A stretch of DNA of 31,846 bases, taken from the IMG/VR virus record IMGVR_UViG_3300027746_001062, positions 1 to 31,846 of that record; one strand, 5' to 3'. Below the pieces are notes generated by a model. The model had not been told where the DNA came from and did not search any database. It was given only the letters and a program-made list of their open reading frames with translations. How positions within the stretch are numbered: position 1 is the first letter of the stretch; each line of letters starts with the position of its first letter. The stretch is from a virus. Both the position numbers and the translations under genes were made by a program. Below, in pieces: positions 1 through 31,846 of this stretch.

Positions 1-25
1 ATTACGCCACAGTCGCTTGTTTGAT

Positions 26-102
26 TGGTGCCCCAGGGGAGACTCGAACTCCCAGAATTTGGTTTCTAAGACCAACATGGCTACCAGTTACATCACCGGG
101 GC
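26..102 (-). tRNA. tRNA-Leu(UAG), type I body
   Basis: A 77-nt cloverleaf with encoded 3' CCA and discriminator A. Acceptor stem GCCCCGG/CTGGGGC (one G-U), T arm GGGAG-TTCGAGT-CTCCC and anticodon arm TTGGT-CTTAGAA-ACCAA are clear; U33 is present and the anticodon is UAG, predicting CUA leucine codons. The variable region is only about 5 nt, whereas bacterial tRNA-Leu normally has a long variable arm, so the amino acid identity is less certain than the anticodon. It is the last RNA gene of the minus-strand RNA region, just after the 188-aa gene at 124-690. Confidence 0.88.
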
Positions 103-123
103 ATATGAGATTACACTCTATGT

Positions 124-690
124 TTAGAGCAAATTCAATAATTTTGCTGCTTGTTCAAACTTTGTTGGTTTTGTAGCCCGCAAACTCAAACAAATTCTGT
201 CAGCTGTTGTTGTCACAATTCGATGCGGAATGTTTATATTAACTAACGCAGCTTTTCCTGCTGTTCCTGACCATTTAGCAAGTGGATTTATATTGCCAAC
301 TCTTGAATTGCTCCATCGAAAATGTGAAGACTGATCTTCAATGAAGTCATCTGGTGGTACATCTAGATCGACCCACTGCATTTCGCCGTGACCATAGATT
401 ATAAAATTAATTGCAAATTCTCTTGTGTGCTCGTCGGTATGAATGGTACCGGTATGATTACGTATACACTTAAAAAGAGTTGCACGCCATTGAGGTAAAA
501 TTATACCTTTGTTGGCAAACCACAATAATCCTTCGTCACTTACAAAGTCTTTAATATCAACAGATTTAGGGCTATGCCCGGCATCAGCAATCATTGGATA
601 TCCAGAAAACATAATAGATTCTGAATCAGCACCTTGCGGAATAGTTATAAAACTGTTGATAAAATCTGGTAATTCTAAATAATATGGCAT
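124..690 (-). CDS. 2OG-oxygenase-like / cupin-fold protein
   Basis: 188 aa from the ATG at 690. A longer reading frame starts at 759 but would run through a repeated RNA hairpin (721-761), so the internal ATG is preferred. The middle carries IHTDEHTREF, resembling an HxD iron-binding pair, and the C-terminal part carries PHRIVTTTADRICLSLR, resembling the distal His and the Arg of 2-oxoglutarate/Fe(II) dioxygenases; the spacing suits a double-stranded beta-helix fold. Substrate is unknown. No Shine-Dalgarno precedes the ATG; instead TATAAATA ends 5 nt before it. The gene sits between the RNA cluster and tRNA-Leu. Existence is likely, the fold is a motif-level guess. Confidence 0.6.
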   Translation of the reverse strand: MPYYLELPDFINSFITIPQGADSESIMFSGYPMIADAGHSPKSVDIKDFVSDEGLLWFANKGIILPQWRATLFKCIRNHTGTIHTDEHTREFAINFIIYGHGEMQWVDLDVPPDDFIEDQSSHFRWSNSRVGNINPLAKWSGTAGKAALVNINIPHRIVTTTADRICLSLRATKPTKFEQAAKLLNLL

Positions 691-695
691 GCTGA

Positions 696-703
696 TATTT
701 ATA
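696..703 (-). promoter_or_regulatory. T4 late-type promoter box TATAAATA
   Basis: Exact TATAAATA on the minus strand, 5 nt before the ATG at 690. It matches the T4 late-promoter consensus. At this spacing transcription would begin at or next to the start codon. The same spacing recurs at 8889-8896, 14698-14705 and 26530-26537. Confidence 0.5.
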
Positions 704-720
704 GCACACCTAATTTGGTA

Positions 721-761
721 TTGAATTTGCAAGTAGTAGCACCACACTATTGCTACCATTC
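721..761 (-). repeat. Covarying hairpin repeat, copy A
   Basis: 41 bp that matches 1552-1593 with a few substitutions and a one-base indel. On the minus strand it folds as GTAGCA/TGCTAC around a 9-10 nt loop; the other copy has GCAGCA/TGCTGC, so the central pair changed on both sides and pairing was kept. That argues for a functional RNA hairpin. It overlaps the rejected N-terminal extension of the neighbouring gene. Confidence 0.6.
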
Positions 762-945
762 CCCCGAATTAACAAGCTCGAGCGGGGTTCGGTACGTCAC
801 TCGGGATACTTGTCCAGATGATACTCATTGTATGCCGATCCCACTCAAGCGATCAGCCGGGTAACGACCCCGCATCCTTCTACTATATCAGTCCTTCGAA
901 GAAACCTTTATAGCGTGACTTTCTCTTGCTGACACTTACAAAACT
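762..945 (-). ncRNA. Structured non-coding stretch, unknown RNA
   Basis: No convincing protein gene. On the minus strand GCGGGGT (about 870-877) can pair with ACCCCGC (about 781-788), closing a roughly 95-nt fold, and a smaller hairpin CGGG-loop-CCCG with a NTCGTTA loop lies inside, resembling the T loop of the adjacent tRNA-Asp. It begins with the 17-nt spacer also found at 1725-1741. It could be a divergent tRNA-like RNA or a leader/trailer; I cannot name it. Confidence 0.3.
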
Positions 946-948
946 TGG
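932..948 (-). repeat. 17-nt post-CCA spacer repeat, copy 1
   Basis: Identical to 1725-1741. On the minus strand it begins with the CCA of tRNA-Asp and continues AGTTTTGTAAGTGT. Likely a spacer duplicated with a tRNA unit, possibly holding a 3'-processing signal. Confidence 0.6.
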
Positions 949-1021
949 CGGTCTTAGGGGGTAACGATCCCCACTCTTACGGCGTGACAAGCCGTCGTGC
1001 GTCCATGAACACTTTAAGACC
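946..1021 (-). tRNA. tRNA-Asp(GUC)
   Basis: 76 nt with encoded CCA. Acceptor stem GGTCTTA/TAAGACC is fully paired, discriminator is G as expected for Asp, D stem GTGT/GCAC, anticodon arm ACGGC-TTGTCAC-GCCGT gives GUC. The T arm is unusual: GGGG-ATCGTTA-CCCC, with positions 54 and 58 apparently swapped from the normal T and A, and a mismatch at its base. Probably functional but divergent. Confidence 0.8.
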
Positions 1022-1215
1022 AAATAAGGACAAGCTACTGGTTTCCACACCAGCCCTTGATTGAGCAGTTACTCTGTCCATCCCTTTTATTCTAACGTCT
1101 GTGTGCAGAGGGAACTGCCTATCAGATTCAGGGTTTCCCCGCTAACGGTCTTCTGCCACCGGATCTCTATCGCTAATCAAACGCTACTTTAACGAAAGTA
1201 GTAACGGGATTCTTA
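1022..1215 (-). other. Non-coding spacer with several hairpins
   Basis: No protein gene or standard tRNA seen. On the minus strand, GGACA near 1078 pairs with TGTCC near 1028, enclosing hairpins GAG-TAACTG-CTC and CTGGT-GTGGAA-ACCAG; this looks like a tRNA-like three-way junction without an anticodon arm. A further hairpin CTACTTT/AAAGTAG lies near 1183-1200. Function unknown. Confidence 0.3.
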
Positions 1216-1328
1216 CCATATAGGAACACACTACGTATCTTAGTCACGTGTAGTTTTGGAGGGCTACACTACAGACCCAAATAGTTAGACCGCGAATCTA
1301 ACCCAACCTGGAGTATGTTCTTATATGG
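1216..1328 (-). ncRNA. Stem-closed RNA unit 2 (113 bp)
   Basis: Closed by 17-nt inverted arms 1216-1232 and 1312-1328 (15 of 17 complementary as DNA; 16 of 17 paired as minus-strand RNA, because one difference becomes a G-U pair). The inside holds GTTAGA/TCTAAC with a 7-nt loop and GTGTAG/CTACAC with loop CCCTCCAAAA. The arms are related in sequence to those of units at 1460-1540 and 1861-2105. The tRNA-like sequence at 1336-1407 starts 7 nt beyond its arm. Confidence 0.5.
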
Positions 1329-1335
1329 CAAACTC

Positions 1336-1407
1336 ATTGCGGGCAGGACTCGAACCTGCATCGCCGTCTAATATCGACAGCATCCTAGCCAATTAGAAGA
1401 CCGCGAG
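1336..1407 (-). pseudogene. Degenerate tRNA-like sequence (UAU anticodon position)
   Basis: A tRNA body with a perfect T arm (GCAGG-TTCGAGT-CCTGC) and a D arm typical of Glu/Ile/Asp tRNAs. The anticodon arm CTGTC-GATATTA-GACGG would place UAU (Ile, AUA) at 34-36, but position 33 is A instead of the near-invariant U. The acceptor stem is mispaired at positions 1 and 3, or can pair through CTCGCGG/CCGC-GAG only with a 3-nt AAT bulge, and no CCA is encoded. It is either a decaying tRNA gene or a tRNA-like RNA with another use. Confidence 0.5.
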
Positions 1408-1459
1408 TTCTTGAGGTTAATTACTCCCCAATATGGATGTAACCTGCAGATTACATTTA

Positions 1460-1540
1460 CCATATAGAAACACACTGCTTCTGTCTCTGAGGACTTCTGA
1501 TGGACTAGGTCACAGCCTAGGACAATGTGTTTTTATATAA
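1460..1540 (-). ncRNA. Stem-closed RNA unit 3 (81 bp)
   Basis: Arms 1460-1477 and 1523-1540 (18 nt). The differences between them give mostly G-U pairs in minus-strand RNA and only one A-C mismatch, at the same arm position as in unit 2. Inside is CCTAG/CTAGG near 1505-1521. Arms are homologous to those of the other two units. Function unknown; a processing stem between tRNAs is the simplest idea. Confidence 0.5.
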
Positions 1541-1551
1541 TACCATGTCAA

Positions 1552-1593
1552 TTGAATTTGTAAGTAGCAGCACCTCACTCATTGCTGCCATTC
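1552..1593 (-). repeat. Covarying hairpin repeat, copy B
   Basis: 42 bp related to 721-761. The hairpin stem reads GCAGCA/TGCTGC here against GTAGCA/TGCTAC in copy A, a compensatory change. It lies directly after stem-closed unit 3. Confidence 0.6.
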
Positions 1594-1779
1594 TACCTGT
1601 ATTTTCTTAAACGCGGCCGACAGGATAGAGGTACGTAGTAATAGTTGATACTTGAGCGTTGCAATTTTGTTGGACTCGTACCATTCTCTCACATGGCTTT
1701 CGACACCATGCTTTCTCAACATCTACACTTACAAAACTTGGTGGATAACAGATGCCGTAGCACCCGCTTCTCCATAACT
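1594..1779 (-). other. Non-coding spacer; possible tRNA remnants
   Basis: No protein gene accepted. On the minus strand an anticodon-arm-like hairpin ATGGT-GTCGAAA-GCCAT (near 1690-1712) would give CGA, but no convincing D arm or acceptor stem accompanies it. The stretch 1739-1779 between the tRNA-Glu CCA and a second CCACCA looks like a leftover tRNA 3' end, followed by the same 17-nt spacer as after tRNA-Asp. Confidence 0.3.
1725..1741 (-). repeat. 17-nt post-CCA spacer repeat, copy 2
   Basis: Identical to 932-948. Here the CCA that precedes it has no intact tRNA attached, suggesting that a tRNA was lost by deletion after duplication. Confidence 0.55.
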
Positions 1780-1854
1780 TGGTAGAGCATAGCGGAGTCG
1801 AACCGCTCTTAGTGGACTGAAAACCCACTGTCCTAACCGATAGACGAATGCTCC
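1780..1854 (-). tRNA. tRNA-Glu(UUC)
   Basis: 75 nt with encoded CCA. Acceptor GGAGCAT/ATGCTCT, D arm TCGTCTATCGGTTAGGA, anticodon arm GTGGG-TTTTCAG-TCCAC gives UUC, T arm AGCGG-TTCGACT-CCGCT. A standard bacterial or phage tRNA-Glu. Its 5' end lies only 6 nt from the inverted-repeat arm of the 1861-2105 unit, which may help set its 5' processing. Confidence 0.93.
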
Positions 1855-1860
1855 ATGATT

Positions 1861-2105
1861 CACTATATGAAAACACACTTATTCAGGAACGTGCTAACAA
1901 ACATCAGATGGCTACCCTTATGTTTATCAACTGTCATTACTGCCCACATATTCCGTCGCGTTTCCGGATCAACTGAGGCTCAGTGAGTGCCTATTTCATG
2001 TAAGTGAGGGAGTAGCCGAGCTACGGCGGGCGCATCAAATCCCATAATCCTGATCAACTTACCTAACGGTGTGGGTAACCTGTATAACTGTGTTTACATA
2101 TAGTG
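1861..2105 (-). ncRNA. Stem-closed RNA unit 1 (245 bp), candidate new ncRNA
   Basis: A 27-nt inverted repeat closes the unit: arms 1861-1887 and 2079-2105 match at 24 of 27 positions. Inside, the minus-strand RNA can form further helices: CCCACA/TGTGGG, GTAAGT/ACTTAC, GGG/CCC, GCCG/CGGC or GTAGC/GCTAC, and AAACAT/ATGTTT. No reading frame is convincing. It lies between tandem promoters upstream and tRNA-Glu downstream. I checked by eye for group I intron core, hammerhead, RNase P and 6S signatures and found none. Confidence 0.5.
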
Positions 2106-2132
2106 CCCAGAACTCGATCTGGGTACACTATA
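2099..2132 (-). ncRNA. Acceptor/T-arm minihelix-like hairpin
   Basis: Minus strand: TATAGTG-TA-CCCAG-ATCGAGTT-CTGGG-CACTATA. A 7-bp stem stacked on a 5-bp stem with an 8-nt loop containing TCGA, that is, the acceptor plus T-arm half of a tRNA without D and anticodon arms. No CCA follows. Its 3' strand overlaps the arm of the 245-bp unit, so the two folds compete. Confidence 0.4.
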
Positions 2133-2201
2133 CAAAATTGTATTTTTAATGAACCTTGCTGCACTGCGTCGATGCACTGTGCTGCTTTCTAACTAGTCTC
2201 T

Positions 2202-2230
2202 AGTATAACACCAAGTGCAATACTGGTCAA
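2202..2230 (-). promoter_or_regulatory. Sigma70-type promoter P3 of the RNA cluster
   Basis: TTGACC (2230-2225), 17-nt spacer, TATACT (2207-2202). Same boxes and spacing as the tRNA promoter at 13710-13738. It would start RNA near 2195 and read through the stem-closed units and tRNAs. Confidence 0.72.
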
Positions 2231-2298
2231 CCGGTTTTGTAAAACCCTACAATTTGGAAGGACTTTACAAATCTTGCTGTTTTTCCCTACTTGCCGCT

Positions 2299-2327
2299 AT
2301 TGTAGCAGTTGGGCAATTAGTGGTCAA
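2299..2327 (-). promoter_or_regulatory. Sigma70-type promoter P2 of the RNA cluster
   Basis: TTGACC (2327-2322), 17-nt spacer, TACAAT (2304-2299). It lies directly after the terminator at 2332-2359 and about 100 bp before P3, giving tandem promoters. Between P2 and P3 is a palindrome GGTTTT/AAAACC near 2232-2247 and no gene. Confidence 0.65.
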
Positions 2328-2331
2328 CCAC

Positions 2332-2359
2332 CAAAAAAAAACCCGCCTAGTTGGCGGGT
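2332..2359 (-). terminator. Intrinsic terminator
   Basis: Minus strand ACCCGCC-AACTA-GGCGGGT followed by nine T. It ends the small RNA started by P1 and insulates it from P2. Confidence 0.9.
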
Positions 2360-2482
2360 CTTTCGTGAAATTTGTGTAGTATCAAATATCACTAGGCCCG
2401 CTGAAGTCATAATCCAGCGCCTCACTACTCGAATAATTGAGTGAGGGTATCTCTCGGGACAGTTGGGCTTGTTGCATAATCA
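2332..2482 (-). ncRNA. Candidate phage small RNA (about 150 nt)
   Basis: A complete transcription unit without a reading frame: promoter P1 (TTGCTT-17-TATAAT), about 150 nt, and a strong terminator. The RNA has two good hairpins, CCTCACT/AGTGAGG (2420-2446) and CGCTGGA/TTCAGCG with 7-nt loop TTATGAC (2399-2419), then an AU-rich single-stranded stretch before the terminator. This layout resembles base-pairing sRNAs. The second hairpin resembles an anticodon arm but no tRNA folds around it. Target unknown. Confidence 0.5.
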
Positions 2483-2488
2483 TAGTGT

Positions 2489-2517
2489 ATTATATATGAC
2501 AGTTGACGAAAAAGCAA
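2489..2517 (-). promoter_or_regulatory. Sigma70-type promoter P1 of the small RNA
   Basis: TTGCTT (2517-2512), 17-nt spacer, perfect TATAAT (2494-2489), in the gap after the rubredoxin stop codon. Confidence 0.6.
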
Positions 2518-2532
2518 TAGTTTTCGACAAAT

Positions 2533-2679
2533 TCAATCAATTATCACTTGCTCGTAATCTTCTTGTCCACAACCACAGTCAGGACACACAAAATCATCGC
2601 TCAAGGTGCTCCATGCACCTTCTGTTTCTTCATCGTGTACGTGACCGCACACTACGCAAACGTGTTCTACTTTGGCCAT
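2533..2679 (-). CDS. Rubredoxin
   Basis: 48 aa. Two iron-binding knuckles: CVVCG (Cys 8 and 11) and CPDCGCG (Cys 32 and 35), the four ligands of a rubredoxin Fe(Cys)4 site, in a protein of about the usual 50 residues. It carries electrons in the cytoplasm. Its ATG shares one base with the rubrerythrin stop codon (TAATG), so the two are translationally coupled and very likely partners: rubredoxin reduces rubrerythrin, which reduces peroxide. In classical rubrerythrin this domain is fused at the C-terminus; here it is a separate gene. Found in a gap too short for routine gene callers. Confidence 0.85.
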   Translation of the reverse strand: MAKVEHVCVVCGHVHDEETEGAWSTLSDDFVCPDCGCGQEDYEQVIID

Positions 2680-3128
2680 TATAGTGTCTCCATTACTTGT
2701 TGATATGCTGCTGCATGACGTTTCTCGACCTTGGTCAATGCTGCAAAACGCTTTTGAGCCTTTTCTAACACACGCTGGAATTGTTCTGCGTGTGCCTTGC
2801 TTTCTTCAATCTGCTGTTCAATTTCAGATGCAAAATCTGTGTTGCCTTCGTTCAATGCAGCAGTGGCCATTCTAGGATACATGTACATGAATTCTTCAGT
2901 TTCACCTGCAATGGCCATTTCCAAACATTCCCGAGTCGATGGCTTGTTAATCAGCAATTCCAAATGGCCCCAGGCATGCAGCAGTTCTTGATCTGCTGTG
3001 TGTTCAAAATGTTTGGCAACATCTTCATGCCCTTCCTCACGGGCAATACGAGCAAAATAGCGATACTTGATGTGCGCTTGGCTTTCGCCAGCCAACGCAC
3101 TTTTTAAATTTTCAATGGTAATTGACAT
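2679..3128 (-). CDS. Rubrerythrin, diiron domain only
   Basis: 149 aa. Ferritin-like four-helix protein: GESQAHIKYRYFA (Glu 15), TADQELLHAWGH (Glu 48, His 51) in the first half and AGETEEFMYMYPRMA (Glu 76, Glu 79) plus ESKAHAEQF (Glu 109, His 113) in the second half supply the carboxylate/His ligands of a diiron site. Rubrerythrins reduce hydrogen peroxide in the cytoplasm. It lacks the C-terminal rubredoxin domain, which the next gene supplies. Start: ATG at 3128 with AAAGGGAC upstream. Expressed from a near-consensus sigma70 promoter at 3152-3180, so probably early and strong. Family call is firm; the role in infection, protecting against oxidative stress, is inference. Confidence 0.9.
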   Translation of the reverse strand: MSITIENLKSALAGESQAHIKYRYFARIAREEGHEDVAKHFEHTADQELLHAWGHLELLINKPSTRECLEMAIAGETEEFMYMYPRMATAALNEGNTDFASEIEQQIEESKAHAEQFQRVLEKAQKRFAALTKVEKRHAAAYQQVMETL

Positions 3129-3151
3129 AAGTCCCTTTCAGTTAAAATATC

Positions 3152-3180
3152 ATTGTATAGATATTTACTATAGATGTCAA
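3152..3180 (-). promoter_or_regulatory. Sigma70-type promoter of rubrerythrin-rubredoxin
   Basis: TTGACA (3180-3175), 17-nt spacer, TACAAT (3157-3152). Six of six and five of six consensus bases, 24 nt before the rubrerythrin ATG and its Shine-Dalgarno. Confidence 0.85.
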
Positions 3181-3222
3181 CTACAAATAGCAGTTTTGCA
3201 ATTGAAATTTTCTATAATGGCG

Positions 3223-4476
3223 TTAGGCCAGCTTCCTTACTATAACTTCATCTTGCCACCCAAACACATTTTTGATTTCATCTTGAATCCACCCCGGCAG
3301 CTGGTCCAGATCATCAGGTGTTTCGCAACTTGGCCAACTGGGATCTTTTATGTTTTCGTAAAAAATGCACCATCGAGTCTTTCTATCATTTCTTAAGATA
3401 GAACGAATTTTTTTAACTTCTGCACTATAGTGAGTAGCATTGTTAATAATTGCTGTAAAAAGTTCCTGATGTGGTATCGATAACGATATGCTTAGATCGT
3501 CAATGATGTTTAGTGATTCTTGATGTAATTTTTTTATTATGCCGAAGTTATGGAATAATATTTTTTCAATTTCGTCATCATGTTGACGGTTATTCATTAA
3601 CCACTCTGCGTTTTTTATTGCTGCATTAACTTTGTCAATGCACATTTCTCCGTCTGTGTCAGTAACTGGTAACAAGTGATCTATTGTTTGTATACCTAAT
3701 GATTGCAATGCTGCACAACATCCTTGATGACCTACTAGTATGAATGGATGATGATTGATTATCGTCATCCAGATTTTTTCTGAAATAAATGACTCGATAT
3801 TATGCGGATACGCAGTCTCGGATATAATACTCAATCGGGTATTGCTAAAAATATTTACAATTAGATCACCATCCTTAGATTCAGACCACCCGGCTCTATT
3901 ATTTGAATCAAATGTTGAACCACTTATTTTGTTCTCCATGCAATATTGAAAAAATGTATCAGGATCATCAATATCCCACATCTTGATCATGTCTCTGACA
4001 TTTTTACTTGGCAATTCGCTTGGGTAAGGAATGGTAAAATATAAGTTTTTTATAAAATTAGTTTTATAAGCTTCGGCTAGTAAACCTATGCGATTTATTC
4101 TTTCTAATCCGCCGGTCAGTAGCATAGCATGATCAGCTTGTTGATTCCAACTGCGATTGTTGATTGGATATCTGTGCCATTGCCATACTAAAAAAAAATT
4201 AATATATCTTATGTTGGCATGCGGTAACCATAGCGACTCTATTTTTTTAAATTGCCAATCAAGAAGAAATGTCAGTCGCTTGTTCAATTCTGCAGCAAAA
4301 TTAACAGTGGCCAACATTGTGGGATAAAAGTGAAACGGTTCGTATTCAGACAACATAAGAACCACAAGGTCACGGTCAGAGTTAGCAATGTCTTGTTTCA
4401 AAATTTCTAACACTGGGACAATATTGTCAGTATCAATAGTTTCATGATACGTCATTAAATTAATAATAGTTGTCAT
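3223..4476 (-). CDS. Exostosin/glycosyltransferase-like phage protein with C-terminal WP-LP module
   Basis: 417 aa. No signal peptide or membrane segment. The section around residues 205-265 (SNTRLSIISE, then FISEKIW at 230-236, then HHPFILVGHQG) resembles the late part of exostosin-like glycosyltransferase domains, where a conserved SEK motif precedes a sugar-nucleotide pocket; this is the basis of the call. The C-terminus ends in a module (about 378-400: PSWPSCETPDDLDQLPGW, then IQDE) that is also present at the end of the next gene upstream. Its ATG overlaps that gene's stop by 4 bases. Likely acts with its neighbours on glycans or capsid/receptor decoration; substrate unknown. Confidence 0.6.
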   Translation of the reverse strand: MTTIINLMTYHETIDTDNIVPVLEILKQDIANSDRDLVVLMLSEYEPFHFYPTMLATVNFAAELNKRLTFLLDWQFKKIESLWLPHANIRYINFFLVWQWHRYPINNRSWNQQADHAMLLTGGLERINRIGLLAEAYKTNFIKNLYFTIPYPSELPSKNVRDMIKMWDIDDPDTFFQYCMENKISGSTFDSNNRAGWSESKDGDLIVNIFSNTRLSIISETAYPHNIESFISEKIWMTIINHHPFILVGHQGCCAALQSLGIQTIDHLLPVTDTDGEMCIDKVNAAIKNAEWLMNNRQHDDEIEKILFHNFGIIKKLHQESLNIIDDLSISLSIPHQELFTAIINNATHYSAEVKKIRSILRNDRKTRWCIFYENIKDPSWPSCETPDDLDQLPGWIQDEIKNVFGWQDEVIVRKLA

Positions 4477-5420
4477 AGAGTATGCTGATTGATGAATAAA
4501 AGATTAGGCACAATATGAGTATATTGATAGTAAGGATCAACTGGGTATCCGTGTTTGGCAGCTAATTGAGTGTAATCATGAATTTCAGGAATGCTTAATT
4601 TTTTCCAGTCAATGCCAAAATCTTTACACTCTTGTTTTACCCATAATGGTAACTGATCAAAAAAATCGTCTGACGTATCATATGCAGGCCAATCAGGGCC
4701 TTTAACTTTATGATATGTTTTTTCAATATTCATGGTGTTACGTTTAACTGCCGTGTTGTATTGCAATACGTATCTGTCTTGTAGTTGCTGTTGCCTCCGG
4801 GCTGACCACAACTGCTGCGAATTGTCTAACATTTTTGGAAAATTTTGATAAAGTTTTACACGTTTTTCAAACCAAGCATTATGAAGTTGAGATGCTGACT
4901 CAGTGACTGGTTTGATTCCTAATTGATGGCATAATTTTTTGTAGTACATTGTAGGAAACACAGGATTTAAAAATTCTGTCATATCTACATATAACATTGG
5001 TAATTTAGAATTTTTTAAAATGTCATAATGTTTAGCTTCGTCGTGATGCATGCCGTAACTGTCAGAAAAAGAAAACAGATAATGTCTGCTTGCGTTGGTC
5101 CATTGAACTCCAATGTTGTTACTAAATGCATCAGCTATAATAATTTTAAAGTTATTAGATAGCTTTACATTATATACATGCCCTTGAATTAAATCTATTT
5201 TTTCTGAATCTGAAATATGACTACTTCTAAAAGTACCCTCACCGCCAATCCAGTCACCACCAACTGTGTATCTTGCTATGCATGCTGCTAGCCGATTTGA
5301 GATTGTGCTTTCTAATAGATTTGCATTGGATGAATAACAATCTTCTCCTAGTGTGAGTAGTTCTCCCAGAAAGTTTCCACCGTGACACGCAGGATAGACT
5401 ATTGCATATTTCTGTTGCAT
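4473..5420 (-). CDS. Unknown protein with C-terminal WP-LP module; possible P-loop transferase
   Basis: 315 aa from the ATG at 5420, chosen because the upstream gene ends at 5425; a longer frame to 5519 would overlap it by almost 100 bases. The N-terminus AIVYPACHGGNFLGELL resembles the nucleotide-binding loop of sulfotransferase-type P-loop proteins, but no second motif confirms it. Near the C-terminus (about residues 240-265) is GPDWPAYDTSDDFFDQLPLW, clearly the same module as in the downstream protein. ATGA overlap with that gene implies coupled translation. Function unknown; glycan or sulfate modification is a guess from the neighbourhood. Confidence 0.6.
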   Translation of the reverse strand: MQQKYAIVYPACHGGNFLGELLTLGEDCYSSNANLLESTISNRLAACIARYTVGGDWIGGEGTFRSSHISDSEKIDLIQGHVYNVKLSNNFKIIIADAFSNNIGVQWTNASRHYLFSFSDSYGMHHDEAKHYDILKNSKLPMLYVDMTEFLNPVFPTMYYKKLCHQLGIKPVTESASQLHNAWFEKRVKLYQNFPKMLDNSQQLWSARRQQQLQDRYVLQYNTAVKRNTMNIEKTYHKVKGPDWPAYDTSDDFFDQLPLWVKQECKDFGIDWKKLSIPEIHDYTQLAAKHGYPVDPYYQYTHIVPNLLFINQHTL

Positions 5421-5424
5421 ACAA

Positions 5425-6480
5425 TCAAGTTTGAAACACAAACTCCTGAGACACAATTCCACCCCTGCGAAGATTAAGTAAAATTTCGTCCCAGTTGGAT
5501 TCAAATGCCCAACGCTCAAAAGAGCTTGGCCGCTGGTCTAATCCATAAAATATCAAGGTATGTAGCTCGTCAGAAAAGTCACCGGTTGCATGCCAAAATT
5601 TATCAGCGGTGGGATATGATTTTTGTGGTTGATGAGTTCTCTTGGGCATAAGGATTGAGCCAGCAGGATATGTTAAATTTTGAAACAAAGACAACATATT
5701 TTTCTGTTCTCTACCTGTGATAGTTTCTTTGAATTTTTCTGGATAATACCCTTGGGATTCAAACTGTGGTACAAGGTCAGATAGATAAGCATTTAGAACA
5801 GCAGCGCCTGAACCTGTGCAGATTGATTCTGGAGTATCCATGACCTGATTAAATGCTCTATCTACATATAAAAATTTCCATTGTTGACTGGCTGAATCAA
5901 ACCATATATTAGGCTGTTGAAATCCAAACAAATCAAACTGATTCACATTGTCTAGTACGGACCGACACTGGTTGTTGTATTCATAGATACCTTTCATCAT
6001 GCCTGGCTCTACATAGCAAAAATGCATGAACTTTTTATGCCACTCGGGGTCAGAGTAAAACCAATTGAAATAATCGTTGTCGCAATTGATTATGGTCAGT
6101 TTGGTTGATGCAAATTTTTCTTTATAGTGTTGTGCAACCGGGATAGCACATCGATCAACCTCGGCCAAGTTGCAAAACACCACCAATGGATCAGTTGGAG
6201 TGTATCGAACCATCACAATTTCGTCAAACGCAATGTCATACTTGAGCGCAGTGTCAAGAACTATACGTGAGTCGGGGCCGCCAGAAAACCAAAAACGCAA
6301 ATAAGAATGTTGATCTCTTAAATGAAGCAAATGATCTCTAACAGCATGTTCAAAACTAACAGCACGGTTGATTGAAAATTTGTAATCGTCAAATCCGTTA
6401 CCCAACACAAACTTATAGTCAGCAGTGTAGTCGATATCCCATTGAGAATACACAAGTTTTGTGTTGTTGACGTAGTGCAT
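5425..6480 (-). CDS. PP-loop ATPase-like protein (asparagine synthetase C-domain type)
   Basis: 351 aa. Residues 65-71 read FSGGPDS, the pyrophosphate-binding PP-loop of ATP-pyrophosphatases such as asparagine synthetase, GMP synthetase and tRNA thiolases; it is followed by an alpha helix (RIVLDTALKY) and a strand (EIVMVRYT) as the fold demands. Such enzymes adenylate a carbonyl or amide and then transfer nitrogen or sulfur. No glutaminase domain is present, so the nitrogen donor is unknown. Its ATG overlaps the stop of the TctC gene (TAATG). Neighbouring transferase genes suggest modification of a sugar or small molecule; the exact reaction cannot be read. Confidence 0.65.
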   Translation of the reverse strand: MHYVNNTKLVYSQWDIDYTADYKFVLGNGFDDYKFSINRAVSFEHAVRDHLLHLRDQHSYLRFWFSGGPDSRIVLDTALKYDIAFDEIVMVRYTPTDPLVVFCNLAEVDRCAIPVAQHYKEKFASTKLTIINCDNDYFNWFYSDPEWHKKFMHFCYVEPGMMKGIYEYNNQCRSVLDNVNQFDLFGFQQPNIWFDSASQQWKFLYVDRAFNQVMDTPESICTGSGAAVLNAYLSDLVPQFESQGYYPEKFKETITGREQKNMLSLFQNLTYPAGSILMPKRTHQPQKSYPTADKFWHATGDFSDELHTLIFYGLDQRPSSFERWAFESNWDEILLNLRRGGIVSQEFVFQT

Positions 6481-7343
6481 TATTTTTTAATTGATTTCAA
6501 CAGAAAGTCAACTTGCTCATCAGCTGATGCCGTGGACATTTTTGTCATGAACTGTCTGGTCTTGAAATAGTCTTGCAGCGGTTGTGTCTGCAACAATCTA
6601 GCCATATCAGCTCGTAATTCAGTTTGAAGACTGGCAGGAATATTTTTAGAAGCAGCATATACCATCATGTAGTAGTTCATGACACTTTGATTGATTTCAC
6701 CCAGCGGGCGTGTGCCCAACAACTCAGTTGGACCAGTATTGTGAGTACACACTGCCTGACCATTGCGTTCGATAACTTTACCCGAAGTTCCTAATACGTA
6801 TTCAGTTTCTTGTGCAGCAGCACCTCGTATCTGCGCCCCACTACCGGTATAAATCACAGTTTTGACTGTGCCCGGACTAGCAGCCCTGATAGCATCAGTG
6901 ACCCAGGTCAGTGTGCTTGGAAACGCTTGAACACTGATACGATATGTACCGGGTGTGGTAAAAATAGCATTGGGCGCAGTTTTGCCCACAGCACAAAGAT
7001 AGTCTGGTGCATAGTACCAAATTGATATCATGTTTTGTGCAGCCGGCGGCGCAAGATAACATTCGTGATCTAACGGCAGCAGATGATCTCGATTGGACCA
7101 TACTGCTATTGTGGGTTTCTTGGTAACCTTTAGCTCTTGCGCCATGGCTGCACAGTTGCCGTTGTATAACACAATTGATGTGTCCCACCCCAGTTGTTTA
7201 AGACCTGGAGTCAACAGTTCAGCAATATTTTGATCATTTGTTCCGCCGCCCCACGGAATCAAAAATGTAAATGTTTTGTCAGCAGCTGATGCGCTAACAG
7301 CAATAACCATAGCAGTCACGAGAGTCAATAGTTTTTTAATCAT
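6480..7343 (-). CDS. TctC/Bug-family periplasmic solute-binding protein
   Basis: 287 aa. A clear Sec signal peptide (KKLL, hydrophobic core to residue 17, cleavage near ASA-AD) directs it to the periplasm. The mature protein opens with FTFLIPWGGGTNDQNIAELL, the equivalent of the VPxxPGGxxDxxAR ligand-binding segment of TctC/Bug receptors, and the length is slightly below the usual 300-330. It would capture a carboxylate ligand for a tripartite tricarboxylate transporter (TTT). It sits 20 bp after a TctA-like permease gene, with AAAGGAT as Shine-Dalgarno. Bug proteins are very abundant in betaproteobacteria, which fits the suspected host. Ligand not predictable. Confidence 0.8.
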   Translation of the reverse strand: MIKKLLTLVTAMVIAVSASAADKTFTFLIPWGGGTNDQNIAELLTPGLKQLGWDTSIVLYNGNCAAMAQELKVTKKPTIAVWSNRDHLLPLDHECYLAPPAAQNMISIWYYAPDYLCAVGKTAPNAIFTTPGTYRISVQAFPSTLTWVTDAIRAASPGTVKTVIYTGSGAQIRGAAAQETEYVLGTSGKVIERNGQAVCTHNTGPTELLGTRPLGEINQSVMNYYMMVYAASKNIPASLQTELRADMARLLQTQPLQDYFKTRQFMTKMSTASADEQVDFLLKSIKK

Positions 7344-7363
7344 AGAGTATCCTTTAAAGTTGA

Positions 7364-8668
7364 TTATAGAACATATAGTTGCAAAAGTCTATATGCAGTT
7401 GGCCAAAAGTGTGGTCCAATAAGCCACACAAAGATCATCGGAACAGGATCAATTTTTTTCCAGTATAAAAAACGTCCTATCACGACAGAAATTGCAAAAA
7501 CAATCATGTAAAAGACTGAGCGATCTGAGTCCATGCCCAGATACCAAACATCACAAGCTATTAGTGCAAAAATAAAATAAAATACATATCGATTGTATCT
7601 AACAAACCAGTTGATCATTTGTGTGACATAATGTACACAAAATGCAAGGCATGCTACTATTCCAAATAGTATGCCCACTCCCATTTTTAAATAAGTGTCC
7701 ATGCTGAGTTGATTGATTGACCAACCACGATCGGTTAACAAATTGACCACTATGGCCTCACTTGGTTGTATGGCTACTCCAAATATCAACAATGGAAAAA
7801 GAACAGATATAACAGCAGCATTGTTTGCAGCTTCTGCTGAACTGATCCGTGAAAGTGCTGTACTAGAATTGATCTTAGATTCAACATAATGTGCAGTAGA
7901 CGCACTTACAGTCACTCCAATCAAGGGCAACAACCCAGTTAAAAATCCAATAACAGTTCCACGTGCCATTACTGCTGCGGGCACTAGTTGTATTGGACGG
8001 GTAGTATCAACTGAACCAGCATCCGCAAGATTCATTTTGGACATGTCTGACATTGCTGCAAACAACATGGGGATAGCATATATGCCCAGCAACACAGGCA
8101 GAAACGGAAGTCCGCCAACTAAAAACTCAACTCCCATTGTGAGGATAGATTTGCCCAAAAACTGATTATACCCAATCAAACTACCCACAAGTCCTGCAGC
8201 ACACAGCAATAAATTTGTACGGAATCTATTTCCGGCCCAGCCCAGAGCAGAAAATACCACCATGATCAAAATAACAAAGAAAACATCAGTGCGAAGAAAT
8301 TGTCGAAACTCGGCACCAAACTGCATCAATATACCAAGCATCACTACCGATGCTAGCGTGGCAACAGCACTGGCCTGTCCAGTTCTGTATAATGCAGTCC
8401 ATAACAGGTTGGAATTGATGATTTCGCGACGTTCTTTAAGCACTGGAATTGTCGTGACGTCTCCAGCCAAGCCAAGCCACAATCCAACCACACTTGAACT
8501 AAACTGTCCGCAAGTGATCATGGTGGCATAAAATGCAATCAAAGTATTGAATTCTAAATGTGACACAAATGGATACAACATGATCATCATCACACTGTCT
8601 CCTATTGCTGGCAGCATTCCTACTAGCAATCCCATTGGGATCGCAAGAAGCACTATAAAAAATTCCAT
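7364..8668 (-). CDS. TctA-like permease of a tripartite tricarboxylate transporter
   Basis: 434 aa, very hydrophobic, about ten or more membrane helices. Two related motifs, GMLPAIG (17-23) and GLLPLIG (245-251), reflect the internal duplication of TctA, and SAEAANNAAV (277-286) matches the conserved ANNA signature of the family. TctA is the large subunit that moves tri- or dicarboxylates with ions across the inner membrane. Typical TctA is about 500 aa, so this one is short, and no TctB small subunit is seen nearby, although the last four hydrophobic stretches could partly stand in for it. Upstream partner of the TctC gene. A transporter gene in a phage is an auxiliary metabolic gene. Confidence 0.8.
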   Translation of the reverse strand: MEFFIVLLAIPMGLLVGMLPAIGDSVMMIMLYPFVSHLEFNTLIAFYATMITCGQFSSSVVGLWLGLAGDVTTIPVLKERREIINSNLLWTALYRTGQASAVATLASVVMLGILMQFGAEFRQFLRTDVFFVILIMVVFSALGWAGNRFRTNLLLCAAGLVGSLIGYNQFLGKSILTMGVEFLVGGLPFLPVLLGIYAIPMLFAAMSDMSKMNLADAGSVDTTRPIQLVPAAVMARGTVIGFLTGLLPLIGVTVSASTAHYVESKINSSTALSRISSAEAANNAAVISVLFPLLIFGVAIQPSEAIVVNLLTDRGWSINQLSMDTYLKMGVGILFGIVACLAFCVHYVTQMINWFVRYNRYVFYFIFALIACDVWYLGMDSDRSVFYMIVFAISVVIGRFLYWKKIDPVPMIFVWLIGPHFWPTAYRLLQLYVL

Positions 8669-8691
8669 CTGTTTACGCTAGAAAAATATGA

Positions 8692-8883
8692 CTAAGCAAT
8701 CTTGTCAATGTTTTGTCCAGGACGATTCATGCGACGATTGATTTCGATGCGTTGAGCTTCTTCAACTTGGTGTTGAAATTTTACAAGAGCAGCTTCTTGT
8801 ACTTTTTCTTGATGCCGTTGGTCCACATGCTTGACTTCTTGAAGCCGATGCAGTTGATTGTTGTATGCTGTGTCAATTTTCAT
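8692..8883 (-). CDS. Small coiled-coil protein, unknown
   Basis: 63 aa, highly charged, rich in Gln, Glu, Arg and Lys, and predicted to be almost entirely helical (residues 8-50), probably a coiled coil. The end RMNRPGQNIDKIA is a distinct polar tail. No family recognised. The ATG at 8883 has no Shine-Dalgarno but AGTAAATA ends 5 nt before it, the same arrangement as at three other genes. It lies 23 bp before the TctA gene and may be the first gene of the transporter operon. Confidence 0.6.
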   Translation of the reverse strand: MKIDTAYNNQLHRLQEVKHVDQRHQEKVQEAALVKFQHQVEEAQRIEINRRMNRPGQNIDKIA

Positions 8884-8888
8884 ACTGT

Positions 8889-8896
8889 TATTTACT
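8889..8896 (-). promoter_or_regulatory. Late-type promoter box AGTAAATA
   Basis: AGTAAATA with 5 nt to the ATG at 8883. One base off NATAAATA; spacing identical to the other three sites. It overlaps the last codon of the gene before it. Confidence 0.35.
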
Positions 8897-9140
8897 AATC
8901 CATCAGTACCAGCTTTTTTATATCTTTGTGTCGGACCACTATGATGTTGTGTGTTCGATCTTCAAACCGAATTGGCAAATCCAAGTGTATTGAGACACGT
9001 GGACCAGTGTTGTCAATCACAGTGTCGTTGCCCACGCTGCCCACAAATGGTATTTTGTTCCAGTGTCCAAACACCCGATCGCCAATCCAGTACTTGGGTT
9101 GATAGCCAATGCTGTCAAAATATTCAGTTTGTTTGCCCAT
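8895..9140 (-). CDS. Small conserved phage protein, beta-barrel-like, unknown
   Basis: 81 aa from the ATG at 9140. The centre reads YWIGDRVFGHWNKIPFVGSV and continues with alternating hydrophobic strands to IIVVRHKDIKKL, the look of an SH3-like small barrel. I believe similar short proteins occur in many aquatic phages but know no function. A longer frame begins at 9164, inside the promoter at 9147-9175. The -10 box TATACT ends 6 nt before the chosen ATG, so the transcript would be leaderless or nearly so. Good coding signal, no assigned role. Confidence 0.65.
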   Translation of the reverse strand: MGKQTEYFDSIGYQPKYWIGDRVFGHWNKIPFVGSVGNDTVIDNTGPRVSIHLDLPIRFEDRTHNIIVVRHKDIKKLVLMD

Positions 9141-9146
9141 GATTGT

Positions 9147-9175
9147 AGTATATAGCAAGATCAAGTCTCAGTCAA
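9147..9175 (-). promoter_or_regulatory. Sigma70-type promoter
   Basis: TTGACT (9175-9170), 17-nt spacer, TATACT (9152-9147), 6 nt from the ATG at 9140. It directly follows a terminator, as P2 does. Confidence 0.7.
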
Positions 9176-9200
9176 CACAAAACCCACCGAAGTAGGCTTT
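9176..9200 (-). terminator. Intrinsic terminator with TTCG loop
   Basis: Minus strand AGCCTAC-TTCG-GTGGGTTTTG: stem with two G-U pairs, UUCG tetraloop and short T run. It ends the unit holding the acidic and Ala-rich genes. Confidence 0.7.
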
Positions 9201-9454
9201 TAATCATGAGTTGTGCGATAACGATCTAGGGCTTTTGCTCGGGCTAGTGCCAATCTAACTAACACATAATCTGACAATTCATCTTGATCGTGATCACAAT
9301 GATGATCACATGGTATCAGACTTGGACGACGATATGCAACTTGTAAGTCAGGAAAGTCTTCAAGTGCATCGTCGTCATCGTCATCTAAATCAGATGGATT
9401 ACTTCTTTGCAGGCTCAGCTGTTTTTGCTTCGACCTTGGCAGCAGGTGCTTCAC
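9200..9454 (-). CDS. Small acidic protein, unknown; start uncertain
   Basis: The frame from a GTG at 9454 is 84 aa and overlaps the Ala-rich gene by 56 bases. It holds a run of six Asp followed by ALEDFPDLQVAYRRPSLIP, then a His/Cys/Asp-rich patch CDHHCDHDQDE that could bind a metal, then a basic helix LALARAKALDRYR. No ATG is available in frame, so either the overlap is real or a non-standard start near 9400 is used. It ends right at the terminator, which favours a real gene. No family recognised. Confidence 0.4.
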   Translation of the reverse strand: MKHLLPRSKQKQLSLQRSNPSDLDDDDDDALEDFPDLQVAYRRPSLIPCDHHCDHDQDELSDYVLVRLALARAKALDRYRTTHD

Positions 9455-9632
9455 TTTTGACAGGCGTTGCCTTTGCTTCTACCTTGCAGGTCTTGTCTTT
9501 AGCAGGATCACACTTGGCTGTAGCGGCTGGAGCAGCAGCGGCGCTGGCAGCAGGTGCAGCAGTCTTAGCAGGCTCAGTAGCGAAAGCAGCAGTTGCTACC
9601 AAAGTAGCGATAACAGTAGCGATTGTTTTCAT
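9399..9632 (-). CDS. Secreted Ala/Lys/Pro-rich small protein
   Basis: 77 aa. Signal peptide MKTIATVIATLVATAAFA with cleavage before TEP; the mature protein is low complexity, rich in Ala, Lys, Pro and Glu, with one cysteine pair in CDPAKDKTC that could form a disulfide in the periplasm. Start ATG at 9632 with AAGGAAC upstream. Proteins of this kind are common in betaproteobacteria and could coat or plug an envelope component. Function unknown; a role in host-envelope change or superinfection exclusion is speculation. Confidence 0.65.
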   Translation of the reverse strand: MKTIATVIATLVATAAFATEPAKTAAPAASAAAAPAATAKCDPAKDKTCKVEAKATPVKSEAPAAKVEAKTAEPAKK

Positions 9633-9650
9633 TTGAAGGTTCCTTTAGAG

Positions 9651-9818
9651 TTAATGAAATTTATGTTTGACATCATCTTTGAGTTTACAACGACATGTGC
9701 GTTTTTCGTCACAATTGGATAATCTCCAATCATAACTGGTAGGCAAATACTGTTCCTGAAACGGTTCAGTTTTATCTTTCTTTGTGTCATCGTAGTCAAG
9801 TTGATTATTGTCTTGCAT
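9651..9818 (-). CDS. Small Cys-containing protein, unknown
   Basis: 55 aa from the ATG at 9818; a TTG start at 9857 would add 13 residues. Very polar (QDNNQLDYDDTKKDKTEP) with a C-terminal Cys patch NCDEKRTCRCKL, possibly metal- or nucleic acid-binding. No signal peptide. TATAAAT lies 2 nt before the ATG, close to but not the same as the late-box spacing. A competing frame 9629-9844 is less favoured. Low certainty. Confidence 0.4.
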   Translation of the reverse strand: MQDNNQLDYDDTKKDKTEPFQEQYLPTSYDWRLSNCDEKRTCRCKLKDDVKHKFH

Positions 9819-9869
9819 ACATTTATAACGCCACAGCAGGACAATGCGTTGACACAACCTAATAAAATT

Positions 9870-10163
9870 TTACTCTTTCTTGAATTTAAATCCTTCGCCC
9901 ACGCCTAACACACAGGCTATCTTTTTATCAAATTGAACCACAGTCCAAGTTTGGGTGTTGTTGTTTACCATAACTATAGTGCTGGTTTTGCTGGTGTCAT
10001 TGGTGCCTACCCAAAGTGGATGTTCTTCAATTTCTTCACCAATCAAGTTGGCGAGAATGTATTTGGTCTCACCGCACTGAATAGTGGTTTTACTTTCAAA
10101 GAGTTGGGCGTTGGTTAAGGTGCTGGTCCAGCAGAATAGGAACGCCAGTGCTTGTTTGTTCAT
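9870..10163 (-). CDS. Secreted protein, unknown
   Basis: 97 aa from the ATG at 10163, which has AAAGGAG as a strong Shine-Dalgarno and starts a good signal peptide (MNKQALAFLFCWTSTLTNA, cleavage before QLF). The frame extends upstream to 10208 but that part is the terminator. The mature domain (about 78 aa, all-beta look) has two cysteines, TIQCGETKY and IACVLGVGEGF, likely a disulfide in the periplasm. Preceded by AATAAATA at 10181-10188, 17 nt before the ATG, a proper late-promoter position. No family recognised. Confidence 0.7.
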   Translation of the reverse strand: MNKQALAFLFCWTSTLTNAQLFESKTTIQCGETKYILANLIGEEIEEHPLWVGTNDTSKTSTIVMVNNNTQTWTVVQFDKKIACVLGVGEGFKFKKE

Positions 10164-10180
10164 ACTGGCTCCTTTGTAGA

Positions 10181-10188
10181 TATTTATT
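10181..10188 (-). promoter_or_regulatory. Late-type promoter box AATAAATA
   Basis: AATAAATA, then 17 nt containing AAAGGAG, then the ATG at 10163. It follows the tmRNA terminator directly, so it would restart transcription there. Confidence 0.55.
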
Positions 10189-10192
10189 GCAG

Positions 10193-10220
10193 CCAAAAAA
10201 AAGCCCACCGAAGCGGGCTT
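10193..10220 (-). terminator. Intrinsic terminator of the tmRNA gene
   Basis: Minus strand AAGCCCGC-TTCG-GTGGGCTT followed by eight T. Eight-pair stem with UUCG loop. Confidence 0.92.
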
Positions 10221-10221
10221 G

Positions 10222-10545
10222 GTTGTTTCTGTTACGAGGTATTTCCTACCCTAGGCAGCGTTTAGGCGGCCAATGCGAACAGTTCGTCGTTTGCGTTTAC
10301 GGTTTTTCTTCTTTTTACAAGGTTGCTCTTGTGCTGTCCACTCTGTTACTCTTTGCCCTGTCGAAACTATGCAGGCCCATCAAAAGCATACTATTTTAGT
10401 CTGAGCGCATCACATGCGACTTTTTGACTCAACGACCTAGTATGCTTATGGTGGACCTGGGAGGATTCGCACCCCCGTCCAGAACACTTTTCTCTTTGCT
10501 TCATACAGCAATAACTCTTACTTATCACCAAGTTTTCCGAGCGAT
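10222..10545 (-). ncRNA. ssrA: Circularly permuted two-piece tmRNA
   Basis: Read 5' to 3' on the minus strand, the acceptor piece comes first, with T arm GGACGGGGGTGCGAATCC and terminal CCA at 10449; then a 70-nt intervening segment (10379-10448) bounded by a 10-bp inverted repeat AAGCATACTA/TAGTATGCTT; then the coding piece starting at 10378 with GGGCCTG and the tmRNA-type TAGTTTCGAC. GGGCCTG pairs over 7 bp with CAGGTCC of the acceptor piece. The tag frame 10294-10262 encodes ANDELFALAA then TAA. tmRNA rescues stalled ribosomes and tags their products for proteolysis. The order proves a permuted gene, as in betaproteobacteria. Outer ends are approximate. Confidence 0.93.
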
Positions 10546-10668
10546 CCAATGTTGTATCCGTTGTACTCGCCACGCTAGTCCCCGGGGCAGTGTGAAAAAT
10601 ATCTTTGTACCATTAGGTGTATACATGGTTTTACCATCATTGTCAACTCCCATTAACCCAATAAACAT
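10525..10668 (-). CDS. Possible 47-aa protein overlapping the tmRNA acceptor piece
   Basis: Frame MFIGLMGVDNDGKTMYTPNG... to TGA at 10525, with AAGGG 7 nt before the ATG. The first half looks protein-like. However, a sigma70-type promoter lies inside it and its end overlaps the tmRNA 5' region, so it may be a chance frame or a short gene upstream of the tmRNA. No family recognised. Confidence 0.3.
   Translation of the reverse strand: MFIGLMGVDNDGKTMYTPNGTKIFFTLPRGLAWRVQRIQHWIARKTW
10618..10646 (-). promoter_or_regulatory. Likely tmRNA promoter
   Basis: TTGACA (10646-10641), 17-nt spacer, TATACA (10623-10618), about 160 nt before the acceptor CCA. Perfect -35 box, weaker -10. Confidence 0.6.
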
Positions 10669-10690
10669 ATTATTCCCTTAAGAATGAATT

Positions 10691-10996
10691 TTATCGTTGA
10701 TAGCAATTACGCTCACGATAAATCTGACCATCAGATTGTAAAATCTCTTTCCACGCTGTGCAAATGGTCTGCGGCTGTGTTTGTACAATCACTTGCTCAC
10801 GTTGAACAACAACTGGTTGTGGTTGATTGGCATTGGCAATCACGGCTCCGGCAATACCACCAATGATCAGCGGAGCCACCCAATCGTTACGTTCAACAAC
10901 AACTGTGCGAGGTTCCCAATGACGATGCTCATGCCGCCATTGTGCTTGTGCTGCGGTTGCTGTTAACAATGTGATTACCAATAGTAACTTTTTCAT
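10691..10996 (-). CDS. Periplasmic glycine-zipper protein
   Basis: 101 aa. Signal peptide MKKLLLVITLLTATAAQA, cleavage before QWRHEH. A His/Arg-rich section follows, then a glycine-zipper-like membrane segment APLIIGGIAGAVIANA (about 41-56), a Gln/Val-rich linker, and a C-terminal CTAWKEILQSDGQIYRERNC with two cysteines. The layout resembles small envelope proteins with a glycine zipper in betaproteobacteria. Start ATG at 10996 with AGGAGAT. It probably inserts in or lines the host envelope; a superinfection role is only a guess. Confidence 0.7.
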   Translation of the reverse strand: MKKLLLVITLLTATAAQAQWRHEHRHWEPRTVVVERNDWVAPLIIGGIAGAVIANANQPQPVVVQREQVIVQTQPQTICTAWKEILQSDGQIYRERNCYQR

Positions 10997-11072
10997 AACT
11001 TATCTCCTATACAGTATATAACGCACAAGACATGCATTTGGTTGACATCATTGAATAAATTGATACCTAAGT

Positions 11073-11843
11073 TTATATTTTTGGCTCATCAATTTTCATA
11101 AAGAATTTTCTAATCAATGGTGCCCAAATATCCTTGACTTGATCGTTTGAGTAATCTATTAGATTGCCTCGATCGTGATGCTGTTTGTGAAGAAAAATAG
11201 GATTGACCCACTTTGCCAAAAACACATTGTCAAATGCATTGTGCTGATGCCCAGTATCATTTTTAGTGGTATGTGCAAATGCATTCACATAGAATCCTGA
11301 GTTGACTGCCAGCAAAGAAGCCAACAACACAATATATCCCACAGTGGGATTGATAGCAAACAAACACAAATAAAATACCATTGGCACAGCCGGCTCGTAT
11401 TTTCCAAATGGTACCATCCAAGGATATTTCCTTACCAGATCTGCAATTACCAAATGGTCACGATATGTTGGCTTAAATTTTATCATCCATCCAATGTACG
11501 CATGGAATATACCATCTTGGGGGTTGTGCGGATCACCTTTTTGGTCAGAATGTCTATGATGTATTCTGTGTACCATTGCATACAACAACGGATCTCCAAA
11601 AAAACTAATTGAAGATAAAAATGTAGCCAAATACGGATACCAGGGTCGTGGAGTAAACGCATTGTGTGAAAATAATCTATGATATCCTATGCTTGACCCA
11701 ATGTGATGTAATGGATAAAACAAAATTATGCCACAAACTATTATCAATGGCCATTGGTCACTGGTCAATAATCCATATCCCAAGATCAAATGGAATACTG
11801 CTAGAATGAATAATTTTAAATATGCATGCATGTCTATGTTCAA
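11073..11843 (-). CDS. Membrane fatty-acid desaturase
   Basis: 256 aa with about four to five membrane helices. All three histidine boxes of membrane-bound desaturases are present: HRLFSH (55-60), HRIHH (92-96) and HKQHH (219-223), which hold the diiron centre. The layout and length fit delta-9-type acyl desaturases, which introduce a double bond in fatty acyl chains in the inner membrane using an electron donor. Its ATG overlaps the stop of the small membrane gene upstream. With acyl carrier protein and holo-ACP synthase genes within 3 kb it suggests phage control of acyl-chain chemistry. Family firm; substrate (acyl-lipid, acyl-CoA or acyl-ACP) not determinable. Confidence 0.9.
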   Translation of the reverse strand: MNIDMHAYLKLFILAVFHLILGYGLLTSDQWPLIIVCGIILFYPLHHIGSSIGYHRLFSHNAFTPRPWYPYLATFLSSISFFGDPLLYAMVHRIHHRHSDQKGDPHNPQDGIFHAYIGWMIKFKPTYRDHLVIADLVRKYPWMVPFGKYEPAVPMVFYLCLFAINPTVGYIVLLASLLAVNSGFYVNAFAHTTKNDTGHQHNAFDNVFLAKWVNPIFLHKQHHDRGNLIDYSNDQVKDIWAPLIRKFFMKIDEPKI

Positions 11844-12031
11844 TTAAATGTTATATGTCCAGTGGCATACAGAACTGCCATCACAGGGCCTGCAATATGT
11901 TCGCCAATTTCGTACAATGCCCACACTGTGAGCGCCACCGCCCACCAGGGATTTGATTCTGCTTTTTGTCCCAACCACATGAAAAATCGTCCATGCGCTT
12001 GACCAATTTTGTTTGCTAGTTTTACTATCAT
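11840..12031 (-). CDS. Small membrane protein, unknown
   Basis: 63 aa with an amphipathic N-terminus (residues 1-25) and one or two hydrophobic helices in residues 29-60 (PWWAVALTVWALYEI, then GPVMAVLYATGHI). The ATG at 12031 lies 5 nt after the stop of the basic gene; its stop overlaps the desaturase ATG by 4 bases. It may be a partner of the desaturase or simply co-transcribed. No family recognised. Confidence 0.55.
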   Translation of the reverse strand: MIVKLANKIGQAHGRFFMWLGQKAESNPWWAVALTVWALYEIGEHIAGPVMAVLYATGHITFN

Positions 12032-12036
12032 TGCAA

Positions 12037-12132
12037 TTACTTGCTGCGCTTACGCACATAGGCTTTGGCAGCTCTTTTGGCCATGGTTTTCAAGCTCTTG
12101 GCTCGTGGGGTTGTTGTTTTACGTGTTGCCAT
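12037..12132 (-). CDS. 31-aa highly basic peptide
   Basis: 31 aa, 13 of them Lys or Arg (MATRKTTTPRAKSLKTMAKR...), no acidic residue. Strong Shine-Dalgarno AAAGAGGTAA, 5 nt before the ATG at 12132. Such a composition fits nucleic acid binding: a histone-like, DNA-packing or RNA-binding peptide. Too short for most gene callers; tightly spaced in the minus-strand gene row, which supports it. Confidence 0.6.
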   Translation of the reverse strand: MATRKTTTPRAKSLKTMAKRAAKAYVRKRSK

Positions 12133-12156
12133 AATGTTACCTCTTTAAAAAAATAT

Positions 12157-12552
12157 TTAGCTAACTTTGTCATCGTATGGTTGTACAATCCAGCCAATGG
12201 CAAATAAATCTTGACGGATTTCATCTGTCACCACGCTCTCACTCACGTAACCTTTGGTTCCGTCAGCATCACCGTTGCCCAGCCCATCTCCTATGCCCGA
12301 ACAGTACCAGTCCATGTAATCGCCTTCGTTACGCAAACGAGAAATTAGGCCGCCGGCGCCGCGCCAACTGCAAGACCAGTATTCATCTTTAAGCAAGGTC
12401 CATACTTCGTTTTTTTGAAACACATTGTTGCACATGGCTGCGTAGAGATTTTGTGCGTAGTTTTCACTGTCCTGCACTTTTTGCAACATCCAGTCACATG
12501 TTCGAATGTCCTGTTCCAAATCATGGTCAGACGGTGTCCTGTTCCGAGTCAT
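12157..12552 (-). CDS. Conserved phage hypothetical protein
   Basis: 131 aa from the ATG at 12552 (a GTG at 12558 overlapping the ACP stop is equally possible). Soluble, with the stretch WSCSWRGAGGLISRLR, then GDYMDWYCSGIGDG and a C-terminal YVSESVVTDEIRQDLFAIGW. I believe this type of sequence occurs widely in T4-like and aquatic phages but no function is known to me. Follows the acyl carrier protein gene directly and is likely in its operon. Confidence 0.7.
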   Translation of the reverse strand: MTRNRTPSDHDLEQDIRTCDWMLQKVQDSENYAQNLYAAMCNNVFQKNEVWTLLKDEYWSCSWRGAGGLISRLRNEGDYMDWYCSGIGDGLGNGDADGTKGYVSESVVTDEIRQDLFAIGWIVQPYDDKVS

Positions 12553-12554
12553 GG

Positions 12555-12812
12555 TCACACAGTTGATTGTTTTTGTAATACATCTTTAACATAATCTGCT
12601 ACGGATTGTACTGTAACAAATATACTCATAGCAGTTTCACGATTGGGGATGTTCAATTCAATGCCAAATTCGTCTTCGATGCTAAAAATGATTTCTGCAC
12701 GATCCAAACTATCTGCATTTAAATCTGACAGATTATCAGTCAATGCCACTGGCTCATCAAGCCGCATTTCACTGGTGATAATTTTTACAATTTTTTCTTC
12801 AATTTCAGTCAT
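12555..12812 (-). CDS. Acyl carrier protein
   Basis: 85 aa. The motif LNADSLDRAEIIFSIEDEFGIEL is the phosphopantetheine site and helix II of acyl carrier proteins, with Ser 35 as the attachment residue. Acidic helical protein of normal length. Holo-ACP carries acyl chains as thioesters. Start ATG at 12812 with AAAGGACC. A sigma70-type promoter (12830-12859) lies inside the end of the sulfotransferase gene. A matching holo-ACP synthase is encoded at 13735-14028. It may serve acylation of a surface molecule or redirect host fatty-acid synthesis. Confidence 0.92.
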   Translation of the reverse strand: MTEIEEKIVKIITSEMRLDEPVALTDNLSDLNADSLDRAEIIFSIEDEFGIELNIPNRETAMSIFVTVQSVADYVKDVLQKQSTV

Positions 12813-12829
12813 ACTATGGGTCCTTTAAA

Positions 12830-12859
12830 ATTATATAGCCTAGCGTTTCCAATGGTCAA
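12830..12859 (-). promoter_or_regulatory. Sigma70-type promoter of the ACP gene
   Basis: TTGACC (12859-12854), 18-nt spacer, perfect TATAAT (12835-12830), 17 nt before the ACP ATG. Confidence 0.6.
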
Positions 12860-13532
12860 AATTCTTATTAACCAACTGTTCAAATTTTAAAATGTTTGCA
12901 TTGATGTTTACAATATCCTGGGTAGAAAACTCATAATGTATAACCGGTTCTTGATCGGTACGAATACTGCTCCGTCTAAATCCAGTAAGGTAATTCTGAC
13001 TAGATGCATTCCGATAAATCTGATCTATATTATTGGGAATCACACACGGTATCTCAAACCAATTATATACATTGGTAATAAATTCTTGTTCATTGGCAAC
13101 TAGATCATCAAAGTAGAATATTTTAAAAGGTTTAGTAAGTAATGATTGCAGTCGAGAAATATGCTTGCTATAATCTGAAAGAGCTAAAATGGTTAATTCA
13201 TTCCAATCTTGAGGTAACCCAAACATGTAGAAGCTATCTATCATATCGTATGGATTTCGAACACAGGTAAAAAATTTTGTAGTTACCAAATCTGCTGACT
13301 TAAAAAAATCATCATCAGTTCCAAAGTTTGGTAATATCACCCCTGGATGCATATTGATGCTATAATCAAATTTATCAAAAGTTTGTTTATATTGAGCCTC
13401 TGTCAAATATAATCCCTCTTTTGGTACAGAACTGGTGCATGCCTGCAGATAAGGATGCTGTTGGAATACCTCGTGCAAAAACGTAGATCCCGATCTTGCA
13501 TATCCTAAATATTGATAATGGGCAATTTTCAT
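12840..13532 (-). CDS. Sulfotransferase-family protein
   Basis: 230 aa. YARSGSTFLHEVF (11-23) matches the 5'-phosphosulfate-binding loop and CVRNPYDMIDSF (90-101) the RxxxxxxxS 3'-phosphate-binding motif of PAPS-dependent sulfotransferases; size is right for a single domain. It would move sulfate from PAPS to a hydroxyl or amine of a sugar or small molecule. It is the first protein gene after tRNA-Arg; TATAAATT touches the ATG at 13532 and no Shine-Dalgarno is seen. Acceptor unknown. Confidence 0.75.
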   Translation of the reverse strand: MKIAHYQYLGYARSGSTFLHEVFQQHPYLQACTSSVPKEGLYLTEAQYKQTFDKFDYSINMHPGVILPNFGTDDDFFKSADLVTTKFFTCVRNPYDMIDSFYMFGLPQDWNELTILALSDYSKHISRLQSLLTKPFKIFYFDDLVANEQEFITNVYNWFEIPCVIPNNIDQIYRNASSQNYLTGFRRSSIRTDQEPVIHYEFSTQDIVNINANILKFEQLVNKNFDHWKR

Positions 13533-13544
13533 AAATTTATAATC

Positions 13545-13619
13545 TGGTCCGGCGTAACAGAATCGAACTGCTATTTAGGGAGTAGAAATCCCCTGTATTA
13601 TCCATTATACGAACGCCAG
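13545..13619 (-). tRNA. tRNA-Arg(UCU)
   Basis: 75 nt with encoded CCA, discriminator A. Acceptor CTGGCGT/ACGCCGG, anticodon arm GGGGA-TTTCTAC-TCCCT gives UCU (AGA codons), T arm AGCAG-TTCGATT-CTGTT. AGA is common in AT-rich phage genes and rarer in many hosts. Lies 5 nt after tRNA-Met in one transcript. Confidence 0.93.
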
Positions 13620-13624
13620 TTGTT

Positions 13625-13701
13625 TGGTGGGACCTGTGTGATTCGAACACACCACCCAGCGATTATGAGTCGCTTGCTCTAACCTAATGAGCTAAGGTCC
13701 C
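13625..13701 (-). tRNA. tRNA-Met(CAU) or tRNA-Ile2
   Basis: 77 nt with encoded CCA, discriminator A. Acceptor GGGACCT/AGGTCCC, anticodon arm AGCGA-CTCATAA-TCGCT, T arm TGTG-TTCGAAT-CACA. CAU is read as elongator Met unless C34 is lysidinylated to Ile2; sequence alone does not settle it. Not an initiator, since position 1 pairs with 72. Confidence 0.93.
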
Positions 13702-13709
13702 TAAGCTAT

Positions 13710-13738
13710 AGTATAGCAGGAAAACTATTTATGGTCAA
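13710..13738 (-). promoter_or_regulatory. Sigma70-type promoter of tRNA-Met/tRNA-Arg
   Basis: TTGACC (13738-13733), 17-nt spacer, TATACT (13715-13710), 8 nt before the tRNA-Met 5' end. The -35 overlaps the stop codon of the holo-ACP synthase gene. Confidence 0.82.
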
Positions 13739-14028
13739 TCTACAATTGCTCGAACTGCAATCGCCCAACACATACCACCATCATGAGTGGATGAAACACT
13801 GCAATTTGCGCTGGTTGGTTGTCCATTTTCATCATTGATGACATTTTCCAAAATACCGCAGCATTTGAATATGGCTTCTTTGATTGCCCAACGTGAAGCT
13901 AGGTATTCAGGGCGACGACGACGTTGAACCCATTGTGTGTAAACTTGATCGTTGAAAATTCTTTGAACTTTTCTGTCCGGCCAATTTTGAAATCTTGCCA
14001 CAGCAATTATATCACAACCTATATTCAT
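13735..14028 (-). CDS. Holo-ACP synthase (AcpS-type phosphopantetheinyl transferase)
   Basis: 97 aa. GCDIIAVARF (Asp 6) and LASRWAIKEAIFK (Glu 51) are the magnesium/CoA-binding motifs of AcpS, and SSTHDGGMCWAIAV corresponds to the late SISHxxxxAxA segment. AcpS transfers 4'-phosphopantetheine from CoA to the serine of apo-ACP. At 97 aa it is shorter than the usual 120-130. Its partner ACP is encoded about 1 kb downstream (12555-12812). ATG at 14028 directly after the stop of the upstream gene. Phage copies of both carrier and activator argue for a dedicated pathway. Confidence 0.9.
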   Translation of the reverse strand: MNIGCDIIAVARFQNWPDRKVQRIFNDQVYTQWVQRRRRPEYLASRWAIKEAIFKCCGILENVINDENGQPTSANCSVSSTHDGGMCWAIAVRAIVD

Positions 14029-14406
14029 TTAGATACTCTTTAAATATTTTAAGAAACGTTTCAAATCCCCATACAACGCATACATGGTGGCTTCCTGGCT
14101 GCCATACATTATTATTTGAGGCTGTTTTTTAGCCAACATTTTTTTGCCCATTATGATAAAATACGGACAAGAAAGTTTGTTGTTTAACAATATCAACTGT
14201 CCTGGCCCTATTGCAAAATCAGTATCAAATGACCAAGATTCTATTTCCAATTGATTCATGATTGCATATCCTTCCCAACTCAATCGTAACCCACTATCTT
14301 CTCGAATATCTTGCCACCATTCTTTCATGGCCGTGTCTTCAGTTGGCCGGTCATCATCGGGCAATTGTTTCAGCAGTTGCTGAGTGTAATAGAGTTTATG
14401 TGACAT
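14029..14406 (-). CDS. Conserved phage hypothetical protein
   Basis: 125 aa, soluble alpha/beta look. The central part SCPYFIIMGKKMLAKKQPQI and the end SQEATMYALYGDLKRFLKYL resemble a small protein type that I believe is frequent in T4-like and aquatic phages; no function known. Start ATG at 14406 overlaps the preceding gene by 11 bases. Confidence 0.7.
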   Translation of the reverse strand: MSHKLYYTQQLLKQLPDDDRPTEDTAMKEWWQDIREDSGLRLSWEGYAIMNQLEIESWSFDTDFAIGPGQLILLNNKLSCPYFIIMGKKMLAKKQPQIIMYGSQEATMYALYGDLKRFLKYLKSI

Positions 14407-14692
14407 CGGGGTATACTTGTGACCCCTGAGTTAGCAAGACCACTGTGAACTTGTCAGTCTTGAATTGAGTATTGAGTTTGCGGGCCAAATTCTTAGCATG
14501 TCCTGGATTTGAAAAACTTACTTTTTTGTACTTGGGTCCGGGGTACTGTGTGAGCATGTGACTGGTTTTGAGATTGATGGGTTTGGCATCATAAAACACT
14601 GCCCACACTCCTTCACTTGCTAAAACTTGTTCTGTTTTGTAAGTTACTTTATTGGTGTGTTCAATTAACACCTGTGGACGTGGCCTGCTCAT
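14396..14692 (-). CDS. Conserved phage hypothetical protein
   Basis: 98 aa from the ATG at 14692 (a GTG at 14707 would add 5 residues). Contains VLASEGVWAVFYDAKPINLK and PGPKYKKVSFSNPGHAKNLARKLN, a mixed alpha/beta protein with a basic C-terminal half. No Shine-Dalgarno; GATAAATA ends 5 nt before the ATG, as at 696-703. No function known. Confidence 0.65.
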   Translation of the reverse strand: MSRPRPQVLIEHTNKVTYKTEQVLASEGVWAVFYDAKPINLKTSHMLTQYPGPKYKKVSFSNPGHAKNLARKLNTQFKTDKFTVVLLTQGSQVYPDVT

Positions 14693-14697
14693 AGCAT

Positions 14698-14705
14698 TAT
14701 TTATC
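14698..14705 (-). promoter_or_regulatory. Late-type promoter box GATAAATA
   Basis: GATAAATA, 5 nt, ATG at 14692. Fits the NATAAATA form used by T4-like phages. Confidence 0.45.
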
Positions 14706-14712
14706 ACATAAT

Positions 14713-14925
14713 CTATGCAGATTTAAAACTTCCACCATCAAGTTCTATTGAAACAGCTTCGTTTTTGCTAGCAGCAGGAGCTCGCATGGTTTCCAGAGTC
14801 AGCAGCAGTTTGGTTATGTCTGCATGCAGATCTTTGGCATCTCTCATGGTCATGGTAAAATCACGTTGATTGCGCGATTCGTGTGCTTTGATGCTATCTA
14901 CAAAACGATTTATGTGCAAGCTCAT
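14713..14925 (-). CDS. Small hypothetical protein
   Basis: 70 aa, mostly helical (MSLHINRFVDSIKAHESRNQ, then DAKDLHADITKLLLTLETM), polar C-terminus. Starts right after the MazG-like gene's stop and is probably co-transcribed with it. No family recognised. Confidence 0.6.
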   Translation of the reverse strand: MSLHINRFVDSIKAHESRNQRDFTMTMRDAKDLHADITKLLLTLETMRAPAASKNEAVSIELDGGSFKSA

Positions 14926-14926
14926 A

Positions 14927-15289
14927 CTAGTTCTTTCTCAAAAATTGTTCCAGATCAGGCGGTGTCCATCCTTCGGGCTTGAGCACTTTGCCATCTTCAC
15001 GTTTGCGTACCTTGCCAGAGTCATGATCAATTTTGGCAAAGTTACTACGCATGACTTCAATCCAGGCACGTTCGCCATCAGCACCCATGCTGTGTATGGC
15101 ACCAATTGTGACAACTAGGATGTCAATTAATGCATCCAGTGTGTCTACGTCGGTGTCGGCGTCTTGTAGTTCTTGAAATTCTTCTGCAATCAAATTGATG
15201 TACATGTCAAATTGTGCTTGATCTCCCGTGACACTTTGGTCACAAGCCAGCATGAATTTTTCTTGGTCTTTGAATGGGTTGAGTATCAT
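14927..15289 (-). CDS. MazG-like nucleotide pyrophosphohydrolase
   Basis: 120 aa. The all-alpha NTP-pyrophosphatase pattern is visible: LIAEEFQEL (Glu 36, 37, 40) as the EExxE magnesium site and LDALIDILVVTIGAIHSMG (Asp 52, 56) as the second half, followed by the phage-typical SGKVRKREDGKVLKPEGW tail. These enzymes hydrolyse (d)NTPs or related nucleotides to monophosphates; in phages MazG is thought to act on nucleotide pools or (p)ppGpp signalling. ATG overlaps the upstream stop by 4 bases. Family call good; substrate not known. Confidence 0.82.
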   Translation of the reverse strand: MILNPFKDQEKFMLACDQSVTGDQAQFDMYINLIAEEFQELQDADTDVDTLDALIDILVVTIGAIHSMGADGERAWIEVMRSNFAKIDHDSGKVRKREDGKVLKPEGWTPPDLEQFLRKN

Positions 15290-15717
15290 GGTGTTCCTTT
15301 AGCAACAGCTTCTTCTTTGTTGTGATACGGGCCTTGATAGCTGTATCGTTGTAGTGTGATCAGTTTGGGATTCTGTACCATCTTCCAGGCGCGATGTTTT
15401 TTGACATAGTACCATCCAGCAGCAAACCAACTCTTGCTGTTTTCTTCTTGTGTGAACAGCGGCAATCGATGTTGTATATCCCACATGGCATTGAATACTT
15501 TTTGTCCAGTGTCGTATCCATACACTTGATTTTCTGGATTGGGTCGGACTTCAACAGCCGGTACAAACTCAATGTCTCGATCCATCATCTTGATGGTCTT
15601 GTATTTTTTTACTGTGTTGCTGATTTTGACAGTATAACCATCGTCCTGTGCTTCAATTTGCCCAACCTTGCGATTGTCTTTTTTAAGTATCCAATAGCGG
15701 TCAGCTATTACTGGCAT
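15286..15717 (-). CDS. Conserved phage hypothetical protein
   Basis: 143 aa from the ATG at 15717 (another at 15729 is possible). Starts MPVIADRYWILKKDNRKVG, a small beta domain, and ends YHNKEEAVAKGTP. An SGKSW-like segment lies mid-protein (EENSKSWFAAGWYYVKKH). I recognise the type from T4-like phages of aquatic bacteria, function unknown. It overlaps the exonuclease gene end by 17 bases. Confidence 0.7.
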   Translation of the reverse strand: MPVIADRYWILKKDNRKVGQIEAQDDGYTVKISNTVKKYKTIKMMDRDIEFVPAVEVRPNPENQVYGYDTGQKVFNAMWDIQHRLPLFTQEENSKSWFAAGWYYVKKHRAWKMVQNPKLITLQRYSYQGPYHNKEEAVAKGTP

Positions 15718-16723
15718 TGCTAATATCATCTAGTTCTCCTGTGTATGTTTTGTTCAACCAGCGACCAATGCTGTCTGCAGATTCGCTGAGTTTGACCAAA
15801 TCGTATTTGCCGCAAAATCGCAAGAAATGTGTGCCCACCTGTCCCACATCCTTGTGACTGATCTGTTCACGGATGGCTGTGTCTACCAACAGTTTGATTT
15901 CATTGGGTTGAGCAGTAAGATCAATCAAGGTGCGATTGCGTTCGTAATCGTCTAGCACACGATGTTCAGCACCTTTGTGGTCGGTCCAACGTTGCAACAT
16001 GAGATTGTTCCAAGAATATCCGCGTTTGTCTCGATCAGCAAACGCTTCACGGAGACCAACTTTATTCTTTGTGCCTTTTTCACGAACTCCTGGATATGCA
16101 CTAAACACATTGTCTGAGCTGTCGCCACGCATGCACTTCTCAAACAGCAGCCAGGCCGGATCCGGGATGGTCTTTGGCTGTTTAGTTTTTTTATCGTTAA
16201 CAGCGTTACCCTTAGCATCAAATATTCCTTCCAGTGTGATCAGTTCGTCTGTGATGCCATTGAACTGCTGAACATTGGGTGCGATCAGTTGCACAAAATC
16301 AGTGTCTGAACTGACCACTATGTGTTCGTCTTGGGGGTGCAATGCAATCCATCGTGCAATCACATCATCTGCTTCGGCCTGGGCATGGCGTATAACACTG
16401 CAATTGGTCTTGTTGCTCAGATATTGGGTCAGCTCATTATAAGTTTCCCAAAACAGCTTGTCTTCCTCAGCTTCAGTCTCGGTCATCTTACCACGTGCCA
16501 CAGCACGATTGGCTTTGTATGGCTTGTAATGGTCTTTGCGCCAGCTGCGTCCTTCTAGTGCGAATACCACATGATCTGCATCAAATCTACGAGCCACTTT
16601 GTTTGCTGCCATCAATGTGACGTGCAATGCAAACCCCAGTTTGGTCCACGAATCAGATGCTCGGTGAGCGCTGTGCCGCGCACGAAAAAACATGTTAGCT
16701 GTATCAATCAGTAGATATTTCAT
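15701..16723 (-). CDS. 5'-3' exonuclease / flap endonuclease
   Basis: 340 aa from the ATG at 16723; an ATG 9 nt earlier is possible. Metal-binding acids of the family appear in order: YLLIDTANMFFR (Asp 7), DHVVFALEG then WRKDHYKPYKANR (the helical arch region), AEADDVIARW and VVSSDTDFVQLI. A helix-hairpin-helix-like region follows (RGDSSDNVFSAYPGVREKGT). It degrades 5' ends or flaps and RNA primers during phage DNA replication, like T4 RNase H and T5 exonuclease. The only clear replication gene here. Confidence 0.9.
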   Translation of the reverse strand: MKYLLIDTANMFFRARHSAHRASDSWTKLGFALHVTLMAANKVARRFDADHVVFALEGRSWRKDHYKPYKANRAVARGKMTETEAEEDKLFWETYNELTQYLSNKTNCSVIRHAQAEADDVIARWIALHPQDEHIVVSSDTDFVQLIAPNVQQFNGITDELITLEGIFDAKGNAVNDKKTKQPKTIPDPAWLLFEKCMRGDSSDNVFSAYPGVREKGTKNKVGLREAFADRDKRGYSWNNLMLQRWTDHKGAEHRVLDDYERNRTLIDLTAQPNEIKLLVDTAIREQISHKDVGQVGTHFLRFCGKYDLVKLSESADSIGRWLNKTYTGELDDISNASNS

Positions 16724-17441
16724 TGGGCACAATCAAGTTGTTATCATTAATGTATTGTAACACATAATTGGCCCAAAGTCTATGACTTTTGGCATCAAAA
16801 TGGTAACTTTTGGCATTAGAATACGTGCCACCGTTGTTTATTAACCAATTATGGTAAGAATGCGCTTGAGAATACGGATGTATATAACTTGTACCCCAGT
16901 CTTTTTGGTCTAGCAATGATATATCGCTAAAAGTGCTTTGCCCATTAAAAAACAAATGCGGTATATCTAAAGATTCAAGATATCGGTGCATAGCCCAAAT
17001 TTTACTATGGGCTTGCTTTGTTTTAATTTCCCAATTGATATTTGTTATGTATTCTTTGTAACGGTCAACCAATGCAGGTGGAACACTGTCTACACCTGAA
17101 GCATTAACTTGATACCACGCACCTTCGTGAAACCATTCTTCTCGTTCCCAGGTGGTCCACTGTAAAATTATAAAAATATCAGCCAATTGATCAGGATTAT
17201 TATTAATCCAATCTGTAGTAACTCTAATAGTACGATCATTACTGCCACCCGAACTTGCTTGGCAAATCAATTTGATATTTAATGCAGTTGCTATACGTTG
17301 GCCATAGCTCACTGCTAAATTTCTTGGGTGAGGTTCGGTGTTTCCATGTTCCCAATATTTGCCATCATCACACGCCCAACCCCATGGACCGGCAGCTTCT
17401 GCAGCCGCAGAATGACTGCATCCATTTACGTACAATATCAT
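16704..17441 (-). CDS. SGNH-hydrolase-like protein
   Basis: 245 aa. VNGCSHSAAAEA at the N-terminus resembles block I (GxSxS) of SGNH/GDSL hydrolases, QASSGGSNDR block II, and HFDAKSHRLWANY the DxxH catalytic pair. Such enzymes cleave acyl or other esters, often on sugars. No signal peptide, so cytoplasmic or virion-borne. A second protein of this type is encoded at 20086-20793. Overlaps the exonuclease start by about 20 bases and the nucleotidyltransferase stop by 4. Reaction unknown. Confidence 0.65.
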   Translation of the reverse strand: MILYVNGCSHSAAAEAAGPWGWACDDGKYWEHGNTEPHPRNLAVSYGQRIATALNIKLICQASSGGSNDRTIRVTTDWINNNPDQLADIFIILQWTTWEREEWFHEGAWYQVNASGVDSVPPALVDRYKEYITNINWEIKTKQAHSKIWAMHRYLESLDIPHLFFNGQSTFSDISLLDQKDWGTSYIHPYSQAHSYHNWLINNGGTYSNAKSYHFDAKSHRLWANYVLQYINDNNLIVPNEISTD

Positions 17442-17914
17442 TTTTGTGCAAGCACCTTGTGACTCTCGGCTGCGACCACACGTCGTCGCAGGCTTGAACT
17501 GGAGAATGAATGATCACGGCTGTTGAATATCAGTTTGATATTACGTTTGAAACATTCTTCATCACCTGAGAATTGTTTATTTTCATACTCCACACCCAAG
17601 ATACGTACATCTACAGGCAAGATCAACAGCAAGTCACACAGGTCTTGTTCAGTTTGATACACCACAACTTCGTCCACATAACGGCATGCAGCCAATTGTA
17701 TTTGACGTTCTACAATGCTTTGCACAGGATGATTTTTGGTATCTGGTCGATCTATTGTGGGATCAGTTTGCAAACCCGCAATCAAGTAGTCACAGTGATT
17801 CTTGGCTTCACTTAACATGGCAATGTGGCCAGCATGTAACATGTCAAATGTACTGAATGTGATGCCAATGCGTTTGCCTTCAGCTTTGAGTTGTTTGATG
17901 TGATTGAATATCAT
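17438..17914 (-). CDS. HxGH nucleotidyltransferase (cytidylyltransferase-like)
   Basis: 158 aa from the ATG at 17914, which overlaps the upstream stop (ATGA); a longer frame to 17995 lies in the coding part of the previous gene. ITFSTFDMLHAGHIAML holds the HxGH motif (His 27, His 30) of the nucleotidylyltransferase superfamily and SFSSSSLRRRV is the counterpart of the ISST/R motif. Most like glycerol-3-phosphate cytidylyltransferase or the RfaE adenylyl domain, which activate a phosphate group for polymer or heptose synthesis. Fits the many glycan genes around it; substrate unproven. Confidence 0.85.
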   Translation of the reverse strand: MIFNHIKQLKAEGKRIGITFSTFDMLHAGHIAMLSEAKNHCDYLIAGLQTDPTIDRPDTKNHPVQSIVERQIQLAACRYVDEVVVYQTEQDLCDLLLILPVDVRILGVEYENKQFSGDEECFKRNIKLIFNSRDHSFSSSSLRRRVVAAESHKVLAQK

Positions 17915-18318
17915 GATATCTCGCTTCGGCCATCGCCGATATTTCTTGACTGTACATACACTCCGGAATTCTTGATAGCTTGTTCTTGTTCCCATGTTTC
18001 CATGACCACATGTCTACATACATTTTGGAACCAACGGTCCACTATGTCTGAATCAGCATCATCTTTTTTGATCATGTATCCTGCCTTGACCAGTCGTGCC
18101 ACGAAGATCTCATTCCAGTCTAATTCAAATGCACCTTGATGCAAATTGTTGGGATCCACATCCATCCGCAACACAGCTACATATGGCTCGTTTGCTTCGG
18201 TAGCCAGTTGTTTAGCAGACTTGGGTTCTTCTTTAGGCGCTCGAACTTTAGGTACCACTGGTGCTTTTGGCTCTGGCACCTGTAGTGGTTTTTTTCGAAA
18301 AATATCAAGTAGTCCCAT
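17911..18318 (-). CDS. Conserved T4-like phage hypothetical protein
   Basis: 135 aa. A Pro/Lys-rich linker (about 10-38) precedes a domain with AVLRMDVDPNNLHQGAFELD, then WNEIFVARLVKAGYM and VDRWFQNVCRHVVMETWEQ. I believe close relatives are found across T4-like marine and freshwater phages, function unknown. ATGA overlap with the nucleotidyltransferase gene. Confidence 0.75.
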   Translation of the reverse strand: MGLLDIFRKKPLQVPEPKAPVVPKVRAPKEEPKSAKQLATEANEPYVAVLRMDVDPNNLHQGAFELDWNEIFVARLVKAGYMIKKDDADSDIVDRWFQNVCRHVVMETWEQEQAIKNSGVYVQSRNIGDGRSEIS

Positions 18319-18319
18319 A

Positions 18320-18547
18320 CTAACTCCAGTCAGTCAGCGGACCAGCACCAGGATCCATACCAAAGTGTTGCCGGATCATGCTGGCAGCACCTGAGCTGGT
18401 TGTTTGAGTAGCTGTGCCTTGTTCGCAAATGTCAATGCATTCGTTAACAATCAATTTTGCAAATTGCTCTTGCATTTGTGGATTGATACTAGGATAATGA
18501 CTACCGCCAGCTTCAAGCTGAAATTTTTTAAGCAGTTCTTTGTTCAT
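18320..18547 (-). CDS. Conserved phage hypothetical protein
   Basis: 75 aa. KKFQLEAGGSHYPSINPQMQ then FAKLIVNECIDICE and MIRQHFGMD. I believe this short type is common in phages of aquatic bacteria; no function known. The ATG at 18547 lies inside the end of the DUF2061 gene. Confidence 0.65.
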   Translation of the reverse strand: MNKELLKKFQLEAGGSHYPSINPQMQEQFAKLIVNECIDICEQGTATQTTSSGAASMIRQHFGMDPGAGPLTDWS

Positions 18548-18749
18548 CTAATTTTCCCCATTTAATTTTTAACCATATTCTTTCATGAATATAATAATCT
18601 ATGCTCAACAAAACATGTAACACTGTGGCAAATCCTGTTGAGGATCCTAGGTCATGTGTGAATAGATATGTCCAAAAAATTGTAAACACCCACGCAGTTA
18701 ATCTATAGGTAAGCATTCTTACCACTGTTCGTTTTTTGGTTTCGCTCAT
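18528..18749 (-). CDS. DUF2061 small membrane protein
   Basis: 73 aa. KKRTVVRMLTYRLTAWVFTIFWTYLF, a second hydrophobic segment (TGFATVLHVLLSIDYYIHERIW) and WLKIKWG match DUF2061, small two-helix membrane proteins with the YYxHERxW ending. Function unknown in bacteria and phages. Starts close after the DUF2452 gene. Confidence 0.8.
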   Translation of the reverse strand: MSETKKRTVVRMLTYRLTAWVFTIFWTYLFTHDLGSSTGFATVLHVLLSIDYYIHERIWLKIKWGKLDEQRTA

Positions 18750-18750
18750 G

Positions 18751-19233
18751 TCATGATCCTTGATCTTCTATTATTTCCATCCAAGTATGGTCGCCCATGT
18801 ACTTTACTTGTGCCACATACTCATAATCTTCCGGAGCACTACTGCTCCAGTTAGTTGGTCCGTTATGAACCAGCAACATTTTTTCTAGTCTTTTTTCCCA
18901 AACTAACCAGTAGCAGTTGCCCATTACCAGTTTGAACTGAAACTCTGCTCCGTGTACAGCATCTGTTATTTCTAATCTACGTTTGATTTGTCTTGCTTGG
19001 TCTTCCAACACATGAACCAAGGTCATTATACGATCATACTCTTGCTGGGCATACATCCTAGCATGATTGATCATTAGATCTTTTTGCTCAGTGACCGGAA
19101 TCAAATCAAACTTAGGACCACTGCTCTCGGTAGCGTAAGGGGTAACATTTCTATTTAAAAAAGGAACAAGCGATCCTGTACTGGTACTATCGTAACTGTT
19201 GCGGCCTTTTATTATATTTGACTTGTCGGCCAC
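18751..19233 (-). CDS. DUF2452-family protein
   Basis: 160 aa from a GTG at 19233, 5 nt after the QueE stop; a longer frame to 19284 would overlap QueE. The core FDLIPVTEQKDLMINHARMY, then ILxQ-like helix EDQARQIKRRLEIT and FKLVMGNCYWLVWEK match the pattern of DUF2452, cytosolic proteins of unknown function seen in bacteria and phages. A disordered Ser/Asn-rich N-terminus precedes the domain. Start is the uncertain part. Confidence 0.7.
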   Translation of the reverse strand: MADKSNIIKGRNSYDSTSTGSLVPFLNRNVTPYATESSGPKFDLIPVTEQKDLMINHARMYAQQEYDRIMTLVHVLEDQARQIKRRLEITDAVHGAEFQFKLVMGNCYWLVWEKRLEKMLLVHNGPTNWSSSAPEDYEYVAQVKYMGDHTWMEIIEDQGS

Positions 19234-19237
19234 TTCT

Positions 19238-20089
19238 TTAGGTGCCCCATTCGTTTTTAAACAACGGCACCTGTAATCGATCACTGTAACGCCAACCTTT
19301 ACGCATGGCCAATAGTGCTACATTCCGGTTGTTCAATGCATACACACTTTCAACACCGCCAATGGGCATGATATAAACATGTCCAGTAAACCCAACTTTG
19401 CGATATTCTTCAACTGCACGTTCTGCATCTGCTAAATCTTCTTCAGTGGCAATCACAAACTTCAGATATGCCGTTCCGTAATCTTCATAATCCAACACAG
19501 TCTTAGGACGGATAGCATCTTTCCATGGCTCACCACTCACAGGCAGTTTGGCACTGACACTGAATGTGATCTCTCTACGGAAATCATAATAATGATGACA
19601 TTTCCATGTATGCAAATAACCTGCAAATTTTTCTGTTAGTTTTTGGGTACCATTGGTCTCAAAGGTGATCTCTTTGAGTCCTGCCATTTTGGGATGATCC
19701 AGCAAGTCTGGAAATTGTCGTTGCCATCCCAGCAATGGCTCGCCACCTGTGATCACAAGATGCTCATCACGCCACTCACCATGCGGAAGTATTTCCATAA
19801 TGCGTTCTACAATTGCATCTGTAGTCAGCATTGGGCTTAGGTCTTTAAACCGTGGATCCCATGATGCATAACTATCACACCCTGTGCTTACTAATGGTAA
19901 TTCGTTGTACGTGCGGAATTTTGCAGGGTCAATAAATTCTGCTTCCGCACTCGATTCACCACGCGGCATACCAAAGCCTGCACATTTGAAATTGCAACCA
20001 AATGTGCGTAAGAACACACTGGGCACACCCATGTATCTGCCTTCGCCTTGTATGCTGTAGAATAGTTCTGCTATTTTAATTTTGCTCAT
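19238..20089 (-). CDS. queE: QueE-like 7-carboxy-7-deazaguanine synthase (radical SAM)
   Basis: 283 aa. AELFYSIQGEGRYMGVPSVFLRTFGCNF is the QueE N-terminal pattern in outline (EIFxSxQGEG...G), VITGGEPLL the GGE SAM motif, and EITFETNGTQ the strand typical of QueE. QueE contracts the pterin ring of CPH4 to make CDG, a precursor of preQ0. Odd: the usual CxxxCxxC cluster motif reads CNFKCAGF (Cys 32 and 36, Phe at 39), so the third cluster ligand must come from elsewhere, perhaps Cys 71 after a 30-residue insertion. QueD and FolE, the two preceding steps, are in the same region. ATGA overlap with the SGNH gene upstream. Confidence 0.85.
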   Translation of the reverse strand: MSKIKIAELFYSIQGEGRYMGVPSVFLRTFGCNFKCAGFGMPRGESSAEAEFIDPAKFRTYNELPLVSTGCDSYASWDPRFKDLSPMLTTDAIVERIMEILPHGEWRDEHLVITGGEPLLGWQRQFPDLLDHPKMAGLKEITFETNGTQKLTEKFAGYLHTWKCHHYYDFRREITFSVSAKLPVSGEPWKDAIRPKTVLDYEDYGTAYLKFVIATEEDLADAERAVEEYRKVGFTGHVYIMPIGGVESVYALNNRNVALLAMRKGWRYSDRLQVPLFKNEWGT

Positions 20090-20793
20090 AATCTTGTTAC
20101 CTTGGTCATTCCTGAATATCTTGGATCTTTATTTAGATTGATACTGGCTTCGTGCATTTTAACACGAGTTTGTGGTTTTGTCACCCAACCTGGCAATACT
20201 GCATCCAAATAAGCCAAATGTTCTTCCGGGCTAGGGTGTGGGTCAGGTCCAGGTTTGGGCCAGTTGTTTTTAAAAACTGTTTTATCGTATCCGGGTAAAA
20301 TGCAATCTAGTACATCACTATACAGTCGCATGACATCACGATATTGACTCACATTGTCGTTGTCATTGGGTCTTGCCATGATCTCAACCATGCTTAAAAA
20401 TTTCCAATTGACACCAAGTCGTGATTCTAACAATGTTTTGACAGCTTTGATATACGCCAAATCTCGTATTAAAAATCCTCGCTCATCAATGTGTGAACGA
20501 ATATAGTCTGGATGATATACTGTTTTGGCAAAATATGCATTGCCCGGAGTATGCCAACGATGGTCTACATATCTATCTTCTCGATCTATGCTGGTCCAAC
20601 ACACAACCACAGTGTCTCCAGGGCCAAACGTATGGCGTTGATCACATTCCATTACTGAATTGAATATGTAGTGATTTCCGCCGCCAGCTTGCCCCCAATT
20701 CTGTGTTTGGTCAAACTCGGGCTCCAAACAATCTACCCAAGTAGGCCAACGATAGTTGGTAAAACTGCAACCAAATGCAAACAGTCGTTTCAT
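20086..20793 (-). CDS. SGNH-hydrolase-like protein, second copy
   Basis: 235 aa from the ATG at 20793, which overlaps the methyltransferase stop by 4. RLFAFGCSFTNYRWPTW is block I, NWGQAGGGNHYIFN block II and DPHPSPEEHLAYLD the catalytic Asp/His pair of SGNH hydrolases; WHTPGNAY and CWTSIDREDRY lie between. It shares the layout but little sequence with the protein at 16704-17441. Likely an esterase or a glycan-related enzyme; phage proteins like this have no proven role known to me. Confidence 0.7.
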   Translation of the reverse strand: MKRLFAFGCSFTNYRWPTWVDCLEPEFDQTQNWGQAGGGNHYIFNSVMECDQRHTFGPGDTVVVCWTSIDREDRYVDHRWHTPGNAYFAKTVYHPDYIRSHIDERGFLIRDLAYIKAVKTLLESRLGVNWKFLSMVEIMARPNDNDNVSQYRDVMRLYSDVLDCILPGYDKTVFKNNWPKPGPDPHPSPEEHLAYLDAVLPGWVTKPQTRVKMHEASINLNKDPRYSGMTKVTRL

Positions 20794-21572
20794 GTTCTCC
20801 GGGCTTTGACCAACAAATGCCAACCAAGATATTCTTTGATGGCATCTCGCATTTCGGCGGGCATGGCTTCAAACCAAGGTTCTAATTCATATCTACCTTG
20901 CTTGTAAGCTGGCACATTGTACATAAAACAATGTGCTTGACGCAAACGTTCAATATGGAATTGTTCACCTAGTAACTCATATACCTCTTCATTGGTATAG
21001 GCCTTGGCATATGGACAACCATTTTGTGCTTCAAATTGATCTAGACCTTTACGTATCATACTGTATTTCCAGGAGTTCTTGGCGTACACTAAAAATCTAA
21101 ATTCACCGTTAGGCACCAATACGTCATATGCATTTTGTATCATACTATTAATGCGTGGAAAATGATGCATGACTCCACAACTGTATACCAAATCAAACTT
21201 ACCCAAGCCTTGATATACCGCAGGATCACTAGCATCACCACAGATGAATTGACCTTCTAGACCTTCAACTTTGAATCGTTGCTGAGCCAATTCAACAGTC
21301 TTGGGACTGATATCAATAGCAGTGTAATCTGCACCGTATCTTGCAAATTCAGCAGCATCAGTTCCTATACCGCAACCAATTTCTAACACACGTTTGCCTT
21401 GCCAAAGATGAAACCCAGCAAATTCTCTCATGTGCGATTCCACGCGATATCTACGTTCGGACACTTGCTGATAAAACTCCAATGTTCCTACTTCGCTAGT
21501 ACCATGCAAGATATTACAAGGTTGATTGTCCCAGTAGCGTATGATGCGCTGTTCAAGATTTTCGTCAGTCAT
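20790..21572 (-). CDS. Class I SAM-dependent methyltransferase
   Basis: 260 aa. VLEIGCGIGTDAAEFARYG (about 60-78) is motif I, YTAIDIS with the acidic residue for the ribose follows, then FICGDASD, and FDLVYSCGVMHHFPR is the motif IV/post-loop of the small-molecule methyltransferase fold. The N-terminal QRIIRYWDNQPCNILHG resembles methyltransferases of sugar and secondary-metabolite pathways. Placed among glycosyltransferases, so methylation of a sugar is a fair inference. Confidence 0.85.
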   Translation of the reverse strand: MTDENLEQRIIRYWDNQPCNILHGTSEVGTLEFYQQVSERRYRVESHMREFAGFHLWQGKRVLEIGCGIGTDAAEFARYGADYTAIDISPKTVELAQQRFKVEGLEGQFICGDASDPAVYQGLGKFDLVYSCGVMHHFPRINSMIQNAYDVLVPNGEFRFLVYAKNSWKYSMIRKGLDQFEAQNGCPYAKAYTNEEVYELLGEQFHIERLRQAHCFMYNVPAYKQGRYELEPWFEAMPAEMRDAIKEYLGWHLLVKARRT

Positions 21573-21575
21573 TAA

Positions 21576-22421
21576 TTATCCTTCTATGATAGATCGTTTG
21601 ATCTCCATGCTCCATTGTGATTGTTGATGATTTACATCATTGATCTTGAGTTTCTCCCAAGGATCTTGTGTACCTCTAAGTACATTTTTAAAAAACTCAG
21701 TACTCATGCCAATACTTTCCATGTATGCAGCAATTTTCCTACAATCGTTGTATCGTAGTTCTATCACATCCATGTATAAAAAATCTCTAGGGTCTTTGGG
21801 ATTGCCTTCGAGCATGGGTCTGTTGTTAAAAGTAGCATCTTTATTTTTTCCTGTGAGATCGTAACGTTCATGTACCACATTGACTGGTATACGTTCAAAC
21901 ACATCTAATATGTAGGCTTGTTGACTCAACCATGCATCGGAAATTTGATGTGGGCAAAGATATCCTAGCAATTCTAACCACTTGCGTGGTACTATAGGAA
22001 ATATACTGTAAGGATGCAAATTATGTGTGCAAAAAGCCAATAGTTTAAATTGGCCGTCATGTTTCATAATTTCACTATCCCATGCAGGCGTCTGCATTAC
22101 TGCATCGTCATTCCAAATGATATACCAACGAGATTTGACCATCCGTGCCATGGCATTCACATATTCGTTTAGCCGAATATACCCCATGGGTTCAAATTTC
22201 ATTGCAGTATAGTTAGCTCTAATAGAATCCAACCAAGGTTTCAAATTGTTATTGAAATAATCTGTGCCCACTTGATCGTCCTGATCAAATCCCAGCATTA
22301 TGTGTATTGATTTTGGGTTGGCTACATTATCGTAAAGTGATTGTACACTTCGCCTCAGTGCAGTAGTACGCCCTCGTGTGGGCAACAGCACACTGATATC
22401 ATACTTAAATTCAGTATCCAT
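21576..22421 (-). CDS. GT-A-type glycosyltransferase, paralog 1
   Basis: 281 aa. ISVLLPTRGRTTALRRSVQSL is the N-terminal nucleotide-sugar strand-loop of family 2-like glycosyltransferases and WYIIWNDDAVMQTPAWDS provides the acidic DxD-type metal site. Very similar over its length to the protein at 24424-25284 (shared blocks CTHN-HPYSIFP, SQQAY-LD, RIPVNV-H-R-DLTG, DATF). The two paralogs flank a radical SAM gene. Predicted to add a sugar in the cytoplasm; donor and acceptor unknown. Confidence 0.8.
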   Translation of the reverse strand: MDTEFKYDISVLLPTRGRTTALRRSVQSLYDNVANPKSIHIMLGFDQDDQVGTDYFNNNLKPWLDSIRANYTAMKFEPMGYIRLNEYVNAMARMVKSRWYIIWNDDAVMQTPAWDSEIMKHDGQFKLLAFCTHNLHPYSIFPIVPRKWLELLGYLCPHQISDAWLSQQAYILDVFERIPVNVVHERYDLTGKNKDATFNNRPMLEGNPKDPRDFLYMDVIELRYNDCRKIAAYMESIGMSTEFFKNVLRGTQDPWEKLKINDVNHQQSQWSMEIKRSIIEG

Positions 22422-22441
22422 AACTTCTCTCGCAATTATTT

Positions 22442-24424
22442 TTATGCTGTGATAGCGCGAGCACTGGCTTGGCCGCGTTTGGCTCGGTTAATTACTTTCA
22501 CAGCATCGTTTACAGTTTCTACCATGGCTTTGCCAAAGTTTCTACGACGAGCAAAATAAAACAGTTCAAGGAAACGAGCAAAACTCATGGTCTTGTCTTC
22601 GGGGAATTCCAAACGATACACACTGGGTTCTTCAACCAAGTCATGATCAAATGTAAGGTATTCCCAGATGTTGTAATCCAGTTTCATATCTTCAGGGTAG
22701 GTGTTCATAGCATCGTAGGCCACTAGATATCTGCGTTGAAATTTCATTATATTATCTAGCAAGTTCTTGGGCAAGTCGTATCTAGCCATAAATCTTTCTA
22801 GCACATCAAAAATATTGCTGTATTGTTTTTCTAGATGCATATTTAATATGGTGCGATGTATGAGATTCCATCCGTGGATTTCTATACCAATGTCGGGATG
22901 ATCAATTTTTCCACGAGTCATCCAGTTTGTGTAGTACATGCGTACCTGTTCCTGCTCGTGATATAACCAAGGATCAGATTGAATAAATTCAAACAGGTCA
23001 TCGTAGAATTCGCCGTAAGGTACATTTAAATATTTGCGTACCAGTCTTGACAACAATGTGCTAACGCCATTCACATGGAACGTGTTAATAAACCACGAGA
23101 AGATGTGTGCATCTAACATGCGATCAAACGGCATATCTTTGGTGCCGGTGATAATGTCAATGCTTTCAATCACGTGTTCATTGCTGTAAGATCCAGAAAA
23201 GTAGTCAGTAACTGGTTGACTAGAAATCTTAAACAATTTCTTTTGTAACAGATTCATCTCGGCATTTTCCAGCAACTGTGCTTGAAACACAGTGAGCCCA
23301 GTATGATTACCCATGTCAAACAAAGTCCAAAAATTCTTTTTCCAAGAGTCAAGACTTTCACCGGGCAGTCCTAGAATCAGTTCTGTGTATGTGGGAATAT
23401 TACGTTGTTCGCACAATTCAAACACTTCATTGAGTTTGTTCATCTCCATGTTCTTACGACGAATATTTTCCAACACATCCAAATCTAAACTTTGTACACT
23501 TAGTGTTAGGCCTTGATTGAAGCCACGTGCGTCAAGAAGTTTTTTAACAATGTCAACTACTTCTTTCTTTTGATTCTTGGCCCAGGCCACACTAAATGTT
23601 CTTGGAGATCCGTATTTTTCTTGACACTCAATGATTTTGTCTGCAATCATGCTATCTCTTTCGGCAAACATACCAAAGTTTGCATCAGTAATTGAGATGA
23701 AGTCGAAGTTGTGTTGGGCCATCCATTCTAATTCGTCAAACACACGTTGCAATTCAAATTTCTTGACCTTGTTATAGGTCAAACTACCCCAGTCACAGAA
23801 TGTGCAAGCAAATGGGCAACCACGACTGGTTTCCAAAGTACCTTGCCACGTGATGCCAGGATTGTCTGCAATCAATTGATCAAACACTCCGTTAAGATAT
23901 GGACTAGGAACTTGATCTAATGTTTCGATGCGTTTAGCATCACCGGTGTTGACCGCTTCGCCATTGCGATTGATCAACAGTCCCGGAATGTGATCAAACT
24001 GTTTTGACTCGTATGCCAACATGAGATTGCGAAATGTAATTTCGCCTTCGAATGTGATCACAATGTCCATAAACGGATTTTTACGGAACAAATCAGGATC
24101 TGTGATGGCTGGCTCGGGCCCACCAAAGATAGTCATTACATTGGGATTGATTTCTTTAACTCTGGTAGCAATAGCATAATTGTAGTTGTGATTCCACACA
24201 TAAGTGCTGAATGCCACTATGTCATTTTGTGCCAATCGTTGTGCTATGGGTTCAATTTGATCTCTTTTCCATACCCATTCTGTCAATTCAAATTGATCAT
24301 TTACTGCCGGATCAGCAATGGCGTAACTCCAAATTACTCCTGCTGAGTACGGTAGGTAGTATGCATTAAGCTCTTTAGGGCCCTGTTGGAAATTGGGCTG
24401 TACCCAAGCAATTTTGTGTTTCAT
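22442..24424 (-). CDS. B12-binding-type radical SAM enzyme
   Basis: 660 aa. An N-terminal Rossmann-like half (about 1-150, with ISTYVWNHN-like and MTIFGGPEPA segments) has the shape of a cobalamin-binding domain but lacks DxHxxG, as many members do. ETSRGCPFACTFCDWGS holds CxxxCxxC (Cys 203, 207, 210) for the 4Fe-4S cluster. A long C-terminal region follows with LGLPGES typical of the family. Reactions in this class include methylation of unactivated carbons and ring rearrangement. It lies between two paralogous glycosyltransferases with TAATG coupling to the upstream one, suggesting modification of a sugar or lipid carrier. Confidence 0.85.
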   Translation of the reverse strand: MKHKIAWVQPNFQQGPKELNAYYLPYSAGVIWSYAIADPAVNDQFELTEWVWKRDQIEPIAQRLAQNDIVAFSTYVWNHNYNYAIATRVKEINPNVMTIFGGPEPAITDPDLFRKNPFMDIVITFEGEITFRNLMLAYESKQFDHIPGLLINRNGEAVNTGDAKRIETLDQVPSPYLNGVFDQLIADNPGITWQGTLETSRGCPFACTFCDWGSLTYNKVKKFELQRVFDELEWMAQHNFDFISITDANFGMFAERDSMIADKIIECQEKYGSPRTFSVAWAKNQKKEVVDIVKKLLDARGFNQGLTLSVQSLDLDVLENIRRKNMEMNKLNEVFELCEQRNIPTYTELILGLPGESLDSWKKNFWTLFDMGNHTGLTVFQAQLLENAEMNLLQKKLFKISSQPVTDYFSGSYSNEHVIESIDIITGTKDMPFDRMLDAHIFSWFINTFHVNGVSTLLSRLVRKYLNVPYGEFYDDLFEFIQSDPWLYHEQEQVRMYYTNWMTRGKIDHPDIGIEIHGWNLIHRTILNMHLEKQYSNIFDVLERFMARYDLPKNLLDNIMKFQRRYLVAYDAMNTYPEDMKLDYNIWEYLTFDHDLVEEPSVYRLEFPEDKTMSFARFLELFYFARRRNFGKAMVETVNDAVKVINRAKRGQASARAITA

Positions 24425-25284
24425 TATGTACTTATTGATTCAGAACTAACCGGCTTGCCAAAGTGTGGATTACTAAATTGCTTCATTTGGTTGTTAGGAT
24501 CATTTTCTAGTAAACGTTGCCACGGTTCTTGAGTACCGCGGAATACGTTTTCAAAATATTCAGTGCTTTGCCCGTGTTGTTGCATGTACATGGCCAATTT
24601 AGCACAGTCGCCTTGCCGGATTTGAAGATTTGGTAAACTGTGAAAATCATTTGGGTCCAACGGTTTACCTTCTAGGATATGCCGGTCTAAGAATGTAGCA
24701 TCGCCATTATTGCCAGTAAGATCAAATCGATCATGTAACACATTGACTGGGATTCTGTGATAGATATCTAATAGATATGCCTGTTGGCTTACCCAACCAT
24801 CTTGTGTGCTATGCGGAGAAATATATCCCAGCAAGTCATACCAAGCACGAGGTATAGTTGGAAAAATGCTGTAAGGATGCATGTTATGAGTGCAAAAGCC
24901 CAGCAATTTCAAATGCGGACCAGTATGGCTCATGATCACACTGTCCCATCCTTGGGTTTGCATTACAGCATCATCGTTCCAGATCATCAACCATTCGCTG
25001 TTGGATACTTTGGCCAATGCATTGTTGTATTTGTGCAAATTCACATAGCCCAACCGATCAAATCTCATGGCAACGTATGTAACTGATTGCAAATCCAGCC
25101 AAGGCTGCAATGTTTCTTTGAAAAAACTTGTGCCTATTTCATCATCTTTGTCAAATGCAAACATCAATTGCAATTTTTTAGGATCATCTGCTAGCTCTAC
25201 CAGACTTCGTATACTACGATCTAGACTGGTAGTGCGACCACGAGTGGCCAGTAGCATGGCTATGTTATAGCGAGGTTTAGTCAT
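24424..25284 (-). CDS. GT-A-type glycosyltransferase, paralog 2
   Basis: 286 aa. IAMLLATRGRTTSLDRSIRSL and WLMIWNDDAVMQTQGWDS are the nucleotide-sugar and metal-binding parts; the whole protein parallels the one at 21576-22421, so the pair arose by duplication. Its stop overlaps the radical SAM start, and its start overlaps the QueD stop by a few bases, making one translationally coupled row. Likely acts in the same pathway as its paralog on a different step or acceptor. Confidence 0.8.
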   Translation of the reverse strand: MTKPRYNIAMLLATRGRTTSLDRSIRSLVELADDPKKLQLMFAFDKDDEIGTSFFKETLQPWLDLQSVTYVAMRFDRLGYVNLHKYNNALAKVSNSEWLMIWNDDAVMQTQGWDSVIMSHTGPHLKLLGFCTHNMHPYSIFPTIPRAWYDLLGYISPHSTQDGWVSQQAYLLDIYHRIPVNVLHDRFDLTGNNGDATFLDRHILEGKPLDPNDFHSLPNLQIRQGDCAKLAMYMQQHGQSTEYFENVFRGTQEPWQRLLENDPNNQMKQFSNPHFGKPVSSESIST

Positions 25285-25759
25285 TGAATTCGTTGTCCTC
25301 TCTATGTCCTTGACGCCCTGCCATGTTTGAATCTGTTTCGCGCACTTCTACTCTGGTGCACCAAACTCGTTGAGCTTCCTCGCTGCCGCAGTTGGGCAAA
25401 AAGATTGTGTTAATGTATTCATACAAGAAGTCAGCTATGCCTTCGCAGCCGGTGCGTTCTACTTCAGTAATCTTGGCCAGTTTTAGTTTGCCCAAGTTTA
25501 ACAAGTGTTCACGCATGGGATCGTCTTGTGCCACTAGCAATGTATGGTCAAACCATTCTTCTAGTTTTTCTTTAAGAGGCTTTAGTCCACCAAAGTCAGT
25601 AACCCAGTTACGTGCATCCAAGGTGTCTGCTTCAAATTCAAAGTGAAAGCTCATTGCATATCCGTGTATTAGATTGCAGTGGCTGTCCGCACGCCATTGG
25701 CGATATGCCACAGGGCCAATTTGCCTGTAAGTTTTTGTACTGAAATATTTCTTTGCCAT
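25277..25759 (-). CDS. queD: QueD-like 6-carboxytetrahydropterin synthase
   Basis: 160 aa. ADSHCNLIHGYAMSFHF carries the zinc histidines and the catalytic cysteine of the family (His 27, Cys 28, His 32; the usual HGH is HGY here), followed by VTDFGGLK and DHTLL (Asp 71, His 72) and a late Glu in VEVRET. It turns dihydroneopterin triphosphate into CPH4, the substrate of QueE. Start ATG at 25759 has AGGAG 7 nt upstream, partly held in a hairpin. Phages use this path for 7-deazaguanine DNA bases or queuosine. Confidence 0.88.
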   Translation of the reverse strand: MAKKYFSTKTYRQIGPVAYRQWRADSHCNLIHGYAMSFHFEFEADTLDARNWVTDFGGLKPLKEKLEEWFDHTLLVAQDDPMREHLLNLGKLKLAKITEVERTGCEGIADFLYEYINTIFLPNCGSEEAQRVWCTRVEVRETDSNMAGRQGHREDNEFND

Positions 25760-25845
25760 GATTTTCTCCTATGTTAGATTATAGCATAGGCGGCGGAGTT
25801 TGTATAGCGGGACGATGCCGATAGGCCGCTGTATGGATATTTATT
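25760..25845 (-). promoter_or_regulatory. Structured leader before queD with late-type box
   Basis: AATAAATA at 25838-25845 overlaps the stop of the upstream gene, then about 78 nt. The leader can form AGCGG/CCGCT and, next to the start, CCTATG-(11 nt)-CATAGG, whose 3' side includes part of the AGGAG ribosome-binding site. A -10-like TATAAT sits in that loop. No match to the known preQ1-I pattern by eye. May tune queD translation. Confidence 0.35.
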
Positions 25846-26524
25846 CTTTCTCAAACACTAGTCGAACATTACCGTCCATAGAGTCGTCAATGTGTTCACT
25901 AAAATCTACATCTAAAATTATGTAATTGATATTGAGTTTTTCTAATACGCTCAATACATATTGTTCATAATCATGCCTGGTAGGAGAAGCATCGATATGT
26001 TTTTCTAAAAATTCACGAGGAGTGAGCTCAATCATGCGAGACATATTAAGTGATAAAAATCCCCGCCCATTAGGTTTTACCATAGATGCAAATCCTGTTA
26101 CCGTTTCTTCTAATTTTGATAAAGGAATAAAATGTAAAGCACATATGGAAAATACCGATTCAAAATAATTCTGATGCCCTTTGATATAATCATCATCTAC
26201 GAAATCATGAATGTCTGCATAGTTATCTATGTCGTGAGTCGGGCTGACGCCAATTATATTAGGTATGTAGCTCTTGAAGATATTCCACCCGCAACCTAGA
26301 TCATAGATGTTGGTTGGGTTGGTTTCTAGTAATTTTTCTAAGTAATAAAATGCCACCATTGAGAATCGAGTTCTTTGCCGCCCGGCTATCTCTCTTGGTG
26401 TGGGACCGACGAAGGTTTTTGACCAAGTAAGCTGTTCAAAGTCTGATTTGATCTGATTAAAAAATTCCAATTGTTGGCAATAAGCACGACACTTTTGTTC
26501 GTTATATGGATTTATGTTATGCAT
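25841..26524 (-). CDS. SAM-dependent methyltransferase-like protein
   Basis: 227 aa. NIYDLGCGWNIFKSYI is motif I of the class I methyltransferase fold, IIGVSPTHDIDNYADIHDF the second strand region, SVFSICALHFIPLSKL and MVKPNGRGFLSLN the later strands. A helical N-terminus (1-60) precedes. No Shine-Dalgarno; AATAAATA ends 5 nt before the ATG at 26524. Target unknown. Base composition is more AT-rich than queD next to it. Confidence 0.7.
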   Translation of the reverse strand: MHNINPYNEQKCRAYCQQLEFFNQIKSDFEQLTWSKTFVGPTPREIAGRQRTRFSMVAFYYLEKLLETNPTNIYDLGCGWNIFKSYIPNIIGVSPTHDIDNYADIHDFVDDDYIKGHQNYFESVFSICALHFIPLSKLEETVTGFASMVKPNGRGFLSLNMSRMIELTPREFLEKHIDASPTRHDYEQYVLSVLEKLNINYIILDVDFSEHIDDSMDGNVRLVFEKE

Positions 26525-26529
26525 AGAAA

Positions 26530-26537
26530 TATTTATT
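26530..26537 (-). promoter_or_regulatory. Late-type promoter box AATAAATA
   Basis: AATAAATA, 5 nt, ATG at 26524; overlaps the HIT gene's stop codon. Same spacing as at 696-703 and 14698-14705. Confidence 0.45.
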
Positions 26538-26937
26538 CTGGCTGTTTATAACCAGTAGCTTTGTAGTTAGCTTGCCCGGGAATCACACCTCGAACACCAC
26601 CAACAGGGTTTTCACAATCGCCATGCCGACGAGGAATCAAATGCACATGTGGATACATTACTGTTTGGCCAGCAGCAGTTCCAGAATTGAATCCAATATT
26701 GTAGCCATCGTATTCGCCACGACTAACCATACTTTCACCATAACGTAATGCACTTTCAAAGGCATCGTTAATCACTGTGAGAGTGTTATAGTTTGGTACA
26801 AACAACAAGTGCCCGGGTGTGACTGGATAACGGTCTCGAAATACACTAACATGAAAATCACAGAGGTCTTTGACTTGTTGATCCCACGGTGCTGCTCCAG
26901 CAGCATGTGCATCATCTAGTGTTTCGTGAGATTTCAT
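26533..26937 (-). CDS. HIT-family nucleotide hydrolase
   Basis: 134 aa from the ATG at 26937; upstream codons to 26973 lie in the end of the previous gene. FRDRYPVTPGHLLFVPN and QTVMYPHVHLIPRRHGD match HIT proteins; the HxHxx triad reads YPHVHLIP, with Tyr where the first His often stands and two His kept. HIT enzymes cleave dinucleoside polyphosphates or AMP-lysine and similar. Occurs often in phages, role unclear. Confidence 0.85.
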   Translation of the reverse strand: MKSHETLDDAHAAGAAPWDQQVKDLCDFHVSVFRDRYPVTPGHLLFVPNYNTLTVINDAFESALRYGESMVSRGEYDGYNIGFNSGTAAGQTVMYPHVHLIPRRHGDCENPVGGVRGVIPGQANYKATGYKQPE

Positions 26938-26947
26938 TTTGTTTAAT

Positions 26948-27352
26948 TTATTGTAGTGTTTGAGGATAACCAATTATATCGTCTGGGTCGTTTGCTAACA
27001 TTTTTTTCTTGTCACGGAATCCTTCCAAGATCTCCTTTTCAAAGATCTCGCCCATCCGTTGTATATCATCTGCTGATATTTCTTGGCCCATATCGGTTGA
27101 CATGTCTGCTATATTTTGAATAAAACTGGCAAATGCACTACCCAGATGATATGCGGCTTCGTCAATGCCAAATACTTGATCCTCATGTATCTGTAGATTT
27201 TTATTCAGAATAGAATATCTGCCGTGCAAAAACAACTGCATATCACGTTGAAAGGTTATTCCGCCATCACCCGCATACTTGTGTAATAACTCGCCTAACG
27301 ATTTGAAAAAAAGTTTTGAGTCTTTAAAAAAATCTGATTCCATGTTGTTCAT
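26948..27352 (-). CDS. Hypothetical helical protein
   Basis: 134 aa, almost wholly helical (DSKLFFKSLGELLHKYAG, then AYHLGSAFASFIQNIADM and MGEIFEKEILEGFRDKKKM). ATG at 27352 has GAGG 5 nt upstream and follows the FolE stop by 2 bases; an ATG three codons in is also possible. No family recognised. Overlaps nothing known; co-transcribed with FolE. Confidence 0.6.
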   Translation of the reverse strand: MNNMESDFFKDSKLFFKSLGELLHKYAGDGGITFQRDMQLFLHGRYSILNKNLQIHEDQVFGIDEAAYHLGSAFASFIQNIADMSTDMGQEISADDIQRMGEIFEKEILEGFRDKKKMLANDPDDIIGYPQTLQ

Positions 27353-27354
27353 AA

Positions 27355-28143
27355 TTACCTCGGTGCAAATTCCTGTTGCAGTTTGATATTGTCAAAGAAC
27401 TCTTTCTTGGTGCTTTGATCAGTTTGAAATGCACCTTTGAGCACTGTGGTCTGCGTGAGGCTTGAATGTGCCATAATACCTCGATTCTCACAGCAGCCAT
27501 GCACCGCCTGGATATAGACTGCTACATCTTCTGCGTCGGTTGCCTTCATGATCGCTCGGGCAATGTCGTTGCAGAGTTCTTCCTGAAGAGTACCACGACG
27601 CGAGCACCATTGAGCAATACGAGTGTACTTAGACAAACCAATGAGCTTATTTGCGGCGATGATCCCAATATAAGCGACACCAGATACAGGCTGGTGATGG
27701 TGACTACACATACTGCGAAGTTCACTTCTGACCACCAACATGCCTTCATAACGGTCCTGCGAATCGTTTGGAAATGCTGTTGCGTCCGGTGCTGGTTCAT
27801 ATCGTCCTGCCATTATTTCATTGTAATACATCTTGGCCAAACGGCGTGCTGTGCCTTTTGAGTTGGGATCATTTTCACGATCAATCAGCAATGTGTCCAG
27901 CACCTTTTCAAATGCTTCTGTGGCTTCATTGATCAAATGTTCTCGATCGGATTCTGTAATGTAATCACTGATATTATCTCCAGCCCAAAATCTCTTACCA
28001 TCTGTTTTCATTCGATCGCGCAATGCAGCACTGAGATACTTGCCAGTGGTACCTGGTTCTTTTTTTACATATAGTTTTTGTTCCATTGGAACAAATTCTT
28101 GATCTAGTGGAGTCAGTAGTGGATCTGGTACAAAGTCGGTCAT
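27355..28143 (-). CDS. folE: GTP cyclohydrolase I
   Basis: 262 aa. RSMCSHHHQPVSGVAYIGI (Cys 146, His 148-150), KLIGLSKYTRIAQWCSRRG and QAVHGCCENRGI (His 215, Cys 218) are the zinc, substrate and catalytic motifs of FolE. It makes dihydroneopterin triphosphate from GTP, first step of both folate and 7-deazaguanine synthesis. The catalytic domain is preceded by an extra 60-70 residues. With QueD and QueE in the same window, a role in preQ0 supply is likely. Confidence 0.93.
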   Translation of the reverse strand: MTDFVPDPLLTPLDQEFVPMEQKLYVKKEPGTTGKYLSAALRDRMKTDGKRFWAGDNISDYITESDREHLINEATEAFEKVLDTLLIDRENDPNSKGTARRLAKMYYNEIMAGRYEPAPDATAFPNDSQDRYEGMLVVRSELRSMCSHHHQPVSGVAYIGIIAANKLIGLSKYTRIAQWCSRRGTLQEELCNDIARAIMKATDAEDVAVYIQAVHGCCENRGIMAHSSLTQTTVLKGAFQTDQSTKKEFFDNIKLQQEFAPR

Positions 28144-28144
28144 G

Positions 28145-28687
28145 TTATTCTTTTAAAAATCCTGAAATTTGAAGTGTGTATTTGTTTTGCATTCCAGCAT
28201 TGGCACTAAGATGTAATGGCTCGCTATCCCATAAAAATCCATCTCCTTGGTGCCAATCAGTGCTGGTTTGATAATTAGATTGTTCATCAATATATTGTAT
28301 AAATTGTCCAACTTTATAATCTTCTAAGTATACATTGGCTCTCACCATTAGTCTAGTGTCATTGGGGAATTTTTCTTTTATTCGAAAGAATGTATCTCTG
28401 TGCAAAGGAATCACACAACCGGGAGGTTGGCAAATACTGCTCACACTGACCACCTCCATGTTCAACTTATTGCCCAGTTCCGCGTAATCAATCTGATCTG
28501 GCGTCCACCATAATTGGTGTATAATGGTATTTTCTAAACAGTAAGTGGTTGGAAATCCACCAAATTTTTCATGAATATCTGTTAGCTCATAAACTTGATG
28601 TTTGATACAACTGCCAGTGTGTTGGGTGTAATCAGCCTGTAAAAATAATTCAAAGTCTAAATCTAATTGATGTAGGTTTATTAGCAT
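28145..28687 (-). CDS. 2OG-Fe(II) oxygenase-like protein
   Basis: 180 aa. PLHRDTFF supplies the HxD pair, VRANVYLEDYKVGQFIQYID the following strands, WHQGDGFLWDSEPLHLSANAG the turn and distal His, and KYTLQISGF the last strand of a double-stranded beta helix. This fits phage 2-oxoglutarate-dependent oxygenases of the aspartyl hydroxylase/cupin sort; the 2OG-binding Arg is not obvious. Located between FolE and the sugar genes. Its ATG lies inside the aminotransferase gene end. Confidence 0.7.
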   Translation of the reverse strand: MLINLHQLDLDFELFLQADYTQHTGSCIKHQVYELTDIHEKFGGFPTTYCLENTIIHQLWWTPDQIDYAELGNKLNMEVVSVSSICQPPGCVIPLHRDTFFRIKEKFPNDTRLMVRANVYLEDYKVGQFIQYIDEQSNYQTSTDWHQGDGFLWDSEPLHLSANAGMQNKYTLQISGFLKE

Positions 28688-29277
28688 TCTATTGTTATCT
28701 TTCTTAAATCTGGATATTGTACAAACTTAGGCACTTGAGGATCAGTTTTGAATTGTTCTAATAATTCTAATCCGCGCACTGCATCTTCAATTGAGGGTTT
28801 GTAATGATACCCTATATGAAAAGTTTTTTGTGTTTCCCAGGGTATTGTATTTAGGTCACGGCCATCATAACGTTGTTTTATTATGGTACTATATGCTGCT
28901 TTGTTATCTAATAGTATAGCACCACCATGACCTACTTGTAAAGGTTTTCCATGGCCAAAACTTACGCATTGCATTTGTCCAGGCCGATACATGCCTGTTT
29001 CCAGTCGCCGGGCGCTGTCCCATACTCTGGTATACATAAAATTGTATTCGCCTATCCAAGTTTGTTCAGGTTCGTCCATATACACATAGTCGATGCCCAA
29101 CTTGTGCATGGTCATTGGCACACTAAGATAAGTGTAAGGTGTCATTTTGAGACCACGCACACGATCATACCGCAGGCATAATTCAATTGCATGTGTGCAG
29201 CAATCGGTCATGATTGCATAAGGAGCACCAGTGAACTCAGCTAATGCTTTTTCAAACTCAAGAATTTTGTCGAACAT
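28681..29277 (-). CDS. Half-length DegT/DnrJ-type aminotransferase
   Basis: 198 aa, against about 370 in the family. LAEFTGAPYAIMTDCCTHAIELCL is the N-terminal cofactor region, TPYTYLSVPMTMHKLGIDYVYMD follows in order, and SFGHGKPLQVGHGGAILLDN holds the PLP lysine (in HGKP). The C-terminal small domain is missing, replaced by a short tail ending VQYPDLRKI. These enzymes aminate keto-sugars. A full stop codon and tight packing indicate a deliberate short form rather than decay. Next to an epimerase gene that overlaps it by 20 bases. Confidence 0.75.
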   Translation of the reverse strand: MFDKILEFEKALAEFTGAPYAIMTDCCTHAIELCLRYDRVRGLKMTPYTYLSVPMTMHKLGIDYVYMDEPEQTWIGEYNFMYTRVWDSARRLETGMYRPGQMQCVSFGHGKPLQVGHGGAILLDNKAAYSTIIKQRYDGRDLNTIPWETQKTFHIGYHYKPSIEDAVRGLELLEQFKTDPQVPKFVQYPDLRKITIEC

Positions 29278-30217
29278 ACCAGTCCCAAGAATGTTGTATC
29301 ATGTCATCCAATGAATATTTTCTCCAACTTCCATACTGATTAAATTTTTCTGAACTTGCAGTTAATATAGCTGGATCACCTTCACGTTTAGGTCCTGATC
29401 TAAAATTTAAAATTTGCTTTGTGATTCGTTGTGCAGCATCAATAATTTCTAAATTACTGATACCTTGATTGTTGCCAAGATTATACACACCAGCAGATAC
29501 TGTGGTATCCAATGCTTTAAGATGTGCATTGGCAATGTCTTCTATATGTACATAATCTCTCACACATGTGCCATCATTTGTGGGATAATTAATACCACTA
29601 AGTACAAATTCTTGATTGTCTCTGATGCTTTCTAACACTCGTGAAATAATATGAGTGCCGCCAGGTTCACTTCCATGCCGACCTAGACTATCGGCCCCGC
29701 ATGCATTGAAATATCGGAATGCCACATAGTCTAAGTTGTATGCTCGATGATAGCCGGCCAATACCTGTTCTATCATGCGCTTGCTTTCGCCATATGGATT
29801 TATGGGATTGCAAATATCTGTTTCAGTACACGGAATTGAAAACGGTTCACCATACACTGAGGCTGATGAACTAAAAATAACTCTAGTCTTGGGTAATGCA
29901 GCCAGCACAAGATCCAACATGTGTATGGTCTTGATAACATTGTTATGATAGTAGTCTGATGGATATCGGATACTGGGACCTACTAAATTGGTGCCAGCGC
30001 AATGTATGATAACATCGGGTCGAAACTGTATCAATTTTTTAGCAGTAGTATCACTGTCAAAATCAGCTAATACAAACTGATTGAATACTTCTTTGAGATG
30101 AGTTGGGCAAGGTCTACGATCAATACCCGTGACCTCGTGACCAGCATCTGTCAATGTTAATGAAATCTGGCCGCCAATATACCCAGCGGCACCGGTTACT
30201 ACAATTTTTTGTTTCAT
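29258..30217 (-). CDS. UDP-glucose 4-epimerase-type SDR (GalE-like)
   Basis: 319 aa from the ATG at 30217; a codon 9 nt earlier is possible. VVTGAAGYIGGQ is the NAD-binding GxxGxxG, SSSASVYGE and NPYGESKRMIEQ give the Ser and YxxxK catalytic residues, FRYFNACGAD and GTCVRDYVHIEDIANAH are GalE signatures. It interconverts UDP-glucose and UDP-galactose or their N-acetyl forms. Supplies sugars to the nearby glycosyltransferases. Family clear, exact sugar not. Confidence 0.9.
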   Translation of the reverse strand: MKQKIVVTGAAGYIGGQISLTLTDAGHEVTGIDRRPCPTHLKEVFNQFVLADFDSDTTAKKLIQFRPDVIIHCAGTNLVGPSIRYPSDYYHNNVIKTIHMLDLVLAALPKTRVIFSSSASVYGEPFSIPCTETDICNPINPYGESKRMIEQVLAGYHRAYNLDYVAFRYFNACGADSLGRHGSEPGGTHIISRVLESIRDNQEFVLSGINYPTNDGTCVRDYVHIEDIANAHLKALDTTVSAGVYNLGNNQGISNLEIIDAAQRITKQILNFRSGPKREGDPAILTASSEKFNQYGSWRKYSLDDMIQHSWDWYVRQNS

Positions 30218-30218
30218 A

Positions 30219-31076
30219 TTATCCACACTCCTTGATGCATTTTGTATCGTTTAAATTGAGAGATATGTTTGACAAATCTTCTAGGGTTTGAAATTGTTCA
30301 ATTTCAGAAAAATAACAGCATCTACTTAAAGCACCATTGGCTGAAATATATATGCTAGGCATTGACAAATGCATACAGTTTTTGGGCTCAGCTGTTTTTT
30401 TTATCGAGTCAATGTTGATAACTGATCTAAATTTAGTTGTAGGTAACAGATCAAATTTCTCTCCAGTTTTGTAGTGCTTTGCTACAGTTTGAGTTCGATA
30501 AAGTTTTGCCAATTTAAATTTTTTAAAATTTAATGTTTGGCTTAATTTCATACATTCCATCAGTTGATGCTCGTTATGCAAATATGGAATAAACTGCCAA
30601 GTTGCATACCCTCCGTTGCTGATAAAAGACTGTGCGTTCTCAATCACTTTGTTAAAATCTGTACCTTGACGATATATCTCATGAACACCGGCTAACCCGT
30701 CAATCCCAAACCAAACATCGTGCTCAACATGTTCTAATTTGGCTGCTAATTTTTTCCACCAATTGACACTTCTCAATCCGCCATTGGTATGAATCTGTAT
30801 TTTTTTAGCATATTTTTTTGAAATGTCAATGATTTCATTGACATGCATTGATGCTATAGGATCGCCATAATTGCCACACAATTGAACACCATACAGATTT
30901 GGCAACTGCAAAATAATATTTTTAAAAATATCCGGGTCTAGATCTTGTTCAATCAATCCTGGTGCAAGACCAAACCCATAATTATTTCTTGAACAAGCTG
31001 GGCACCATGCATTACATTTTGAGCTAACTTCAGCATGCACCCATTTTACAACATCTGGCTGCATGTCATGATTCAA
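30219..31076 (-). CDS. Radical SAM enzyme
   Basis: 285 aa. SSKCNAWCPACSRNN has CxxxCxxC (Cys 21, 25, 28); QLCGNYGDPIAS is the GGE-like region; IHTNGGLR and VWFGIDGLAGVHE are typical barrel strands. Three more cysteines at the C-terminus (CMHLSMPSIYI, SRCCYF and KCIKECG) may bind a second cluster, as in SPASM/twitch proteins. These modify peptides or sugars. Sits in the sugar-gene row, 10-base overlap with the glycosyltransferase gene. Confidence 0.8.
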   Translation of the reverse strand: MNHDMQPDVVKWVHAEVSSKCNAWCPACSRNNYGFGLAPGLIEQDLDPDIFKNIILQLPNLYGVQLCGNYGDPIASMHVNEIIDISKKYAKKIQIHTNGGLRSVNWWKKLAAKLEHVEHDVWFGIDGLAGVHEIYRQGTDFNKVIENAQSFISNGGYATWQFIPYLHNEHQLMECMKLSQTLNFKKFKLAKLYRTQTVAKHYKTGEKFDLLPTTKFRSVINIDSIKKTAEPKNCMHLSMPSIYISANGALSRCCYFSEIEQFQTLEDLSNISLNLNDTKCIKECG

Positions 31077-31846
31077 TCTTTACAACTTGATATTTTTCGT
31101 GAGCAACATGATCGCGATATCTATTGCCAGCACGATTCCATTGTTCTCCTGTGCCTTGCAATATGTCCACCACACGATCCACTGTGCCGTTGTTCCAGTC
31201 ACTAATCAATCCCATGTTGTGATGTGGGTCACGCAAGAGATTTTGCAGTTTGTGATAAGCATCATCTATTGACCAAGGAACGTAAAGCCGGTTTGGATCG
31301 TTTGCAAAAGTTTCGGGGAAACTGCGATAGGCAGGATAAAGCACATTGCAGCCAAGAGTGTCAGCCTCGGAAACTGTGTTAGAGACCCAGTCTTGTAAAG
31401 CACAATTAAACAACACACGAGTATTATTAAGGTGAGCATAGTATTCATTCTTGCTGATGTTATCGTAGATTTTTAACTTGCCGGCTGCTTCCATTGCTCT
31501 GGCACGGGTCACGTATTCAGGATTGTTGCTACGCAGTGGTCCACCAGAATAGATCACAAACTCACATGGTTCGCTTGTGAGTTCGCTATACATTTCAATC
31601 AGATCCATAAAAAAGCCTGGTTGCTTTTCTTGATCAAATCTTGCTGCAAACCCCACACGTCGTGGCCGAGCACCAAATGGTCGAATATTACCTGGTCCAC
31701 CAATGCGTTCTAGTACTTCCGCCTTACCGAATGCAAGACCGGAGATGTTGTAGATAGGTGCAGTCCACCCTGCAATACGCATGTGAGCAACCATTTCTTC
31801 GTTGGTAGCCAACACGCCTGTTACAAACTGATTGACCATCTTTTCG
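31066..31846 (-). CDS. Family 4-like glycosyltransferase, 5' end cut by window
   Basis: At least 257 aa; the frame stays open to the window edge, so the ATG at 31839 may not be the true start. RVGFAARFDQEKQPGFFMDL and EFVIYSGGP are the start of the GT-B C-terminal domain, VLFNCALQDWVSNTVSEADTLGC is the donor-binding Glu region (VSEA). Likely the C-terminal domain of a GT4 enzyme whose N-terminal acceptor domain lies outside. Adds sugars from NDP donors. Last gene in the window. Confidence 0.7.
   Translation of the reverse strand, partial: EKMVNQFVTGVLATNEEMVAHMRIAGWTAPIYNISGLAFGKAEVLERIGGPGNIRPFGARPRRVGFAARFDQEKQPGFFMDLIEMYSELTSEPCEFVIYSGGPLRSNNPEYVTRARAMEAAGKLKIYDNISKNEYYAHLNNTRVLFNCALQDWVSNTVSEADTLGCNVLYPAYRSFPETFANDPNRLYVPWSIDDAYHKLQNLLRDPHHNMGLISDWNNGTVDRVVDILQGTGEQWNRAGNRYRDHVAHEKYQVVKIES

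Follow-up and report, generated by a model that had tools for sequence, protein, structure and literature searches.

The window, that is, the whole stretch of DNA that was analysed, is a record of the IMG/VR virus collection with a length of 31,846 bases; on its minus strand, at about 10513-10221, lies a two-piece tmRNA gene, circularly permuted and complete. ARAGORN places a permuted tmRNA at 10171-10541. In the cmscan search, RF04321 (tmRNA_permuted) scores 123.8 bits at 10262-10510 (E 5e-24), against a cut-off of 47, and RF01850 (beta_tmRNA) scores 118.6 bits at 10198-10563 (E 8e-36), against a cut-off of 84. Each model aligns end to end on the gene, and the scores, both above the curated cut-offs, are far above chance and alone settle the reality of the gene. 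The folding of the precursor on its own (z = -1.9) is weaker evidence than the covariance models. The features of the locus, and the related loci discussed below, are collected in Table 1.

Table 1. Features of the tmRNA locus and positions of the long-tag loci of related phages.
Feature	Position	Strand	Evidence
Acceptor (tRNA-like 3') piece: T-arm, CAGGTCC, CCA	10449..10513 (5' end approximate)	-	Rfam, ARAGORN, sequence
3' acceptor strand CAGGTCC, then ACCA to 10449	10459-10453	-	sequence
70-nt intervening segment, presumably excised	10379..10448	-	sequence, phage spacer comparison
Perfect 10-bp inverted repeat AAGCATACTA/TAGTATGCTT	10447-10438 / 10393-10384	-	sequence
Coding (mRNA-like) piece	10221..10378 (3' end approximate)	-	Rfam, ARAGORN
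5' acceptor strand GGGCCTG, opens the coding piece	10378-10372	-	sequence
Tag frame GCA AAC GAC GAA CTG TTC GCA TTG GCC GCC TAA (ANDELFALAA-stop)	10262..10294	-	ARAGORN
Intrinsic terminator AAGCCCGC-TTCG-GTGGGCTT, then T-run	10193..10220	-	terminator scan
Putative promoter-like element GATAAGTA, weak ATAAATA/TATAAT match with one mismatch (function inferred)	10519..10526	-	96-locus enrichment
Conserved 47-aa ORF (MFIGLMGVDNDGKTMYTP...KTW), outside the tmRNA, ends at the tmRNA 5' end	10525..10668	-	relatives in six other viral loci
Long-tag permuted tmRNA loci	L161:13014-13433; L173:4137-4568; L182:13743-14181		
Further long-tag loci	L158, L154, L097, L080, L116, L052, L065		

In the order of transcription, the acceptor piece with its CCA is followed by the 70-nt spacer, the coding piece with the tag frame, and the terminator. 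The first-pass annotation had described this permuted arrangement, with the acceptor piece first, and had proposed an Infernal search with the permuted models; ARAGORN and the two Rfam models agree with it, and RF01850 places the gene in the beta type. Three other elements of that description are also borne out: the tag, which ARAGORN reads identically, the perfect arms of the inverted repeat that bounds the intervening segment, and the 7-bp acceptor stem. This stem, GGGCCUG/CAGGUCC, forms only by joining the two pieces, and all seven of its pairs are present, including G3-U70, which is the alanine identity pair. The latter is kept in 199 of the 201 viral and in all 45 bacterial permuted genes analysed. 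The CCA is encoded, as it is in 88 of 89 viral loci that were not chosen for this feature, versus 16 of 45 bacterial loci. The tag frame is intact, with a stop codon and the usual hydrophobic ALAA end.

The annotation had proposed a promoter and a terminator; the terminator, a hairpin followed by a T-run, stands, but the promoter does not. The site that most resembles a sigma-70 promoter (TTGACA-17-TATACA, 10646-10618) falls within the 47-aa ORF, whose relatives in L220, L084, L100 and L231 are 85-91% identical, with synonymous changes at least as numerous as non-synonymous ones, and the pair of hexamers is absent from these same four loci. We have therefore rejected this site. In the 30 bases upstream of the conserved tmRNA start motif of 96 phage loci, an exact ATAAATA is present in 26 (3.4 in shuffles) and an exact TATAAT in 30 (5.8 in shuffles). 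This enrichment, together with the failure of the sigma-70 site, makes a T4-late-like or minus-10-like element the better guess for the promoter of the window gene, albeit an unproven one. As a side observation, the close relative at L220:8918-9252 keeps the small ORF and an ANDELFALAA frame, but ARAGORN calls no tmRNA there; past the ORF its sequence is unlike that of the window and may have been altered by recombination.

The inverted repeat of the spacer is one instance of a more general element. In 141 distinct viral spacers, a single helix keeps a fixed register: the bases directly after the CCA pair with those that end four before the GGG. At positions 2-11 of this helix, 78-100% of the spacers are paired, above all 300 shuffles at each position, and the longest helix is well above that of shuffled spacers. 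Compensatory changes of all kinds are seen: pair 5, for instance, is CG in 52 spacers, GC in 31, AT in 18 and TA in 17, so that it is paired in 136 of 141 (60 in shuffles). A shorter version of this helix is found in bacterial spacers, the median spacer length being 29 nt in bacteria versus 86 nt in phages. The fixed register, the covariation and the bacterial counterpart suggest that the helix is an old processing element, which would bring the two cut sites together.

That the gene sits in a phage, as had been proposed, is supported by its relatives, by its presence in a virus collection and by the neighbouring genes. QueD, QueE, GTP cyclohydrolase, MazG-like and exonuclease genes of the window match phage families, and the exonuclease shares 54% identity with its counterpart in PA5oct-type jumbo phages. 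Where a permuted tmRNA occurs together with a homologue of this exonuclease (up to 98% identical to that of the window in the large relatives), the records are contigs of 174-364 kb, and a large terminase was found in 10 of the 14 tested. No terminase was identified in the 31.8-kb window itself; judged by the size and the terminases of its relatives, the window is a fragment of a jumbo-phage genome. A separate contig, L229, contains a 99.4% identical stretch that includes the tmRNA locus, while cultured phages gave only short and weak DNA matches. Two gene pairs are, among the compared loci, common only to the window and L229. The first, at 6480-8668 on the minus strand, consists of a gene for a transporter of the TctA family (PF01970, E 7e-36) and the adjoining gene of a 287-aa protein without Pfam match, which may be its binding protein. 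The second consists of acyl carrier protein-like and 4'-phosphopantetheinyl transferase-like genes, close together on the minus strand (12555-12812 and 13735-14028).

Sequence and comparison give the gene, the order of its parts, its stem, spacer helix and tag, and its phage context, and we consider it very probable that this is a functional, phage-borne ssrA gene that works as follows. Extrapolating from what is known of tmRNAs, a single precursor would be transcribed from the minus strand, the spacer helix would place the CCA end next to the 5' end with its GGG, and the spacer would be excised by tRNA-processing enzymes of the host; the acceptor stem and the neighbouring helix would then hold the two pieces together. 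The host alanyl-tRNA synthetase would charge the RNA by recognizing G3-U70, A73 and CCA, and host SmpB and EF-Tu would deliver it to stalled ribosomes. Translation would resume on GCA and append (A)ANDELFALAA, whose ALAA end would direct the tagged product to host ClpXP-type proteases. The benefit for the phage would probably be that ribosomes are recycled at a time of message degradation. A search for SmpB that was positive in 10 of 14 control genomes found none in 12 large relatives, which suggests that the partner is the SmpB of the host; since the host is expected to supply this protein, its absence from the phages does not exclude a function of the tmRNA. As far as can be read from the gene, everything that is needed on the RNA side for charging, rescue and tagging is intact. 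The most likely main role, and a plausible one, would be ordinary trans-translation, which frees ribosomes during infection with the help of host SmpB.

Two-piece tmRNAs of phages are not new in themselves, since they have already been published: the study of the Methylophilales phage Melnitz counted 53 two-piece structures among 133 phage tmRNAs, and 50 of these 53 came from marine or aquatic samples (PMC9004378). Melnitz, like the window, is an aquatic phage that encodes a permuted two-piece tmRNA, but its gene is of the alphaproteobacterial type and has a glutamine riboswitch, whereas the window gene is of the beta type and the Rfam search detected no riboswitch. The tmRNA database, whose authors built RF04321, lists 79 bacteriophage tmRNAs (PMC11915505). 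Huge phages have also been reported in which the tmRNA is part of a translation toolkit, as it would be in the window; these encode SmpB (PMC7162821), unlike the 12 relatives tested here. The betaproteobacterial genes described by RF01850 share with the window gene the order of the pieces, the acceptor stem, the helix at the spacer ends and a tag of the ANDxxFALAA type, but the window gene differs from them by its longer spacer, its encoded CCA, a residue of the tag and its separate clade in the tree.

It may be asked whether the tag itself is what the phage needs. For Melnitz, it has been speculated that a phage tmRNA mainly serves to relabel or destroy host proteins with a phage-specific tag (PMC9004378). 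The exact tag pattern of the window occurs in 54 viral contigs and in none of the contigs of a bacterial and archaeal genome collection; this zero is meaningful since a relaxed pattern gives at least 120 matches in the same collection. Moreover, phage tags vary around ANDERFALAA, which is the commonest bacterial tag and is found in only 3 of the 104 loci of the T-arm sample. These observations speak for relabelling, but part of the bacterial sample was selected through the tag, and in the window it is a middle residue that has changed while the ALAA end recognized by proteases has not. We regard this explanation as unlikely for the window gene, and retain ordinary ribosome rescue.

Another possibility is that the gene was recently captured from a betaproteobacterial host, is passively carried, and reports the host. 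The beta_tmRNA model does fit best, and the phage tags resemble the ANDERFALAA of hosts. Against this, a tree built from 199 permuted genes places the window in virus-only sets of 3, 7 and 12 rows, all starred, and in a larger one of 144 rows (96/95) that is again virus-only; the 40 bacterial rows, none of which falls in that set, are grouped together with 13 viral rows on the opposite side. The bootstrap of this tree had not settled, and its bacteria come only from tag-pattern hits and from the order to which a Rhodocyclus genome belongs; the tree is therefore good but not final evidence of a long history in phages. Of 300 genomes of that order, just 17 score above the permuted cut-off, and no full-length DNA match to the window tmRNA was found in 369 genomes of the class. 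The longer spacers of phages and the absence of the exact tag from the bacterial and archaeal collection also speak against a capture, which we consider quite improbable. The gene rather appears to belong to a large phage-only branch than to be a recent copy of a host gene. The annotation had expected the tmRNA to mark the host lineage; with a virus-only clade and no close bacterial relative in the 369 genomes of the class, this expectation is not upheld, and the gene does not name the host, beyond its likely relation to betaproteobacterial tmRNAs. The TctA-like transporter, considered as another clue to the host, was uninformative: none of 100 genomes of the order matched it at the strict cut-off.

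Permuted beta-type tmRNAs are also found on large plasmids. The only plasmid matches are those of Cupriavidus megaplasmids, which are about 84% identical but cover only 32% of the query; one of them, L271, has the tag ANDEKFALAA. The Cupriavidus genome G004, to which L271 belongs, has five permuted tmRNA matches over the cut-off and a weak one, some of which are on a plasmid. Separately, L365, a contig of 3,004 bases in a bacterial bin, carries a phage-like permuted tmRNA with the tag ANDEQFALAA; the genome that holds it also has a weak standard-type match, and L365 is possibly a phage contig that was binned with a bacterium.

That the RNA is a decoy or an inhibitor of host trans-translation is very improbable: interference with host translation is a known trait of phages, and a tag-less tmRNA of mycobacteriophage DS6A is reported to act in this way in work cited in PMC11915505, but in the window the tag frame, the stop codon, the ALAA end, the CCA and G3-U70 are all intact, and the phage relatives keep their tag frames.

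Some of these relatives have tags that are more unusual than the window gene itself. In jumbo-phage relatives, permuted tmRNAs carry tags of 27-32 aa, most of which end in LAV or FAV, not in ALAA; an example is AKANTGEVTVSGKNVKFSARTAQRQSLAV, followed by a stop, and TGEVTVSGKNVKFSAR is common to many. The exonucleases of three of these phages (L161, L173 and L182) are 77-80% identical to that of the window, and Rfam confirmed a tmRNA at all four long-tag places tested (L161, L173, L514, L538). The core pattern of the long tags is found in 62 viral contigs. All 34 distinct peptides that were read contain TGEVTV and end in AV, but the constancy of TGEVT proves nothing, because it is fixed by the search pattern itself. 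Non-synonymous changes are found at residues 2-4, 12-15 and 18-27. Among the differing codon pairs of the 29-aa tags, 1557 are synonymous and 3676 non-synonymous, a synonymous share of 0.30 versus 0.26 expected, from which alone purifying selection cannot be deduced for the tag as a whole. The peptides have no match in Pfam, PHROGs or, by tblastn, in phage records. A likeness to the C-terminal end of the HU protein, seen by eye, had no statistical support and was not retained.

Taken with the covarying spacer helix and the phage-specific tags, these comparisons suggest that the beta-type permuted tmRNAs of aquatic jumbo phages form a lineage of their own. It is possible, although we hold it to be doubtful, that these phages keep an old, host-independent two-piece lineage whose tags, from ANDELFALAA to those of 27-32 aa that mostly end in LAV or FAV, redirect the fate of the proteins of stalled ribosomes. 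A lineage proper to phages makes it testable whether they merely borrow ribosome rescue or change its outcome, and the long tags of the relatives, which do not end in ALAA, are the best place for such a test.
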